DNA from: Ancylobacter sp. Lp-2
GTDB lineage: Bacteria; Pseudomonadota; Alphaproteobacteria; Rhizobiales; Xanthobacteraceae
Assembly (NCBI RefSeq): GCF_020523795.1
Contig: NZ_JAJALI010000007.1
Span: 124,001 to 188,000 of the forward strand
DNA length: 64,000 bases
Direction of reading: 5' to 3'
Shown here: piece after piece, positions 1 through 64,000 of the stretch
How positions within the stretch are numbered: position 1 is the stretch's first letter
How the letters are laid out: each line of letters begins with the position of its first letter
Program-made: the position numbers and the translations under genes
The notes under the pieces: generated by a model
Seen by the model: the letters and a program-made list of their open reading frames with translations, nothing else
The model's database searches: none
Told to the model about the DNA's origin: nothing

Positions 1-402
1 GGCGGCGTTCGGCGGATCGAGCTGCGTATCGAGGGCGATGACCAGGATGCCGGCGGCGCGGGCCTTCTCGATGGAGGGCACGATGGCGCGCGAGTCGCTC
101 GGCGTGATCAGAATGCCCTTGGCGCCGGCGGCGATGAGGTTCTCCACTGCCGCGACCTGCGAGTCGTTGTCGCCGTCGACCTTGCCGGCGAAGGAGCGCA
201 ATTCCATGCCGAGCTCGTCGGCCTTGGCCTGCGCGCCCTCCTTCATCTTCACGAAGAAGGGGTTGGTGTTGGTCTTGGTGATGATGCCGACGATCGGCTT
301 GTCGGCAGCGGCGGCAAGCCCGGCGCCCGCAAGCGTGGCACTGGCGAGTGCGACGGCGGAAACCGCCGAGAAAACAAGGTGATGTCGGAACGAACGGCGC
401 AT
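1..402 (-). CDS. frcB: FrcB-like sugar ABC transporter periplasmic receptor (N-terminal part, cut by window edge)
   Basis: The start is the ATG at 402, five bases behind a strong AGGGAGG ribosome site; the frame stays open to base 1, so 134 residues are visible. Residues 1-33 are a signal peptide (basic RRSFRHH, then an Ala-rich hydrophobic stretch). The mature part opens with [19 protein letters not shown], the first strand and ligand loop of Peripla_BP_4 receptors, and continues with [18 protein letters not shown] and ITPSDS, a close match in my memory to rhizobial FrcB (fructose, also ribose and mannose). It would deliver sugar to an ABC importer whose other genes lie outside the window. 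It is divergent from the ROK regulator at 574 and shares the operator at 491-531. The exact sugar is inferred. Confidence 0.85.
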
Positions 403-490
403 TCTTCCCTCCCTTGGGACGATGTGAAATCGCGCAGGTTTGCCCCGCGACGTGCTCTTTGACGCTTTCATGAAGCCGCAGGGTCGAACC

Positions 491-531
491 TCTGTCAATA
501 AATAAATCACTCAGATTTAATAATTGACAGA
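491..531. promoter_or_regulatory. 41-bp nested palindrome, probable operator of the ROK regulator
   Basis: Outer arms TCTGTCAAT (491-499) and ATTGACAGA (523-531) are perfect inverted repeats. Inner arms AAATC (504-508) and GATTT (514-518) share the same centre at base 511. It lies in the AT-rich gap between divergent frcB and the ROK gene, so one bound repressor could control both. TTGACA at 524-529 overlaps the right arm and could be a -35 element for the rightward operon. Confidence 0.6.
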
Positions 532-573
532 CCCAACTTGCCTGCCTCATCCTTTCGACGATAGACCTGCCCG

Positions 574-1860
574 ATGAAGCGGCGGCGCGAGAACAAGACG
601 GTGAGGAGCACAGGGAGCATGGACGAGACGGCGGCCTTTCCGATTCCGGACGAGTCCGTGCCGCTCTCCCCTGCCGGCCGCGGCACCAACCCGACCGGCG
701 TGCGGCTCTACAATGAGCGGGTCATCCTCTCGTTGATCCGCCGGCACCGGGCGCTCGGCAAGGTCGATATCGCCCGCCTGACCGGCCTCTCCACCCAGAC
801 CACCACTGTGATCATGAACCGGCTGCACGCGGATGGCCTGCTGACGGCTGGCGAGCGCCAGCGCGGGCGCATCGGCCAGCCCTCGGTGCCGTTCTCGCTG
901 AATCCGGACGGCGCCTTCGGCCTTGGGCTGATGATCGGCCGGCGCTCCTCCGATCTGGTGCTGATGGACTTCACCGCCGGCATCCGCGCCCGCGCCCGGC
1001 TCACCTACGCCTATCCGCTGCCGCAGACGCTGCTGGACTTCGCGGAACGGGAGATTCCCCGGCTGACCGCCGTGCTCACCGAGGAGCAGCGCGCCCGCGT
1101 CACCGGCATCGGCGTGGCCATGCCCTTCGAGCTGTGGAACTGGGAAGCCGACCTCGAAACCTCGCCCGGCGCGCTTGCCGGCTGGCGGACCTTCGACGTC
1201 ACGCGGGAGCTTGGGCAGCTGTTCCCGGACTGGCCGGTGCGCATGTGCAACGACGCCACTTCCGCCTGCGCCGCCGAGCTGACCTTCGGCCGTGGGGCGG
1301 CGTTCCACGACTTCGCCTATCTCTATATCGGCACCTTCATCGGCGGCGGCATCGTGCTGAATGGCAGCCTGTTCCCCGGCCGCTCGGGCAATGCCGGCGC
1401 GCTCGGCTCGATGCCGATCCTGCGGCACGAGGCGGACGGCACGGCCAGCCTGCAACAGCTCATCCGCACCGCGTCCATCTACCGGCTGGAGCGACGGCTG
1501 ATCGCCCGTGGCCTTCCCGGCACCGACATCTGGCTGTCCCCGGACGACTGGTCGAAATTCGCCGAACCGCTGGAAGACTGGATCGACGAGGCGGCCGACG
1601 GCCTGGCGCAGGCCATTGCCGCCATGCTGTCGGTGATCGATTTCGAGGCGATCGTGATCGACGGCGCCTTTCCCACCGATGTGCGGACCCGTCTTGTCGA
1701 GCGGACCCGCCAGCGGCTCGCCGCCATCGACCGCCAGGGCCTGACCGACGCCGTGGTGGTGGAAGGCTCGGTCGGGCGTGACGCCCGCGCCATCGGCGGC
1801 GCCGCGCTGCCGCTGCTCGCCACCTTCGCGCGCGATTTCGACGTTCTCTTCAAGGAATAG
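574..1860 (+). CDS. ROK-family transcriptional repressor (FrcR-like)
   Basis: A 428-residue protein with an N-terminal winged helix-turn-helix (about residues 45-100: RLYNERVILSLIRRHRALG, then DIARLTGLSTQTTTVIMNRL) fused to a ROK sugar-kinase fold containing a glycine-rich GTFIGGGIVLNG segment near residue 250. The zinc-binding Cys cluster of catalytic ROK kinases is absent, as usual for regulators of the NagC/Mlc type, so a sugar or sugar phosphate probably acts as inducer. The ATG at 619 is an alternative start. It is divergent from frcB and leads a co-directional set with the mutarotase (4-bp gap) and kinase. Known rhizobial frc loci contain a ROK regulator, which supports the role; the effector is inferred. 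Confidence 0.85.
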   Translation: MKRRRENKTVRSTGSMDETAAFPIPDESVPLSPAGRGTNPTGVRLYNERVILSLIRRHRALGKVDIARLTGLSTQTTTVIMNRLHADGLLTAGERQRGRIGQPSVPFSLNPDGAFGLGLMIGRRSSDLVLMDFTAGIRARARLTYAYPLPQTLLDFAEREIPRLTAVLTEEQRARVTGIGVAMPFELWNWEADLETSPGALAGWRTFDVTRELGQLFPDWPVRMCNDATSACAAELTFGRGAAFHDFAYLYIGTFIGGGIVLNGSLFPGRSGNAGALGSMPILRHEADGTASLQQLIRTASIYRLERRLIARGLPGTDIWLSPDDWSKFAEPLEDWIDEAADGLAQAIAAMLSVIDFEAIVIDGAFPTDVRTRLVERTRQRLAAIDRQGLTDAVVVEGSVGRDARAIGGAALPLLATFARDFDVLFKE

Positions 1861-1863
1861 ACC

Positions 1864-2307
1864 ATGCTCAAGGGCATCGATCCGCTCATCGGCCCCGACC
1901 TGCTCAGGATATTGCGGGCCATGGGGCATGGCGACGAGATCGCCATCGTCGACGCCAATTATCCGGCCGACGCCCATGCTCGGCGCCTCGTCCGCATGGA
2001 CGGACATTCCGCCCCGGCGATCCTCGATGCGGTGCTGTCGCTAATGCCGCTCGACGCGGCGGTCGAACACGCCGCCTTCCGCCCGTGCGCCCATGGCGAC
2101 TGCGGGCGACTGGAGGAGGTGTTCGTCGAGTTCACGCGGATCATCGATCGCCGCGAGCCCGGCTTCCAGCTGGTGCCGATCTCCGGCGAGCCGTTCTACG
2201 ACCGCATCCGCGCCGCCTATGCCATCGTCGCCTCGGGCGAGCGACGGCTCTACGGCAACATCATCCTGCGCAAGGGCGTCATCCGGCCGGAGGGAGCCGC
2301 GGCATGA
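1864..2307 (+). CDS. RbsD/FucU-family sugar mutarotase
   Basis: 147 residues, the usual length for the family. It begins MLKGIDPLIGPDLL and has GHGDEIAIVDANYPA, the conserved N-terminal block that carries the catalytic His, plus the C-terminal RLYGNIILRKGV block typical of FucU. Members interconvert pyranose and furanose or alpha and beta anomers of ribose or fucose, which speeds entry into catabolism. The gene starts four bases after the ROK stop and its own stop overlaps the kinase start by 4 bp (ATGA), so the three are translationally coupled. The motifs fit FucU better than RbsD, but the substrate cannot be read from the sequence. Confidence 0.85.
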   Translation: MLKGIDPLIGPDLLRILRAMGHGDEIAIVDANYPADAHARRLVRMDGHSAPAILDAVLSLMPLDAAVEHAAFRPCAHGDCGRLEEVFVEFTRIIDRREPGFQLVPISGEPFYDRIRAAYAIVASGERRLYGNIILRKGVIRPEGAAA

Positions 2308-3296
2308 TACTGGTCTGCGGAGAGGCGCTCATCGACCTGTTCGTCGGCCCGCCGGAGGGCACCGAGATGCCGGCCCGCGCGGTCGCCGGCGGCTCGCCCT
2401 TCAACGTCGCCATCGGCCTCGCGCGGCAGGGCGCGCGCGCCGCCTTTCTCGGCGGCATCTCGCGCGACCGCTTCGGCGGGCTGCTCGCGGACATTCTCGA
2501 GTGCGAGGGGGTCGATACACGTTTCATCGTGCGCACCGACCGGCTGTCCACCCTCTCGGCCATCGCCACCGCCCCGGACGGACAGCCGAGCTATTCCTTC
2601 CATGGCGAGGCAGCGGCCGACCGCTCGCTGACGCCGGAAGATCTGCCGTCGCAGCTGCCGGACGAGGTGCGCGCGCTCACCTTCGGTTCCTACACCATAG
2701 TGGTGGAGCCGGTGGGTTCGACCTATGCCCTGCTCGCCGAACGCGAGAAGGGGCGCCGGGTGATCAGCGTCGACCCCAATGTGCGCCCGACCGTGGTGCG
2801 CGACATGAAGCGCTGGGGCGCCGCCGCCGAGCGCTTCTACCGCTGCGCCACCCTCGTCAAGGCGAGCGACGAGGATGTCCGCACCGCGCTGGGCGAAGAC
2901 ACCTCGCTTGCCGATGCTGCCGCCTACTGGCTCGGCCTCGGCGCCCGGCTGGTGGTGATCACCCGCGGTGCCGCTGGGGCGGTCGCCTTCGGCGCCGCCG
3001 GCACGGTGAGCGTGCCGGGTCGTGAGGTGAGCGTGCGCGACACGGTCGGCGCCGGCGACACGTTCCACGCCGCGCTGCTCGCCCGCCTCGCAGCCACCGG
3101 CCGGCTCGACGAAACCGCCATCGCTGCGCTGGATGCCGAGGCGATCGGCGACCTCCTCGCCTATGCGACAGCCGCGGCGGCGGTGACCATCACCCGCCGT
3201 GGCGCCGACCTGCCTCGCCGCGCGGATATCGAGGCGGTGCTGAGCGCGCCGGCCGCCTTGCCCGGCACGGTCGCTGCGGCCTTGTGCGGCATCTGA
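2304..3296 (+). CDS. PfkB-family carbohydrate kinase (fructokinase-like)
   Basis: The ATG at 2304 gives 330 residues, overlaps the mutarotase stop by 4 bp and starts MILVCGEALIDLF, the classic PfkB N-terminus; the frame is open upstream to about 2085 but that part has no family similarity. GGSPFNVAIGLARQG (PfkB signature 1 region) and DTVGAGDTFHAALL (signature 2, with the catalytic Asp and anion hole) are intact. It should phosphorylate the sugar brought in by the FrcB-type importer. The N-terminus resembles rhizobial FrcK, hence the fructokinase suggestion; ribokinase-type activity cannot be excluded. Confidence 0.85.
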   Translation: MILVCGEALIDLFVGPPEGTEMPARAVAGGSPFNVAIGLARQGARAAFLGGISRDRFGGLLADILECEGVDTRFIVRTDRLSTLSAIATAPDGQPSYSFHGEAAADRSLTPEDLPSQLPDEVRALTFGSYTIVVEPVGSTYALLAEREKGRRVISVDPNVRPTVVRDMKRWGAAAERFYRCATLVKASDEDVRTALGEDTSLADAAAYWLGLGARLVVITRGAAGAVAFGAAGTVSVPGREVSVRDTVGAGDTFHAALLARLAATGRLDETAIAALDAEAIGDLLAYATAAAAVTITRRGADLPRRADIEAVLSAPAALPGTVAAALCGI

Positions 3297-3484
3297 ACCG
3301 ACGGCTCATGACGATGTTCGCGACGGCGGATGTTGTTTCGCTTCTGGTGGCCGAAGCGGTCTGACGCTTTCGGGTTCCCGGCGGCGTCCCAGGTACAAAG
3401 GCCTGCAATTCCGGGCCTGATCCGAAGCCGATGGTACCGGTCCATTTCGTGCCCGGCGCCACGCGCGCATCCCCCGCACTCGTT

Positions 3485-4744
3485 TCAGATCTTGCCGTTA
3501 GCCTCGGCGATCACCTTCGTCAGGCTACCGGTTGCCGGGAAGAGCGGGATGAGGCAGGCCTGCAGGGCGTGATAGATGTCGCCCTTGCCCGGGAACAGCG
3601 TGTGCGAGGGCACGAGATCTTCCGTCAGTTCCTCATGCCAGCCGCCGTTCTTGTGGTCGATGAAGACGCGCTCGATCAGGTCCCAGATCTTGCGGTAGTA
3701 TTCCTCGTGAAAATTGCTGGGAAGATGCTCGTTCAGGAAGTGCGCCGCGCCGGCGCCTTCGCAGGCGGGCCACCACAGCTTGTTGCGCTTGTCGGGCCTG
3801 TCGTTCCAGTCGAGCGTATAGAAGAACCCGCCCTTCTCTTCGTCCCAACCAAGCACGATGGATTGCGAGAACAGATTCTTGGCCGCAATCGGCATCCAGT
3901 CGTGCTTCCTGCCGCCAAGACCCCAAAGCTGCAGGATGAGCCGCGCCCATTCCAGCCAGTGGCCGGGTGTGGTGCCGGCGGGGCGGAACATCTCGTTCGG
4001 ATGATAGTAATGCGCGTTGAGATCCCAGTCGGCACTGAAATGCTCGGCCACGCGCCAGCCGACACTGCCGGCGATGCGGCGGATGACGAGGTCGGCAATG
4101 CTTTCGGCCTTGGCGAGATAGCTGCGGTCGCCGGTCGCTTCGAAGGCGGCCATTAACGCCTCCGTCAAATGCATATTGGAATTCTGGCCACGGTAATCGT
4201 CGCTGCCGAGCGCCTGCCAGTCGGCGGTAAACTCCTCGGCGATGGCGTTGTGCTTGCCTTCCCAGAACCTGGTGTTCAGGACCTCCGTGATGTCGGCAAG
4301 CATGGCGTCGGCGAGCGGGTGGCCTATGGTCTTCGCAGAGGAGGCCGCAAGCAGAACGAAGGCATGACCATAGCCCTGCTTGCTGGTGTCAACAGGACCA
4401 TTGTCGTCGAGCGACCAGAAATAGCCGCCATTCCTGGTGTCGCGATGATGATTCCAAATATACTGCATGCCGTGATCGACCACGGCCGCCGCGCCGGGGC
4501 GTCCCAGTAGAGTGCCGATGGCGAAGCAGTGCACGGCACGCGCGGCAATATGAATCGGACGAACCTGGCCGCCGGCATTGAGGGGCCGGCCGATGTCGTC
4601 GAGATCGTAGAAGCCGCCCTTTGGGTTGATCGAGTTGTGCTGGAAGAACTCGAACAGGCCGTTCGCCTGTGCCAGAAGCCAGTTGCGATGATAGGCGCTC
4701 GCCGTCCATTTCTGGAAAGAAGGAGATTTCATATCGTTTGTCAT
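3485..4744 (-). CDS. AGE-family aldose-ketose isomerase / N-acylglucosamine 2-epimerase (YihS-like)
   Basis: The protein has the (alpha/alpha)6-barrel pattern of the AGE family: NPKGGFYDLDDIGRPL early on, HIAARAVHCFAIG, then NSNMHLTEALMAAFEATGD, HYYHPNEMFRPAGTTPGHWLEWARL and NGGWHEEL. The NGGW, GxxP and central EMxRP-GxxxEW segments correspond to the bacterial YihS/mannose isomerase branch rather than renin-binding epimerases. I chose ATG 4744 (419 residues, MTNDMKSPSFQKW); the frame extends to 4858 but the extra 38 residues look non-coding. It is convergent with the sugar kinase gene, so it may add another hexose-phosphate-independent entry to the same sugar metabolism; this link is inferred. 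Confidence 0.8.
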   Translation of the reverse strand: MTNDMKSPSFQKWTASAYHRNWLLAQANGLFEFFQHNSINPKGGFYDLDDIGRPLNAGGQVRPIHIAARAVHCFAIGTLLGRPGAAAVVDHGMQYIWNHHRDTRNGGYFWSLDDNGPVDTSKQGYGHAFVLLAASSAKTIGHPLADAMLADITEVLNTRFWEGKHNAIAEEFTADWQALGSDDYRGQNSNMHLTEALMAAFEATGDRSYLAKAESIADLVIRRIAGSVGWRVAEHFSADWDLNAHYYHPNEMFRPAGTTPGHWLEWARLILQLWGLGGRKHDWMPIAAKNLFSQSIVLGWDEEKGGFFYTLDWNDRPDKRNKLWWPACEGAGAAHFLNEHLPSNFHEEYYRKIWDLIERVFIDHKNGGWHEELTEDLVPSHTLFPGKGDIYHALQACLIPLFPATGSLTKVIAEANGKI

Positions 4745-5064
4745 GGGATCCAGAAATGAGATCTTGGAGAGGCTGCGTATTATTGCTGAATCGCGGCTGT
4801 ATTTTTGATCAGGCTGTTTCAATAAGCGTGGCTGCAGGGTGTACCCCATGCAGCGCATTTCCGTCAGTCAGCCAAGTTAGAGACGACACTATCTCGACTG
4901 TCGCCGTTTCGCACGAAGCGCTTGGCCGATGACCCTAAACTCCCTCTGGATTTAGGTGGTGTCCGTCGAATTTTGGAGCGCCCCCGCATTCGGTCCAGCG
5001 GGCGCTGGAAAACTCCGGGTTATCAAAGCGCCATTCGAACTCCCTAGATCCTTGCGTCGATCAA

Positions 5065-6567
5065 TCAGGCAGCTTTGCTCGAGGCTGCCTTGGGGCTCTC
5101 ACCTTGGCGCGCGAGCTTCCGTGCGGCATACCAAGCGGCGAGGCCCGCCAGCACACTGATCGCCCCAATCAGCGGCAAGCTGTGGCGCACCGCGGTCAAC
5201 ATGTCCGCGCCGCTGGAGGAAAGCCATGTTTGCGCGGCCCCATCGGGACTTTCCAGATTCAGCGCCAGCATGGCCGCGCCGCCGGCGACGCCGAGACTGG
5301 TTCCCAGCGCGCGCATCAGGTTCAGCAGCGAACCGGCAGGCCCCGACAGATCGGGCGGCACGGCCGCGATCGCCACCTGGTTATTGGGTGCGATGAAGAG
5401 GCCGAGACCGATGCCGAACAGCGCGTAGGCGATGCCGTCGAAAAGTCGGTGGTCCTCCACCCGCCCGAGGGTGGAAAACAGTAGGGCAACGGCAAGGAAG
5501 CTCAGCGCCATCGCCACCATGCCGACCCGGCGTTCGCCCAACCGCTCCTTCATCGTGCTGCTGAACGGTGCCGTGAGCCCGATAGCCACCGGAATGATGG
5601 CCAGGTGAAGCCCGGCCGTCCCGGGCGGCTCGCCGAAGCCGTGCCCCTGCGCGAAGGACATAAGAAAGAACATGCCGAACAGCTGCGCATAACCGAGAGC
5701 CACTCCGGCCGCCGCGCTGCAGAACGCAAGGTTCCGGAACAGCTCGGGATCGATCAGCGGCGCCCGGAAGATACGTTCGCGCCGCACCAGCAGTATCAGC
5801 AACAGAGCGGCCGTGGCGAGACTGCCGAGCGTTGCCGGGGAACTCAGCCCCCAGGTCGAGACATGGTTGAGCACCGCGACGATCAGCATGAGCGCCGGGC
5901 CGATCAGCAACGCTCCGCCCCAGTCGAAGACACGGTCCGGCCGCGTGCCGGCACTTCGCGGCAACGCCAGCCAGCCAATGACGACGGCCAAGGCGCCGAA
6001 CGGAACGGTGAGCCAGAAGATCCATCGCCAGCCAAGCGTCGCGAGAACCACCCCGCCCAGCACCGGGCCCGCGCTCATGCCCACCGCCTGAGCGGCCGCG
6101 AACCAGCCAAGCGCCCGTCCTCGCTGCGCCGGCGAGACCGTCTTCACCAGGATCGAAATACTGTTGGCGCCGAGGAGCGAACCACCCACCCCCTGCAGGA
6201 AGCGGAAGATCACCAATTGCTCGAAACTGGACGCAAAGCCGCACAGGGCACTGGCGAGGATGAAAATGAGGTAGCCGGCAATATACAGCGTCTTGCGGCC
6301 GAACATTTCACACAGGCGGCCAAAGATCGGCAGGAACGACACGAAGGCTGCGAGATAGGACAGCGCGATCCAGCTCACATGTTGGAGCGGCGCGTCGAAA
6401 TAGCGCCCGAGATCCGGCAGGGCGAGTTGAACGATGGTGGCGTCGAGCTGCCCGACAAACGCGCCCATCGAGACCAAGGCGACGACAAGCCAGGAATGCC
6501 AGGCCTGACGCTCCAGCCAGGCGAGAGGCGCTGGCTCATTCGTGAGCCGGTCGATGAGGGGCGACAT
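5065..6567 (-). CDS. MFS transporter, DHA2 (14-TM drug:proton antiporter) family
   Basis: 500 residues with about 14 hydrophobic segments. Motif D1 (LDATIVQLALP, near residue 42), motif A (GRLCEMFGRK) and motif C (GMSAGPVLGG) place it in the DHA2/EmrB-QacA group, inner-membrane exporters of toxic compounds. The N-terminal 20 residues are hydrophilic and cytosolic. No adjacent EmrA-type adaptor is present and no regulator is adjacent, so substrate and control are unknown. It points away from the secreted protein at 6755-7210 by only 187 bp and could share a transcript with it. Confidence 0.88.
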   Translation of the reverse strand: MSPLIDRLTNEPAPLAWLERQAWHSWLVVALVSMGAFVGQLDATIVQLALPDLGRYFDAPLQHVSWIALSYLAAFVSFLPIFGRLCEMFGRKTLYIAGYLIFILASALCGFASSFEQLVIFRFLQGVGGSLLGANSISILVKTVSPAQRGRALGWFAAAQAVGMSAGPVLGGVVLATLGWRWIFWLTVPFGALAVVIGWLALPRSAGTRPDRVFDWGGALLIGPALMLIVAVLNHVSTWGLSSPATLGSLATAALLLILLVRRERIFRAPLIDPELFRNLAFCSAAAGVALGYAQLFGMFFLMSFAQGHGFGEPPGTAGLHLAIIPVAIGLTAPFSSTMKERLGERRVGMVAMALSFLAVALLFSTLGRVEDHRLFDGIAYALFGIGLGLFIAPNNQVAIAAVPPDLSGPAGSLLNLMRALGTSLGVAGGAAMLALNLESPDGAAQTWLSSSGADMLTAVRHSLPLIGAISVLAGLAAWYAARKLARQGESPKAASSKAA

Positions 6568-6754
6568 TCAATCACCAAATGGCCGGGGGACTACATCTTC
6601 CCGGCGGGCGCATGTGCTCCTGCCGACAGTGTCGAGGCGTTCGGTGCGTATCGGCGTCGCTTCCGAGAGGGGGAGCACGCCTGCATGGCTTGAAGACGAA
6701 TGGCCCCACTCTCACAAGGAAGAGAAGAGCAGGGCGACCGTCGTGTCGGAGCAA

Positions 6755-7210
6755 TCAGCGTTTCGTCACGTCATTGCAGGTTGCGACGGCCGGCTTGTCA
6801 TTGGCTTGCCGGGCGCCAGCCTGAAGATAGCAATAGGAAAGCGTGGTGCCGGACAGGTCCCCGACGAAATAGCCGTCGGTATCGGCCATCATCACCTTGT
6901 CGCCACCTTTCGAGACGGTTCCGATAAAAGGTTCTGTTGTGACCGTGCCGCCAGAGGATGCGTCGCCAGCAATGATGCTTTCGCCCCAGAAACGGCGGTC
7001 CTCCTGACCAATGATGCGCAGTGTGATGTCCCGCTGCGCCAGCAGCGGTTTTTCCCAGGTGCCCTTGCTGTCCGGCCAATGCGGTCCGCCGACGCCGGCA
7101 ATGATCGTGTTGGTCTTGCCGACCCAATCCCCCTTCATGTCAGGGGTTTGCGCGGCGGCCGCAGAAATCGTCATCACATTGCAGAGCAGGAACCAACCCA
7201 GAGCCTTCAT
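6755..7210 (-). CDS. Small secreted protein of unknown function
   Basis: 151 residues. Residues 1-20 (MKALGWFLLCNVMTISAAAA) are a signal peptide with likely cleavage after AAA. The mature part starts DMKGDWVGKTNTIIAGVGG and has alternating short beta segments ending with SYCYLQAGARQANDKPAVAT; two Cys near the C-terminus could form a disulphide. The pattern (repeated G.W.G and DGYFVGDLSGTTLSYCYL) resembles small beta-barrel periplasmic proteins, but I do not recognise the family. It lies upstream of the MFS gene on the same strand. Confidence 0.7.
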   Translation of the reverse strand: MKALGWFLLCNVMTISAAAAQTPDMKGDWVGKTNTIIAGVGGPHWPDSKGTWEKPLLAQRDITLRIIGQEDRRFWGESIIAGDASSGGTVTTEPFIGTVSKGGDKVMMADTDGYFVGDLSGTTLSYCYLQAGARQANDKPAVATCNDVTKR

Positions 7211-7513
7211 AGTTTCCTCATCGCATTGTTTGATTTTGAGTCGAAAACAATTTTATCTCATTCTCGAAGGTATCGGAATGACATAGAGCCGACCGCCTCG
7301 TCATAGATCGCGTGACGCGCATCCAAGACGAGGCGGCAAAGGCACCGAGGACCTCTGCGCTGGAGGCTTTTTGCCCGGAGCGCCGCCTGAACGGCTGCTC
7401 TTGGGTAGGGAGCCAAATTCCGCTTATGGCGCGCCGCAGATGTCAGCTCTTGGCGGGATGGCCTGCCGCCGGTTTCGTGGGCACCGAGATGAGATGTTCA
7501 GCGTCAACGCCGT
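7211..7513. other. Non-coding stretch before the IS fragment
   Basis: I find no convincing gene here. The first 80 bases upstream of the secreted-protein start are AT-rich and probably hold its promoter. The rest has open frames on the + strand from about 7312, but codon choice and composition do not look coding. Confidence 0.4.
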
Positions 7514-7603
7514 TTGACAGTCGAGTGCCTCTACAATTGCAGGCACTCGACCCTCGGCTATCTGAGCCCCGTCAAGTTCGAGGAGCGGGTCAGACTAGCG
7601 TAA
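7514..7603 (+). pseudogene. C-terminal remnant of an IS3-family transposase (OrfB)
   Basis: Reading from 7514, the frame gives VECLYNCRHSTLGYLSPVKF followed by EERVRLA and a stop at 7601-7603. IS3-group transposases end with a very similar block (F-YN--R-HS-LGYLSP--FE), so about 29 residues of the integrase core end survive. The upstream part of the gene is missing, and the sequence just after the stop (TGTCTACGGGCCCGGCAGG) looks like the usual downstream end of such an element. It sits 170 bp outside the left end of the proposed genomic island. Confidence 0.7.
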
Positions 7604-7772
7604 CCTCGTGTCTACGGGCCCGGCAGGGGACCAGTTCGCGTCCGTGATCAACCAACGCGCGGCGCCGCCCAGCCTATCCCCGCTTATCCCACATGAGGAA
7701 TGGGGCCTGAAGTGGGGCTAGAATCCCAGCGTCAGTAAAATATCAACGATTTCAATAAATTACACATAAGGC

Positions 7773-7786
7773 TGGCGGAGAGAGCG
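7773..7786. repeat. attL-like 14-bp copy of the tRNA-Ser 3' end
   Basis: TGGCGGAGAGAGCG here is identical to 42831-42844, the CCA end and acceptor stem of tRNA-Ser(GGA), in the same orientation. An 11-bp match, ATCAACGATTT, also precedes both copies (7742-7752 and 42808-42818). No tRNA structure follows here. This is the pattern left when an element integrates into the 3' end of a tRNA gene. Confidence 0.6.
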
Positions 7787-7975
7787 TCATCCATAAAAAC
7801 GTCTTAACTAGATGATTTTACTATATCATTTATGTGATTAATTTCGTTGGTCCTAGTTGTGGCCCTAGAAGGGTCGTTGATGCGGCATCTGCGGGTCAAC
7901 CGCAACAGCCGAATGGGGGAGGGGCTTTCAGGCCGCCTCCCATACCCGTCAGTGATCTGCGCGGTGAGCTCGAAC

Positions 7976-10900
7976 TCATTGAATAAAAATCCGTAAGTCG
8001 TGACTTCTACCGTCGAGCGGTATGCGACCGATGCCGACGAAGTTCGGGCACTGCTCGTCGTCCAACACCGCATACGGCTCTTTGCTATCGTTGCCGAGGT
8101 GCAGAACTTCGATAGTGCAGGATGTTCCTCCCAGCGTCACCGTCGCTGCGTACCCCGGCCATGTCGAAGGCATGCGCGGATCGACAATAAGGAAGCTGCC
8201 CTCTCGCTTAATGCCGAGGATGCCTTCTACCCCAGCGCGGTGCATCCAGCCGGCGGAACCGGTGTACCAGGTCCAGCCGCCGCGGCCGATATGTGGAGCG
8301 ACAGAGTAGATGTCGGCGGCGACGACGTAGGGCTCGACCTTATAGCGTTCGGTCTCCTCCGGCGTGCGGGCATGGTTGATCGGGTTGAGCAGTGCGAAGA
8401 GCTCATGCGCTTTGTCACCCGCGCCCAGTTTTGCGAAGGCGAGGACCGCCCACATGGCGGCGTGGCTGTATTGCCCGCCATTCTCGCGCAGGCCCGGCGG
8501 GTAGCCCTTGATGTAGCCGGGGTCGAGCGGCGTTCTGTCGAAGGGCGGGGTGAACAGCAGGGCCAGCCCCTCGTCGCGGCGGATCAGATGATGCTCGAGC
8601 GAGGTCATCGCGGTGCCGGCGCGCAGGGCATCAGCGGCGCCGGACAGCACGGCCCAGGACTGTGCGATCGAGTCGATGCGGCATTCCCCACTGTCCTTGG
8701 AACCGAGCCATGTGCCGTCGTCAAAAGTTGCCCGGCGATACCACTCGCCATCCCATGCCGAGCGCTCCAGCGCCCGGCGCACCGAGGCGGCATGCGCACG
8801 CCAGCGCCGGGCGCGTTCGGGATCGCGCGCTTCCGCCAGTGGTGTAAAGATGTCGATGGTGCGGATCAGCAGCCAGCCGAGCCAGACGCTCTCGCCTTTT
8901 CCGCCCTCGCCGACGCGGTTCATGCCGTCGTTCCAGTCGCCGATGCCGATCAGCGGTAGACCACGCGCGCCGGTGAGCGAAAGCGCGTGCTCGAGGCCAC
9001 GGGCGCAGTGCTCGAACAATGAGGCTGTCTCGTCCGCCGGCATCGGCTGGAAGAAATGCTCGTGCTCCTCCGGCCGCAATTGCGGCCCGTCGAGATACGG
9101 CACCCTCTCGTCGAGGATCGCGGCATCGCCCGAGTTTTCGATATAGGTCGCCACGGCAAAGGCGAGCCATACATGATCATCGGAGATGCGGGTGCGCACG
9201 CCCTGGCCCGATTGCGGCAGCCACCAATGCTGGACGTCGCCCTCGACGAATTGCCGCCCGGCGGCGCGCAGGAGATGGCTGCGCGTTTCCGCCGGCAGCG
9301 CCAGCGTCAGCGCCATACCGTCCTGCAACTGGTCGCGGAAGCCGTAGGCGCCGCTTGCCTGGTAGAAGGCGGAGCGCGCGGTGATGCGGCAGGCCAGCGT
9401 CTGGTAGAGCAGCCAGCCATTCAGCATGATGTCCATCGCCCGGTCCGGCGTCTTCACCTGGACGGTGCCGAGCACCGCGGTCCAGTGATCGCGCACCGCG
9501 GCGAAGACGGCATCGAGGTCGGTCTGGCGATAACGCTCGATCAGCGCCCGCACCTCCTCCACCGACCCGCATTGGCCGATGAACGACACGACCTCGACGG
9601 TCTCGCCGATGCCGAGTTCCACCACCGTCTGCAAGGCTCCACACGGATCGAGGCCGGCGCCGGTCGCGCCGGACAGAGGTGCCGTGCCTGCAAGGCCGAG
9701 CGGTGATGCGGGTCCGCCATCGCGGCCGAGGAATTCGGTGCGGTCCGCGGTCCAGGCGGTCTGCCGTCCGGCGAGATCGGCGAAGGCGACGCGGGAGCCG
9801 AAGGCGGCGCTCCAGCGATTACGCGCCATCATCACGCCGTTCTGCGCATCGATCTCGGTGGTGACGAACGGGGCGGAGGCGCCGCGCGAGGTGCCGAGCA
9901 CCCACTCCGCATAGGCGGTGACCGAGAGCCGGCGCGGCCGGCCGGACAGGTTGGTGAGCTTGAGGCGGGAAATCTTGATTGGGTCGTCTAGTGGCACGAA
10001 GTGCAACAGGTCGAGCGCGACGCCGTTCGCCTCGTGCTCGAAGCGGCTATAGCCGAAGCCGTGCCGCGCGACATAGATGCCATCGTCGCGGATCGGCCGT
10101 GCCGTCGGGCTCCACAGATCGCCGGTCGCCTCGTCCCGCACATAGATCGCCTCGCCGACCGGATCGGCGACGGCGTCGTTGGACCATTGGGTGATCTGGT
10201 TCTCGCGGCTGTTGGCCGACCATGTGTAGCCGCCGCCCTCGGCCGAAATCTGGAAGCCGAAGCCGGCATTGGCGACCACGTTGATCCAGGGTGCGGGCGT
10301 CGTTCGGTTTGGCCCGAGGACGGTCACATACTCCCGCCCCTCCTTGTCGAACCCGCCGAGACCGTTGAAGAATTCAAGGGCGGGCGGCGCGGGCGACGGC
10401 ACGGGACCGTGCATTGAGGTCAAGTTGTGGTCGCGGCGTCGGACGGCCGGAGGATTCGGCGCCCGGTGCACGCGTGCGAGCTGGTCGACGATGGCGCCGC
10501 GCCGCGCCGGCAACACCACGCGGGCAACCGACTGCACCAGCGCCCGCGATTCCACGCTCATGAGGTCGGCACGCAGCACATAGACCGCCCCCTGCGCCGG
10601 TTCTTCCCCGAGCAGCGGGCGCGATGCGTTGGTCCGCACCGCCGTCTCGATGGCGATCTGCAGATCCTGCACATAGGAGGAGGAGCGCTCATTGACGATG
10701 ACGAGATCGACGGCAAGGCGCTTCATCCGCCAATATTCATGGGCGCGCAGCAATTGGCGCACCTGGGCGATGTCCTCGATATCGTCGATCCGCAGCAGCA
10801 CGATCGGCAGGTCGCCGGAGATGGAATGCTGCCAGAGCCCTGATTGCGGCCCGGCGCCGCGAAGGATCGTCTCGGATGGCGACCTGAAACGCCCATCGGC

Positions 10901-13900
10901 ATAGAGCAGGGGAGCGGCGAGCCGCTGGAAGTCGGCCGCTTCCTCGACATTGACGTCGAGGTGCCGCAGTTGAACCTGCGCCTGTGTCCACGCCAAGGTC
11001 TTGGCGCGGTCGAACGCACTGCGATCATGATGCGTGTCGATGAGGTCGAGGAGTTCCGCCCGCGACGAGGCCACCACGGTCCAGAAGGCGACGCGTGCGA
11101 CCTTGCCCGGCGCGATGCGCACGCTCTGGCGCAGCGAGAAGATCGGGTCCAGCACCGTCCCCACGGTGTTCGACAGCGACAGGCGGCGCGACATGGCGTC
11201 CGCCGACCCCACGTCGTGTCCGCGGCCGATGAAGCGGGCACGGTCAGTCTCGTATTGCGGGGCAGCCGCAACGTCGCCTTCCACCACCGCGAAATGTGCT
11301 GCCCATATTTGCGGCTCGCCCGGCGTCCGCAGCCGGCGCGTGGCGAGGAGGGCGCCGAATTCCGGCAGATGCTCGGTCTCGACGAACATCTTGGCAAAGG
11401 CCGGATGGGCATTATCGGTGGCTGGCGTGGTCAGGACGAGCTCGGCATAGGATGTCAGCTCGATCTTCCGGGTCTGCCGCCCGCTATTGGTCAGCGACAC
11501 GCGCCGGACCTCGCCATTGTGCTCGCCAGAAACGATGACATCCATCGTCGTGGTCAGGCCGACATCGTGGCGGATGAACTCGGCGTGGTCCTCGCCGAAC
11601 ACCACGTCGCTTTCGCTGGCGCGGTCCGCCAGCGGCTGGGTGGTGGCGGACCAGACGCTGCCGCTCCTCATGTCGCGAAGGAAGATGAACGAACCCCAAT
11701 CGTCGCGGGTGGCGTCCTCGCGCCAGCGCGTCACCGCGATATCGCGCCAGCGGCTGTAGCCGCCGCCGGATGCCGTCATCATGACGGCGTAGCCGCCATT
11801 GGAGAGCAGATGCGTGACCGGCGCGCCGGCCGTGGGGGCGATCAGGCGGCGCACCGTTGCTGCTTCGCTGCGGGCGTCGACGGCAGCGGCCCGGACCTCT
11901 TCGGCGCGCGGGCGGGCCACGACGACGTCGCGGGGCGAGCGCTCCTGCAGCAGCAGCTCGCTTGCCCGGATCATCGGCTCGCGATGGAATCGGGCGCGTA
12001 TCTCGCCGCCCAGCAGCGTGTTGGCGATGGCGATGATGGTCATGCCCTGGTGATGGGCCATGAAGCTGCGGACGATGGCGACGTTTTCGCCTTCCGGAAG
12101 CCGCGAACGGGTGAAGTCGAGCGCCTCATAGAAGCCGTAGCGGCCCTGCGCGCCCAATTCGGCGAGGCGGGCATAATTCTGCCGCGCGCGCTCGGGATCC
12201 GCCATGGTGGCGAGGCCGGTCGCATAGGGCGCAACCACCACGCTCTCCGAGAGCCCGCGCTTGAGGCCGAGGCCCGGTACGCCGAAGTTGGCGTACTGGT
12301 AGGTGAATTCGATGTCGCGCGCATTATAGGCGGACTCCGACATGCCCCACGGAACGCCCAGCGACCGGGCATAGGATTGCTGCCGCTCGACCACCAGGCG
12401 GTTGGTCTGTTCGAGCACGCTGCCGGCCGGTGCACGCATCACCAGCGAGGGCATGAGATATTCGAACATTGATCCCGACCAGGAGATCAATGCCGAGCCG
12501 TTGCCGAGCGGCGTCGCGAGCCGACCGAGCCGGAACCAGTGGCGGGTCGGTACGTCGCCCTTGGCGATGGCGAACAAACTGGCGAGCCGCGCTTCGGACG
12601 CCAGCAAGTCGTAGCAGCTCGGGTCGAGGCCGTTGTCTGCCAGCGAATAGCCGATGGAAAGCAGCTTCCGCTCGGGATCGAGCAGAAATGCAAAGTCCAT
12701 CTCCATCGCCATGGTCCGGGCCGTGTCCGCAAGCGCGGTCAGCCGCACCTTCGTGGCGGCCGGTGCCGCCGGGAGCTGGAGGCGGTCACGCTGGTATTCA
12801 CTCACCGCCTTGCCGATCGTCTCGATCCAGTAGGCGATGTCCGTGGTGCCGCCCCCACCCGTCGCCGGGACGATATCCTGCGCAACCCTGTGGGCCCTGT
12901 CAGCGAGCCGCTTCAGAATGGGCGCCGTCGCTTCCAGTGTCTGCACGCCGTTCAACTGCGCGTCGATCTCGTCCAGTCCCGCCGCCAGCGCCTGTCCTTG
13001 TGCATTGCCAACCATCGGCAGGGCCGTCATCGCCTGGCGCGCCAACGCCAGAGCGTCGACGATGCCCGCGCGGGCGTTCACCCCGACGGGTGCATCCCTC
13101 CATTCCTCGCAGGCATTGGCGAGTGCGATCAGATGGCCAGCGAGATTGCCGCTGTCGACGGACGAGACATAGGCCGGCGGTAACGCGGCGAGGTCTTGCG
13201 TCCCGTACCAGTTGAAGAAGTGTCCGCGGAAACGGGGCAGCTGCTTCAAGCTGGCGAACGTCGCTTCGAGTCGCTCGATGATCTCGATCGTGCCGGTCCA
13301 GCCAAAGTCGCGGGCCGCGACCGCCGAGAGCAAGTAGAGACCGATATTGGTCGGCGAGGTCCGATGGGCGACGATCGGTTTCGGCTCTTCCTGGAAATTG
13401 TCCGGCGGCAGCATGTTCTCGGCCGGCGTGACGAAGGTCTCGAAATAGCGCCATGTGCGCCGGGCGATCAGGCGTAGGTCGCGGGCGTCGGCATCTGCAA
13501 GGTCGAGGTGTTGCTGCACCCTGGGTGAACGGCTCGCCCATTGCGCCATGAGGGGTGCGCCGAGCCAGAGCAGGGCAAATGGCAGGATGAGCGGCCAGGA
13601 GGCGGGCGCCAGGACAAGCGCGCCTGCGGTCATCGCAAGGGCCAGCAAGGTGCCGCTGGCCATCTGTCGATAGAAGCCGAGGACATCCAGCCGGGGGACT
13701 GCGGAGGACTTCGCGGCGGTCGTCCATTCCAACAGATGGCGTCGCGTCACCAGCAGCCGCACCAGCGTGCGCATTGCGGCATCGCCCGCCCGCCACGCCT
13801 GATCGGCGAGAAAGACGAGCGACAGCAATGTCTGGGCGGCGGCGAGCTGCAATTCAGCCACCAGTCTGGCGAGGTGGCTGCGCAGCCTTACGTCGGGGTG

Positions 13901-16525
13901 ACGAGGAAATATCGAGGACGCGATCGGCAGGACGGCGGGAACCATGATCGTCATGATCATCAGCAAGGTGCCGACAAGCGCCGCCGGCATGGGAAACAGC
14001 CAGCACAGGCTAAGCCCCAGCAGGGTCAGCGGGGCCAGCGTGGAGCGGCGCAGATTGTCGAACATCTTCCAGCGGCCGACCGGCGTCAGCGCGCGCCGTC
14101 CCACTCCCACACTGGAAATCCACGGAAGCAGCTGCCAGTCACCGCGTATCCAGCGATGCTGCCGCTTGGCGACAACGTCGTAGCGCGAGGGGAACTCCTC
14201 CACGACCTCGACGTCCGAAGCGAGGCCGGCGCGGGCAAACACGCCTTCGAAGAGGTCGTGGCTGAGCAGCGTGTTCTCCGGGATACGGCCGGCGAGAGAC
14301 GCCTCGAAGGCATCGATGTCGTAAATTCCCTTGCCGGTGTAGGAGCCTTCGCCGAACAGGTCCTGATAGACGTCGGAGACCGCCGCGGCATAAGGGTCCA
14401 TGCCACCGCCGCCGGAGATGACCCGCTGATAGAACGAGCCCTCGCTGCCGATAGGAAGCGAGGGAGTAACGCGCGGCTGGAGTATGCCGTGGCCGCCGAC
14501 CACTCGTTGCCCGACGGCATCGAATTTCGGGCGGTTCAGCGGATGCGCCATCTTGCCGACCAGCCGGAGCGCGGCGTCGCGCGGCAGCCGCGTGTCGGCA
14601 TCGAGCGTGATGACGTAGCGCACATCCGGCGGGACATGCGGGACCCGGCCACCGACGGGCAGGAAGGAGGTGTCGTCCGCGCCGCGCAGCAGGCGGTTGA
14701 GTTCATGCAGCTTGCCGCGCTTGCGTTCCCATCCCATCCATTTGCCTTCGCCTTGGTCGAACCGGCGACGGCGGTGCAGCAGAAGAAAGCGGTCACCCGC
14801 AGGGCCTGGGCCATAGCGCAGATTTAGCTGCTCGATCCCCTGCTCTGCGAGCTCCAACAGCGCCGCATCGCCCGGCAAGATCTCGGAATCGGCGTCTATA
14901 CCGTCCGACAGTAGGACGAAGGTGAGATCGCCGCCGATCCCGGAGAGAAAGTGGACCTCGAGCCTGTCGATCTGCTCCTGCAGGTCTGCCTCGCTGGTAA
15001 GCAGCGTCGGCACAGCGACGAGGGTGCGGAGGGACCCTGGAACGCCATCCGCGAGCTCGAGGCCGGGCAGAATGGTGGCGCCGAACATCCATGCCACGCC
15101 CCGGTTCACCAGCGCGGTCGCCACCTCGCTTGTCGGGACGAAGCCGACGAGGGCGAAGACGGCCAGCCAGCTCCCGGAGAGACCGGCCGCGGAGAGAACC
15201 CAAAGTGCCACCCCGATCAGACTGAGCGTGACGGCGAGGATGGCGCCGACATATCCGCCAATGCCGAGGCGAATGCTGACGCGGCTCAAGCGCAGCCGAG
15301 GTGGCGGGCGGAAGTGGATGGCCTGTTCGAACGCGCGCCGCCCTTCGGCGATGAGATGGTAGCCGGGATCCTCTATGGGGTCGGCGTCCGCATGCTTCTG
15401 TGCCGGAGACGCCGCCAGTGCCGCGACCTCCAGCGCGCGCTTGGCGATGTCAAGCTCTGACAGCTCGGAGCCGCGGGCGAGTTGCTCAATCGCGCTGCGG
15501 TAGAGATTGCGGGTGGGGAAATCCATCGAAGCGAAGGCACTGCCGGCTCGCAGTCGGTCGTCGACCAGGCTGACGCTCTCGAACAGGTCGGCCCAATCGA
15601 TGTCGGAAATCAGCCGCATGCTGGTGATGACGTTTCGCACGCTAACATTGGAGGCGCCGAGCCGCTGTTGAGCATGCTGCACAACGCCGTCGACCGAAGC
15701 GCCCTGGGCTGCCAGCCGTGCCTCCAGCCATCCCAGTGCCGGCGTCGTTCGCGGGTCCTGGTCCCGGAGTCGCTTGACCAGTTGAGCGGCGAAGACCTCA
15801 TCCAGAGGCCCCGGCGAGCGGGTGAGGATGTCCGCTTCGAGCGCTGAACGCGCTTCGCCAGAGATGAAAAGCCGGTCGGCCAGCAGGTCGGCCTCCCGGC
15901 GTGATCGGCGCCCGGTGGTGATCTGATCGGCGAGCCGGCGCAGGTTCTCGATGAGCACGATGCGCAGCGTGATCGCCACCGCCCACAGCTCGCCGATCGT
16001 CAGCGGCTGGACCTGCTGGTACGCCCCGATGAAGCGGCGCAGCACCTCGGGATCGAAATGGCTGTCCGTGTGCGCGACATAGGCCCAGGCGAGGCCCAGC
16101 ACTCGCGGGTAACCGGCGAACGGCCCTTCGGCGAGCTTCGGCAATTGTCGGTAATAGCCGGGCGGCAGGTCGTCTCGAATCTCGCGTACCTGCTCTTCGA
16201 CGAGATGATAATTGTCGAGCAGCCATTCGGCGGCGGGCACTACGCTCCGCCCGGCTTCGGCATCGGCCGCCGTCGCACGATAGGCGACGAGCAGAGCGCC
16301 GGCGTTGCTTTTTAAGCGGGCATGCAGGGAGGGGACGGATGGCGGCTGCGATGTGGTCGGTTGAGTCGCTGCTAGGCTCCGGGCATGCTGCTCCAGCCGC
16401 TCGGTGCCGAAGAGTTCCTCGCGGATCGGCGCGGGATCATTCCAAGCGGAACCTTGCCATGCGCGTTTCCGCCACAACGAGATGTATGAACCGCAGCGAC
16501 GGCGAAGACTGGCGATTGGATTCAT
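7976..16525 (-). CDS. ndvB: Cyclic beta-1,2-glucan synthase (NdvB/ChvB type, GT84-GH94)
   Basis: 2849 residues, full length for NdvB/ChvB. In order: a soluble N-terminal part; two transmembrane helices near residues 425-480; a GT84 glycosyltransferase region (TLDADTRLP near 640 as the DxD-type motif and QHRWIRGDW near 790); several more helices (about 830-1010); a glycoamylase-like domain with the GGYGIY-type region replaced by SVDSGNLAGHL; two carbohydrate-binding-like repeats (GGGYSRWRDI and GGGYTWSANSR); and a C-terminal GH94 phosphorylase domain with GIGDWNDGMNRVG near 2530 that contains the catalytic Asp. Known members build and cyclise periplasmic beta-1,2-glucan from UDP-glucose and set its ring size, giving osmotic protection and host interaction. 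No ndvA exporter is nearby. It may be a second copy. Confidence 0.9.
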   Translation of the reverse strand: MNPIASLRRRCGSYISLWRKRAWQGSAWNDPAPIREELFGTERLEQHARSLAATQPTTSQPPSVPSLHARLKSNAGALLVAYRATAADAEAGRSVVPAAEWLLDNYHLVEEQVREIRDDLPPGYYRQLPKLAEGPFAGYPRVLGLAWAYVAHTDSHFDPEVLRRFIGAYQQVQPLTIGELWAVAITLRIVLIENLRRLADQITTGRRSRREADLLADRLFISGEARSALEADILTRSPGPLDEVFAAQLVKRLRDQDPRTTPALGWLEARLAAQGASVDGVVQHAQQRLGASNVSVRNVITSMRLISDIDWADLFESVSLVDDRLRAGSAFASMDFPTRNLYRSAIEQLARGSELSELDIAKRALEVAALAASPAQKHADADPIEDPGYHLIAEGRRAFEQAIHFRPPPRLRLSRVSIRLGIGGYVGAILAVTLSLIGVALWVLSAAGLSGSWLAVFALVGFVPTSEVATALVNRGVAWMFGATILPGLELADGVPGSLRTLVAVPTLLTSEADLQEQIDRLEVHFLSGIGGDLTFVLLSDGIDADSEILPGDAALLELAEQGIEQLNLRYGPGPAGDRFLLLHRRRRFDQGEGKWMGWERKRGKLHELNRLLRGADDTSFLPVGGRVPHVPPDVRYVITLDADTRLPRDAALRLVGKMAHPLNRPKFDAVGQRVVGGHGILQPRVTPSLPIGSEGSFYQRVISGGGGMDPYAAAVSDVYQDLFGEGSYTGKGIYDIDAFEASLAGRIPENTLLSHDLFEGVFARAGLASDVEVVEEFPSRYDVVAKRQHRWIRGDWQLLPWISSVGVGRRALTPVGRWKMFDNLRRSTLAPLTLLGLSLCWLFPMPAALVGTLLMIMTIMVPAVLPIASSIFPRHPDVRLRSHLARLVAELQLAAAQTLLSLVFLADQAWRAGDAAMRTLVRLLVTRRHLLEWTTAAKSSAVPRLDVLGFYRQMASGTLLALAMTAGALVLAPASWPLILPFALLWLGAPLMAQWASRSPRVQQHLDLADADARDLRLIARRTWRYFETFVTPAENMLPPDNFQEEPKPIVAHRTSPTNIGLYLLSAVAARDFGWTGTIEIIERLEATFASLKQLPRFRGHFFNWYGTQDLAALPPAYVSSVDSGNLAGHLIALANACEEWRDAPVGVNARAGIVDALALARQAMTALPMVGNAQGQALAAGLDEIDAQLNGVQTLEATAPILKRLADRAHRVAQDIVPATGGGGTTDIAYWIETIGKAVSEYQRDRLQLPAAPAATKVRLTALADTARTMAMEMDFAFLLDPERKLLSIGYSLADNGLDPSCYDLLASEARLASLFAIAKGDVPTRHWFRLGRLATPLGNGSALISWSGSMFEYLMPSLVMRAPAGSVLEQTNRLVVERQQSYARSLGVPWGMSESAYNARDIEFTYQYANFGVPGLGLKRGLSESVVVAPYATGLATMADPERARQNYARLAELGAQGRYGFYEALDFTRSRLPEGENVAIVRSFMAHHQGMTIIAIANTLLGGEIRARFHREPMIRASELLLQERSPRDVVVARPRAEEVRAAAVDARSEAATVRRLIAPTAGAPVTHLLSNGGYAVMMTASGGGYSRWRDIAVTRWREDATRDDWGSFIFLRDMRSGSVWSATTQPLADRASESDVVFGEDHAEFIRHDVGLTTTMDVIVSGEHNGEVRRVSLTNSGRQTRKIELTSYAELVLTTPATDNAHPAFAKMFVETEHLPEFGALLATRRLRTPGEPQIWAAHFAVVEGDVAAAPQYETDRARFIGRGHDVGSADAMSRRLSLSNTVGTVLDPIFSLRQSVRIAPGKVARVAFWTVVASSRAELLDLIDTHHDRSAFDRAKTLAWTQAQVQLRHLDVNVEEAADFQRLAAPLLYADGRFRSPSETILRGAGPQSGLWQHSISGDLPIVLLRIDDIEDIAQVRQLLRAHEYWRMKRLAVDLVIVNERSSSYVQDLQIAIETAVRTNASRPLLGEEPAQGAVYVLRADLMSVESRALVQSVARVVLPARRGAIVDQLARVHRAPNPPAVRRRDHNLTSMHGPVPSPAPPALEFFNGLGGFDKEGREYVTVLGPNRTTPAPWINVVANAGFGFQISAEGGGYTWSANSRENQITQWSNDAVADPVGEAIYVRDEATGDLWSPTARPIRDDGIYVARHGFGYSRFEHEANGVALDLLHFVPLDDPIKISRLKLTNLSGRPRRLSVTAYAEWVLGTSRGASAPFVTTEIDAQNGVMMARNRWSAAFGSRVAFADLAGRQTAWTADRTEFLGRDGGPASPLGLAGTAPLSGATGAGLDPCGALQTVVELGIGETVEVVSFIGQCGSVEEVRALIERYRQTDLDAVFAAVRDHWTAVLGTVQVKTPDRAMDIMLNGWLLYQTLACRITARSAFYQASGAYGFRDQLQDGMALTLALPAETRSHLLRAAGRQFVEGDVQHWWLPQSGQGVRTRISDDHVWLAFAVATYIENSGDAAILDERVPYLDGPQLRPEEHEHFFQPMPADETASLFEHCARGLEHALSLTGARGLPLIGIGDWNDGMNRVGEGGKGESVWLGWLLIRTIDIFTPLAEARDPERARRWRAHAASVRRALERSAWDGEWYRRATFDDGTWLGSKDSGECRIDSIAQSWAVLSGAADALRAGTAMTSLEHHLIRRDEGLALLFTPPFDRTPLDPGYIKGYPPGLRENGGQYSHAAMWAVLAFAKLGAGDKAHELFALLNPINHARTPEETERYKVEPYVVAADIYSVAPHIGRGGWTWYTGSAGWMHRAGVEGILGIKREGSFLIVDPRMPSTWPGYAATVTLGGTSCTIEVLHLGNDSKEPYAVLDDEQCPNFVGIGRIPLDGRSHDLRIFIQ

Positions 16526-16595
16526 ATATGCCTTCCGGTCAAGAGTACGCGAGAGGCATGGGCAGGCTGATGCCTATCTCCGTAGGATGTAATGG

Positions 16596-16964
16596 CTACA
16601 GGCGACGAATCGGGAATCGGGTCGGTTCGCGTGCCGGCCGCGGCGCGTGCCAGCCCGATCGTCGGCGCCAGTCGGCTGCCATCGGCAGTTCACCGTGGAC
16701 ATCGACATGAGCCGCACTGTCGTCCCGCGAAAGGTGCCTCTCGGAGAAGTGCAGGCTGAGCACCCGTCCCTCGGCGGTCCGCAAGCGCAAATCGACGCGC
16801 CCGAACACTTCCCTGAGCGTCGATGCCGACAAGCGAATCTCCCCGCAGCTTGTCACCCGGCCGGAGTTCGAGAGGTAGCCGTCGAAATCATATTGCACTG
16901 GTGCGACCGACGCGTTTCCGCACAGGAGAAGGCCGGTCCCGCGAAGTCCGCCGAGATAGTCCAT
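16596..16964 (-). CDS. Hypothetical protein, 122 residues
   Basis: The central part (APVQYDFDGYLSNSGRVT, then IRLSASTLREVFGRVDLRLR and GRVLSLHFSERHL) has high third-position GC and looks coding. It contains beta-rich segments with no signal peptide or membrane helix, and I do not recognise the family. The C-terminal 25 residues are Arg/Trp-rich and less convincing. It may be the downstream part of a frame-disrupted gene that begins at 17244 (see the next entry). It is divergent from nothing and reads in the same direction as the glucan synthase, ending 70 bp before its start. Confidence 0.5.
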   Translation of the reverse strand: MDYLGGLRGTGLLLCGNASVAPVQYDFDGYLSNSGRVTSCGEIRLSASTLREVFGRVDLRLRTAEGRVLSLHFSERHLSRDDSAAHVDVHGELPMAADWRRRSGWHAPRPAREPTRFPIRRL

Positions 16965-17244
16965 GGTCGATATCCCTGGGTACGAGGCCAGGCGTCGAGG
17001 TCGACCTTCCGCGCCTTCGTCAATTCGTTGGCGATGACGTTAAAAACTCGGCCGAAATCGCCAGGCAGAGTGAGGCGGGCCGCTGTGTCGTGACGGGACA
17101 GCAATAGGCGGGGAAGGAAATGCCAGGAACTTCCTCCTCGTCGATCACCAGCCGGCAGATGCCGGCAGGCTTTTGCCGCTCAGCCTTGCTCGGCTTGAGC
17201 GGATGCCTGGAAGTGACCGTGGTTTCCTTGCCACGAATGGTCAT
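16965..17244 (-). pseudogene. Possible frame-disrupted upstream part of the 16596-16964 gene
   Basis: Two more reading frames look coding in succession. From ATG 17244: MTIRGKETTVTSRHPLKPSK, continuing to LVIDEEEVPGISFPAYC. From about 17100 in another frame: LTLPGDFGRVFNVIANELTK and ARKVDLDAWPRTQGYRPW, which runs straight into the MDYLGG start of the 16964 gene in the third frame. Codon composition changes frame at each step, so one ancestral gene with two frameshifts is a simple reading. Independent short genes are the alternative. Confidence 0.35.
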
Positions 17245-17253
17245 GTCAGCATC

Positions 17254-17382
17254 TCAGCCCTTCTTCTTTGGCAACGCGATCGGCGCGGACGTTCCCTTCA
17301 CGAGGACGGGGGCAGCCACAGGCTCCTTTTTCTTCTTCGGCTTCTTCGCTTCCCGATTACCGCGCAACTGACCCTTGGCCAT
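17254..17382 (-). CDS. Small lysine-rich protein, 42 residues
   Basis: ATG 17382 to TGA 17254. The sequence starts MAKGQLRGNREAKKPKKKKE, has a short hydrophobic APVLVKGTSAPIALP patch and ends PKKKG. Very similar short MAKGQLR-NKEAKKPKK proteins are common in rhizobial genomes as unnamed hypothetical proteins. The charge suggests nucleic-acid or ribosome binding, but this is inference. It lies downstream of the cold-shock gene, beyond its terminator. Confidence 0.7.
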   Translation of the reverse strand: MAKGQLRGNREAKKPKKKKEPVAAPVLVKGTSAPIALPKKKG

Positions 17383-17426
17383 GGCCGTCTTCCTTCATGC
17401 TGCATTGATCTGTATCCGAAGGCACG

Positions 17427-17457
17427 AAAAACCCCGCGACCTCGGGGAGGCGCGGGG
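17427..17457 (-). terminator. Rho-independent terminator of the cspA transcript
   Basis: Read on the minus strand, CCCCGCG (17457-17451) and CGCGGGG (17438-17432) form a 7-bp GC stem with a 12-base loop, followed directly by a T run (17431-17427). It lies about 130 bp after the cold-shock stop codon. Confidence 0.8.
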
Positions 17458-17585
17458 CCAATAGACGCTGGGCGCCTCGGGTCGCTTCGGCATCGCTCGT
17501 TGAGGTCGCCGGTACATCCGTGGTCGACCGGAAGACGATGACCTTATCGGCGGGCCTGAAGTTCGGCGCCACCAATACCATGCAA

Positions 17586-17798
17586 TCAGCTCAGCGACTG
17601 GAGCTTGTCGGCGGTCATCTTGCCGCTTTTCTTGTCGGGGATAAGCTCGAAGCCCACCTTCTGACCTTCTCGCAACTCGCTCAGACCGGCACGTTCTACG
17701 GCACTGATGTGAACGAACGCATCGCTGCCACCGCTATCCGGCGCGATGAATCCAAAGCCCTTCTGGGCATTGAACCATTTTACGGTTCCCGTGGTCAT
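17586..17798 (-). CDS. cspA: Cold-shock protein CspA family
   Basis: A single 70-residue cold-shock domain. RNP1 is KGFGFIAP and RNP2 is [10 protein letters not shown], both intact, preceded by the canonical [12 protein letters not shown] start. It binds single-stranded RNA and DNA as a chaperone in the cytosol. The AT-rich leader upstream holds two hairpins (17831-17848 and 17888-17904), which fits post-transcriptional cold control as known for csp genes. It ends in a clear terminator. Which stress induces this copy is not visible. Confidence 0.95.
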
Positions 17799-18136
17799 GG
17801 GACACCCTTTCGCAATCGTAATTCTGGCTTACCTGTAAAGATACAGGTCGTCGAAATCGCATTTTCAGGAAAAGAGAACATAACAGTGCGGAAATAAATT
17901 CCGCGAGACGGATGTTCATCTTGCCGTTTATCGACCCCGCCAATATGTATCTCGGACCGAAATATTGCAAGGACAATGAATTTTTAAATCAACGAAGTTA
18001 GAAATTTCCGACCAGGATTGAGAAAAACAAAGGGAATCAGCCGGAATCCTTTCCGTGACGTCGGTGGCCCCAAAGCACATAGGTGGACAGCGGCCAATGT
18101 GTCGATGCCGCCGAGGGATACCCAAGGGGAAATTCA
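17799..18136 (-). promoter_or_regulatory. AT-rich gap with structured cspA leader
   Basis: No gene is seen in these 338 bases. Next to the cspA start are two perfect hairpins: ACCTGTA/TACAGGT (17831-17837 and 17842-17848, 4-base loop) and GCGGAA/TTCCGC (17888-17893 and 17899-17904, 5-base loop). A possible minus-strand promoter with TTGCAA and CATATT lies around 17945-17975. The right end also holds the ribosome site AAGGGGA for the transglutaminase at 18137. Confidence 0.45.
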
Positions 18137-19000
18137 ATGATCACATTGCGAATTCGCCACCGGACCACCTACAGCTACAATCGGCCGGTGAGCCTGCGCC
18201 CACACCGCCTCATGCTTCGTCCTCGCGAAAGCCGGGAGCTTCGCCTGCGTTCGATGAAGCTCACGGTGGAGCCGCAGGCGATGGTGACATGGGCGCACGA
18301 CGTCGCCGGCAACATGGTGGCAACCGCTACCTTCCAGGTTATGACGGACAAGCTGATCATTGAAAGCGTCACGGAGCTTGAACTCGATGCTGTGGAATGG
18401 CCGGTCTTCGACGTTGCCGCTTCGGCGATCTTTCATCCTTTCCAGTACAGTGCGGATGAGCGGACCGATCTCGGCGCGCTGTCCGTTCCCCAGCATCCCG
18501 ATCCGGTAGGACGACTACAGGCATGGAGTGAAGCCTTCGTCCGCAGCACGCCGACAGACACGCTCGCGCTTCTGAAGGACATCAATGCCGGTATCCTGGA
18601 ATGGATCTCCTATCAGGAGCGCGAGGATGAGGGCACCCAATCGCCGATCCAAACCTTGGACCGTGGATGGGGATCTTGTCGCGACATGGCCGTGCTTTTC
18701 ATCGAGGCGGTCCGGACGCTGGGCTTTGCGGGTCGGATCGTGTCGGGTTATCTGCACAACCCCTCCCTTGAGATAACAGGGTCGGCAGGCATGGGAACGA
18801 CCCATGCTTGGGCGGAGGTCTATGTACCTGGCGCCGGCTGGATCACATTCGACCCGACGAACCGTAGCGTTGGTGGGGCAAATTTAATACCCGTCGCGGT
18901 GGGGCGGGACATCCGGCAGGTGATGCCGGTGGTCGGCGAGTTCATTGGGATGAACGATGCCTTCGATTCGATGTCTGTCGACGTGTCCGTGCAGGCATAA
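18137..19000 (+). CDS. Bacterial transglutaminase-like cysteine peptidase-fold protein, intact triad
   Basis: The ATG at 18137 follows AAGGGGA by seven bases and starts [20 protein letters not shown], the standard Bact_transglu_N opening; 287 residues. The core has Cys in GSCRDM (about residue 180), His in TTHAWAEVY (about 222) and Asp in TFDPTN (about 238), so the catalytic triad is complete. There is no signal peptide or membrane helix. Such proteins are predicted peptidases or amide-transferring enzymes; in many genomes they accompany ATP-grasp and alpha-E proteins like those at 51.8 kb. Here it stands alone, divergent from cspA. Confidence 0.88.
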
Positions 19001-19023
19001 CAACGGAACTTGATATGCCTAGC

Positions 19024-19266
19024 CTACAAGCCAGCCGCCTTGCGGAGGGCCGCGTTGATCCGCTCCTGCCACCCCGGACCTTCCTCCTGATAGTGCGCGA
19101 GCAAGTCGTGATCGAGGCGAATGGAGACCAGTTCTTTCGCATTCGGAAGCGCAGGGACTTTCGGAGTAGTCGGTTTTGGAGTGGGTTTCGTCGTTGCGGT
19201 TTTGAACGCCGCCTCGGCGGTATCGCGGGCAGACCCACTTTGGCGGCGAGTGGTGGAATTGCGCAT
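19024..19266 (-). CDS. BrnA-type antitoxin / DUF4415-like protein, orphan
   Basis: ATG 19266 lies behind AAAGGAG with good spacing, giving 80 residues; the frame is open further to 19299 but lacks a ribosome site. The N-terminal half is Thr/Lys/Pro-rich linker. The C-terminal half, VSIRLDHDLLAHYQEEGPGW followed by QERINAALRKAAG, is the ribbon-helix-helix DNA-binding block typical of BrnA antitoxins. BrnA normally neutralises the BrnT ribonuclease encoded just upstream; no BrnT is present here, so it is an orphan that could act as a regulator. Confidence 0.75.
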   Translation of the reverse strand: MRNSTTRRQSGSARDTAEAAFKTATTKPTPKPTTPKVPALPNAKELVSIRLDHDLLAHYQEEGPGWQERINAALRKAAGL

Positions 19267-19329
19267 GGAAGACGCTCCTTTCCTGCTGAACACGAACATG
19301 ATCGAGGCAGGCCGATCACTGCGTTGCGC

Positions 19330-19620
19330 TCAATTGCCCGAACGGCGCTTCCTCGCGGCATAGCGTTCGTCGCGCTTCGCCTTGGCTTCGGCCTTTGCTG
19401 TCGCCGCGGCGGCGTCACTGGCAAGCACGGCAGCGGCAGCAGCTTCCTGGCGGGCAACCTGCCGCGCGACCCGGGCCTTGTTGATAGTCTTGCGTTCGGT
19501 GGCCCGGGAGATCACTGCTGGGTCGTCTGCGCTCGGCCGGGTAGCTAGGTTGGCGAGAAGTCGAGCTTTGGCTGCGGCGGAAGTACGGCGGCGGTCTTCA
19601 AACGTGTCAGTGATTTTCAT
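19330..19620 (-). CDS. DUF6481 family protein
   Basis: 96 residues, almost entirely charged helix: MKITDTFEDRRRTSAAAKAR at the start, Ala/Lys/Arg-rich middle, and KAKRDERYAARKRRSGN at the end. This layout (short N-terminal FxDR motif, ARDARYAARK C-terminus) is that of DUF6481, small coiled-coil-prone proteins common in Hyphomicrobiales and of unknown function. It shares direction with the transglutaminase-like gene at 19661, 40 bp apart, and so may be in its transcript. Confidence 0.75.
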   Translation of the reverse strand: MKITDTFEDRRRTSAAAKARLLANLATRPSADDPAVISRATERKTINKARVARQVARQEAAAAAVLASDAAAATAKAEAKAKRDERYAARKRRSGN

Positions 19621-19660
19621 GGCGCTGTGTATCTTGTGCGCACGCCCACTTCAATCGGTC

Positions 19661-20485
19661 TCAGGCCATGCCTGCGGGATCCGTCAGTTCGTCCGTCCAG
19701 ACCTTGAAACCGGCCAGCGTGTTCGGGCCGAACGACGTTACCAGGGCGACATCAGTCGCGTCGCGACCCCTCGCCATTAGTACGCGCCCGATGCGCGGCA
19801 CATTGTTCCTCGCGTCGAACGTGTGCCATCGCCCGCCGAGATAAACCTCGAACCAGCCGGCGAAATCCATCGGGCCGTAAGGGGGCGGCACGCCGATATC
19901 GCCGAGGTATCCGGTGCAGTAGCGCGCCGGGATGTTGAGACAGCGACAGAAAGTGATGGCGAGATGAGCGTAGTCGCGGCATACGCCCCGCCGTTCCTGA
20001 TAGGCTTGGAACGCCGTCTTGGTGGGGCAGGCGTGCTCATAGCTGAATTTGATGTGATCATGCACGAAGTCGCACACTGCCTGCACCCGCGACCATCCCT
20101 GAGCCAAATGGCCGAATAGGCTCCATGCGGCATCGGCGAGCAGTTCGGTTTCGCAATAGCGGCTGGCTAGCAGGAAGACGAGCGCCTCTTCAGGTAGGTC
20201 CTGGATGGGATGTTCGGCGGCCTCCGGGTGATATGGATCCGCGACGCCGGTGTCCCGCACCACGGCATTGCTCGTGATGACGGTCCGGCCGGCCGGCGCA
20301 GTCATGCGGCTGCACCAGTTGCCGAAACCATCGCGATACGCCGATATCGGCACGCTCGGACGTGTCACCACGAAGTCGGGAACAATGATATCGGACGCTC
20401 GGCTGTAGTGGATATTCAGCACGAGGAGCATCGGCGTCGGCTGCGGGCAGTCATAGACGAGTTCGTAGCCGAGCCTGATGTGCAT
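19661..20485 (-). CDS. Transglutaminase-like protein lacking the usual catalytic His
   Basis: 274 residues. The first 95 form the beta N-terminal domain (LGYELVYDCPQPTPMLLVL); the core has Cys in GVCRDYAHL (about residue 168) and Asp in HTFDARNN (about 224). Where other members have HAW, this one has GW in MDFAGWFEVYLGGRW, so the triad His is not at its normal place. The paralogue at 32413 has NAW there. Both contain RYCxGYLGDIGVP and IPRIGR-like blocks and clearly form one subfamily. It could be an inactive binding protein or use another base; its partner is unknown. Confidence 0.85.
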   Translation of the reverse strand: MHIRLGYELVYDCPQPTPMLLVLNIHYSRASDIIVPDFVVTRPSVPISAYRDGFGNWCSRMTAPAGRTVITSNAVVRDTGVADPYHPEAAEHPIQDLPEEALVFLLASRYCETELLADAAWSLFGHLAQGWSRVQAVCDFVHDHIKFSYEHACPTKTAFQAYQERRGVCRDYAHLAITFCRCLNIPARYCTGYLGDIGVPPPYGPMDFAGWFEVYLGGRWHTFDARNNVPRIGRVLMARGRDATDVALVTSFGPNTLAGFKVWTDELTDPAGMA

Positions 20486-20735
20486 GCGGATCCTCGCTTA
20501 GCGAACGATCAGCACAATGCTGCCTCGTCCTTGACCAACGGTACACCGTGGCGCGGCGTTAGGCAGAAATATTCGCGTGACGGCATGCCACCGAGCCCAC
20601 CCTCCCATCAGTCCTGCTTGTCGTTCTAGTAGGAGGACCGCATGCCGCGCCGTGGATGTGATGAAGAACCGAGGGGGAGCTGCTTCACTGATCGCCAGTT
20701 GGCCGATCCTTCTTCAGCCGCACGCCCGATCCTCC

Positions 20736-21005
20736 TCAATTGCCTCGGGCTCGTCTGTTGAACGATCGAACTGCCTCGTTGAAGTCTGCCACGGCTTCTG
20801 CTTCTGCCGCTCTGAGGCACTCCTGGTACATCTCGAGATCGCTGGCGTAGTATTGCATCTCGCGCTTGCAGTGGTCGAAATCCCATTGATCATCAAACGC
20901 TCCCCAGCCCGTAGCGCACGCGGGAGCGTCAGGTTTTGAGCAATAGCTGGCAGCCGCGGGTGATGCGCACGACGCGATCAGGCCGAGAACTATGAATCTC
21001 ATCAT
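20736..21005 (-). CDS. Small secreted Cys-containing protein, unknown function
   Basis: ATG 21005 (or the adjacent one at 21002) gives 89 residues. Residues 1-20 (MMRFIVLGLIASCASPAAAS) are a signal peptide. The mature part starts YCSKPDAPACATGWGAFDDQ and has CKREMQYYASD and YQECLRAAEAEA, four Cys that could pair in the periplasm, and a helical Arg-rich end. I recall similar unnamed secreted proteins in Bradyrhizobium-type genomes. The frame is open upstream to 21080 but that part overlaps the XRE gene and looks non-coding. Confidence 0.6.
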   Translation of the reverse strand: MMRFIVLGLIASCASPAAASYCSKPDAPACATGWGAFDDQWDFDHCKREMQYYASDLEMYQECLRAAEAEAVADFNEAVRSFNRRARGN

Positions 21006-21042
21006 CGCGGGACCTACGAAGAAGCGGTCATTGTTAGGACTA

Positions 21043-21294
21043 TTATGGGCTGTTGGTGGAGGGTTTTGCCAGCCGCACACCAGGCCGTCCGTGGTTTAGA
21101 AATTCGACGCCGGCAGCCTCGAGAGCACGCTGAATTGCTTGGACATTGCTCGCGCGGCCGGCGATGGGTCCATTGCCCGAACTTTCCATATTTCTAATCG
21201 TGTTCACATTCAGTCTCGCCATGTCGGCTAGGGCGGACTGATCCAGTCCGGCCAGTGCGCGTGCGGCCTTGAGTTGATTGCCTGTGGTGAGCAT
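21043..21294 (-). CDS. XRE-family helix-turn-helix regulator
   Basis: 83 residues from ATG 21294 (MLTTGNQLKAARALAGLDQS). The HTH is ALAGLDQSALADMARLNVNT with recognition helix NVNTIRNMES, then a C-terminal QAIQRALEAAGVEFL helix and the NGPGVRL-like tail usual for short phage-type repressors. It faces the prophage genes across the control region at 21327-21402, so a repressor of that segment is the obvious role, though the segment is now incomplete. Confidence 0.85.
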   Translation of the reverse strand: MLTTGNQLKAARALAGLDQSALADMARLNVNTIRNMESSGNGPIAGRASNVQAIQRALEAAGVEFLNHGRPGVRLAKPSTNSP

Positions 21295-21326
21295 CGGCGA
21301 TCCCATTACATGGCGGTCTGATCTGT

Positions 21327-21402
21327 CTATCTAGGTAAAATCAATAGGTACCTGTTGACAAGGTCGGCTGCGTCTATATGGTTAATTTCACTAGATAGAT
21401 AG
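21327..21402. promoter_or_regulatory. Control region between the XRE gene and the prophage remnant
   Basis: Inverted arms CTATCTAG (21327-21334) and CTAGATAG (21391-21398), the right one extended to CTAGATAGATAG, flank a probable rightward promoter with TTGACA at 21355-21360 and a TATGGT-like -10 near 21377. The arms are good candidates for XRE operator sites that allow looping or co-operative binding. Confidence 0.5.
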
Positions 21403-21481
21403 TTTGACGACACAGATTGGTCATTCAGGGCACCGAACATGCACGTTCCGGCCGACGTCACTGCTTTGCCTGCTGATCGGC

Positions 21482-21793
21482 GTGCGTCAGCGCCTCGCCG
21501 AAATCCAGGACATCAACCGCAAGGCCATCACCTTCAAATACGGGCTGATCGACAACCGCCGTTCCATGAACGGGCTGGACGCCCTCAATGTCGGCGGTGT
21601 CGTCACCTCGCCTTCGGGACAGCAGGGCGCGCCGCAGCAGCCTGGCATGGCTTCGCCGGGTAGCGCCGGAGCCGGCACCCAGTCCGCCGCCCCTCCGGCT
21701 GGCGCACCACAGGGTGCCCGGCAGGCTCCCGATGGCAACTGGTACGTTCCCGATCCGGCACGGCCGGGCAAATATCTGAAGGTTCAGCCCTGA
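21482..21793 (+). pseudogene. C-terminal fragment of a prophage protein
   Basis: From GTG 21482 the frame reads VRQRLAEIQDINRKAITFKY, then a Pro/Gly/Ala-rich linker, and ends APDGNWYVPDPARPGKYLKV. The last block is a common C-terminal motif of phage structural proteins. No plausible start or N-terminal domain is present upstream: the preceding 78 bases in frame look non-coding and run into the XRE control region. The stop overlaps the start of the next gene by one base, as expected inside a phage operon, so the 5' part was probably deleted. Confidence 0.6.
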
Positions 21794-24700
21794 TGGTGCA
21801 GCTCGTCCCCGTCGATAACGATCCGTTCGCGGCCACTGCTGACGATACCGGCGGCCGGACGCTGCGGATCAGCGTGACACCGGCCAATTCTCCCAACTTG
21901 GTACCGGTGGATCACGACCCATTCGCCGAACAGCCTTCCGGCATCGGCATGAACCTCACCGCTGGCGCCAATGAAGCCATCTACAACACGCTGGGCGCCC
22001 CGGTGGACGTGGTGACATGGGCGCTCAACAAGGGCATTGGCGGCCTCAACAGCGTTGCGGGAACGGGCATCCAGCCGATCACCGATCCGTTCGGCGGCTC
22101 CCAATCCATATCGCGAGGCTTCGGCCTTGTCGGTGTCCCCGATCCTCAGTCAATCCAGGCGAACAGCTCAGGTGAGAAGATTGCCCGCGCCATGGGACAG
22201 GGAGCGGGCTACATGCTCGCCCCCGAACTCGCGGTGAGGGGTGCTGCCCAGGCGGCGGGAACCGGTGTCAATGCGCTGGTGAGCGCCCTTGCCGGCTCCT
22301 CCACTAGTGCCGCCGATGCGCTTGGCAATGCCACTGTAGGCGCTCTTGCCGGCGGGGGCGGGTCCATAGCGGGACAGCTCACCCCGGAACCGTATCGTCC
22401 GCTTGCCGAGCTCGGCGGTAATCTGCTGGGTGGAGGCCTCGGCGCCCTGGCGGTCAATACCCCTCGCATGGCAGCAGAAGCAGGCACGATCGGACGGGAC
22501 TATGCCGCCCCGCTATCGACGACAGGACAGGAGCGGATTGCGGCGCAGTCGCTTCGTGATGCTGCCTCTGATCCTTCCGCCGTGCGCGGTGCCCTCGATG
22601 CTCCCCCCTCTCAGCTGGTTCCCGGTTCGCAGCCGACGACTTTCCAGCAGACGGGCGACATGGGGCTGGGCGGGTTGGAGCGGATCGCCATGACCCGCAA
22701 TCCCGAAGCCTTCATGCAGCGCTCCGCCGAGCAGAATGCAGCTCGGCAGTCGGCTCTCGGATCCATTCAGCCGGATGGCAGCCCCGAGGCGGTGGTGAAT
22801 GTGCTGCGCCAGCGCCTGGCTGATATCGACACCGTGACAGGCGACGCCCTGAACGCCGCACGAACCAGCGCCCGCGATCAGACGGCGGCACTCGGCGGTG
22901 TAGGCACCCCGGAGGGCTATGGCTCCACCCTGCGCCAGATGCTGACCGATGCGGAGAATGCGACGCGAGCGCGGGAACGCGGCTTGTGGGCCGCTGTCGA
23001 TCCCGATGGCACCTTGGCGCTGGAAGCCACTGCGATCCGGGAGGAGGCTCGGAAGCTCAGTGCCGGTCTGCCGCGCTCGGCAAAGCCGATGGAAGGTGAG
23101 GAGGCCGGCATCATCGGTGCCGCGAGCAACTATCGCGATGTGATGCCCTTCAGTGAGGTGACGGCGCTGCGTTCCCGAGTTTCCACCGAGATGCGGCGCG
23201 AGCTCTCGCAGAACGGTCAGACTCCAGTATATGCTCGACTTGTGCGGCTTCGCGGTGCCATCGAGAACGCCCTTGAGGGTGTGGTGGCAGGCAAAGCAGC
23301 GCAGGAGGCGGAAGCCGTGGCAGCGGGCCAGATGCGGCCGGAAGACACGCTGATCGCCAAAATTCAGGGGTGGACGGAAAGCTGGCGTGCAGGACGAGTA
23401 CAGGCTGAAATGGGGCTTGGCCTTGCGGAAGGCGCTGGAGGATATGGCGCCAGCGGACCGTCCGCTTTTTCTTCAGCATCTGGAACAGACTGGACGGGCG
23501 GAAGGCGACCTGGAAAAACTGCGCGCTCTCAAGGAGTACCGGGAGCTGATGAGCTCACCCCCAACTTCGACGCCGCCGCCCTCGGACGACTGAGGGAGGC
23601 GAACGACGCCACCAAGGCACGGGCGCAGACCTATGGCATCGGCGTAGTCGCAGAAGCCCTGCGTCGGTCCGGTCAGCAAGGCCCCTACAACATGCCGTCC
23701 GCCGCCGTGCCCTCCCGGTTCTTCCGACCTGGTGCACGCGGCTTCGAAGACATGCAGGCCCTGCGCACTGCCGCGAACAATCCCGAGGCCATGGTGTCGA
23801 TCCGCGACTATGCGGTGTCGACCCTGCGACGGGCCGCGGAAGAAGCGGACGGTACGCTGAACCCGTCCAAGGTTGCCACATGGCGCCGGCAGCATGCCGA
23901 TGCGCTGCGCGCCCTGCCCGAAATAGACCGCATGCTGGCCGGTCCGGTCGAAGCTGCGGAAACGGTCGCCCGTCTAGCCGCCGAGCGGAAACAGGCTCTC
24001 GACACCTATCAGGCGGGATTGGTCGGCAGGCTGATCGGGGTTTCGGATCCCGCCGACGTGTCCCGCGCCATCGGCAGCGTGTTCACCTCGCAGGCCCCGG
24101 TCGAAATCATGCGCCAGCTGGTGCAGGAGGCACGCCGCACACCCGAGGCCATGGCCGGATTGCGCAAGGCAGTCGCCGACCACCTGTCCCGCCGCGTCAC
24201 GTCCTATGTGGAAGCCGCAACCTCCGGGCAGCGTCGCTTGCAGGCTGATGGCTTCCAGCGGTTCGTCGATCAGAACCAGACCACTCTTCGCGAGGTGTTC
24301 GGCCCGGAGGAGATGGACACCCTGCACGGCATCGCCGCCGACATCATGCGCTCGCAGCGGTCCCTGAGCGCGGTGCGCATCCCCGGCCAGTCGAACACCG
24401 CGCAGGACGTGGCGGCGATGGTGGCGAACGACCGCAACGCCACGTGGTTCACCCGCCTCCTTGCCTCTGCCGGCCCCGGTCTCGCAGGTGCGGCAGTTGT
24501 GGGCCCATGGACCGGCCTCGCTGCGGCCGTGGGTGGCAATGTGCTGATGAACGCCCGCAAGGCCGGCTTGCAGAAGGTGGACGACATTATCGCCGACGCC
24601 ATGCTCAATCCCGAGCGGGCACGGCTATTGCTCATGCAGGCCGGCAATCCGCGCGACGCGGCGGCCATCGGCCGGGCTCTATCGGACAGTTACCGTCGTG

Positions 24701-24915
24701 CGACGACGTTCCCGGCATGGAACGAGCTCGAAAGGGATGACAGGCCTCCTCAGAACCTCACGCCTCTCGGGCCCCGTTCGGACGCTGACCCGTCGGGCAA
24801 TCAGCTCACGCAGGCTCTTGCAGCGGCGGTGGCAAAGGCAGGAAGCCCCCAGCAGACCAATCCGGCGGTGCAGCAGCTGGTGAAAGCCCTCATGGATCGG
24901 AGGATGGTGGCATGA
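21793..24915 (+). CDS. Large prophage virion-associated protein (probable internal/ejection protein)
   Basis: 1040 residues. The N-terminus repeats LVPVDNDPFA and LVPVDHDPFAE, a short motif seen at the start of large proteins in Hyphomicrobiales prophages. Residues 80-250 are Gly/Ala-rich and hydrophobic; residues 300-560 are helical; the block from TPNFDAAALGRLREAN onward (about 595-840) is mostly helices; a hydrophobic AGPGLAGAAVVGPWTGLAAA segment lies near 905. I infer a virion or DNA-ejection protein from size and layout, not from a named domain. Residues about 530-580 are unusually poor in coding signal, and another frame looks better there (23387-23593). Confidence 0.6.
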   Translation: MVQLVPVDNDPFAATADDTGGRTLRISVTPANSPNLVPVDHDPFAEQPSGIGMNLTAGANEAIYNTLGAPVDVVTWALNKGIGGLNSVAGTGIQPITDPFGGSQSISRGFGLVGVPDPQSIQANSSGEKIARAMGQGAGYMLAPELAVRGAAQAAGTGVNALVSALAGSSTSAADALGNATVGALAGGGGSIAGQLTPEPYRPLAELGGNLLGGGLGALAVNTPRMAAEAGTIGRDYAAPLSTTGQERIAAQSLRDAASDPSAVRGALDAPPSQLVPGSQPTTFQQTGDMGLGGLERIAMTRNPEAFMQRSAEQNAARQSALGSIQPDGSPEAVVNVLRQRLADIDTVTGDALNAARTSARDQTAALGGVGTPEGYGSTLRQMLTDAENATRARERGLWAAVDPDGTLALEATAIREEARKLSAGLPRSAKPMEGEEAGIIGAASNYRDVMPFSEVTALRSRVSTEMRRELSQNGQTPVYARLVRLRGAIENALEGVVAGKAAQEAEAVAAGQMRPEDTLIAKIQGWTESWRAGRVQAEMGLGLAEGAGGYGASGPSAFSSASGTDWTGGRRPGKTARSQGVPGADELTPNFDAAALGRLREANDATKARAQTYGIGVVAEALRRSGQQGPYNMPSAAVPSRFFRPGARGFEDMQALRTAANNPEAMVSIRDYAVSTLRRAAEEADGTLNPSKVATWRRQHADALRALPEIDRMLAGPVEAAETVARLAAERKQALDTYQAGLVGRLIGVSDPADVSRAIGSVFTSQAPVEIMRQLVQEARRTPEAMAGLRKAVADHLSRRVTSYVEAATSGQRRLQADGFQRFVDQNQTTLREVFGPEEMDTLHGIAADIMRSQRSLSAVRIPGQSNTAQDVAAMVANDRNATWFTRLLASAGPGLAGAAVVGPWTGLAAAVGGNVLMNARKAGLQKVDDIIADAMLNPERARLLLMQAGNPRDAAAIGRALSDSYRRATTFPAWNELERDDRPPQNLTPLGPRSDADPSGNQLTQALAAAVAKAGSPQQTNPAVQQLVKALMDRRMVA
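23387..23593 (+). other. Strong alternative-frame ORF inside the prophage protein gene
   Basis: GTG 23387 to TGA 23593, 68 residues: MQDEYRLKWGLALRKALEDM, ADRPLFLQHLEQTGRAEGDL, EKLRALKEYRELM, then a Pro/Ser/Thr tail. It is a well-formed amphipathic helical protein with third-position GC typical of coding DNA, whereas the long frame reads low-complexity Gly/Ser here. Either a gene is overprinted, or two compensating frameshifts changed the reading of the long gene. Confidence 0.45.
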
Positions 24916-25232
24916 CGCTATTGAGCGCATCCGAGGTCGCCCTGGATCTTATCGCCAGTGCGGAACGCGCCGTCCGCTATGACGGCCATGCCGGCACTGC
25001 TGAGGTCCTCGATCCGCAGATCCTGGCGCTTGTCTCTGCGCCGGTGAAAGCCTTCGACGACATCAAGGCTCTAGCCTGGATCGCCCATTGCCAGATGCAG
25101 CTGGCAATTGACGAGGCCGCCGACATGGGTGTCAGGCAGCGCGCCCTCTACATGTCGCGCAATGCCCTCTTCCGGGTGGCGGACGAACTCGGCGTGCTGA
25201 ATGGCCCGCCTATGCCGGGGAATACCCAGTGA
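24912..25232 (+). CDS. Hypothetical prophage protein, 106 residues
   Basis: The ATG overlaps the stop of the previous gene by 4 bp (ATGA), indicating translational coupling. The protein is all-helical: MTLLSASEVALDLIASAERA, then VKAFDDIKALAWIAHCQMQL, AIDEAADMGVRQRALYMSRN and ADELGVLNG. No signal peptide or membrane helix. I do not recognise the family; position suggests a small phage structural or accessory protein. Confidence 0.65.
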   Translation: MTLLSASEVALDLIASAERAVRYDGHAGTAEVLDPQILALVSAPVKAFDDIKALAWIAHCQMQLAIDEAADMGVRQRALYMSRNALFRVADELGVLNGPPMPGNTQ

Positions 25233-25461
25233 CGGAGCTGGGCGAAATCATCTCCCGCCGCACCGCCGAGGCGGACTAGTTCGCCACGCCCTGCTCGTGC
25301 CCGGCGCCGATCACGCGGTGCTCGATCTTCCAACCGGGCTGGTGATCGTCGACCGCGTCCACAACACCATTCACGGCGATCCTGCGGAGTTGCGGCGGTA
25401 CGCTCACGCAATCCTGGCCGCCTGCCGTCGGGCAGAAATCGTCGACCAGCCCGATTGGTGA
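25229..25461 (+). pseudogene. Small prophage gene split by a frameshift
   Basis: GTG 25229 overlaps the previous stop (GTGA) and encodes MTELGEIISRRTAEAD, stopping at TAG near 25279. Shifting by one base just before the stop continues LVRHALLVPGADHAVLDLPT, then GLVIVDRVHNTIHGDPAEL and RRYAHAILAACRRAEIV to the stop at 25461, with good coding character. One missing base (GCGGACTAG for GCGGACCTAG) would explain it. A sequencing error is possible. Function unknown. Confidence 0.5.
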
Positions 25462-25507
25462 CCGGGGGTCGTTTTCTGGACGCCGTCGAATTGGAGCCGA
25501 CCTGATC

Positions 25508-25729
25508 TCAAAAGTCAGTCTTCATCGGAGCCTGATAGTCCGGCTGAACGATCTCACCTCGTGGATTGAGCGAAGCGACCATTCGGTCCCCGTCCCAGAT
25601 TTCAACCCGTCGACCGGCCCGCATCGCGCGGACTTGGGCAAGCACAGCCGTATCGTCGCTGCATTCCATGTCGCTCGCCATCTCCAATCCGCCTTGGTGG
25701 CCGAACATAAAGATCTTGTAGAAGGTCAT
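25508..25729 (-). CDS. Small stress-linked protein, family B member 1
   Basis: ATG 25729 is preferred over 25735 because AGGAG lies eight bases before it; 73 residues. MTFYKIFMFGHQGGLEMASD, then MECSDDTAVLAQVRAMRAG and VEIWDGDRMVASLNP. The protein at 27161-27346 has the same plan (ECxDD-AVxxAR-L, VEIWxGxRLV), so they are paralogues. Such 60-75-residue proteins occur in rhizobial genomes without a known function. A perfect EcfG promoter lies 39 bases upstream (25768-25792), so it should be part of the general stress response. Confidence 0.75.
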   Translation of the reverse strand: MTFYKIFMFGHQGGLEMASDMECSDDTAVLAQVRAMRAGRRVEIWDGDRMVASLNPRGEIVQPDYQAPMKTDF

Positions 25730-25767
25730 GGACATCGCTCCTCACCTTCGACGTCGTATGCATTGTG

Positions 25768-25792
25768 AACGCGTGCGTTTGTCGGGTGTTCC
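25768..25792 (-). promoter_or_regulatory. EcfG-type general-stress promoter (perfect consensus)
   Basis: On the minus strand GGAAC (25792-25788), exactly 16 bases, then CGTT (25771-25768). This matches the known alphaproteobacterial EcfG/SigT consensus GGAAC-N16-CGTT and lies just upstream of the 25508-25729 gene. Confidence 0.8.
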
Positions 25793-25880
25793 GAGCCTGA
25801 CGCGCCCTGCGCGATACTGATCTGCGGTCGTGCGCGTCCGTCGCCGGCCGCTTTCGCCTGAAAGGCCTCTCCCGTTCGAT

Positions 25881-25905
25881 GGAACGAACAGCAGATGGGG
25901 ATGTT
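25881..25905 (+). promoter_or_regulatory. EcfG-type promoter (one mismatch), rightward
   Basis: GGAAC at 25881-25885, 16 bases, then TGTT at 25902-25905 (consensus CGTT). It is back-to-back with the leftward EcfG promoter at 25768-25792. Transcription would start near 25911. Confidence 0.6.
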
Positions 25906-25910
25906 GGGCT

Positions 25911-25982
25911 ATGACCGACTGCGCCTGGTCGGTCGCCTGCACAACGACCTAGCCCCCGCCCCGCCTCGGCGGGGGCGTTTTT
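25911..25982 (+). ncRNA. Candidate stress-induced small RNA, about 72 nt
   Basis: The segment begins about six bases after an EcfG-type -10 and ends at a strong intrinsic terminator, so a short discrete transcript is expected. The first part is single-strand-rich (GACCGACTGCGCCTGG); the 3' half is the terminator hairpin. An ATG at 25911 opens a 13-codon frame (MTDCAWSVACTTT, stop at 25950-25952), so a leaderless micropeptide is also possible. Known EcfG-controlled small RNAs such as Caulobacter GsrN give a precedent, but I see no sequence kinship to it. Confidence 0.4.
25952..25982 (+). terminator. Strong intrinsic terminator
   Basis: GCCCCCGCC (25952-25960) and GGCGGGGGC (25968-25976) form a perfect 9-bp GC stem with a 7-base loop, followed by GTTTTT (25977-25982). 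There is no ordinary gene immediately upstream on this strand, only the EcfG-type promoter at 25881. Confidence 0.85.
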
Positions 25983-25994
25983 CCGGTGCTTCCA

Positions 25995-26264
25995 ATGTCC
26001 ATGCTCATTACGCCCATTTCCGTCTCGGAGGACGCCGCAACCCGGCGAACCTTTGGTGACGTCGAGGGCGCCGCACGGTTTTTGATGGAAAATTGGCCAG
26101 AAGCGTTCTCCAGCACCCCGCTGCACGTCTCGGCTCGGCGAGTGGCATTGGACGCTCTAGCGAGCCATGTCCCGGTCGAAGCCTTCAGGCTGGCATTTGC
26201 AGCCGCGGCAGAGGAGGCCGGCATTCTGGCGGATCCGCCGTCAATTGGCCTGACAATCGGCTAA
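25995..26264 (+). CDS. DUF982 domain protein
   Basis: 89 residues from ATG 25995 (ATG 26001 also possible). FGDVEGAARFLMENWPEAFS, ARRVALDALASHVPVEAFRL and AFAAAAEEAGIL follow the DUF982 pattern: a short beta hairpin then two helices with FxxVxxAxxFLxxxWP near the start. The family is small, cytosolic, frequent in Hyphomicrobiales and of unknown function. It lies just after the terminator at 25952-25982, so it needs its own promoter or read-through. Confidence 0.8.
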   Translation: MSMLITPISVSEDAATRRTFGDVEGAARFLMENWPEAFSSTPLHVSARRVALDALASHVPVEAFRLAFAAAAEEAGILADPPSIGLTIG

Positions 26265-26291
26265 ACGCCAGATGTCTCACTCCTCACAAGG

Positions 26292-26567
26292 TCAGCGATC
26301 CGGCTTTGATTGATCCGCACCCATGAGTTGGAAGCTGCTGCCGGCAACACCGTTGTCCTGACGGCTGCACATGGCATCGTACTCACGCTGCCTCTCCGCC
26401 ATGTCAGCGATGTGCGCAAAGACTGGATCGGTGTCGCCGCCCATAATCTCGCGCGCGACGACCGGCCAGAGCCGATCAATCTTCCCTTGCCTTTCGGTCG
26501 GCCAGCACCCGGCGGCCAACAGATCCTGCGCGCAGATCGCACGCGCGCGCTCCTCCAGCTTTTCCAT
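26292..26567 (-). CDS. Hypothetical protein, family A member 1
   Basis: ATG 26567 gives 91 residues beginning MEKLEERARAICAQDLLAAG, then KIDRLWPVVAREIMGGD. The protein at 27359 starts MKSLEQTARRICGLDLLQKG and has YVDRFWPAVANEVRQG, so these are paralogues. A frame extends to 26648 but the added residues are not coding-like. After the shared helical region the C-terminal part (IADMAERQREYDAMCSRQDN) differs. No known domain recognised; cytosolic. Confidence 0.7.
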   Translation of the reverse strand: MEKLEERARAICAQDLLAAGCWPTERQGKIDRLWPVVAREIMGGDTDPVFAHIADMAERQREYDAMCSRQDNGVAGSSFQLMGADQSKPDR

Positions 26568-26749
26568 GACAGCCACGCTGCCGCCAGTGCTGACGGCGTA
26601 TGAGAGATGTGGCGGATGAAAGCGCGTCCTTGCGCGACGCCATTTCAACCGTTGGGGCCGATCACCCTAAGCATGGGCTCTCATTAGGAGCACCGTAACC
26701 ATAGCACGAACGGCCGAAAACGTCGCGTTCAATAGATTGGCATAGCGGC

Positions 26750-26774
26750 GGAACCCTCTCTGCGACCAATGGTT
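26750..26774 (+). promoter_or_regulatory. EcfG-type promoter (one mismatch)
   Basis: GGAAC at 26750-26754, 16 bases, GGTT at 26771-26774 (consensus CGTT). It lies 35 bases before the ATG at 26809. Confidence 0.55.
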
Positions 26775-26808
26775 GTCGCTAAGTAAGCAGAGTGGGACCT
26801 TCCCCAGA

Positions 26809-27105
26809 ATGGAAGTGATTAGATCCTTCAGCGGTGAAGGGTGGCTGCGCGTCTCCGGGTTCGCAGCGACGACCGCTCGCTATGACATCAATGTGATGCG
26901 TCGAAAGACATCGATCCCCGTTGGGGGGCTCTATGCAACCGGCTTCATCGCGACTGAGATGCCATCCATGATGGGAGTGCCCCTGACTTCGGTGCTTGTC
27001 ACGCTTGAGGACGGGAATGCTCACCGAGGCAAGATCACCGCAATATCGGCGCAAGGGGTGGAGGTGTTGTTTGACGCTCCTCTTGCCTTGCTCTCCACAG
27101 CGTAG
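26809..27105 (+). CDS. Hypothetical protein, 98 residues, probable beta-barrel
   Basis: ATG 26809 (MEVIRSFSGEGWLRVSG) is preferred; the frame is open to 26773 but that part overlaps the promoter. Blocks of beta strand follow (ARYDINVMRRKTSIPVGG, VPLTSVLVTLEDGNAHRGKI, ISAQGVEVLFDAPL). The MExIRSFSGEG opening and YDINVxR segment recur in unnamed Hyphomicrobiales proteins in my memory. An EcfG-type promoter lies immediately upstream. No signal peptide. Confidence 0.65.
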   Translation: MEVIRSFSGEGWLRVSGFAATTARYDINVMRRKTSIPVGGLYATGFIATEMPSMMGVPLTSVLVTLEDGNAHRGKITAISAQGVEVLFDAPLALLSTA

Positions 27106-27160
27106 ATAAGGGCATCTGCTCCAGGTGTCCGGCGCTTGCAGGCGGTGATGACTATGTGGC

Positions 27161-27346
27161 CTAGGGAAGATCTAGGGGAAAATCCAGCGCGGTCACCAGG
27201 CGGTTGCCTTGCCAGATTTCCATTCTTAGGCGCTTCTGCAGAAACCGGGCACGCTGAACAGCAGCTAGGTCATCAGCACAATCGACCTCAAGGGTCGACG
27301 AGATCATGCCTTCCATTGAAAATTCCAAAATCCGATAACGCTGCAT
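27161..27346 (-). CDS. Small protein, family B member 2
   Basis: 61 residues: MQRYRILEFSMEGMISSTLE, VDCADDLAAVQRARFLQKRL, RMEIWQGNRLVTALDF. It parallels the 25508-25729 protein over its whole length (two beta strands, a CxDD turn, a helix, then VEIW-G-RLV). It lies 12 bases after the family A gene at 27359 on the same strand, so one of each family sits in a two-gene transcript. The first locus has the same two families within about 600 bp but transcribed separately. Confidence 0.7.
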   Translation of the reverse strand: MQRYRILEFSMEGMISSTLEVDCADDLAAVQRARFLQKRLRMEIWQGNRLVTALDFPLDLP

Positions 27347-27358
27347 GGGTCTGGTCGC

Positions 27359-27574
27359 TCAGTCTGGTGCCAGGGTCCGGTATTCCGCTGAAAGTTTCTC
27401 GATCTCCTCTGCGGTAAATGGCCACTCACCAATGAGCACGATTCCTTGCCGAACTTCGTTGGCCACAGCGGGCCAGAAGCGGTCGACGTAAGTGGCGATC
27501 TGTTCGGGCAAAAACCCTTTTTGCAGGAGATCGAGGCCGCAGATGCGACGAGCGGTTTGCTCTAGCGATTTCAC
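27359..27574 (-). CDS. Hypothetical protein, family A member 2
   Basis: 71 residues: MKSLEQTARRICGLDLLQKG, FLPEQIATYVDRFWPAVANE, VRQGIVLIGEWPFTAEEIEK. Clear paralogue of the 26292-26567 protein over the first 45 residues (LE--AR-IC--DLL--G and DR-WP-VA-E). All helical, no signal peptide or membrane segment. It heads a two-gene unit with the family B gene at 27161. Confidence 0.7.
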   Translation of the reverse strand: MKSLEQTARRICGLDLLQKGFLPEQIATYVDRFWPAVANEVRQGIVLIGEWPFTAEEIEKLSAEYRTLAPD

Positions 27575-27664
27575 TGAAAAGCACCTTGGTCCGATCGAAT
27601 ATCCCCGAGCGCGGCCATTAGAATGAAGCCTGGAGGGGAGGCAACGCTGTTTCCGTAACGCCAG

Positions 27665-27901
27665 CTAGCCCCACGCATACGGTTTGCGTTCGCCCCGGAG
27701 GGAAGGGAAATTCGCGACAGCGAAGTCTCTCAATTGCGCAGGTTCCTGCAATCCGAATTCAAGCCCTTCCGACACTCGAGCTCGCACCATCATCCTCAAA
27801 TTAGAGTTGACCGACAGCAAGGTAAGTGGCGGCGTCCGTTGCACTATGTCCGCCCAAACTCGTTCGAACATGACGTCGAGCCCTTCGGGTTTGGATTGCA
27901 T
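27665..27901 (-). CDS. Hypothetical protein, 78 residues
   Basis: ATG 27901 lies six bases behind AGGAGG, an excellent ribosome site. MFERVWADIVQRTPPLTLLS, VNSNLRMMVRARVSEGLEFG and LRDFAVANFPSLRG indicate a compact helical protein. No recognised family. Codon use is less GC-biased than the neighbouring large genes, as for the other small genes of this stretch. Confidence 0.65.
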   Translation of the reverse strand: MQSKPEGLDVMFERVWADIVQRTPPLTLLSVNSNLRMMVRARVSEGLEFGLQEPAQLRDFAVANFPSLRGERKPYAWG

Positions 27902-28017
27902 CGATCGCCTCCTGAGGATCCGGAGGGAACACCATAGTGCGGCGCGTCGAGCGGGCCTCTAACATTTGTTAGTCGTGCCAAACCTTTGCCTGTTCATCGG
28001 TAGCTTATACCCGTGCT

Positions 28018-28042
28018 GGAACGCGACGTTCGTTCCGGCGTT
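28018..28042 (+). promoter_or_regulatory. EcfG-type general-stress promoter (perfect consensus)
   Basis: GGAAC at 28018-28022, exactly 16 bases, CGTT at 28039-28042. It lies 35 bases before the GTG start of the DUF6894-like gene. Confidence 0.8.
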
Positions 28043-28077
28043 GGCACCTAAGACGTGGCCGATCGCAGGGGATTACG

Positions 28078-28320
28078 GTGCCAATTTACTCCTTCAAATG
28101 GTCTGGCGAAGAACTGCCCACAGAGGTCGATCTCCCGGATGAACACGCCGCCTGGTCAGAGGCGGTCATGACGCTGGGTCAAATGCTTCGCGAGTTGGAC
28201 GGCTCCTTTCCAACTGAAGGAGAGCTGGAAATGGAGGTCCAGAGCGGAACAGGGGCAACCGTCGGCTGGATTTTAGTGAAAACGGGAAAGGGACGACCGC
28301 CGAGGGGCCACCAAAATTAA
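28078..28320 (+). CDS. DUF6894-like small protein
   Basis: 80 residues from GTG 28078, behind GCAGGGGATTAC. It begins MPIYSFKWSGEELPTEVDLP, then DEHAAWSEAVMTLGQMLREL and a beta strand MEVQSGTGATVGWILV. DUF6894 proteins share this plan: a short beta hairpin with a D-EG/LPD motif, a helix AxxEAxxxxxEML and a final strand. Function unknown. A perfect EcfG promoter lies upstream, and a Crp/Fnr regulator follows 56 bp downstream and may be cotranscribed. Confidence 0.7.
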   Translation: MPIYSFKWSGEELPTEVDLPDEHAAWSEAVMTLGQMLRELDGSFPTEGELEMEVQSGTGATVGWILVKTGKGRPPRGHQN

Positions 28321-28376
28321 TGCGATCTCTCTTGCGGAATGCCTGTCGCCTCCGCTGAAACAGAGTCGTCACAACC

Positions 28377-29117
28377 ATGAGGATTTCTGTGAACGGGTTT
28401 CACATTCACTCTCTGTTGCGCAAGCTTGATGCGGAGAGGCGGTTCGCCAAGGAGGAGATTGCGGCTCTTCGCGAACTGCCGATTCAGATCGCCAGCTTGC
28501 AGCCTGGGGAGCACATTGTGCGCGAGGGCGATCGTCCGACCAAGTCGTGCCTCATCATCGAGGGGCTCGTCTGCGCCTCGAAAACAACCGCTCGCGGCAG
28601 TCGGCAAATTGCCTCGCTGTATATTCCCGGTGACATTCCCGACCTTCAAAGTCTTCACCTTGAGGTGATGGACATTTCTTTCGAGGCGATTACGCCCGCC
28701 AGGATCGGCTTCATCTCTCATTCCGCGCTCCGGCGGGTCTGCGATGCATTTCCGCGGGTGGCTTCGGCACTTTGGCGCACGACCTTGGTAGATGCCGCGA
28801 TCTATCGTGATTGGGTCACCAACGTAGGGCAACGCGACTCCGATTCACGGCTTGCCCATCTTTTCTGCGAATTGAGGATGCGTCTGGACACCGTCGGCCT
28901 TGTCCAGGAAGAAAGCTATGATCTGCCGCTCACCCAGACGGACCTCGCGGATGCGCTCGGCATCTCGGTGGTGCACGTCAACCGCACTTTGCAGAAGCTG
29001 CGTCGCCTCGGCCTGATATCATTCAGAAACAAGCGGTTGACGGTGCTGGATTGGCCTCAACTTGCCGAAATGGGTGATTTCGAGCCCAGCTATCTACATC
29101 TGTCCGAACGAGTATAG
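28377..29117 (+). CDS. Crp/Fnr-family transcriptional regulator
   Basis: 246 residues. An N-terminal cyclic-nucleotide-binding-fold domain (LQPGEHIVREGDRPTKSCLI, then LYIPGDIPDLQSL) is followed by the dimer helix and a C-terminal HTH (LPLTQTDLADALGISVVHVN and RTLQKLRRLGLI). There is no N-terminal Cys cluster, so it does not sense oxygen through an Fe-S cluster as Fnr does, and the Arg/Ser cAMP-binding pair is not evident. This is a common rhizobial subgroup whose ligand is unknown. It sits within the stress block, downstream of an EcfG-driven gene. Confidence 0.88.
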   Translation: MRISVNGFHIHSLLRKLDAERRFAKEEIAALRELPIQIASLQPGEHIVREGDRPTKSCLIIEGLVCASKTTARGSRQIASLYIPGDIPDLQSLHLEVMDISFEAITPARIGFISHSALRRVCDAFPRVASALWRTTLVDAAIYRDWVTNVGQRDSDSRLAHLFCELRMRLDTVGLVQEESYDLPLTQTDLADALGISVVHVNRTLQKLRRLGLISFRNKRLTVLDWPQLAEMGDFEPSYLHLSERV

Positions 29118-29442
29118 CGGTTATCGTCGTCGTGACAGCGAGCGCGGATCACGCGGCAAGCCACGCGACGGCAATCCCTCTCACCACGATAATGGCAGCC
29201 AGCCACGCAACCACTCGCACGGCGAAGGGCATGGCAGATGCGCCACCACGATTGTCGTCGAAGCCGCGGGAGGCTTCGTAGGTGACGGCGAGCGGATTGG
29301 GGACGTCGCCGAAATTCCCTCTTTCCGCGCCCACTCGACAGTATCCCTCGTCGGGGGAAGCCTCGCCGCCTCGATAAGCTTTCACGGAACGAACTGCTCG
29401 GCCTTTGGTTCTGCCTCTGCTTGGGGAACACAGGAGAGCACA
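29118..29442. promoter_or_regulatory. Gap with an EcfG-type promoter at 29386-29410
   Basis: No convincing gene lies here, although the DUF892 frame stays open upstream. GGAAC at 29386-29390, 16 bases, then GGTT at 29407-29410 (one mismatch to CGTT), 33 bases before the DUF892 start. A 27-codon minus-strand frame (29149-29232) encoding a hydrophobic peptide is probably chance. Confidence 0.6.
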
Positions 29443-29937
29443 ATGCCTGAGAAGAATCTTGAAACCCTGTTCCACGACACGCTCAAGGACATCTACTACG
29501 CCGAACGGAAGATCCTCAAAACTCTTCCGAAAATGGCCCGCGCCGCCTCGTCCCCGGAGCTGAAAGCCGCTTTCGAAAAGCACAAGGATGAGACTGAAGT
29601 CCACGTCGAACGCCTTCAGCAGGTGTTCGAGCTGATGGGCAAGCGAGCTCAGGGCAAGACGTGCGACGCCATCGAAGGCATCGTCGCCGAAGGCGAGGAG
29701 ATCGTCGAGACGTTCAAGGGCACGCCTGCGATCGATGCTGGCCTCATCTCTTCGGCGCAGGCAGTCGAGCACTATGAGATCACGCGCTACGGCACGCTGA
29801 AGCGCTGGGCGCAGGTACTCGGCCTGAAGGACGCGGTGACGCTGCTCGACGCCACGCTGAAGGAAGAATCCATGACCGATAAGGCGCTGACAAGCTTGGC
29901 GGACGCATCCGCCAACGCCATGGCGAAGGCCGCCTGA
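29443..29937 (+). CDS. DUF892 ferritin-like stress protein (YciE/YciF type)
   Basis: ATG 29443 follows CAGGAGAG by five bases; 164 residues. It starts MPEKNLETLFHDTLKDIYYA, the DUF892 hallmark, with the four-helix-bundle metal ligands of the family visible in DIYYAERK, EVHVERLQ, AVEHYEI and ATLKEE. Members are di-metal ferritin-like proteins induced by osmotic and general stress; activity is not firmly known. An EcfG-type promoter lies directly upstream and a hairpin terminator directly downstream, so it is probably monocistronic. Confidence 0.9.
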   Translation: MPEKNLETLFHDTLKDIYYAERKILKTLPKMARAASSPELKAAFEKHKDETEVHVERLQQVFELMGKRAQGKTCDAIEGIVAEGEEIVETFKGTPAIDAGLISSAQAVEHYEITRYGTLKRWAQVLGLKDAVTLLDATLKEESMTDKALTSLADASANAMAKAA

Positions 29938-29940
29938 TCC

Positions 29941-29974
29941 AAGCAGCCACCCGGTATCCCCGCGGTGGCTGCTT
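29941..29974 (+). terminator. Hairpin terminator after the DUF892 gene
   Basis: AAGCAGCCACC (29941-29951) and GGTGGCTGCTT (29964-29974) form a perfect 11-bp stem with a 12-base loop; the following bases are only moderately T-rich. Confidence 0.6.
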
Positions 29975-30009
29975 CAGTTCAGGATCCCGTCTATCGAGAG
30001 GAGACCATC

Positions 30010-30087
30010 ATGGGCCGTGGCATTTTACTCTGGCTGCTTGGCATTCCGATTCCGATCATCATCCTCCTCGCGCTGTTCGTGCGATAG
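30010..30087 (+). CDS. 25-residue membrane microprotein
   Basis: ATG 30010 lies behind GAGAGGAG; TAG ends at 30087. MGRGILLWLLGIPIPIIILL then ALFVR is one transmembrane helix with an Ile-Pro-Ile-Pro kink. Near-identical tiny proteins recur in alphaproteobacterial genomes next to stress genes, in my memory, and often go unannotated. It sits nine bases before the next membrane-protein gene, so the two are almost certainly cotranscribed. Confidence 0.7.
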   Translation: MGRGILLWLLGIPIPIIILLALFVR

Positions 30088-30096
30088 GAGGACGTC

Positions 30097-31020
30097 ATGG
30101 CATCAACCTATCCGGCGACCGACGTCGCCGCCCCAATCGAATCTTCCTCCTCCGCTGTGAGTTGGGGGCCGGTCATCGCCGGCGCCTTCGCCGCCGCGAC
30201 GCTCACCTTCGTGCTCATGCTGCTGGGCTCCGGCCTCGGACTCACCATGGTTTCTCCCTGGTCCAACGAGGGCGCCAGCGTCACCACCTTTGCCGTCTCT
30301 ACGGCAATCTGGCTGGTCATTGTTCAATGGCTATCCTCGGGCGTTGGCGGCTATCTGACCGGGCGGCTTCGCACCAAATGGGTCGGCATCGCCACCGACG
30401 AGACTTTCTTCCGCGACACCGCACACGGTTTCATGGCCTGGGCGGTGGCAACGCTGCTGGTGGTTTCGGTGCTTGGTTCGGCCCTTTCCGGAGCAATCGG
30501 CACAGGTGTCCAGGCCGCCTCGACCGTGGCGTCCGGTGCGGCGCTCGGGGCTTCGGCAGGCGCAACCGCTAGCGCCGGATCCGGCAGCGGCAGCTCGGAC
30601 GCGACGTCCTACTTTGTCGACGCCCTCTTCCGCCCCTCCGATCCCGCGCAGCTGGCAACGCCGGGTGCCGAGGGCAATGCCGCCGCGGCCGCGCAGGCTT
30701 CGCGCATCCTGATCGCCAGCGCCGCCGCCGGCGAAGTCTCCCCCGGCGACAAGACTTATCTCGGTCAGCTCGTTGCTGCCCGCACCGGCCTATCCCAGGC
30801 GGATGCGACGGCGCGGGTCGATGCCGTTCTCGCCCAGGTCAACGACGCCAAGGTCAAGGCGCAACAGGCCGCCGATGCGGCCCGCAAGGCCGGCGCCACC
30901 TTCGCGTTGCTCGGCGCGCTTTCCCTGATGATCGGGGCCTTCATCGCCTGCGTCGCCGCCGCCTTGGGCGGCCGGCAGCGCGACGACGAGGAAACCGTAT
31001 ACCTCAGCGATCGCCGCTGA
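30097..31020 (+). CDS. Multi-helix membrane protein (often annotated PhnA-like), unknown function
   Basis: 307 residues starting MASTYPATDVAAPIESSSSA, cytosolic, then transmembrane segments around 24-47, 65-85, 110-140 and 270-290. The middle (160-260) is a long Ala/Ser/Gly-rich soluble region, the last helix has LGALSLMIGAFIACVAAALG and the tail is DDEETVYLSDRR. Proteins of this layout are common in Hyphomicrobiales and lie in stress gene clusters, but none that I know has a proven function. It follows the 25-residue microprotein. Confidence 0.7.
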   Translation: MASTYPATDVAAPIESSSSAVSWGPVIAGAFAAATLTFVLMLLGSGLGLTMVSPWSNEGASVTTFAVSTAIWLVIVQWLSSGVGGYLTGRLRTKWVGIATDETFFRDTAHGFMAWAVATLLVVSVLGSALSGAIGTGVQAASTVASGAALGASAGATASAGSGSGSSDATSYFVDALFRPSDPAQLATPGAEGNAAAAAQASRILIASAAAGEVSPGDKTYLGQLVAARTGLSQADATARVDAVLAQVNDAKVKAQQAADAARKAGATFALLGALSLMIGAFIACVAAALGGRQRDDEETVYLSDRR

Positions 31021-31161
31021 CCTAATGGGCGGCCGGCCCGCAAAGTCCGGCCGCTCTCCACATTCTCGGCAGCCCGCCCCTTGTTATTGTGCAATGCAGC
31101 AACGATTTCGCTGCGAGTGCGTTGAAGCACATGGTCGTCCACCCCGGGCGTCCCAACAAGG

Positions 31162-32334
31162 ATGTCTCCATTGAAGACAATGTCGGATATGATTGCCCGT
31201 CTCGCTGCTTTTCGCGGGTCACAGGGTGCACATTTTCCCGGGGCCGGCGTACCCGACCGGCTCACCACGCTCACCGATTTCGGATCGAATCCGGGCAGGT
31301 TGAAGTCGCGTTTCTATCTTCCGGCGAACCTTACCAAGGGCGCGCCGCTCGTCGTGGTACTGCATGGCTGCACCCAGAGTGCCGCCGGATACGATCACCA
31401 TGCCGGCTGGTCCCAACTGGCTGATCGGGCCGGTTTCGCGCTGCTCTTTCCGGAACAGCATCACGGCAACAATCCCAACCTGTGCTTCAACTGGTTTCGC
31501 CCCGGCGATACGAGGCGCGATGCTGGAGAGGCGCTCTCCATCCGCCAGATGATCGAAGCCATGATCGTTGCCAACGGTCTCGATCGGGACAGGATCTTCG
31601 TCACCGGCCTTTCGGCTGGCGGCGCGATGGCCTCGGTCATGCTCGCCACCTATCCCGAGGTCTTCGCCGGCGGCGCCATCATCGCCGGCCTCGCCTATGG
31701 CCGTGCGAGCACGGTCCCGGAAGCGTTCGACTGCATGCGCGGCCAGGGCGCGGCCTCCAAAGAGGAGCTGTGGGCGCTTCTGCGTGAGGCCTCCACGCAT
31801 GCGGGTCCATGGCCGAGGATCGCCATCTGGCAGGGAACGGCCGATCACACGGTGGCGCCTTCCAATGCCGAGGATATCGCCGCGCAATGGCGTAGCGTCC
31901 ACCAGCTCGACAAGGCGCCGACACGGTCGGAAGTTCTGGGCGTGCGCGCAAAGCACAGTTGGTGCAACGCTGCAGGCGAGGCGGTGATCGAACTGAACAC
32001 AATCTCCGCCATGGGCCACGGCACACCGCTGGGCGATGGCCTCGGCGTTCCAGGTCCCTATATGCTGGAGGTTGGCATCTCTTCCACCCGGGAGATTGCG
32101 CAGTTCTGGGGAATAGCGCAGTCCCGCGAGGAGGCTGTCGCCTGCTCCGCTACGGCCGTTATACACGGCAAGCTAGTGACACTACCGTCGCCCGCGGAGC
32201 GTACGCCCGGCATAAAAAAGGTGGCGCCCGCGATCCATGCGACGGCTTCGCGACGGACGCCGCCGGCATCCGATGGATCCGGCGTAAAGAAAATCATCGA
32301 AGACGCGCTGCGCGCCGCAGGACTGATGCGCTGA
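31162..32334 (+). CDS. PHB-depolymerase-type esterase (LpqC/polyhydroxybutyrate depolymerase family)
   Basis: 390 residues. The alpha/beta-hydrolase fold shows VVVLHGCTQSAAGYDHHAGW (oxyanion region), the lipase box GLSAGGAM with nucleophile Ser near residue 150, IWQGTADHTV with the acid Asp and MGHGTPLG with the catalytic His. LCFNWFRPGDTRR is typical of this family. There is no clear signal peptide, so a cytosolic esterase or intracellular PHB depolymerase is likely; feruloyl-esterase-like activity is an alternative. ATG 31180 is a second possible start. Confidence 0.88.
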   Translation: MSPLKTMSDMIARLAAFRGSQGAHFPGAGVPDRLTTLTDFGSNPGRLKSRFYLPANLTKGAPLVVVLHGCTQSAAGYDHHAGWSQLADRAGFALLFPEQHHGNNPNLCFNWFRPGDTRRDAGEALSIRQMIEAMIVANGLDRDRIFVTGLSAGGAMASVMLATYPEVFAGGAIIAGLAYGRASTVPEAFDCMRGQGAASKEELWALLREASTHAGPWPRIAIWQGTADHTVAPSNAEDIAAQWRSVHQLDKAPTRSEVLGVRAKHSWCNAAGEAVIELNTISAMGHGTPLGDGLGVPGPYMLEVGISSTREIAQFWGIAQSREEAVACSATAVIHGKLVTLPSPAERTPGIKKVAPAIHATASRRTPPASDGSGVKKIIEDALRAAGLMR

Positions 32335-32412
32335 GGCGGTACCAGCTGCGGGACAGCAGTGGGCATCCGCCTGTTCAGCTTCCACCACCAGGCCATGGCA
32401 GCGGAGCGGGCG

Positions 32413-33240
32413 TTACGTCGCGCGGACCTCCTCGGTGATCACCTCGAATTTCTGCAGGATGTGCGGTCCGAATGTATGCACCATCGGAACGTCGACCGCA
32501 TCCCGGCCTCTTGCGACCAGGATGCGGCCGATGCGCGGCATGTTGTGGCGCGCGTCGAAGGTGAACCATTTCCCGCCGAGATAAGCCTCGAACCACGCAT
32601 TGTAGTCCATTGGGGCGGGATCGCGCGGGACGCCGATATCCCCGAGGAAACCGTTGCAATAGCGCGCGGGAATGTTCATGCAACGGCACAGCGCGACCGC
32701 CAGATGCGTAAAGTCGCGGCAGACGCCCACACGCTCGTTCATCGCCTGGGCCGCCGTACGCGTATTCCGGGCGCACTGATAGTCGAAGCGGATTTGGGCG
32801 TTCACATAGTTGCAGATCTGCTGCACCCGGTTCCAGCCCGGGGGATATTTGCCAAACAGCTGCCACGCGGTCGCCGAGAGCTCGTCGACCTCGCAGTATC
32901 GACTGGACAACATATATTCGAACACTTCGGAGGGTAGCTCGCCGGGAAACACCTCCTGGGCATCGTAATCCGCGGCATCCGTCACGCCGGAATCCCGCAC
33001 GATCATGTCGTTGGTGAAGGCTGCACCACCTGGCGGCACGACAAGACGACGGCAACGGTTGCCGAAGCCGTCGGCATATTCGACGCATGGCACGTCCCGG
33101 CCATCGGCGAGCGATGTCACCGCGCCATTCGGTCCGCTGACGATGTCGACATCGCGGCTGGGATGTGGATCCAGCAGGAGGATGGCGGGCGTCGGCTGGT
33201 GACAAACAACCTCGATCCTATAGCCGCAGCGAATTTCCAT
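32413..33240 (-). CDS. Transglutaminase-like protein, paralogue of the 19661 gene
   Basis: 275 residues: MEIRCGYRIEVVCHQPTPAI starts the beta N-domain; Cys lies in GVCRDFTHLA, Asp in FTFDARHNMPRIGR. The HAW position reads NAW (MDYNAWFEAYLGGKW), so the triad His is missing as in the 19661 paralogue. The two proteins share RYCxGxLGDIGVP, the MARGRDAxDV block and a final THFGP-like segment throughout, pointing to a duplication within this island. Function unknown; a substrate-binding role or altered catalysis is possible. Confidence 0.85.
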   Translation of the reverse strand: MEIRCGYRIEVVCHQPTPAILLLDPHPSRDVDIVSGPNGAVTSLADGRDVPCVEYADGFGNRCRRLVVPPGGAAFTNDMIVRDSGVTDAADYDAQEVFPGELPSEVFEYMLSSRYCEVDELSATAWQLFGKYPPGWNRVQQICNYVNAQIRFDYQCARNTRTAAQAMNERVGVCRDFTHLAVALCRCMNIPARYCNGFLGDIGVPRDPAPMDYNAWFEAYLGGKWFTFDARHNMPRIGRILVARGRDAVDVPMVHTFGPHILQKFEVITEEVRAT

Positions 33241-33542
33241 TGAGACGTCTCTCGCCTGTGGTGGGGGTCGTCAGCAAACCACGTTCGTTACCGCAATGTT
33301 CCATGTTGAAGGTCTGCATGTTCCGAATGCCAAAGGCGGCGCGATGCCTCGGCTTGGAACTTGAAGGCGGGCCTCCGTTCGGCGTCCTGATGCACGGGAG
33401 CCCGACATACCGCGTGGGCGACAACCTGAAATACATCGCCACGCAGGAAGCGGGGCCGATCCTATCGTCGCCTCCTCTTTGCCGCAGGAGACGACCGAGA
33501 CTCGGGATCGCGCGGATAGACCTGCCGGGCCGGGTGCAAGTC
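33241..33542. other. Non-coding stretch upstream of the transglutaminase-like gene
   Basis: No supported gene. A weak EcfG-like pair exists on the minus strand (GTTCC 33298-33302 and AACC 33277-33280, spacing 17), too poor to call alone. Confidence 0.35.
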
Positions 33543-33749
33543 ATGCCATCGACGGTAATTGCGCGAAGCAGGTACGGCGAGGACACCGGACCCTGTCGGT
33601 GTGGTTCCGGCAGAGCGGGCGCCGCTACGACTACAGCGATGTCCCTCCGGAAGACGTATGCGGCCTATCGAGCCGCCATTTCGAAGGGAAGCTATTTCAA
33701 CCAGTTTATCCGGGACCGATTCCCGTACCGCCGGACAGTGCAGCGCTAG
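33543..33749 (+). pseudogene. KTSC-domain gene broken by two opposite frameshifts
   Basis: ATG 33543 starts MPSTVIARSRYGEDT; the middle of the domain continues in another frame as RTLSVWFRQSGRRYDYSDVP; the end returns to the first frame as YAAYRAAISKGSYFNQFIRD then RF. Joined, this is a complete KTSC domain (Lys-Thr-Ser-Cys family, small nucleic-acid-linked proteins). One base lost near 33585 and one gained near 33648 explain it. The intact 68-residue frame has a scrambled middle, so function is doubtful. Confidence 0.65.
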
Positions 33750-33804
33750 TGGTCGACGTCCTCGTTCAGCGCGGCCAGCCTATTTGCGGTACTCACCGAG
33801 GTCG

Positions 33805-34698
33805 TCAGGCGATGCCTTTGCCGCCGGTGACGCCATAGACTTCGCCGTTGATGAAGCTCGCTTCCTGCGAGGCGAGAAGCACATAGACGGGCGCCAATTC
33901 CACAGGCTGCCCCGGACGGCCGAAATCGCTGTCCTTGCCGAAGTTCTCCACCTTCTCGTCGGGCTGGCCGCCGCTCGGCTGCAGCGCTGTCCAGAACGGG
34001 CCAGGCGCCACGGCATTGGCGCGGATGCCCTTCTCGATGAGCTGCTTGGCCAGCGCCTTGGTGTAGGCGACGATGCCCGCCTTGGTCGTCGCGTAGTCGA
34101 GCAGGATCGGCGAGGGCTGGTACGCCTGGATCGACGCGGTGGTGATGACGGAAGCGCCCGGCGGAAGATGCGGAACGGCTGCCTGTGCGATCCAATGCAG
34201 CGCATAGAGATTGGTCTTCATCGTCTTGTCGAAATCGGCCGTCGATAGCTCCTCGACCGCTTCGCGATATTGCTGCCGCGCCGCATTGATCGCCAGGATG
34301 TCGAGCCCACCGAGCTGAGCGACGGCCTTGTCGACCAGTTCCCGGCACCAGGCTTCGTCCGTAATATCCCCGGGAAGCGAGACGGCCTTGCGACCTGCAG
34401 CCTCGATCAAGGCAATGACCAGTCTCGCGTCGGCCTCTTCGTCCGGAAGATAGGAAATGGCGACATCCGCTCCCTCGCGTGCGAAGGCGATGGCGACCGC
34501 CCGCCCTATGCCGGAATCGCCGCCGGTAATGAGCGCCTTGCGCCCTTCCAGCTTGCCGGACCCACGATAGCTCTCCTCGCCATGGTCGGGCACTGGGTCC
34601 ATCTTGCGAGCGAGGCCCGGCATGGGCTGCGGCTGCTCCGGAAACGGCGGCCCCGGATACTGCGTGCGTGGGTCCTGCAATTTCAGACGATCGGTCAT
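33805..34698 (-). CDS. SDR-family oxidoreductase (stress-type, YdaD/YhdG-like)
   Basis: ATG 34698 behind GGAG gives 297 residues; the frame extends further to 35226 but overlaps the DUF6766 gene in a non-coding manner. A 45-residue N-terminal extension ([20 protein letters not shown]) precedes the Rossmann fold with [26 protein letters not shown] (for NNAG), and YATTKAG with catalytic Tyr and Lys. The extension and the sequence identify the classical SDRs annotated as glucose/ribitol dehydrogenase-like general stress proteins. Substrate unknown. It follows the DUF6766 gene by 43 bp and is probably in one transcript with it. Confidence 0.9.
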
Positions 34699-34741
34699 GG
34701 TGGCTCTCCAATTTGATGGGTCGCCGGATGACGGCGCGGGA

Positions 34742-35374
34742 TTAGTCGCCGGTCTGCGCGTTGGCGGAGGCGACGGGCTTGGATTCCGGCGAGCCCTGAT
34801 GGCGCAGGAAGATTGACAGCACGACGAGCAAGGCGGTCGAGAGGAATTCCGACTGCCAGTTCTGGAAGGACTCAAACCACAACTGCGGATCGAGCAAATA
34901 GCTCCCGATCGTCTGGACCTCGCCACCATGGCGGAGCGCGTCGGCATTGGCGGCGACCATGCTGAACCACCAGTGGAACAGGAACGACGCGACGAATAGC
35001 AGTGCCAGGGTGAGGCCGAGCGAATGCGCGTAGAGCCACGCCGCCAGCGGATGGCGGGCGCGCCACGGCACCTCGTCGTCGGGCCTGTAAGGTTCATCGG
35101 GATCGCGCGATTCCGAGGAGCCGCGCTGGAACAGCATGGCGGTAAGCACGACATAGACCGCCATCTGCAGGAACTCGCTCTCCCAGTTCTCGAAGAGCGA
35201 GGACAGGAATTCGCCGCTGTGCACATAGGCCACGAGGCCGAGCGCGGCTTGCCCGTGGTCGACGAGCTCCTTGTTGAAGGAGGCCCGGCCGGTCAGCGCC
35301 ATGCCGATGACCGAGAAGAGGAACATCGTCCCCAGCGCCAGGGTCAATCCGTTGTCGCGCAGGAATTGTCGCAT
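34742..35374 (-). CDS. DUF6766 membrane protein
   Basis: ATG 35374 ([20 protein letters not shown]) gives 210 residues; an upstream frame to 35428 is not family-like. Four hydrophobic segments form two similar halves, each followed by an amphipathic FxSxFxNWxSEFLxxA motif ([20 protein letters not shown] and [20 protein letters not shown]), so the gene shows an internal duplication. DUF6766 proteins are inner-membrane proteins of unknown function frequent near stress genes. It is upstream of the SDR and downstream of katE on the same strand. Confidence 0.85.
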
Positions 35375-35482
35375 CGATCGTCGGCCTCCGGGGCCTGATA
35401 CAGGGGAGGCGGCGCCTTTCAACGCCACCTCGCTCTGTCCTCATTGAAGCGGGTCGAAACCCGCGCTGCCTCGCGCGACCGC

Positions 35483-37594
<2,112 letters not shown>

Positions 37595-38011
37595 GCGCGT
37601 GCGCTCCCTAAGCGTGCGGGGACGTCCGGCCGACCCCGCATCGTCCCACTAACCCTCGGGACCGGCTTTCGTTGCGCGGGGGGTGCCAACGCCATCGGGA
37701 TGTGGGCGGGCGCCAGAAAACTCGCCGCGTCAGCTCGAGAGCACTTCGCTCACATAGGGCGGGCCAGGAGATCGGCGCGACGAAAGCCATGCTCAGACGA
37801 GCCTCGTAACCCAGGCGTCAGGCTCGGAGCGGCTTGTTGGAGATGCGGATACGCGATCAGCCGGCGACGTCTGCGCGAAGCGGACACGGGCTTTGTGATG
37901 CAAGACAATGGTACGAGATGCGATAGAAACCATCAGGAGGCCATGGCAGGTAACACTCTTTTCCGATCATCATTCTGATTACCGCCGCGGCGGCCCCCTC
38001 GGGTTTTATCA
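37595..38011. other. Gap between katE and the PAS fragment
   Basis: 417 bases without a supported gene. The katE promoter must be here, but no consensus element stands out on the minus strand. Several weak + strand frames lack coding character. Confidence 0.4.
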
Positions 38012-38491
38012 ATGCCGACGAGCAACCCTCTGGCATGGGACGCCGACAGTCTGCGAAGGGCAATCCGCGCGGCCGGCGTGGCGCTCTGGTCATGGAACGT
38101 AGACAACGACCAGTTCGCAATGGACGAACAAGCGTTTCTGCTGTGGAGCGTACCGCAAAGCGACGAGGTGAAATTTGAGGACCTGTCGACCCATATTCAC
38201 CCGGCCGATCGCGACCGTGTGTGGCGCCAGGTTGCCGACGCCGTTGCCGAGCGTCCCGACGAGATCAGTGATCGCGGCGAGGTTCGATTTATGGCCGTAG
38301 AGGTTGCACATGGGCCCTACGGTGACGCGCGCTCTCTGACACTACGGCTCGCGCGCATGCCGTCCAGCCATATCTCCACGGTGGGCATTATGCGCGAGAC
38401 GATAACGTCTACCCCAGCAGCATTTGGGTGTATGCCGTCGCGAAGGTTCAATGAAGGGTTTGCCGCTACTCCGGCAAGGAAGAAGGGATAG
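38012..38491 (+). pseudogene. Truncated PAS-domain sensor (probable histidine-kinase N-terminus)
   Basis: ATG 38012: MPTSNPLAWDADSLRRAIRA, GVALWSWNVDNDQFAMDEQA, KFEDLSTHIHPADRDRVWRQ. This is a PAS sensor domain (W-x-W---D, HP-DR-RV) of the type that opens HWE/HisKA2 kinases. Family likeness ends near 38290, where the frame runs antisense into the arylesterase gene to a chance stop at 38491. The kinase part is missing, so this is a fragment left by a deletion. Confidence 0.6.
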
Positions 38492-39018
38492 AGCGCGACA
38501 GCGTGTTTTTCCGCCAAGCGTGGGTAGATGGCATGGAAATCGGCCATGAACAGCACCCCTCTGCTGGACGGTGCCCACATGCCCGCCAGCAGAACGGGAA
38601 TTCCTCTCGCCTTCAATCGCGCAATGATCGCGTCAAGCGCACGTTCGGTCAGATGGACGTCAATCCCACGAAGTGCGTCGTTAGCACCAAACTCAACAAT
38701 CACGCCGTCTGTGCCCTGGGGCACCGATCGGTCTAGCCGTTCGAGGCCAGAGGTCGCGGTATTGCCGGGCGCGCCAGCATTGGCCACGGTGACGTCGTAT
38801 CCACGCGCCTTCAATGCCGCCTGCAATTTCGCAGGGAAGGAAGCCTCCGGCGGCAGGCGATATCCGGAAGTGAGGCTGTCGCCGAAAGCGACAATGCGAA
38901 GCGGCTCGGCCTCGGCGGTCGCAAGGGACAGAATGGCGATTATCATCAAGGCCGCGAAATGTCGGCAACAGAGCGCAGTCTTCAGCGCGCTGGATTGGTA
39001 GCCATAGGGACCGCACAT
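38317..39018 (-). CDS. SGNH/GDSL hydrolase, arylesterase / TesA type
   Basis: ATG 39018 gives 233 residues: residues 1-36 contain a signal peptide with hydrophobic core FAALMIIAILSLATAEA. Catalytic blocks: Ser in VAFGDSLTSGYRLP (block I), Gly in NAGAPGNTATSG (II), Asn in FGANDALRG (III), Asp and His in DGIHPNAAG (V). This matches periplasmic arylesterase/lysophospholipase TesA homologues. The frame is open further upstream, to 39147, but that part overlaps the PsiF-like gene and is antisense-like. It is separated from the PsiF-like gene by five bases. Confidence 0.88.
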   Translation of the reverse strand: MCGPYGYQSSALKTALCCRHFAALMIIAILSLATAEAEPLRIVAFGDSLTSGYRLPPEASFPAKLQAALKARGYDVTVANAGAPGNTATSGLERLDRSVPQGTDGVIVEFGANDALRGIDVHLTERALDAIIARLKARGIPVLLAGMWAPSSRGVLFMADFHAIYPRLAEKHAVALYPFFLAGVAANPSLNLRDGIHPNAAGVDVIVSRIMPTVEIWLDGMRASRSVRERASP

Positions 39019-39023
39019 GCGGA

Positions 39024-39272
39024 TCAGCCGGGAGGCGCGCCGACGCTGTCCTTGACGCACTTGGTCGTGAAGCTGGTCTTGGCTGCGCCGGCCAGTTTCT
39101 TGGTTGTGGCCTGCGCATCGCATGCGGTCTGAGCATCGCGCTCGCACTTGCCAAGGAAGCTGGTGCGGGCCGCGCCCGCGAGCTTCTTGGCATCGGCATT
39201 CGCAACGCAGCTATCGGCGAGGGCGGGGCCGGCGAAGGCAACCAGAACGGCGAGAGTGATGAGCGACTTCAT
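39024..39272 (-). CDS. Small secreted PsiF-like repeat protein
   Basis: 82 residues. Signal peptide MKSLITLAVLVAFAGPALA, then two copies of a Cys-bounded helical repeat: KKLAGAARTSFLGKC and KKLAGAAKTSFTTKC. PsiF proteins carry the same CN-xA---LKG-AR--F---C unit. PsiF is a phosphate-starvation-induced periplasmic protein in E. coli with no known activity. The gene lies five bases upstream of the arylesterase start and is likely cotranscribed with it. Confidence 0.75.
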   Translation of the reverse strand: MKSLITLAVLVAFAGPALADSCVANADAKKLAGAARTSFLGKCERDAQTACDAQATTKKLAGAAKTSFTTKCVKDSVGAPPG

Positions 39273-39350
39273 CGAACCGTCTCCTCTTCAGGTGCCGGGA
39301 GCTAAACATGGCTGAGGAGCGGCGTCGAGGTGGGCCCAGTATGAGTTTTC

Positions 39351-39617
39351 TCAGCAGCGAACCGGACCCGCCACGATGTTGTTGGCTTCCGCCCACCAGA
39401 GGAATGCGTTGCCCGCTTCAATGACATCGTCGTCATTTGCAGCGCTTTCCAGACGACGGATCAACCCGTCGTAGTCGCCTCCGGGATGCGGATTGGCCAG
39501 GGCGAAGGACAGTGCCTCATCGAGGGTGGCGATATCGAAGGTGGCGGAGCCGGCATGAACTCTGACGACCGGGATCGTCGCGGACTCGGCTGTGTACACA
39601 TGATCGAGGATCGGCAT
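39351..39617 (-). CDS. Hypothetical protein, 88 residues, EcfG-controlled
   Basis: MPILDHVYTAESATIPVVRV, then AGSATFDIATLDEALSFALA and NPHPGGDYDGLIRRLESAAN, ending NAFLWWAEANNIVAGPVRC. An alternating beta-helix plan with no signal or membrane segment; no recognised family. A perfect EcfG promoter lies just upstream (39644-39668), so it should be induced by general stress. Confidence 0.7.
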   Translation of the reverse strand: MPILDHVYTAESATIPVVRVHAGSATFDIATLDEALSFALANPHPGGDYDGLIRRLESAANDDDVIEAGNAFLWWAEANNIVAGPVRC

Positions 39618-39643
39618 GGTTATTCCTCCATTGCTCCGATTCC

Positions 39644-39668
39644 AACGCTCCGCACAGGCTCACGTTCC
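39644..39668 (-). promoter_or_regulatory. EcfG-type general-stress promoter (perfect consensus)
   Basis: On the minus strand GGAAC (39668-39664), 16 bases, CGTT (39647-39644). It is 27 bases before the 39351-39617 start codon. Confidence 0.8.
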
Positions 39669-39860
39669 AAGCGTCTGCCCCTTACCCTCCGCCTCCCCGA
39701 GAGCGACGCGGCCGGCGGGGGTGATGCTGAAACGAGAACACACTGCCCACCACGTGCTCGACGTCACCTTCTCGATCCGGGCAACGACGGCATCGAGGCG
39801 CCCCCCTGGCCTGAGCTTGGCCCAGCCTCGCTGTAAATGGTTAAGCCACCAACAACCTGT
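39669..39860 (-). pseudogene. Possible fragment of a winged-helix-like phage/island protein
   Basis: On the minus strand a frame reads GWAKLRPGGRLDAVVARIEK, VTSSTWWAVCSRFSITPAGR and VALGEAEG. The ITPAGR-AL ending is typical of small winged-helix-like proteins of phages and islands. No start codon with a family-like N-terminus is seen, and the end overlaps the EcfG promoter, so this is a remnant at most. Confidence 0.3.
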
Positions 39861-39921
39861 AGACGCGCCGAGCATCCAATGCCACGTTAGTTGCGAGTGC
39901 AAGCCGCGAGAACGTAATGCT

Positions 39922-41319
39922 ATGGCGAGAGGCTTCGGGAGCGGGCGTCTTCCGATCTTGAACGTATCGATTGTTTTTTCGGTTGTTCTCGTTGCCTGCC
40001 TTTTTGGCATTCTGACACGGCCCTATGGTTCACTCGCTGCCTTCTGGCCGGCCAATGCGGTACTCCTCGGGCTCTTCGTTCGGCATCCTCCATTGGTATC
40101 CCCGGCCGGCTGGTTCGCCGCAATCGCGGGCTATTTTACTGCTGACATCCTTACGGGCGGCTCTCTCCTGCTCACCATCTGGTTGACAGCAGGGAACCTG
40201 GCGGGCGTCGGCGTCGGGGTTTTGCTCTATGCTCGTATCAATGATGCTCATCGCACCTTGGGCCAACCGTCCTCCGTCCTTTACTTATTGGGGGTGCTCA
40301 GTTGTGCCGCCGCTGGGTCGGCCGTTGTTGGCGCGGGAGTCGCGCCCGTTTTCTTCGGTCGGGATTGGGTTTCCGGACTGGCATTCTGGTTCACGACCGA
40401 GTTGGTAAACGGCATCATCGTCCTGCCCGTCATCCTGACGGCGCCTGCCGGGCCATTCATCTCGGCGTTGGATCTACGACGCGGTGGGAAGGACAAGGCG
40501 GCTTTTCTCACAGGAGCTCCGATTGTTGCCCTCGCGCTCTCACTTGTCGTCGGGCACCTCGTAGGAGGAATGGGGGCACTTGCGTTCCCCTCGCCAGCAC
40601 TCCTTTGGTGTGCCCTTGTTTACCCGCTGTTCCCCACCGTTCTGCTCACGATGCTGGTGAGCATATCCCATCTGATTGCCGTATCGCTCGGCGTGGTCGG
40701 CGAGCCCGCTGGGCATATCGATGCGATGACGATGACAGATCGCCTCAGCATCATGTTACTGGCCTTGGGTCCATTGACCGTCGCCAGCATCAACGCGGCG
40801 AGAGTGGAGCTGACGAGCACGCTTACTCGGCTCGCAACCTACGACGCATTGACGGGTGCCCTTACGCGAGCAGCATTCTCGGCACAGGCGAGCTCCGTGC
40901 TCTCGGCGCGGCCCGGTCCTCTTGCCGTCATGACCATCGACATCGATCACTTCAAGCGCATCAATGATACCCACGGCCATGCGGCAGGTGACAGGGCGCT
41001 CGCAGCCTTTGCAGACGTTGTGGGCAGGGCTCTCCGCAAAGACGATCTTTTCGGTCGCATCGGTGGGGAAGAGTTCGCGATCCTCACGCCAGCCGTAAGC
41101 GATCAGGGAGCGAAGGGTATTGCAGACCGCTTGCGAGCGGAGATCGAGGACCTGTCGTGTGCGCTTCCCAGCGGGGACATGCTGCGCTTCACTGTCAGTG
41201 TTGGCTTTGTACACGTGCAGGGCAATACGCAGCTATCTCTCGAGAACCTTCTCGCTGCAGCGGATGACGCTCTCTATCGGGCCAAAGGGGCGGGTAGAAA
41301 CCAGGTCGTTGCCGCTTAG
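39922..41319 (+). CDS. MASE1-GGDEF diguanylate cyclase
   Basis: ATG 39922 gives 465 residues; the frame is open to 39616 but the extra part is not membrane-like. The first 290 residues hold eight or so transmembrane helices of a MASE1 sensor domain (RPYGSLAAFWPANAVLLGLF, WFTTELVNGIIVLPVIL). The C-terminal GGDEF domain has the active-site RIGGEEFAIL (GGEEF near residue 383) and the product-inhibition I-site RKDD five residues before it, so it should make cyclic di-GMP and be feedback-controlled. No EAL domain. The membrane signal sensed is unknown. Confidence 0.93.
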   Translation: MARGFGSGRLPILNVSIVFSVVLVACLFGILTRPYGSLAAFWPANAVLLGLFVRHPPLVSPAGWFAAIAGYFTADILTGGSLLLTIWLTAGNLAGVGVGVLLYARINDAHRTLGQPSSVLYLLGVLSCAAAGSAVVGAGVAPVFFGRDWVSGLAFWFTTELVNGIIVLPVILTAPAGPFISALDLRRGGKDKAAFLTGAPIVALALSLVVGHLVGGMGALAFPSPALLWCALVYPLFPTVLLTMLVSISHLIAVSLGVVGEPAGHIDAMTMTDRLSIMLLALGPLTVASINAARVELTSTLTRLATYDALTGALTRAAFSAQASSVLSARPGPLAVMTIDIDHFKRINDTHGHAAGDRALAAFADVVGRALRKDDLFGRIGGEEFAILTPAVSDQGAKGIADRLRAEIEDLSCALPSGDMLRFTVSVGFVHVQGNTQLSLENLLAAADDALYRAKGAGRNQVVAA

Positions 41320-41579
41320 TGGCCAATATGCGCCAACCCTGTTCCCCCTGTTCCCCACCGTTCCCCTCGAAATGAATGTAGGCGAGAATGAAATGAGGGC
41401 GGTCGTGGGTGCGTGATGCGTCTAAAGTAGGTGAAAATAGACGCCGAGAGCAGCTCGAGACCAATGCGCACGAGCGCGGCGCTGGAAGCGACGGGATGGC
41501 GCCAAGGCTCATCCGCATAGCATTCTGTCCGCGGCAATACATGTTGGGCCGCGTAGGTCGTGTACTGGAGCAAATGGCT

Positions 41580-41735
41580 TGCGAGATCAGCGCGACAAAT
41601 GAGGAGCCGGCCGAACTCTTCGGTGTCAACATCCACATCATTGCAAGATGGAAATCCGTTCATGACGAGTTTTGTCAGGCCCTAAAAGCCGGTAAGGGCG
41701 CTTTGATCAGCAATCAACCGAATCGAAGCCGATAG
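41580..41735 (+). pseudogene. Remnant of a phage terminase small subunit
   Basis: The frame from 41580 reads CEISATNEEPAELFGVNIHI, then IARWKSVHDEFCQALKAGKG, and soon stops. ATxEELAELFGVxxxTIxRW followed by HxEFCxALKxGK is the DNA-binding HTH of Terminase_4-like small subunits. The upstream 170 bases in frame do not contain a normal N-terminus and there is no large subunit after it, so it is a leftover of phage or phage-like DNA near the tRNA end of the island. Confidence 0.55.
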
Positions 41736-41894
41736 ATCGAACCGCGGCCATCTTGAATAACAATCAAGAATTCAAGTCTGTGGCTAGGCGAGCGACGGAT
41801 GGACGGGCATGCCCTGCATCGGTTGAAAACAATCATAGGAAATCAAAGGCTGGGCCGTTCTCGCCCAAACTTGAAAACAATCAAGATATTCAAG
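41703..41894. repeat. Four spaced iteron-like repeats, 24-26 bp
   Basis: Units at 41703-41728, 41753-41776, 41823-41848 and 41871-41894 share TTGA, a CAATCA core and a TCAAG or TCGAAG end; the last two share TTGAAAACAATCA exactly. Starts are 50, 70 and 48 bp apart. The island-end sequence TTGAATAAAATCAACG at 42799-42814 resembles the same unit. They could be integrase arm sites or an origin-like array. The rest of 41736-42061 holds no gene. Confidence 0.5.
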
Positions 41895-42061
41895 ATGGGG
41901 TATCCTGGTCGCATTGGGCTCGTCAGCCCGGGTTCTGCTGCCGATGAAGACAGCACTCTCCTAGCGAGGCGGGGTAAAATACGAAACCGCAACGCCGCCA
42001 AGCGCCTACCGCACGAATGTTGACCTTCAAGTAGACGATCAACTCCTTTCCGAGTCCTTCT

Positions 42062-42628
42062 CTAGGCCGGCTTCTTTGGCTTGGTGGCAGGCTTCCGCTT
42101 CTTGGCTCGGCGAACCCGGGCGAGCGAAGGCGATGGCCGCAAGGGTGGGAGGCGCTCCAGCAATCGCACCAGATAGCTCCCACCACCCTCGCGCGACCGC
42201 TCCTCCCTCTGAAGGATGTACTGCTCGACTGCATGATCGAAGTCGCTTCGGCGCTGAGAGGCGCGGCCGCGAGCGAACCCATCCGTCGCGATGGTCTCCG
42301 CCGCTAGTCGTAGAGCGCTCTTCAACAGCCAGGGGAGTTCGTCGTCCCAATTATTGGGAGTGTCCGGCAGTAGCCGGCTGTTCGCACTTCGAAGGCCGGA
42401 ATCCATGGTGGCATAGAGGCGCACTTTTATCGCTTCGGGCGTGAGGTGCTCATATAGATCCCGAACCGCGGTGCCCACGCGGTACGAGTTCTCGGGCCCA
42501 CGAGCGACGCCGCGAAGAATCTCCACTGCAAGACGCTCCAACGCTTGAGCGGCCATTTCCTCTGCCCATTGCGCCTGCTTGTCGCCTCGTTCGCCACCGC
42601 CGCCGTCGATCACTCGTAAGTCAACCAT
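42062..42628 (-). CDS. Hypothetical protein, 188 residues
   Basis: ATG 42628 lies five bases behind GGAGG, so it is preferred over 42643. MVDLRVIDGGGGERGDKQAQ, then WAEEMAAQALERLAVEILRG, YEHLTPEAIKVRLYATMDSG and LPWLLKSALRLAAETIATDG are helical; the end RVRRAKKRKPATKPKKPA is strongly basic and could bind nucleic acid. I do not recognise the family. Its place next to the tRNA end of the island suggests an island gene, not an integrase: no tyrosine-recombinase R-H-R-Y motif is present. Confidence 0.7.
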   Translation of the reverse strand: MVDLRVIDGGGGERGDKQAQWAEEMAAQALERLAVEILRGVARGPENSYRVGTAVRDLYEHLTPEAIKVRLYATMDSGLRSANSRLLPDTPNNWDDELPWLLKSALRLAAETIATDGFARGRASQRRSDFDHAVEQYILQREERSREGGGSYLVRLLERLPPLRPSPSLARVRRAKKRKPATKPKKPA

Positions 42629-42754
42629 GAAGGCCTCCTGCACGAGGGGAGCCTACATCAGTGCGCGAGCGACGGTCTAGTTAAACGGAGGGGTTGTATT
42701 GCAAGGGAGAGCGCTGCGTAGAAGGCGCCGCCATCGGCCCTACCGGCGTCAGCT

Positions 42755-42776
42755 GTTGGGGTGATTGTTGGGGTGA
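42755..42776. repeat. Tandem GTTGGGGTGA repeat near the island end
   Basis: GTTGGGGTGA occurs at 42755-42764 and again at 42767-42776. Together with AATCAACGATTT and TTGGCGGAGAG up to the tRNA, it resembles attachment arms I recall at tRNA-Ser integration sites in alphaproteobacteria; it would be bound by an integrase. Confidence 0.4.
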
Positions 42777-42830
42777 AGCTTCGATGGTTGATTTTTTCTT
42801 GAATAAAATCAACGATTTAGGCTAAAGATT

Positions 42831-42920
42831 TGGCGGAGAGAGCGGGATTCGAACCCGCGATACGGTTTCCCGCATACACACTTTCCAGGCGTGCGCCTTC
42901 AACCACTCGGCCACCTCTCC
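42831..42920 (-). tRNA. tRNA-Ser(GGA)
   Basis: Reading from 42920 down: GGAGAGGTGGCCGAGTGGTT starts the acceptor and D arms; anticodon loop CTGGAAA gives anticodon GGA within a CACGC/GTGTG stem; a long variable arm (TATGCGGGAAACCGTA) follows, as in class II tRNAs; T arm GCGGGTTCGAATCCCGC; and the acceptor pairs back to CTCTCTCC with an encoded GCCA end. It decodes UCC and UCU serine codons. Its 3' end is the right boundary of the proposed island. Confidence 0.95.
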
Positions 42921-43034
42921 CCGGCATCGATCGCTGACGATCAATGCACGTCGTCCCATGGGGACGGAGGCGCGGAATATAGTGAAGCTGGCCGCTTGGC
43001 AAGCCGTTCCGTGGAAACCGCGGCGCCCGCCCGC

Positions 43035-43439
43035 TCAGTTTGACGCCGGGGCTGTGGACGAGATGGCGCAGCGGGCGGCGTCGGCCGTGCCGCCCATGAG
43101 ATGGACCTGGTCCTTGCCGGTGCCGCCGCCGACGATGTTGTAGATCGTGGTGCTCGCCGTCCCCACGGATTTGCCTGCGGCGGTGAACTCGCAGGTCACC
43201 ACCGCGGCGCCGATCGTCGCGGATCCCTCATTCGCCACCGACACGTCCATCACCGAGCCGACGGGATCGGAGAAGATGTCGCCCTGCTTCACCTTGAGCG
43301 CCGGATTGGCGGCGGCGCACACCATGCCGGCGCCAAGGGCGACGAGGGCGAGCAACTCCCGGACCCGCCGGAGCCGAATCGGAAGGGGGGGGGCGGGCAG
43401 CTCGCGGGTGGAGGTCGTCGTCGTCATGCTGGGTCTCAT
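43035..43439 (-). CDS. Small exported protein with beta-sandwich (FxLYD-like) character
   Basis: 134 residues from ATG 43439 (43427 also possible). A basic region and hydrophobic helix ([20 protein letters not shown]) form a signal peptide. The mature part has the strand pattern [39 protein letters not shown] and QVHLMGG, reminiscent of FxLYD-type domains; two Cys may pair. I know no specific function. It is divergent from the RND adaptor gene but separated by a 210-bp gap. Confidence 0.65.
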
Positions 43440-43652
43440 GGTTCGGATGCCGTCCGGAGGATGCCGCAGCGTCGGCGGAAATCAATAAGGTCTGCGCGCC
43501 GACGAAGCCAGAGAATAGCACGCGCCGCGCGGTCGCACGCACTCCGGCCCGTGGCGGAGGTTCACGAAAAATTTCAATAACTTCGGTAATCTAGACAAGC
43601 CCCATGTCCTCAATATAGTCCAACGGGTGGGGATAGTTTGCGGGGGTGGCCA

Positions 43653-44885
43653 ATGAGGCCGATGAGGTGGCGCGTGACGGGGCCGGCGTTGATCGGCGTC
43701 GTGGGACTCGCTCTGGCAGTGTCGGGCTGCACGGAGAAGAACGAGTACGTGCCGCCGCCGCCGCCCAAGGTCTCGGTGGCCGCACCGTTCGAGCAGCCGG
43801 TCATCCGCTATCTCGAACTGACCGGCAATACGGCGTCCATCAATTCCGTCGACCTCGTCGCGCGCGTCGAGGGCTTCCTGATGTCGATCGACTACAAGGA
43901 CGGCGCGACGGTGAAGAAGGGCGACCGGCTCTTCCTCATCCAGCAGGACACCTACCAGGCCGATCTCGACCAGGCCAAGGCGTCGCTTGCTTCCGCCAAC
44001 GCCCAGCTCACCAACGCCCAGGCGGAGTATCAGCGCCAAGCGACGCTCGGCCAGCAGGACTTCTCCTCGCAGGCGGTGGTCGACAAGGCACGCGCCGCGC
44101 GCGACCAGGCGCAAGCGGCGGTCGATTCGGCCAAGGCGAATGTCGAGGTCGCCACCATCAATTACGGCTACACCACGGTGGTGGCGCCGTTCGACGGCAT
44201 CGTCACCCGCCATCTCGCCGATGTCGGGCAGCTGGTTGGCCAGGGGCAGCCGACCAAGCTGGCGACCATCGTGCAGATGGACCCGATCTATGCCTATTTC
44301 AGCCTGAGCGAAAACCAGGTGCTGCGCATCAAGCAGGCGTTGGCCGAATCGGGCCGCACCATCGAGCAGGTCAAGGAGATCGAGATCGACATCGGCCTGC
44401 AGAACGAGGACGGCTACCCGCACCAGGGTCGGCTGGACTACGTCTCGCCGGAGGTCGATCCCTCGACCGGCACGCTGCTGGTGCGGGGCCTGTTCGAGAA
44501 CAAGACGCTCTCCTTGCTGCCGGGCCTGTTCACCCGTGTGCGGGTGCCGGTGCAGCGGCTGCCCAACGCGCTGCTGGTGCCCGACACCGCCATCGGATCG
44601 GCGCAGCAGGGCAGCTACGTGCTGGTGGTCGGCAAAGACAACGTGGTCGAGCAGAAGGTGGTCACCACCGGGCAGCTCGTCGGCTCCTACCGGGTGATCG
44701 AGAGCGGGCTCTCCGCCGGCGACAAGGTCGTGGTGGGCGGCATCCAGCGCGCGGTGCCCGGTTCGAAGGTGGAGCCGGAGCCGGCGCCGCCTTCCGCGCC
44801 TCCGCCGGCAGCGCCCGCGCCGGCAGCGCCCGCCGCGGCGAAGCCGGCCGCGCCTGCCGCCGCGCCGCCCGCCGCCAAGCCCTGA
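43653..44885 (+). CDS. RND efflux periplasmic adaptor (membrane-fusion lipoprotein)
   Basis: ATG 43653 behind GGGGG gives 410 residues; an earlier TTG at 43638 is unlikely. Residues 1-27 end in the lipobox LAVSGC, so Cys is lipidated and the protein is anchored to the inner membrane. The biotinyl-lipoyl half motifs, a long coiled-coil hairpin (KASLASANAQLTNAQAEYQR), a beta-barrel and the membrane-proximal domain (PDTAIGSAQQGSYVLVVG) follow in AcrA order. The C-terminal 45 residues are Pro/Ala-rich. It pairs with the pump gene 79 bp downstream; no outer-membrane channel gene is adjacent. Confidence 0.93.
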   Translation: MRPMRWRVTGPALIGVVGLALAVSGCTEKNEYVPPPPPKVSVAAPFEQPVIRYLELTGNTASINSVDLVARVEGFLMSIDYKDGATVKKGDRLFLIQQDTYQADLDQAKASLASANAQLTNAQAEYQRQATLGQQDFSSQAVVDKARAARDQAQAAVDSAKANVEVATINYGYTTVVAPFDGIVTRHLADVGQLVGQGQPTKLATIVQMDPIYAYFSLSENQVLRIKQALAESGRTIEQVKEIEIDIGLQNEDGYPHQGRLDYVSPEVDPSTGTLLVRGLFENKTLSLLPGLFTRVRVPVQRLPNALLVPDTAIGSAQQGSYVLVVGKDNVVEQKVVTTGQLVGSYRVIESGLSAGDKVVVGGIQRAVPGSKVEPEPAPPSAPPPAAPAPAAPAAAKPAAPAAAPPAAKP

Positions 44886-44964
44886 CACATACCGGCACGT
44901 TCGCCGCCCGGCGTCGGGTGGTACCTGACATCGCTACCGGCAGACCCGCAACAAGGCACGAGCC

Positions 44965-47900
44965 ATGATCTCCCGCTTCTTCATCGAACGGCCGGTTCTG
45001 TCGAACGTCCTGGCGCTGGTCTTCGTGCTGATCGGCGCGGTGGCGCTGTTCAAGCTGCCGGTCTCGCAATATCCCAACGTCGTGCCGCCGACCGTGCAGG
45101 TGACGACGCTCTATCCCGGCGCCAGCGCCCGCACCCTGGTCGACACCGTGGCGCTGCCGATCGAGCAGCAGGTCAACGGCGTGCAGGGCATGCTCTACAT
45201 GCAGTCGACCAGCGCGTCGGACGGCACCTACACGCTCACCGTGACCTTCGCCATCGGCACCGATCCCGATCTGGCGCAGGTGCTGGTGCAGAACCGCGTC
45301 GCCATCGCCATGGCCTCGCTGCCGCAGGCGGTGCAGGTGCAGGGCGTGACGACGCAGAAGAAATCCACCGCCATCCTGCAATTCGTCGCGCTGTACTCGC
45401 CGGACGGGCGCTATGACAGCCTGTTCCTCGCCAATTACGGCATCATCAACCTGCAGGACGAGATCGCCCGCCTGCCGGGCGTCGGCAATGTCAACGTGTT
45501 CGGCTCCGGCCAGTATGCGATGCGCATCTGGCTCAATCCCGACGAGATGCAGGCGCGCGGGCTGACCCCGAGCGACGTCATCTCCATCGTCCAGCAGCAG
45601 AGCCAGGAGGTCGCCTCGGGCGTCGTCGGCATGCCGCCGGTGCCGAAGGGGCAGAACTTCCAGTACACGCTGAACATCGCCGGGCGGCTCAACGATGCCG
45701 CCGACTACGAGAACATCATCGTCAAGGTCGACAACGCCAATGGCGGGCGGATCACCCGCCTGCGCGACGTGGCGCGGGTGGAGATCGGGGCGCAGACCTA
45801 CAGCCAGGTCTTCACCTTCAACGGCCGGCAGTCCGCCTCGCTCGGCATCTACCAGCTGCCCGAGGCGAACTCGCTGCAGGTGGCGCAGGAAGTCCGCGAC
45901 AAGATGGCGGAACTCTCCAAGGACTTCCCGCCCGGCCTGGCCTACGCAGTGCCCTTCGATACCACGGTGTTCGTCAACGCCTCGATCACCGAGGTGTACA
46001 AGACGCTGTTCGAGGCCGGCATCCTGGTGCTGATCGTCATTCTGGTGTTCCTGCAGGACTGGCGGGCGACGCTGGTGCCGGCCACCACCGTGCCGGTCAC
46101 CATCATCGGCACCTTCGCGGCGATGGCGGCGATGGGCTTCACGGTGAACCTGTCGACGCTGTTCGCCATCGTGCTCGCCATCGGCATCGTGGTCGACGAC
46201 GCCATCGTCATCGTCGAGGGCGTGGCGCGGCACATCGAGCGCGGCCTGCCGGGGCGGCAGGCGGCCGAGAAGGCGATGGACGAGCTGTTCGGCCCGATCA
46301 TCGGCATCACGCTGGTGCTGATGTCGGTGTTCATTCCGGCCGCCTTCATGCCGGGCCTCACCGGCCAGCTCTACCAGCAATTCGCCCTCGTCATCGCCGC
46401 CACCGCCTTCATCTCGGCGATCAACGCGATGACGCTGAAGCCGACGCAATGTGCGCTGTGGCTGCGCCCGCCGGTGCCGCCGGAGAAGCGCAACTTCTTC
46501 TATCGCGGCTTCAATGCCGTCTACGAACGTGCCGAGCGCGGCTATGCCGGCCTCATCCGCCGCATGGTGAAGGTGAGCTACTTTACCGCCCTTGTCGGGC
46601 TCATCCTGATCGGCGTCTCGATCTGGGGCATCACCCGGGTGCCCACCGGCTTCCTGCCGACCGAGGACCAGGGCTATGTGCTGATCGGCGCGCAACTGCC
46701 CGATGCCGCCTCGCTCGAGCGCACCCAGGCGGTGATGGAGAAGGTCTCCAAGATCGCCCAGGACACGCCCGGCGTGGAGAACGTCATCACCATTTCCGGC
46801 GTCTCGGTGCTCGACAATAATGCCACCCTGCCCAATGGCGGCGTCGCCTATGTGATGCTCAAGGACTGGGATGTGCGGGACAAGGCCGGGCAGGGGCTGC
46901 TGGAGATCTACACCTCGCTGAACCGCGAGCTGCAGCAGATCCAGGAGGCGGCGACCTTCGTGCTGGTGCCGCCACCGATCCAGGGCATCGGCAACGCCTC
47001 GGGCTTCACCATGATGGTGGAATCGCGCGACGGCAGCTTCGACTTCCCCAAGCTGCAGAGCGTCACCCAGCAGATCAGCGCGAACGCTGAATCGCAATCG
47101 GCAATCCAGCACCTGAGCACCTCGTTCCGTGCCAGCGTGCCGCAGCTGTTCATGACCATCGACCGGGTGAAGGCCGAGACGCTGGGCGTCACCGTCGGCC
47201 AGGTGTTCTCCACCATCCAGGGCTATGTCGGATCGAGCTACGTCACCCAGTTCAACCAGTTCGGCCAGACGTTCCAGGCCTATGTGCAGTCGGACAGCGA
47301 GTTCCGCCGCACGCCGGAACAGATCCTCGGCATGAAGATCAAGACGCCGTCCGGCGAGATGGTGCCGATCGGCACGCTGGCGACCATCAAGCCGGTGTTG
47401 GGGCCGCCGCTGATCACGCTGTACAACCTGTACCCGGCCTCCACCATCGTCGGCGTGCAGTCCACCGGCTTCTCGTCCGGCCAGGCGCTCGACATCATGA
47501 AGCAGGTGGCCGACGACACGCTGCCGCCCGGCATGGGCTTCAACTGGAGCGCCATGTCCTATCAGGAGGTGGTGGTCGGCAACGAGATCTACTTCGTGTT
47601 CGGCCTCGCCATCCTGCTGGTCTATTTCGTGCTGGCCGGCCAGTATGAGAGCTGGATCCAGCCGCTGTCGGTGCTCCTCGCCGTGCCGCTGGCGCTGCTC
47701 GGTACCGTGGCGGCGCTGACCGGCCTCGGGGTCGCCAACAACCTCTACACCCAGATCGGCCTGATCCTCCTCATCGCGCTGTCGGCGAAGAACGCCATTC
47801 TGATCGTCGAATTCGCGCGCGAGAAACGCGCGGAGGGGATGGAGATCGCCGAGGCGGCGGTGGAGGCGGCGCGGCTGCGCTTCCGGCCGATCCTGATGAC

Positions 47901-48159
47901 CTCCTTCGCCTTCATTCTCGGCGTGCTACCGCTGGTGCTCGCTACCGGCGCCGGTGCCAATTCGCGTAAGTCGATCGGCATCGCGGTGTTCTCCGGCATG
48001 CTGGCCTCGACCTGCCTCGCCGTGCTGTTCGTGCCGTCCTTCTACGCGGTACTGCAGCGCTTCGAGGAGCGCGGCAAGCGCAAGGCCAAGCCGGGTGCCG
48101 CGCCGGAGGCGTCGGCCGGTCCGGAGCCGGGCGAGGGCGAGGCGAAGCCGGTCGCCTGA
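44965..48159 (+). CDS. RND multidrug efflux pump (HAE1, AcrB/MexB type)
   Basis: 1064 residues, normal length. It opens MISRFFIERPVLSNVLALVF with the first helix; the proton-relay residues are present (Asp-Asp in GIVVDDAIVIVE near residue 410, Lys in ALSAKNAILIVEFAREKR near 940). Two large periplasmic loops, twelve helices. It exports drugs or toxic compounds in exchange for protons together with the adaptor upstream and an outer-membrane channel encoded elsewhere. The C-terminus is a Pro/Glu/Ala-rich tail. No local repressor is evident. Confidence 0.95.
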   Translation: MISRFFIERPVLSNVLALVFVLIGAVALFKLPVSQYPNVVPPTVQVTTLYPGASARTLVDTVALPIEQQVNGVQGMLYMQSTSASDGTYTLTVTFAIGTDPDLAQVLVQNRVAIAMASLPQAVQVQGVTTQKKSTAILQFVALYSPDGRYDSLFLANYGIINLQDEIARLPGVGNVNVFGSGQYAMRIWLNPDEMQARGLTPSDVISIVQQQSQEVASGVVGMPPVPKGQNFQYTLNIAGRLNDAADYENIIVKVDNANGGRITRLRDVARVEIGAQTYSQVFTFNGRQSASLGIYQLPEANSLQVAQEVRDKMAELSKDFPPGLAYAVPFDTTVFVNASITEVYKTLFEAGILVLIVILVFLQDWRATLVPATTVPVTIIGTFAAMAAMGFTVNLSTLFAIVLAIGIVVDDAIVIVEGVARHIERGLPGRQAAEKAMDELFGPIIGITLVLMSVFIPAAFMPGLTGQLYQQFALVIAATAFISAINAMTLKPTQCALWLRPPVPPEKRNFFYRGFNAVYERAERGYAGLIRRMVKVSYFTALVGLILIGVSIWGITRVPTGFLPTEDQGYVLIGAQLPDAASLERTQAVMEKVSKIAQDTPGVENVITISGVSVLDNNATLPNGGVAYVMLKDWDVRDKAGQGLLEIYTSLNRELQQIQEAATFVLVPPPIQGIGNASGFTMMVESRDGSFDFPKLQSVTQQISANAESQSAIQHLSTSFRASVPQLFMTIDRVKAETLGVTVGQVFSTIQGYVGSSYVTQFNQFGQTFQAYVQSDSEFRRTPEQILGMKIKTPSGEMVPIGTLATIKPVLGPPLITLYNLYPASTIVGVQSTGFSSGQALDIMKQVADDTLPPGMGFNWSAMSYQEVVVGNEIYFVFGLAILLVYFVLAGQYESWIQPLSVLLAVPLALLGTVAALTGLGVANNLYTQIGLILLIALSAKNAILIVEFAREKRAEGMEIAEAAVEAARLRFRPILMTSFAFILGVLPLVLATGAGANSRKSIGIAVFSGMLASTCLAVLFVPSFYAVLQRFEERGKRKAKPGAAPEASAGPEPGEGEAKPVA

Positions 48160-48400
48160 TCGGCACCGCAGTAGGGCAGGGCGCGGTATTGTTCGCCTGC
48201 CTCGATAACAGGCATGAGGCTGGCGCTTCCCTGGGCGTCCGTCGCCGCCGAGCGCGCGATTGCCTGCCGTTGGGCCATGCCGGGCACGGCACGATTCCTG
48301 CGTTGATGGTGCGACGGAAGCCGCTCGCCCCTTCCGGGCGGGCGGATCGTCGGCGTAGTCTGGCGTCCCGTGTCCGCGTTGGTAAAGTTCAGTTGGTGCC

Positions 48401-51400
48401 ATGACAATTTTCGCCAGCCTGCATCACGTCACGGCTTACAAATATGACCGCCCGGTCGTGCTGGGCCCCCAGATCATCAGGCTGCGTCCAGCGCCGCATT
48501 GCCGCACGCCGGTGAAGAGCTATTCGCTCAAGGTCACGCCCTCGAACCATTTCGTGAACTGGCAGCAGGACCCGTTCGGCAACTGGATGGCCCGCTTCGT
48601 CTTCCCGGAGCCGGCGACGGAATTCCGCGTCGAGGTCGACCTCATCGCCGACATGACCGTCTACAATCCCTTCGACTTCTTCGTCGAGGAATATGCCGAG
48701 ACGCTGCCCTTCGCTTACACGCCCGAACTCGCCAAGGAACTGATCCCCTATCTCGAGCCCGAGGAGGGCGGTCCGCTGCTCGACGCCTATGTCGAGAAGG
48801 TGCGGCCCAAGGATGGCGAGAAAACCGTCGACTATCTGGTGCAGCTCAACCAGCAACTCCAGTCGGACGTGAACTATCTCATCCGCATGGAGCCCGGCGT
48901 GCAGGCGCCGGACGAGACGCTGAGCCTCAAGGCGGGTTCCTGCCGCGATTCCGGCTGGCTGCTGGTGCAGATCCTGCGCCGGCTCGGCCTCGCCGCCCGT
49001 TTCGTCTCCGGCTATCTCATCCAGCTGAAGCCCGACGTGAAGGCGCTGGACGGGCCGGTGGGCACCGAGGTCGACTTCACCGATCTGCATGCCTGGTGCG
49101 AAGTGTACCTGCCCGGCGCCGGCTGGATCGGCTTCGATCCGACTTCCGGCCTGCTCTGCGGCGAGAGCCATTTGCCGCTCTGCGCCACGCCGAGCTACCG
49201 CTCGGCGGCGCCGATCTCCGGCGGCTTCAGTGCCGAGGAGAACACCAAGACCGAGTTCGACTTCGAGATGAAGGTGACGCGCGTCGCCGAGAAGCCGCGC
49301 GTCACGCTACCGTTTTCCGACACGGCCTGGACCGCGCTCGACGCGCTGGGCGACAAGGTGGATGCCGACCTCGCCGCGCAGGATGTGCGGCTCACCATGG
49401 GCGGCGAGCCGACCTTCATCTCCATCGATGACTATCAGAGCGCCGAATGGAACACCGCGGCGGTGGGGCCCACCAAGCGCATGCGGGCGGACGACCTGGT
49501 CCGGCGCCTGCGCAAGCGCTTCGCGCCCGGCGGCATGCTGCATTACGGGCAGGGCAAATGGTACCCCGGCGAGAGTTTGCCGCGCTGGACCTTCTCGCTG
49601 TACTGGCGCAAGGACGGCAAGCCGATCTGGCGCGACCCGGCGCTGATTGCCGCCGAAACGCAGACCGGTGCGGTGATCGATGAGGCCAAGGCTTTCACCG
49701 AGAATCTCGCCGACCGGCTCGGGCTCGCCAAGGTCTATGCCCAGCCGGCATTCGAGGACGCCGCGCACTGGATCCTCAAGGAAGGCGACCTGCCTGAGAA
49801 TGTCGACGCGCTCGATTCCAAGCTGGAGAACCCGGAGGAGCGCGCCCGCCTCGCCCGCGTCTTCTCCCGCGGCCTCGGCCGGCCGAGCGGCTATGTGCTG
49901 CCGGTGCAGCGCTGGCAGGCGCGTGGCCATCTTGGCTGGATCAGCGAGCTCTGGCAGTTCCGGCGCGGCAAGCTGCTGCTGGTGCCGGGCGACAGCCCGG
50001 TCGGCTATCGCCTGCCGCTCGCCAGCCTGCCCTGGGTGCCGCCGGCCCTCTATCCCTATGTGAACCCCGCCGACCCCATGACCATCACCGGCGACCTGCC
50101 GGATGCCGAGGCGCTGCACCAGCGCTACCGGCGGGTGGACAATGAGGAGGGGCATCAGGAGAAGGTCGACCAGATCCTCACCGGTACCGGTTCGGTGCGT
50201 ACGGCGCTTTCCGTCGAGCCGCGCGACGGCCGCCTCTGCATCTTCATGCCGCCGACCGAGCGGCTGGAAGACTATCTGGAGCTTCTGGCCGCCATCGAGG
50301 TGAGCGCCGCCGAGCTGAAGCTGCCGGTGCATATCGAGGGCTATGCGCCGCCGGTCGATCCGCGGCTGAACGTCATCCGCGTCGCCCCCGATCCCGGCGT
50401 CATCGAGGTCAACGTCCATCCGGCGGTGAACTGGAAGACCTGCGTCGAGATCACCCGCGATCTCTATGAGGATGCCCGCCAGACCCGGCTCGGCACCGAG
50501 AAGTTCATGGTCGATGGCCGCCACACCGGCACCGGCGGCGGCAATCACGTCGTGGTCGGCGGCGCCACCCCGGCCGACAGCCCGTTCCTGCGCCGGCCGG
50601 ACCTGTTGAAGAGCCTGGTGCTCTACTGGCAGCGCCACCCCTCGCTGTCCTACCTGTTCTCCGGCCTGTTCATCGGCCCGACCAGCCAAGCGCCGCGCAT
50701 CGACGAGGCCCGGCACGACAGCCTGTACGAGCTGGAGATCGCGCTTGCCAACGTGCCGGCGCCGGGCAAGGGCTATGCGCCGCCGCCCTGGCTGGTCGAC
50801 CGGCTGTTCCGCAACCTGCTCACCGACGTCACCGGCAACACCCACCGCTCCGAGATATGCATCGACAAGCTGTTCTCGCCGGACGGGCCGACCGGCCGGC
50901 TCGGCCTCGTCGAGTTCCGCTCCTTCGAGATGCCGCCAGACTGGCGCATGAGCCTCGCGCAGCAATTGCTACTGCGGGCGCTGATCGCCTGGTTCTGGCG
51001 CGAGCCGCAGGAAGGGGAGCTGACCCGCTGGGGTACCGCGCTCGCCGACCGCTTCATGCTGCCGCACTTCGTCTGGGCCGACTTTCAGGACGTTCTCGGC
51101 GACCTCGACCGGGCCGGCTACCACGTCGATCCCGCCTGGTTCGAGGCGCAGCGTGAGTTCCGCTTCCCCTATTTCGGCCAGGTCGAGCATGGCGGCGTGC
51201 AGTTGGAGATCCGCCAGGCGCTGGAACCCTGGCATGTGCTGGGCGAGGAGGGGGCGATCGGCGGCACGGTGCGCTTCGTCGATTCCTCGGTGGAGCGCCT
51301 GCAGGTGCGGGTGGAGGGCTTCAACCCGACCCGCCATGTCGTCGCCTGCAATGGGCGCCGCATGCCGCTGATCCCGACCGGCCGCTTCGGCGAATATGTG

Positions 51401-51712
51401 GCGGGCGTGCGCTTCAAGGCGTGGCAGCCGGCCTCCGGCCTGCACCCGACGATTCCCGTGCACGCGCCGCTGACCTTCGACATCGTCGATCAGTGGTCGA
51501 ACCGCTCGCTCGGCGGCTGCGTCTATCATGTCGCACATCCCGGCGGCCGCAATTACGAGACTTTTCCGGTGAATTCCTACGAGGCGCAGGCCCGGCGACT
51601 GGCGCGCTTCCAGGATTACGGCCACACTCCCGGCTATCTGTTCGTGCCGTCCGAGGAGCCGACGCCGGAATTCCCCGCCACCCTCGATCTCAGGAGACCG
51701 GCGCGGATCTGA
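48401..51712 (+). CDS. Transglutaminase-DUF2126 fusion protein
   Basis: 1103 residues. Residues 1-90 are the bacterial transglutaminase N-domain ([20 protein letters not shown]), the core has Cys in AGSCRDSGW (about 182), His in DLHAWCEVY (about 229) and Asp in GFDPTS (about 246); the triad is complete. The remaining 800 residues are DUF2126, with [36 protein letters not shown] and [14 protein letters not shown] blocks. In many bacteria this gene stands next to an ATP-grasp/alpha-E gene and another transglutaminase, as here; comparative work (Iyer and colleagues on ATP-grasp amidoligases) predicts a peptide-making or peptide-tagging role. Substrate unknown. Confidence 0.92.
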
Positions 51713-51811
51713 TGCCTCGCCGGTGGACGGGATGTGGCGCATCGGCGTGGTGGCTCGCCGCGCGCCGCTAGGCCGTGTAGGACGTGCCGGAGTTCCTGAA
51801 TCGGGGAGGCC

Positions 51812-54325
51812 ATGGCGGGAGGGAGCGAGCTGCAGGCGTTGACGCGCCGCTTCGAAACCGAAGCGGCGGAATCGCTGCTGTCCGGTTATCGGCCGCTGCC
51901 CGGCGTGCATGACGAACTCGTCGATGCCGACGGCAAGCTGCGCCCGCATTGGGGACCGCTGCTCGCCGCGCTGGCCGAAATGGGGGTGGAGGAGGTCAAC
52001 CGCCTCTTCACCGCCGCCGACCGCTATCTCTACCGTTCCGGCGTGTTCTATCGCGTCTATGACGATGCCGGCGGCGGCGAGCGGCCCTGGCCGCTGGCGC
52101 ATCTGCCGCTGCTCATCGACGAAGGCGAATGGCAGGCGCTGTCGCGCGGCCTGATCCAGCGGGCGCAGATGCTGGAATCGGTGCTGGCCGATATCTATGG
52201 CGACGGCGAACTGGTGCGCTCCGGCGCGCTGCCGGCGGCGGCGGTGGCCGGCAGCCCGGAATTCCTGCGCCCGCTCGTCGGCGTCGATCCGCATGGCGGC
52301 AGCTTCCTGCGCCTCTACGCCGCCGATCTCGGCCGCGGGCCGGACGGGCGCTGGTGGGTGCTGCAGGACCGCACGCAGTCGCCGTCCGGCGCCGGCTACG
52401 CGCTGGAGAACCGCATCGCCATCTCGCGTTCGCTGCCGGATCTGTCGCGCTCGATGAACGTCGTGCGGCTGGCCGGCTATTTCCAGGGCCTGCGCGCCGG
52501 CCTGACCCGGCTCGACCTGTCCGGCGAGGGCCGGGTGGGGCTGCTGACCCCCGGTCAGCTCAACGAAACCTATTTCGAGCATGCCTATCTCGCCCGCTAT
52601 CTCGGCTTCGTGCTGCTGGAGGGCGAGGACCTGACGGTGCGCGACAACGCCGTCTATGTGCGCACCGTCGCCGGGCTGAAGCGCGTCGACGTGCTGATGC
52701 GCCGCCTCGACGCCGATTTCGCCGATCCGCTGGAGCTCAACCCGCGCTCGCATCTCGGCGTTCCCGGCCTGGTGCAGGCGATCCGCTCCGGCGGGGTGGC
52801 GCTCGCCAACGCGCTCGGCGCCGGGCTGATCGAAGCGCCGCTGATGATGAGCTTCCTGCCGAAGATCGGCCCGCGCGTGCTTGGCGAGGACCTCGCCCTG
52901 CCGAATGTCGCCACCTGGTGGTGTGGCCAGAAAGCCGAACGCGAGCGGGTGCTGGACGAGTTCGACGACCTCGTCATCGCTCCCGCCTTCGCCCGTACCC
53001 TGCCGGGGCTGCTCGACGACGGGCCGGTGATCGGCGCCGACCTCAAGCCGGCCCGCCGCGAGGCGATCATCAAGGCCATCCGCACCCGCGGGGTGGATTT
53101 CATCGGCCAGGAGACCGTGCGCCTCTCCACCATGCCGTTGTGGCGCGACGGCCAGCTGGAGCCGCGGCCCTTCATCCTGCGCCTGTTCGTCGCCGCCACC
53201 GAGAAGGGCTGGCAGGTGATGCCCGGTGGCTTCTGCCGGGTTTCCGACAGCGTCGATTCCCGCGCCGTCACCATGCAGCGCGGCGGGCGCTCGGCCGATG
53301 TCTGGGTGCTCGGCAGCGGTCCGGTCGACCAGACGACGCTGCTGCCGGCGCCAGGCGCCGCCGAGGTGCGGCGGCAGATCGGCCCGCTGCCGAGCCGCGC
53401 CGCCGACAATTTCTTCTGGCTCGGCCGCTATGTGGAGCGCGCCGAACTCACCTTGCGGCTGCTGCGCACGCTGGTCGGGCGGCTGTCCTCCACCATCGAG
53501 GGCGACACCGCCTCGGTGGCCAAGCTCACCCAGCTCCTGCAGTCCTGGGGCGCGGTGCCGGCCGATCTCGCCTACACACACACCACCCGCCACGCCTTCG
53601 CCGCGCTGTCGCGCCGCGACCTCGCCGGCGCCCTGCCGAGCATCGTCGAGGCGGCACGCCAGACCGCCTCGGTGATCCGCGACCGCCTGTCGCCCGACGC
53701 CTGGCGCACCCTGGCCGACATGGCGCTGATGCTGGCGGAGCCGGTGCCCGCCAAGGGGGCGGAGGCCGAGGCGCATGAGCGGCTGGAGCGCTCGCTGCGG
53801 GCGCTCTCGGCGTTTTCCGGCCTCGCCTCGGAGAACATGAACCGCCAGGCCGGCTGGCGCTTCCTCGACCTCGGCCGGCGCATCGAACGCGGCATCTCCA
53901 CCGCCCGGCTGGCGCGGACGCTGGTGGGCGAGACGGTGAGCGCCGCGACGCTCGACGTGCTGCTAGAGCTCTGCGACAGCCAGATCACCTACCGCTCGCG
54001 CTATGTGATGACCGAGAGCCGGGCGCCGGTGCTCGACCTCGTGCTGCTCGACCCGGTCAATCCGCGCTCGCTCGCCTATCAGATCGACGCCATCGCCGAG
54101 CATCTCGACGAACTGCCCGGCCATCACGGCGACGAGCCGCCGCTGCCCGAGGAGCGTCTCGCCGCCCGCCTGCTCGCCTCGATGAAGGCCTTCAGTGCCA
54201 ACGAGTTCGACGATGCCCGGCTCACCGAGGTGGAGGGGCAGCTGATGGAGTTGTCAAACGACATCGCCGAGCACTATTTCATCCATCGCTCGCCGGTCGA
54301 GACGCCGTGGGACCTGCTGGCGTGA
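51812..54325 (+). CDS. Circularly permuted ATP-grasp ligase fused to alpha-E domain
   Basis: 837 residues. The first part (about 1-500) is a circularly permuted type-2 ATP-grasp: VLADIYGDGELV, WWVLQDRTQSPSGAGYALEN with ATP contacts, LLTPGQLNETYFEHAYLARY, DLKPARREAI and GFIGQE-like FIGQETVRLSTMP. From PLPSRAADNFFWLGRYVERA (about 520) onward it is an all-helical alpha-E domain. In most genomes these are two adjacent genes; here they are one protein. Known ATP-grasp ligases join a carboxylate to an amine through acyl phosphate, so a peptide amide bond is the expected product. It lies 100 bp after the DUF2126 gene. Confidence 0.92.
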   Translation: MAGGSELQALTRRFETEAAESLLSGYRPLPGVHDELVDADGKLRPHWGPLLAALAEMGVEEVNRLFTAADRYLYRSGVFYRVYDDAGGGERPWPLAHLPLLIDEGEWQALSRGLIQRAQMLESVLADIYGDGELVRSGALPAAAVAGSPEFLRPLVGVDPHGGSFLRLYAADLGRGPDGRWWVLQDRTQSPSGAGYALENRIAISRSLPDLSRSMNVVRLAGYFQGLRAGLTRLDLSGEGRVGLLTPGQLNETYFEHAYLARYLGFVLLEGEDLTVRDNAVYVRTVAGLKRVDVLMRRLDADFADPLELNPRSHLGVPGLVQAIRSGGVALANALGAGLIEAPLMMSFLPKIGPRVLGEDLALPNVATWWCGQKAERERVLDEFDDLVIAPAFARTLPGLLDDGPVIGADLKPARREAIIKAIRTRGVDFIGQETVRLSTMPLWRDGQLEPRPFILRLFVAATEKGWQVMPGGFCRVSDSVDSRAVTMQRGGRSADVWVLGSGPVDQTTLLPAPGAAEVRRQIGPLPSRAADNFFWLGRYVERAELTLRLLRTLVGRLSSTIEGDTASVAKLTQLLQSWGAVPADLAYTHTTRHAFAALSRRDLAGALPSIVEAARQTASVIRDRLSPDAWRTLADMALMLAEPVPAKGAEAEAHERLERSLRALSAFSGLASENMNRQAGWRFLDLGRRIERGISTARLARTLVGETVSAATLDVLLELCDSQITYRSRYVMTESRAPVLDLVLLDPVNPRSLAYQIDAIAEHLDELPGHHGDEPPLPEERLAARLLASMKAFSANEFDDARLTEVEGQLMELSNDIAEHYFIHRSPVETPWDLLA

Positions 54326-54344
54326 GTAAGAGCCCGTGGCAGTG

Positions 54345-55304
54345 ATGAAATACGACATTCACCAGACCACCGCCTATATCTATGCCTCGCCGGTGCCGGT
54401 GGCCCGACATATCGTGCGCATGGTGCCGGTGAGCCGCCCCGGTCAGCGGGTGACCGACAGCCATATCTCCGTCGATCCCGAGCCGGCGGAATGGGTGGAA
54501 ACCCGCGATTTCTTCGGCAACCAGGTGGCGCATATCCGCCTCGAGACCGCCCATACCCGCTTCACCGTGCGCACCTCGGCGCGGGTCGAGGTCGACCCTT
54601 CGCCGGAGTGCGACCCGGCCTCTGGGCCGAGCTGGGAAGAGGTGCGCGAGGCGGTGGGTGACAGCGAGGATCTCTCGCCGCTCTCGCCGGTGCATCACAT
54701 CTACCCCAGCCCGGCGGTGGTGCTGAAGACGCCGATAACCGATTGGACACGCAAGAGTTTTCCGGCCGGGCGCCCGATGCTCGCGGCCTCGATCGAGCTG
54801 ATGCGCCGCATCTATGCCGACTTCGCCTATGACAGCCGCGCCACCGACGTCTCGACCCCGGCTATCGAGGCCTTCGAGATGCGGCGCGGCGTCTGCCAGG
54901 ATTTCGCGCATATCATGATCACCGGCCTGCGCGGGCTCGGCCTGCCGGCGGCCTATGTCTCCGGCTTCCTGCGTACCGAGCCGCCGCCGGGCAAGGAGCG
55001 GCTGCAAGGCGCGGATGCTACCCATGCCTGGGTAAGTGTCTGGTGTGGCGAGGAAATCGGCTGGGTCGGGCTCGACCCCACCAATGCGCTGGTGGTCTCG
55101 ACCGACCATGTGGTGCTGGCGGTCGGGCGCGACTACACCGATGTGGCGCCGATCGGTGGGGTGCTGGTGGGCTCCGGGCGGCAGAAGCTCTCGGTCGCCG
55201 TCGACGTCATCCCGATGCCGGAGGAGGGCGCTCCGGCGAAGCTGCGTCCCGCGCCGGCCGATGAGGCCGATGCGGTGGACGATGCGACCGAAAATCCCGG
55301 CTGA
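54345..55304 (+). CDS. Transglutaminase family protein, intact triad
   Basis: ATG 54345 (MKYDIHQTTAYIYASPVPVA) gives 319 residues; GTG 54336, three codons earlier, is an alternative. The N-domain is followed by a core with Cys in GVCQDFAHIM (about 183), His in ATHAWVSVW (about 226) and Asp in GLDPTN (about 243), all in place. It starts about 20 bp after the ATP-grasp/alpha-E stop, making the third gene of the set. The C-terminal 30 residues are acidic and Ala/Pro-rich. A peptidase or amide-transfer role within the predicted peptide pathway is inferred. Confidence 0.9.
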   Translation: MKYDIHQTTAYIYASPVPVARHIVRMVPVSRPGQRVTDSHISVDPEPAEWVETRDFFGNQVAHIRLETAHTRFTVRTSARVEVDPSPECDPASGPSWEEVREAVGDSEDLSPLSPVHHIYPSPAVVLKTPITDWTRKSFPAGRPMLAASIELMRRIYADFAYDSRATDVSTPAIEAFEMRRGVCQDFAHIMITGLRGLGLPAAYVSGFLRTEPPPGKERLQGADATHAWVSVWCGEEIGWVGLDPTNALVVSTDHVVLAVGRDYTDVAPIGGVLVGSGRQKLSVAVDVIPMPEEGAPAKLRPAPADEADAVDDATENPG

Positions 55305-55423
55305 CGCACCGATATGTGAGGCGGCGCCGGGCTGGCGCGACAGCACGGCGGCGTCGGGTTAGACATTGCCTGCGGCGGCGCGAATCGCCGCCACCCTGTT
55401 CGCCGCCGACCGAGGCCTCGCCC

Positions 55424-56779
55424 ATGACCGAGACCGCCAGCCGCGCCGCCCCCGCCGACGGGACCGACGGCTTCCTCGCCAGCCTCGCGGTGTATCTGCG
55501 GCCGCGGGTGCTGATCGTCATCCTGCTCGGCTTCTCCTCCGGCCTGCCGCTGGCGCTCTCCGGCGCGACGCTGACCATCTGGATGGCCGAGGCGAAGGTG
55601 AACCTCGCCACCATCGGCCTGTTCGCCCTGGTGGGGGTGCCCTACAACTTCAAATTCGTCTGGGCGCCGCTGGTCGACGCGCTCGACGTGCCCATCCTGT
55701 CGCGCCTGCTCGGGCGGCGGCGCGGCTGGCTGGTGTTCACCCAGCTGCTGCTGGTGGTCGCCATCCTCTGGCTCGGCCTGCAGGACCCTATCTCCGCGCC
55801 CTGGCAGGTCGCGCTCGGGGCCTTCCTCGTCGCCTGCGCCTCGGCGACGCAGGACATCGTCGTCGACGCCTTCCGCGTCGAGAGCCTGGAGACCCGCGAG
55901 CAGGCCGCCGGCATGGCCGGCTATGTCGCCGCCTACCGGGTCGGCATGCTGGCCTCCGGCGCCGGGGTGATCCTGCTGGTCGCCTGGTTCGAGGCGATCG
56001 GCGTCGCCCGCGCCGATGTCTGGGCCTGGGGCTATGCGGCGGCGGCGGCGATGGTGGGCGTCGGCCTCCTCGCGTCGCTGTTCGCCCGCGAGCCCGGGGA
56101 GGGGGAGACTCGCGGGGAGCCGGTGCCGCGCGAGGCGAATGTGGCGCGGCGCATCTGGGACACCGCCATCGGCGCCTTCTCCGACATGCTGCTGCGCCGC
56201 GACGCCATCGCCATCCTTTTGTTCGTGGTGTTCTTCAAGTTCTGCGACGCCTTCGCCGGGGTGCTGACCGGCGCCTTCGTCATCGATATCGGCTTCGACA
56301 AGGCGGCCTATGCCGGCATCGTCAAGGGCGTCGGCTTCGCGGCGGCGCTGCTCGGCGGCTTCGCCGGCGGGCTGATCGCCCGGGCTTTGCCGCTGGGGCG
56401 GGCGCTGTGGATCGCCGGCATCCTGCAGATGGCCTCCAATTTGGTGTTCTCTTGGCAGGCTTGGGTGGGCGTCGACCTCGCGGCGCTGACGCTGACCATC
56501 GTGGTCGAGAATTTCACCGGCGCCATCGGCACGGTGATCTTCGTCGCCTATATCTCGGCGCTGTGCGGCGCGCGGGCGCACACGGCGACGCAATATGCGC
56601 TGCTTACCGCGCTGGCGGCGGTGGGGCGCACCTTCCTCGCCTCCGGGGCGGGGTTCATCGCGCAGAGCACGGGTTGGGTGTGGTTCTTCGCGCTCACCGC
56701 GTTCGCCGCGCTGCCGGGGCTCGCCTTGCTGGCCTTCCTGCAGGCGCGCGGGCATTTCCGGGCGCTGGCTCGTGTCTAG
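55424..56779 (+). CDS. AmpG-like MFS permease (muropeptide importer family)
   Basis: ATG 55424 gives 451 residues; an earlier in-frame start would add 36 non-hydrophobic residues. Twelve helices; LLGFSSGLPLALSGATLTIW, VPYNFKFVWAPLVDAL, SATQDIVVDAFRVE and ATQYALLTALAAVGRTFLAS match AmpG. AmpG carries anhydro-muropeptides into the cytosol for wall recycling and beta-lactamase signalling. Being between the ATP-grasp/transglutaminase set and ddl, it could serve wall-peptide metabolism; that functional link is only inferred. Confidence 0.85.
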   Translation: MTETASRAAPADGTDGFLASLAVYLRPRVLIVILLGFSSGLPLALSGATLTIWMAEAKVNLATIGLFALVGVPYNFKFVWAPLVDALDVPILSRLLGRRRGWLVFTQLLLVVAILWLGLQDPISAPWQVALGAFLVACASATQDIVVDAFRVESLETREQAAGMAGYVAAYRVGMLASGAGVILLVAWFEAIGVARADVWAWGYAAAAAMVGVGLLASLFAREPGEGETRGEPVPREANVARRIWDTAIGAFSDMLLRRDAIAILLFVVFFKFCDAFAGVLTGAFVIDIGFDKAAYAGIVKGVGFAAALLGGFAGGLIARALPLGRALWIAGILQMASNLVFSWQAWVGVDLAALTLTIVVENFTGAIGTVIFVAYISALCGARAHTATQYALLTALAAVGRTFLASGAGFIAQSTGWVWFFALTAFAALPGLALLAFLQARGHFRALARV

Positions 56780-56826
56780 ATATGAGATACTTTAACCTTC
56801 TATGACACTGAAGGTATGGTGCTCTA

Positions 56827-57183
56827 ATGAGCTCACAGAATGCCACAATATGGATACCATCTGTACTGGGTATTGTGTTTCTCATTTTCGGGCTCGCCAC
56901 GCCCGATCTTTGGAGTGGGCTGCCCAGTTGGGTTAAACTGATCTTGATAGGTGTTTCCGTACCGTTTTGGTTCTTGGCAGTATTTCTGGCGTATCGACGA
57001 AATCGGAGCGACGTTCCCTTTAATGGAGGTCTCGGTGGCCGAGCCGTCGCAGATGGTGAGGATAGCGAAGCCACCGGAGGTCGCGGTGGCGACGCTGGCA
57101 AGGGCAGAGGAGGAGATGGGGGAGGGGCAATAGCAAAAGGGCGCCGATCTTTCGCTCGAGGTGGGGACGGAGGCCGAGGTTAA
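56827..57183 (+). CDS. Two-helix membrane protein with glycine-rich GGxGGDA tail
   Basis: 118 residues. Helices at about 9-27 (WIPSVLGIVFLIFGLA) and 35-57 (WVKLILIGVSVPFWFLAVFL), then a basic YRRNRSD turn and a Gly-rich tail (GGLGGRAVADGEDSEATGGR, then GGDAGKGRGGDGGGAI). The tail repeats are the same kind as in the 57499-58230 protein. The DNA is visibly AT-richer than its neighbours, suggesting acquisition. The stop overlaps the convergent 57180 gene by four bases. Function unknown; the tail would lie on the cytosolic side if the basic turn does. Confidence 0.65.
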   Translation: MSSQNATIWIPSVLGIVFLIFGLATPDLWSGLPSWVKLILIGVSVPFWFLAVFLAYRRNRSDVPFNGGLGGRAVADGEDSEATGGRGGDAGKGRGGDGGGAIAKGRRSFARGGDGGRG

Positions 57184-57476
57184 AGTTCAGCGCTTGTCAT
57201 GTGTTGTTGATCTTTCGGTTCAGCATAGAACTTTAAAAGTAATCCAGCCAAGTTAACGGCAGTCTCAGGCGTAAGAGTTACCGCGTGAGTAAAAACGGGC
57301 TCTCGATTGCCGTCTGCGGTCTTGTATGGTCCATGATTTCCAAGGGCGATGCGTACTAAATTTTGTCCTTCATTGGTGAAAGCAAAGGTTGTTGCAGAGA
57401 ACTCCGTTATTCCTGGTCGAAAGGCAGCTTCCCATTGTTGAAGGGAGAGTCCATTGACGATCTGATCCTGATTCAT
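57180..57476 (-). CDS. Hypothetical protein, 98 residues
   Basis: MNQDQIVNGLSLQQWEAAFR, ITEFSATTFAFTNEGQNLVR, IALGNHGPYKTADGNREPVF, THAVTLTPETAVNLAGLLLK. The FTNEGxNLVRIAxGNHGP and FTHAVTLTPExAxxLAxLLL blocks occur together in unnamed rhizobial proteins in my memory. A compact alpha/beta protein, no signal peptide. It is nested between and opposite to the two glycine-rich genes, so it may regulate, bind or neutralise them; no toxin-antitoxin family is recognised. Confidence 0.65.
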   Translation of the reverse strand: MNQDQIVNGLSLQQWEAAFRPGITEFSATTFAFTNEGQNLVRIALGNHGPYKTADGNREPVFTHAVTLTPETAVNLAGLLLKFYAEPKDQQHMTSAEL

Positions 57477-57498
57477 CTGCTAATCCAAGGGAGATTGA

Positions 57499-58230
57499 AT
57501 GACGATAGGGAGTGTCGGTGGACGTGGCGGGGATGCGCACGTTGATGGAGAGAACAGTAGCGCTGAAGGAGGAAAAGGTGGAGATGCCGCCGAAGAAAAC
57601 GGGGGCAGAGGAGGCGATGCGTGTGTAGAAGGTGATAACATTAGAGCAATTGGTGGACTTGGCGGCCGCGGAGGCATCACCCCCGGAGCGCCGGGTGGCG
57701 ATGCTTATGCTGCTCGCAATGCGACCGAATTTGAGTGTTTGCTAACGATCAGAGGGCAGGAGGACACCAAAGAGGGCGGTGGTGGAGGTAGCGGATATGT
57801 CGCTGCCGATAGTGTGCTCGAGGCTCTCATCGTTGGGGGGCAGGGTGGGGAGGCGGGGCAACGTGATGGTCGAGGAGGTAGAGGGGGGCGAGTATTCATT
57901 TCGCCAGAATTACGAGAATTCCTAGGGCTTCCTGACCGAGGAAACAAGAAGTGGCCGTACTTTGAGCCGGTCACAGAGCCAGGGCGTGGTGGGGACGGGG
58001 AAGATACTCCACAGTACAAGGCTCGCCGTATCATCGTTGAGCAATTGAAGCGACGATATTTCAGGAATAAAAATCTAGATCTCGCTGAGGCTTGGTGGGA
58101 TCGTACGGTTGTTCCGATGGGCTGGCTCAATGAGCAACTTTGTCATGAGGGACATCGTTGGCAGGCGTCGATCGTGGATGACGAATATGAATTCGTTGAT
58201 CATCCGAATGGCGCATCAGCCGCGCTATAG
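57499..58230 (+). CDS. Glycine-rich GGxGGDA repeat protein with C-terminal domain
   Basis: 243 residues. The N-terminal 130 carry repeats of GGRGGDAHVDGENSSAEGGK type: GG-x-GGDA-x-V-x-G-x-x-S, with a second and third copy at GGDAAEENGGRGGDACVEGD and IRAIGGLGGRGG. The C-terminal 100 residues (RVFISPELREFLGLPDRGNK, ARRIIVEQLKRRYFRNKN, DLAEAWWDRTVVPMGWLNEQ) form a helical domain. No signal peptide. Such Gly-rich repeats can form polyglycine-II-like or beta-helix structures. AT-richer than the flanks, and divergent from the 57180 gene by 22 bp. Confidence 0.65.
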   Translation: MTIGSVGGRGGDAHVDGENSSAEGGKGGDAAEENGGRGGDACVEGDNIRAIGGLGGRGGITPGAPGGDAYAARNATEFECLLTIRGQEDTKEGGGGGSGYVAADSVLEALIVGGQGGEAGQRDGRGGRGGRVFISPELREFLGLPDRGNKKWPYFEPVTEPGRGGDGEDTPQYKARRIIVEQLKRRYFRNKNLDLAEAWWDRTVVPMGWLNEQLCHEGHRWQASIVDDEYEFVDHPNGASAAL

Positions 58231-58372
58231 ATTTGAAGCAGTTGGAAAAAATGAACAATATTGTCGTCGTTAGAGAGAGCTGCTGACAGTCATTTTTAAC
58301 CCCCTGTTAACCCAGCCGGATTGAACGTTCCCATTCAGTTACGCGCGTTTTAAATTCCATCGGAGCTACCCC

Positions 58373-59443
58373 GTGACCACCTCCTCGACCCGCCTGCGCA
58401 TCGCGGTGCTTTTCGGCGGACGTTCCGCCGAGCACGACGTCTCGGTGATGTCGGGCACCAATGTCATGCGGGCGCTGGACCCGGAGAAATATGACGCGGT
58501 GCCGGTGTTCATCACCCGCGACGGCCGCTGGCTCGCCAGCCGCTTCGAGGATGGCGAGCTGGAGCGGCCCGCCGTCGGCACCGAGATCTGCCTGGTGCCG
58601 GGTGGCCAGGGGCGCCTCGTCGCGCTGCCGGCCGGCGGCACGCCGCACGAGCTGCCCGCCATCGACCTGATCTTCCCGGTGCTGCACGGCCTGCCCGGCG
58701 AGGACGGCTCGGTGCAGGGGCTCGCCGAGGTGGCGGGAGTGGCGCTGGTGGGCTGCGGCATCCTCGGCTCGGCCACCGCGCTCGACAAGGACATCGCCAA
58801 GAAGCTCTATATCGGCGCGGGCCTGGCCACCGCCCGCTCCGTCACCATCCATCCCGGTGCCGAGCCGAGCTTCGCCGAGCTGTCGGCGACGCTCGGGCTG
58901 CCGATCTTCATCAAGCCGGCGCGGCAGGGTTCCTCGGTCGGCGTGAGCAAGGTGACGAGCGAGGCGGACTACGCCGCGGCGCTGGTCGAGGGCTTCCGCC
59001 ACGACCGCAAGCTGCTCGCCGAGGAGTTCATCGCCGGCCGCGAGATCGAGCTCAGCGTGCTGGAGCAGCCTGACGGCGAACTGTTCGTCTCGCGCCCCGG
59101 CGAGATACGCCCGGCCGAGAGCCACGGCTTCTACAGCTACGACGCCAAATATATCGACGCCGACGGCGCGGCGATCATCGTGCCCGCCCAGCTGCCGGCC
59201 GAGGTCGAGGCGCAGCTTCAGGAAATGGCCGCCGGCGCCTTCCGCGCGCTCGGCTGCGACGGCATGGCGCGCGCCGATTTCTTCGTGACGCAGGACATGC
59301 GGATCCTCGTCAACGAGCTCAACACCATCCCCGGCTTCACCAATATCAGCATGTACCCCAAGGCGATGGCGGCGAGCGGGGTGGGCTATCCCGAGCTGAT
59401 CGACCGGCTGGTAGCGCACGGGCTGGCGCGGGCGGGGAAGTAG
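58373..59443 (+). CDS. ddl: D-alanine-D-alanine ligase
   Basis: GTG 58373 starts MTTSSTRLRIAVLFGGRSAE; 356 residues. FGGRSAEHDVS (N-terminal P-loop-like), LHGLPGEDGSVQG, FIKPARQGSSVGVSKV (ATP-grasp Lys and Gly-rich loop), EEFIAGREIELSVLE, and the Mg-binding VNELNTIPGFT are intact. It makes D-Ala-D-Ala for the peptidoglycan pentapeptide in the cytosol. It is the DdlA/DdlB type for D-Ala as second residue; VanA-like D-lactate ligase motifs are absent. It is convergent with recR, with a palindrome between the two. Confidence 0.95.
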   Translation: MTTSSTRLRIAVLFGGRSAEHDVSVMSGTNVMRALDPEKYDAVPVFITRDGRWLASRFEDGELERPAVGTEICLVPGGQGRLVALPAGGTPHELPAIDLIFPVLHGLPGEDGSVQGLAEVAGVALVGCGILGSATALDKDIAKKLYIGAGLATARSVTIHPGAEPSFAELSATLGLPIFIKPARQGSSVGVSKVTSEADYAAALVEGFRHDRKLLAEEFIAGREIELSVLEQPDGELFVSRPGEIRPAESHGFYSYDAKYIDADGAAIIVPAQLPAEVEAQLQEMAAGAFRALGCDGMARADFFVTQDMRILVNELNTIPGFTNISMYPKAMAASGVGYPELIDRLVAHGLARAGK

Positions 59444-59496
59444 AGGCTTTCCGGCCGCGCGTGGAGCGGCTCCCGCCCGCCTGGAGCCTGTTGGGT

Positions 59497-59548
59497 TAGA
59501 GCACTTTCCTATCGATCAGGTGGCATCACCTGATCGGAAAGGGCTCTA
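59497..59548. repeat. Extragenic palindrome between ddl and recR, also terminator-like
   Basis: The left arm (TAGAGC, CTTTCC, GATCAGGTG; 59497-59522) pairs almost fully with the right arm (CACCTGATC, GGAAAG, GCTCTA; 59527-59548). It includes the TAG stop of recR (59546-59548). Similar GAGCxxTTTCC palindromes are dispersed repeats in Hyphomicrobiales genomes. It can act as a two-way terminator for the convergent genes. Confidence 0.7.
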
Positions 59549-60160
59549 GAGCGCGGTGCGGGCGCGGATCGCCGCGGTGAGCGTGCCCTCGTCGAGATAG
59601 TCGAGCTCGCCGCCCACCGGCACGCCATGGGCGAGGCGGGTGACCTTCACCCCGGTCTCGCGCAAGAGCTCGGTGACGTAATGGGCGGTGGTCTGGCCGT
59701 CCACCGTGGCGGGCAGGGCGAGCAATACCTCGCCGACCGCGCCGCCATTCCCCTCGCGCACCCGGCCGATCAGGCCGGCGATGTTGAGCTCGTCCGGGCC
59801 GATGCCGTCGAGCGGCGAGAGCGTGCCGCCGAGCACGTGATAGCGCGCATTCATCGCCCCGGAACGCTCCAGCGCCCACAGGTCCGATACGTCGGCGACG
59901 ACGATGATCAGCGTCGGGTCGCGGGTGGGATCGGAGCAGATCAGGCAGGGGCTCTTCACGTCGAGATTGCCGCAGACCGGGCAGGTCTCGATCTTCGCCA
60001 GCACCTCCTCCATGGCGCCGGCGAGCGGGGCCATCAGCGCCTCGCGCTTCTTGATCAACTGCAGGGCAGCGCGGCGCGCCGAACGCGGCCCGAGCCCGGG
60101 CACGCGGGCGAGCAACTGGACCAGGCGTTCGATCTCGGGGCCGGCGACGGCGCGAGCCAT
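59546..60160 (-). CDS. recR: Recombination mediator RecR
   Basis: 204 residues. N-terminal helix-hairpin-helix ([20 protein letters not shown]), a four-Cys zinc finger ([16 protein letters not shown]), then the Toprim domain ([38 protein letters not shown]) and Walker-like C-terminal part. It works with RecO and RecF to load RecA on gapped DNA. In many alphaproteobacteria it follows dnaX and a YbaB gene; those are not upstream here within the window, so the usual operon is broken. Its stop codon lies inside the palindrome at 59497-59548. Confidence 0.96.
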
Positions 60161-60359
60161 GATTCATCCTTCCGATGGCCGGGCATGATTAGGCCGGCGG
60201 GAGCCGGACGCGCAAGTTCTTCGCCGTGCGACGATCCCGATTGACGCTGGGTAAATCGGCGGGCGCGGTCCCGGATTTCCTCGACAGCGCAAAGGCGGGT
60301 TGCTAACCGGGGTGCCACGTCCTGCAGCCTCCCAGAAGCCGATTCCAGCGAGGAAACTG

Positions 60360-61784
60360 ATGACGAAGCCGTTCGGGTTGCTGGCGGCGCTGTGCGCCCT
60401 GATGACGGCCAGTCCGGCGCTGGCCGCCGAGGGCGCCGGCCTCGACGGGGCCAGCCTGTCGCTGGCCTGGGGCATCCCCTTCGCCGGCATGCTGCTCTCC
60501 ATCGCCATCATGCCGCTGGTCGCCGCGCATTTCTGGCATCACCACTATGGCAAGGTGGCGCTGTTCTGGGCGCTGGCGGTGCTGGTGCCCTTCGTGGCGT
60601 TCGCCGGCACCGGCGTCACCGTCTTCGAGGTGATGCACGCGGCGCTGCTGGAATACATTCCGTTCATCATCCTCCTGTTCACGCTGTTCACCATTTCCGG
60701 CGGCATCCTCGTCACCGGCAACCTGCATGGCAGCCCGGCGGTGAACACCGCGCTGCTGGCGATCGGCACCGTGCTGGCCAGCCTGATCGGCACCACCGGC
60801 GCCTCCATGGTGCTGATCCGCCCGCTGCTGCGCGCCAATGACGGGCGGCGGCACAATGTCCACACCGTGGTGTTCTTCATCTTCCTCGTCTCGAATATCG
60901 GCGGCTCGCTGACCCCGCTCGGCGATCCCCCGCTATTCCTTGGCTTCCTGAAGGGCGTCGACTTCTTCTGGACGACCAGCCACCTGTTCCACGACACCGT
61001 GCTGGTGGTGGTGCTGCTGCTCGCCGCCTATTACCTGCTCGACCGCTGGTTCCACGCCCGCGAGGAGGGCCGGCCGCCCAAGCACGACCCGACCCCCACC
61101 ACCGAGCGCATCGGCCTGCGCGGGCTTGCCAACCTGCCGCTGCTCGCCGGGGTGATCGGCGCCATCCTGATGAGCGCGCTGTGGAAGCCGGACATCGAGT
61201 TCAACGTCGCCGGCACGCCGCTGCCGCTGCCCTCGGTGCTGCGCGACCTCGTCCTGCTGGCGCTGGCGGGCGTCTCGATCTGGATCACCCCGGCCTTCAT
61301 CCGCGAGCGCAACGGCTTCGACTGGGAGCCGATCCGCGAGGTGGCCAAGCTGTTCGCGGCGATCTTCCTCACCATCATCCCCGTGATCGCCATCTTGAAG
61401 GCGGGGGCGAACGGCGCGCTCGCCCCGCTGGTCGCGCTGGTGACGGACGCCAATGGCGGGCCGGTGAACGCCGGCTATTTCTGGATGACCGGCCTGTTGT
61501 CCGGCTTCCTCGACAACGCCCCGACCTATCTGGTGTTCTTCAACCTCGCCGGCGGCGACGCCGAGGCGCTGATGACCACCCATGCGGTGACGCTGGAGGC
61601 GATCTCGGCCGGCGCGGTGTTCATGGGCGCGCTGACCTATATCGGCAACGCGCCGAACTTCATGGTGCTGGCCATCGCCCGCAGCCGTGGGGTGAAGATG
61701 CCGAGCTTCTTCGGCTACATGGCGTGGTCGGGCATCTTCCTGCTGCCATGCTTCGCGCTGCTCACCTTCCTGTATTTCCGCTGA
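60360..61784 (+). CDS. Sodium:proton antiporter, NhaD/ArsB-type
   Basis: ATG 60360 follows GAGGAAACTG; 474 residues. An N-terminal signal-like helix (LLAALCALMTASPALAAEGA), then about 12 transmembrane helices. LFTISGGILVTGNLHGSPA, TVLASLIGTTGASMVLIRP and SNIGGSLTPLGDPPLFLGFL are the two re-entrant, ion-binding regions of the NhaD/ion-transporter superfamily; SGFLDNAPTYLVFFNLAGGD is the second-half counterpart. It probably expels sodium for protons. Substrates such as citrate are less likely given the TG-SMVLIRP motif. No regulatory partner seen. Confidence 0.85.
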   Translation: MTKPFGLLAALCALMTASPALAAEGAGLDGASLSLAWGIPFAGMLLSIAIMPLVAAHFWHHHYGKVALFWALAVLVPFVAFAGTGVTVFEVMHAALLEYIPFIILLFTLFTISGGILVTGNLHGSPAVNTALLAIGTVLASLIGTTGASMVLIRPLLRANDGRRHNVHTVVFFIFLVSNIGGSLTPLGDPPLFLGFLKGVDFFWTTSHLFHDTVLVVVLLLAAYYLLDRWFHAREEGRPPKHDPTPTTERIGLRGLANLPLLAGVIGAILMSALWKPDIEFNVAGTPLPLPSVLRDLVLLALAGVSIWITPAFIRERNGFDWEPIREVAKLFAAIFLTIIPVIAILKAGANGALAPLVALVTDANGGPVNAGYFWMTGLLSGFLDNAPTYLVFFNLAGGDAEALMTTHAVTLEAISAGAVFMGALTYIGNAPNFMVLAIARSRGVKMPSFFGYMAWSGIFLLPCFALLTFLYFR

Positions 61785-61790
61785 GCGGCC

Positions 61791-62339
61791 TCAGCCTTCC
61801 GCGCCGGCAAAGCGGGCGCGGAACCAGTCGGCGATCATCGCCCGTTCATAGCGCAGCGGCTCGCCGGAACGCGCGGCGCGCGGGTTCATCAGGTAGTTCA
61901 TCGAGCGCAGCGTCTCTTCGCCGCGCCCGACCACCCGGCCGTCGCGGAGGAGCCGGTAGCGCAGGGTGAGCGAGGGCCAGGTGTTGGCGCGCATCACCCG
62001 CAGTTCGCCGGTGCGCGAGGCGAGGGGATCGATCTTGCCGGCGAGGTCGAGGGCGAGGATGTCGACCTCGATCACGGTGCCCGCCGGCAGGGCGCGGCGG
62101 GCCTCGCGGTCGAAGAGGCGCGACAGCCCCTCGAAGGTGAGGCGCTGGTCGACGCTCGACCATTCGAGATTGCCGTCGACATAGCCTTGCGGGGCGAGGA
62201 AGTTCACCCGCGCCGTGGCGGGCGAAGGCGGGGCGCCGGCCGGGGTGGCGCTCGCGGGACTGGAGGCGGCGAGCGCCGCCAGCAGCGTCAGGATGGAAAG
62301 GCGAGGCGCGCGCATCGGGGCGAGCATCGACGGGTGCAT
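61791..62339 (-). CDS. DUF3016 family periplasmic protein
   Basis: ATG 62339 lies seven bases behind GGAGG; 182 residues. A signal peptide (MRAPRLSILTLLAALAASSP) precedes a mature part with VNFLAPQGYVDGNLEWSSVD, VEIDVLALDLAGKI-like VIEVDILALDLAGKIDPLAS and RVMRANTWPSLTLRYRLLRD, then EETLRSMNYLMN. These are the DUF3016 blocks (F-xP--Y-D, LDLAG, R--WPxxxLRY, DMNYL). Function unknown, outside the cytosol. It starts downstream of the PckA-like gene and runs convergent with the antiporter, whose stop is seven bases away. Confidence 0.88.
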   Translation of the reverse strand: MHPSMLAPMRAPRLSILTLLAALAASSPASATPAGAPPSPATARVNFLAPQGYVDGNLEWSSVDQRLTFEGLSRLFDREARRALPAGTVIEVDILALDLAGKIDPLASRTGELRVMRANTWPSLTLRYRLLRDGRVVGRGEETLRSMNYLMNPRAARSGEPLRYERAMIADWFRARFAGAEG

Positions 62340-62402
62340 CGGCTGTCCTCCGGCCGCGTGCCCAGCGCTTTCACGCCGGGCAGGGCAGGGGACAGCCTGC
62401 CA

Positions 62403-63956
62403 TTATTCGGCGGCGATGGCCATGCGCGGCTGGGCCTCGCGCACCTCCGGGTCGACCTCGGCCTCGAAGCGGGCGAAGTTCTCCGCGAACATGCCGACGA
62501 GGCGCTTGGCGGCCACCGCGTGGTCGCGGCGATTGGCCCAGGCCCCGACGGGATCGAGCAGCTTCGCCTCGACGCCTTCCACCTCCACCGGCACCTCGAA
62601 GCCGAAATGCGGATCGGGGCGGAACGCGCCCGCCGCCAGCGAGCCGTCGAGCGCGGCGGCGACGAGGATATGCGAGGCTTCCGACGGGATGCGGACACCG
62701 CGTCCGGCCTGGCCGCCGCTCCAGCCGGTATTGACCAGCCAGCAGACGGTGTCGCCGCCGGCGATCAGCTCGCGCAGCAGATGCGCGCCGGCCGCCGGGT
62801 GGCGGTCGGGGGCGAAACGCGCGCGCGGCGCGCCGTCTTCCGCCGGCGCGGTGTAGCCGGACAGCAGGTGATAGACCGCCTGTTCCGGGCTGAGCCGGGC
62901 GATGGCCGGCAGCACGCCGAAGCCGTCGCAGCTCACCAGGAACAGCGTGCGCGCCGCGCCGGCATGGCCGGCCTCGCTGCCGGGCAGCACCGCCCGCGCG
63001 GCGGGCGCGGCGGACAGGTCCGGCTCGCGGCTGTCGGCATCCAGCGGCACGTTCTCCAATATGGTGCCGAAACCGCCCTTGCCGTCGAGCGCATGCACCC
63101 GCCGGCGGCGGCCGGTGAACAAGCCGAACACGCCGTCCCGGCTCCAACCCAGCGGGCCGTCGGCGATCAGGACGAAGCGCGGATCGGCAGTGAGGGCGCC
63201 GGCCAGCGCGCTCTTGCCGCTGTCGGCCGGGCCGAGGAACAGGGTGAGCCCGCCCTCGGCGTCGAGCGAGGCGGCACCGCTCAGCGTCAGCGCGCCGGCA
63301 CCGGCCAGCACGTCGCCGACATGGGCGACCAGAGCCTGCTCGACATGGCCGAGATCGAGCGTGCCGCTGACCAGCAGCAGGCCGGCTTCGGCGTCCTCGG
63401 CGATCAGGCCGGGGCCGGCGATGCCGTGGCGGTCGGCATCCGGCCGGAACGCCGGCAGGCAGAACAGCGTGATGTCCGGCACGAAGCCACCGATGCTGTC
63501 GCGCTCGGGCGCCTGCATCAGGTTGCGAATGGCGAGCGCGTGCCAGGCATGCTCGGTGAACACCCGCAGCCGGCGGATCTGGCCGGGGGCGATCGCCACA
63601 TGCAGGTCCTGCGCGAACAGGGTGCGGCCGGAGGCGTGGGCGAGCATGTCGTCGCGCAGCACGTCGAAGGCCGCGCGGCCGAGCAAGGCGGTGGCTTCCG
63701 ACGTCGTGCCTTCCGGCGTGGTGCCTTCCGATGCCTCGGCTGGCTCGCCGACCCGGTACCGCGTCAGCGGCGCCGCGCCGGACGCGATGCCGCTCTCGAC
63801 CACCAGCGCGCCGGTGGCGGACAGACGGGCCTCGCCGCGGGCGATGGCGCGTTCGTAAAGCGTGGGGCCGGCAAGGTTCCAAAACACCTTGCCCGAACCG
63901 GAGAGACCCGCAGCGGCTGCCGCGTTCTCCTGGTTGCGCATGCCGGTTTCCAGCAT
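62403..63956 (-). CDS. Degenerate PckA (ATP-PEP carboxykinase) homologue
   Basis: ATG 63956 behind AAGGAG gives 517 residues. Fold likeness to ATP-PEPCK is clear: VFTEHAWHALAIRNLM, GGFVPDITLFCLPAFRPDAD, FGTILENVPLDAD, LSPEQAVYHLLSGYTA and NTGWSGGQAGRGVRI all match family blocks. The active-site motifs are changed. The TGRSPKDK segment is missing; GEMKKS is replaced by LGHVEQ; HCSAN by SGAAS; the kinase loop GLSGTGKTT reads GPADSGKSA; and GDDEHGWS reads ADGPLGWS. So catalysis as PEPCK is doubtful, although a P-loop GxxxSGKS remains and could bind nucleotide. A regulatory or new kinase role is possible. Confidence 0.8.
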   Translation of the reverse strand: MLETGMRNQENAAAAAGLSGSGKVFWNLAGPTLYERAIARGEARLSATGALVVESGIASGAAPLTRYRVGEPAEASEGTTPEGTTSEATALLGRAAFDVLRDDMLAHASGRTLFAQDLHVAIAPGQIRRLRVFTEHAWHALAIRNLMQAPERDSIGGFVPDITLFCLPAFRPDADRHGIAGPGLIAEDAEAGLLLVSGTLDLGHVEQALVAHVGDVLAGAGALTLSGAASLDAEGGLTLFLGPADSGKSALAGALTADPRFVLIADGPLGWSRDGVFGLFTGRRRRVHALDGKGGFGTILENVPLDADSREPDLSAAPAARAVLPGSEAGHAGAARTLFLVSCDGFGVLPAIARLSPEQAVYHLLSGYTAPAEDGAPRARFAPDRHPAAGAHLLRELIAGGDTVCWLVNTGWSGGQAGRGVRIPSEASHILVAAALDGSLAAGAFRPDPHFGFEVPVEVEGVEAKLLDPVGAWANRRDHAVAAKRLVGMFAENFARFEAEVDPEVREAQPRMAIAAE

Positions 63957-64000
63957 GTGTTACTCCTTCTCGTCATATCCGCCGGGCGGCAAACTGACGG

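What the first reader, a model, noticed from the sequence alone, without database searches (positions are those of the whole stretch)
25881..25982. Candidate EcfG-driven small RNA or leaderless micropeptide
A near-consensus EcfG promoter is followed, without any ordinary gene, by a perfect 9-bp GC terminator with a T run. The expected RNA is about 70 nt (25911-25982). A 13-codon frame starts at its first ATG, so a leaderless peptide is also possible. It is back-to-back with another EcfG promoter. I see no likeness to the known GsrN small RNA.
Basis: partly seen in the sequence, partly recalled or inferred. Interest (0 to 1): 0.72.

Follow-up and report, generated by a model that had tools for sequence, protein, structure and literature searches.

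The report
Stress-promoter leader RNA before DUF982 gene
In an Ancylobacter-type bacterium, a general-stress promoter is followed by a short two-hairpin RNA that should end at a terminator just before a small gene of unknown function, so it is probably a stress-induced short RNA that may also limit expression of that gene.

Summary
GGAAC-N17-GTT (25881-25905) is followed by a hairpin (25913-25934) and a 9-bp GC terminator with T5 (25952-25982), back-to-back with a second EcfG-like site. In 1.144 Mb of Ancylobacter DNA, 2 of 64 EcfG-like sites have a terminator 15-110 nt downstream (0.31 expected). The unit is in 2 of 30 genus genomes, three copies. Against its 91% paralogue, promoter and terminator are kept (1/25, 1/31 changes), but the body drifts (7/46 plus two insertions), breaking the 13-codon frame. 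A. defluvii has the same order (EcfG site, two hairpins, DUF982) with hardly alignable sequence. DUF982 is EcfG-associated: 14 of 69 order-wide loci have GGAAC-N17-GTT within 150 nt, none with a terminator between. My reading: an EcfG-driven, prematurely terminated leader of DUF982, giving a short stress RNA, and DUF982 mRNA by read-through. A stand-alone trans-acting sRNA is a close rival. The micropeptide is disfavoured. It lacks GsrN's C-rich loop and usual location. No transcript has been shown.

The parts
25881..25905 (+). EcfG-type promoter GGAAC-N17-GTT
   Evidence: 1 change in 25 against the paralogue, towards CGTT
25913..25934 (+). 5' hairpin of the predicted RNA (8 bp); its foot coincides with the +1 expected from spacing
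   Evidence: weaker in the paralogue (z -0.95)
25935..25951 (+). unpaired linker of the predicted RNA
   Evidence: part of the fastest-changing stretch
25952..25982 (+). intrinsic terminator: 9-bp GC stem, 7-nt loop, G, TTTTT
   Evidence: 1 change in 31, in the loop, against the paralogue
25911..25952 (+).
   Evidence: frame shifted and stop lost in the paralogue
25995..26264 (+). DUF982 gene, 12 nt after the T run
   Evidence: PF06169; conserved start in an alignment of ten; pN/pS 0.26 on 12 substitutions
25768..25792 (-). divergent EcfG-type promoter of the 75-aa ORF
   Evidence: invariant against the paralogue
25508..25735 (-). 75-aa ORF, divergent neighbour, no Pfam or PHROG family
   Evidence: 95% identical in the A. 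sonchi paralogous locus

Best explanation
The region is the leader of an EcfG-driven DUF982 gene. Under general stress EcfG-RNA polymerase starts near 25913-25915. Most transcripts stop at 25978-25982 and give a ~70-nt RNA closed at its 5' end by a hairpin and at its 3' end by the terminator. A minority reads through into DUF982. The terminator thus sets a low DUF982 dose from a near-consensus promoter and yields a stable short RNA as the other product. Seen in the sequence: promoter, hairpin, terminator, DUF982, their conservation pattern, and no other recognised promoter for DUF982. Inferred: EcfG dependence, both RNA ends, read-through, and any function of the short RNA.
For: EcfG site followed by a terminator is rare (2 of 64 sites, 0.31 expected). 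Promoter and terminator kept while the body drifts. DUF982 12 nt downstream under purifying constraint (pN/pS 0.26 on 12 substitutions). In A. defluvii the stretch GGAAC through ATG is also 117 nt, with two hairpins of other sequence and an apparently divergent upstream gene. Order-wide, 14 of 69 DUF982 loci have GGAAC-N17-GTT within 150 nt of the match, so an EcfG promoter belongs to this gene family. The ATG-proximal ECF-type site found at 13 of 24 Ancylobacter DUF982 loci is absent from the window-type and A. defluvii loci, and a sigma-70 scan finds none.
Against: No expression data. The U tract scores above the sample median (46 of 117 terminators score higher), so nothing marks the terminator as leaky. 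The two hairpins are compatible, so no antiterminator is evident. The syntenic A. sonchi locus L042 lacks the module. The A. defluvii second hairpin has a 10-nt loop and a broken U tract and was not listed by my terminator scan. Window and A. defluvii leaders are barely similar (8 of 500 shuffles; body alone 25 of 500). Only five loci, three distinct kinds, show the site, and in G028 the terminator may belong to the previous gene.
Confidence: 0.48

Rival explanations
1. A stand-alone trans-acting sRNA of the general stress response: EcfG promoter, 5' hairpin, linker as seed, terminator. The DUF982 gene beside it is transcribed otherwise or is silent.
For: Classical sRNA anatomy. A stand-alone EcfG-site RNA exists in the genus: L210:2330-2429 in A. 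sonchi, after the terminator of the preceding gene, with relatives in G008. GSR sigma-driven sRNAs are described in S. meliloti (PMC3616915, passages).
Against: The body that would hold the seed is the fastest-changing part (7 of 46 plus two insertions). The covariance model of the stand-alone family does not match the window unit. DUF982 would be left without a recognised promoter.
Confidence: 0.35
2. Chance pairing: the EcfG-like site or the terminator is a relic, and no regulated short RNA is made.
For: The unit is in 2 of 30 genus genomes only. Many DUF982 loci of the genus lack it.
Against: Promoter and terminator are the better-kept parts in the paralogue. Five N17 sites lie between 25.7 and 29.5 kb against 13 in the rest of the 344 kb, nine of those at contig 306-319 kb around nepR.
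Confidence: 0.12
3. A leaderless 13-residue peptide is the product.
For: ATG 25911 lies at the expected start region.
Against: Frame and stop lost in the paralogue; no matching peptide in A. defluvii or G028; the ATG is nearer to GTT than in 13 of 13 loci with the leaderless pattern.
Confidence: 0.03

Closest known systems
GsrN (Caulobacter general-stress sRNA, PMC5869019)
   Same: EcfG-type promoter, 5' hairpin, intrinsic terminator
   Different: The 5' loop here is GCGCCU, without the cytosine run of GsrN (against passages). It lies 162 kb from nepR; it is shorter (~70 against 106 nt); a gene follows at once.
RpoE2-driven sRNAs of Sinorhizobium meliloti (PMC3616915, passages)
   Same: Short transcripts behind general-stress sigma promoters
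   Different: No sequence comparison made; here a DUF982 gene follows 12 nt after the terminator.
SorX (Rfam RF02784)
   Same: Stress sRNA of an alphaproteobacterium; the A. sonchi stand-alone unit scores 30.7 bits, below the gathering score of 46.6
   Different: The window unit itself has no match.
Transcription attenuator leaders (recalled class)
   Same: Promoter, short leader, intrinsic terminator, then the gene
   Different: No antiterminator, and no conserved leader peptide, was found.

Membership tests
GsrN | EcfG-dependent promoter | tested here: inconclusive
   Motif present; dependence needs an experiment.
GsrN | Exposed cytosine-rich 5' loop | tested here: not met
   Loop GCGCCU; GsrN has six tandem cytosines (PMC5869019, passages).
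GsrN | Location near ecfG/nepR/phyR | tested here: not met
   nepR is 162 kb away; C. crescentus gsrN is itself an exception.
GsrN | Sequence homology to GsrN | not tested
   No GsrN sequence was fetched.
Any Rfam 15 family | Match to a covariance model | tested here: not met
   Nothing at the unit up to E 5 or at gathering score.
   No match at the unit up to E 10.
Transcription attenuator leader | Intrinsic terminator between promoter and gene | tested here: met
Transcription attenuator leader | Signal-dependent alternative structure or leader translation | tested here: not met
   Only two compatible hairpins predicted; leader frame not conserved. Prediction only.

The most novel reading that the evidence does not exclude
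A general-stress sigma factor drives a class of terminator-gated leaders in front of mobile DUF982 genes. Two-hairpin architecture and leader length are selected while sequence drifts, so one locus yields a stable stress RNA and a strictly dosed small protein.
Probability: 0.2. Interest if true: 0.65.

Novelty: new member of a known kind. Interest (0 to 1): 0.42.

Why it matters
If real, it adds a riboregulated output to the alphaproteobacterial general stress response. It also ties DUF982, a family of unknown function that one paper of the held library names, to EcfG, which gives a testable regulatory handle on it.

Tried and rejected
Upstream gene's terminator: rejected for the window, because the upstream neighbour is divergent.

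Leaderless micropeptide: frame not kept in the paralogue.

Known RNA family: no match at the unit.

Membership in the A. sonchi/G008 sRNA family, which I first suspected by eye from similar linkers (note): rejected by covariance search. Model R1 had my structure shifted by one column and was not searched with; R2 replaced it. Of the weaker R2 hits, 28 loci were looked at: 0 of 28 has the EcfG-like pattern upstream, and to my eye most look like plain terminators.

MAFFT alignments of the leaders did not align the promoters or hairpins and were not used for covariation. So no formal covariation test supports the hairpins.

Plasmid DNA: no match. Promoter stretch in viral contigs: 0. PHROGs: 1 of 10 neighbouring ORFs matched, families of unknown function, so the window locus is not shown to be a prophage. 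The A. defluvii leader searched in 30 genus genomes found itself and two stretches of 20 and 30 nt. My notes miscount or abbreviate in places: the loose pattern hit 16 of 24 loci, not 17.

Full report
OBSERVATION. The predicted RNA folds as an 8-bp 5' hairpin (25913-25934), a 17-nt linker and the terminator, better than shuffles (z -3.7 and -3.2).

SOURCE. A NepR match lies on the same contig 162 kb away, and a GGAAC-N17-GTT site begins 194 bp before it. So at least part of the general stress system is present.

CHANCE. In 344 kb of the window's contig there are 30 GGAAC-N16-18-GTT sites; one has a terminator 15-110 nt downstream, this one. In 1.144 Mb from three genomes it is 2 of 64 sites, 0.31 expected from 117 terminators. 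G000 and G004 are close relatives (99% over 3.1 kb), so the sample is partly redundant. Five of the 18 N17 sites of the 344 kb lie at window 25.7-29.5 kb; nine others lie at contig 306-319 kb around nepR.

CONSERVATION. A DNA search finds the unit in 2 of 30 genus genomes: the window's own and A. sonchi (one identical copy, one 92% over 271 bases, 91% over 141). In 391 family genomes, 8 others gave only stretches of 21-52 nt. Against the diverged paralogue the promoter has 1 change in 25 and the terminator 1 in 31 (loop). The body 25906-25951 has 7 in 46 plus two 1-nt insertions, the spacer 7 in 88, and DUF982 12 in 270 with pN/pS 0.26. Promoter and terminator are kept while the body drifts. 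The counts are small. The first hairpin is weaker in the paralogue (fold z -0.95), which speaks against a strict need for it. The insertion at 25933 shifts the 13-codon frame and removes its stop.

ARCHITECTURE IN RELATIVES. I inspected 27 of the 30 Ancylobacter DUF982 matches held as loci after (three weak partial ones left out). Five have GGAAC-N14-20-GTT within 350 nt upstream: the three window-type copies, one A. defluvii locus (L143/L030) and one in G028 (L146/L026). The leaders that I folded (window, paralogue, A. defluvii, G028) each show two hairpins. In A. defluvii the stretch from GGAAC through the ATG is 117 nt, as in the window. Its hairpins are 13 and 11 bp of different sequence, and the upstream gene is apparently divergent. 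Similarity is marginal (8 of 500 shuffles reach the score; body alone 25 of 500), and for G028 weaker still (40 and 222 of 500). Common descent of the leaders is plausible, not proven. The A. defluvii second hairpin has a 10-nt loop and a broken U tract, so my terminator scan did not list it. In G028 a co-directional ORF ends 5 nt before GGAAC, and a GAAAC-N17-CGTT site lies nearer DUF982, so that terminator may simply end the previous gene. The syntenic divergent pair in A. sonchi L042 lacks the module.

DUF982 AND ECFG. Order-wide I examined 69 matches: 29 loci it gave besides the window, plus 40 taken down its ranking, one close neighbour skipped and lower rows left out. 17 N17 sites point at the gene within 400 nt, 14 of them in 14 loci within 150 nt of the match, against 2 N17 sites on the opposite strand and 7 in 41 kb further upstream (both strands). 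None of the 21 sites of any spacing is followed by a terminator before the gene; three loci have a terminator-like hairpin within 250 nt (L109, L131, and L135, where it overlaps an N18 site). In Ancylobacter, 13 of 24 DUF982 loci have an ECF-type site NNAAC-N16-18-[A/G]TT with an ATG 7-9 nt after it, against 1 of 1963 ORFs of at least 150 aa; only 1 of these 13 has GGAAC. This suggests leaderless mRNAs; the sigma factor is not known. The window-type and A. defluvii loci lack this site. By the same spacing +1 of the window RNA would be 25913-25915, at the foot of the 5' hairpin and just past the ATG of the 13-codon frame.

MECHANISM. I judge most likely that EcfG polymerase makes a ~70-nt terminated RNA, and DUF982 mRNA by read-through. 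Both are inferred. The U tract is not unusually poor (46 of 117 sampled terminators score higher), so leakiness is assumed from the gene's position, not seen. Two compatible hairpins and no conserved leader frame argue against a classical switch. The closest rival is a trans-acting sRNA. A stand-alone EcfG-site RNA does exist in the genus (L210:2330-2429 in A. sonchi; 5 further places in G008, one with a decayed promoter), but the covariance model built from those RNAs does not match the window unit.

COMPARISON. GsrN has a cytosine-rich 5' loop and usually lies near ecfG (PMC5869019, passages read); neither holds here. RpoE2-type motifs precede 23 sRNAs in S. meliloti (PMC3616915, passages). 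Library searches: DUF982 gives one paper (listing); Ancylobacter with small RNA gives three, apparently unrelated (listing); EcfG with leaderless and general stress response gives none; EcfG with small RNA gives nine, of which I read passages of one. I file it as a new member of a known kind (general-stress short transcripts or terminated leaders), not as a member of a known family.

Noticed in passing
Ancylobacter DUF982 loci, e.g. L150, L158, L164 (locus positions about 1450-1501): 13 of 24 DUF982 loci have an ECF-type site with an ATG 7-9 nt after it (NNAAC-N17/18-GTT-GARTC..-ATG in most), against 1 of 1963 control ORFs: probably leaderless DUF982 mRNAs from one ECF-type promoter.
   Followed up: partly
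L210:2330-2429 (A. sonchi); L212, L214, L215 (G008): Stand-alone EcfG-site RNA with a C-rich 5' loop and a terminator, in tandem at two G008 places; weak SorX resemblance of the A. sonchi copy (30.7 bits, below cut-off). A better GsrN-like candidate than the window unit.
   Followed up: partly
window 25768-29410: Five GGAAC-N17-GTT sites in 3.7 kb (25792 minus, 25881, 26750, 28018, 29386), the latter ones before small ORFs including a DUF6894 gene (28078) and an ORF at 29440 that I recall as YciF-like.
   Followed up: no
L249 and L250, about 2920-3005: In two viral-labelled contigs a DUF982 gene follows a terminator and then GCAAC-N17-CGTT with the ATG 8 nt later: looks like a prophage-carried extra gene with its own ECF-type promoter.
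   Followed up: partly
window 7976-16525 (minus): A 2849-aa open reading frame, not examined.
   Followed up: no
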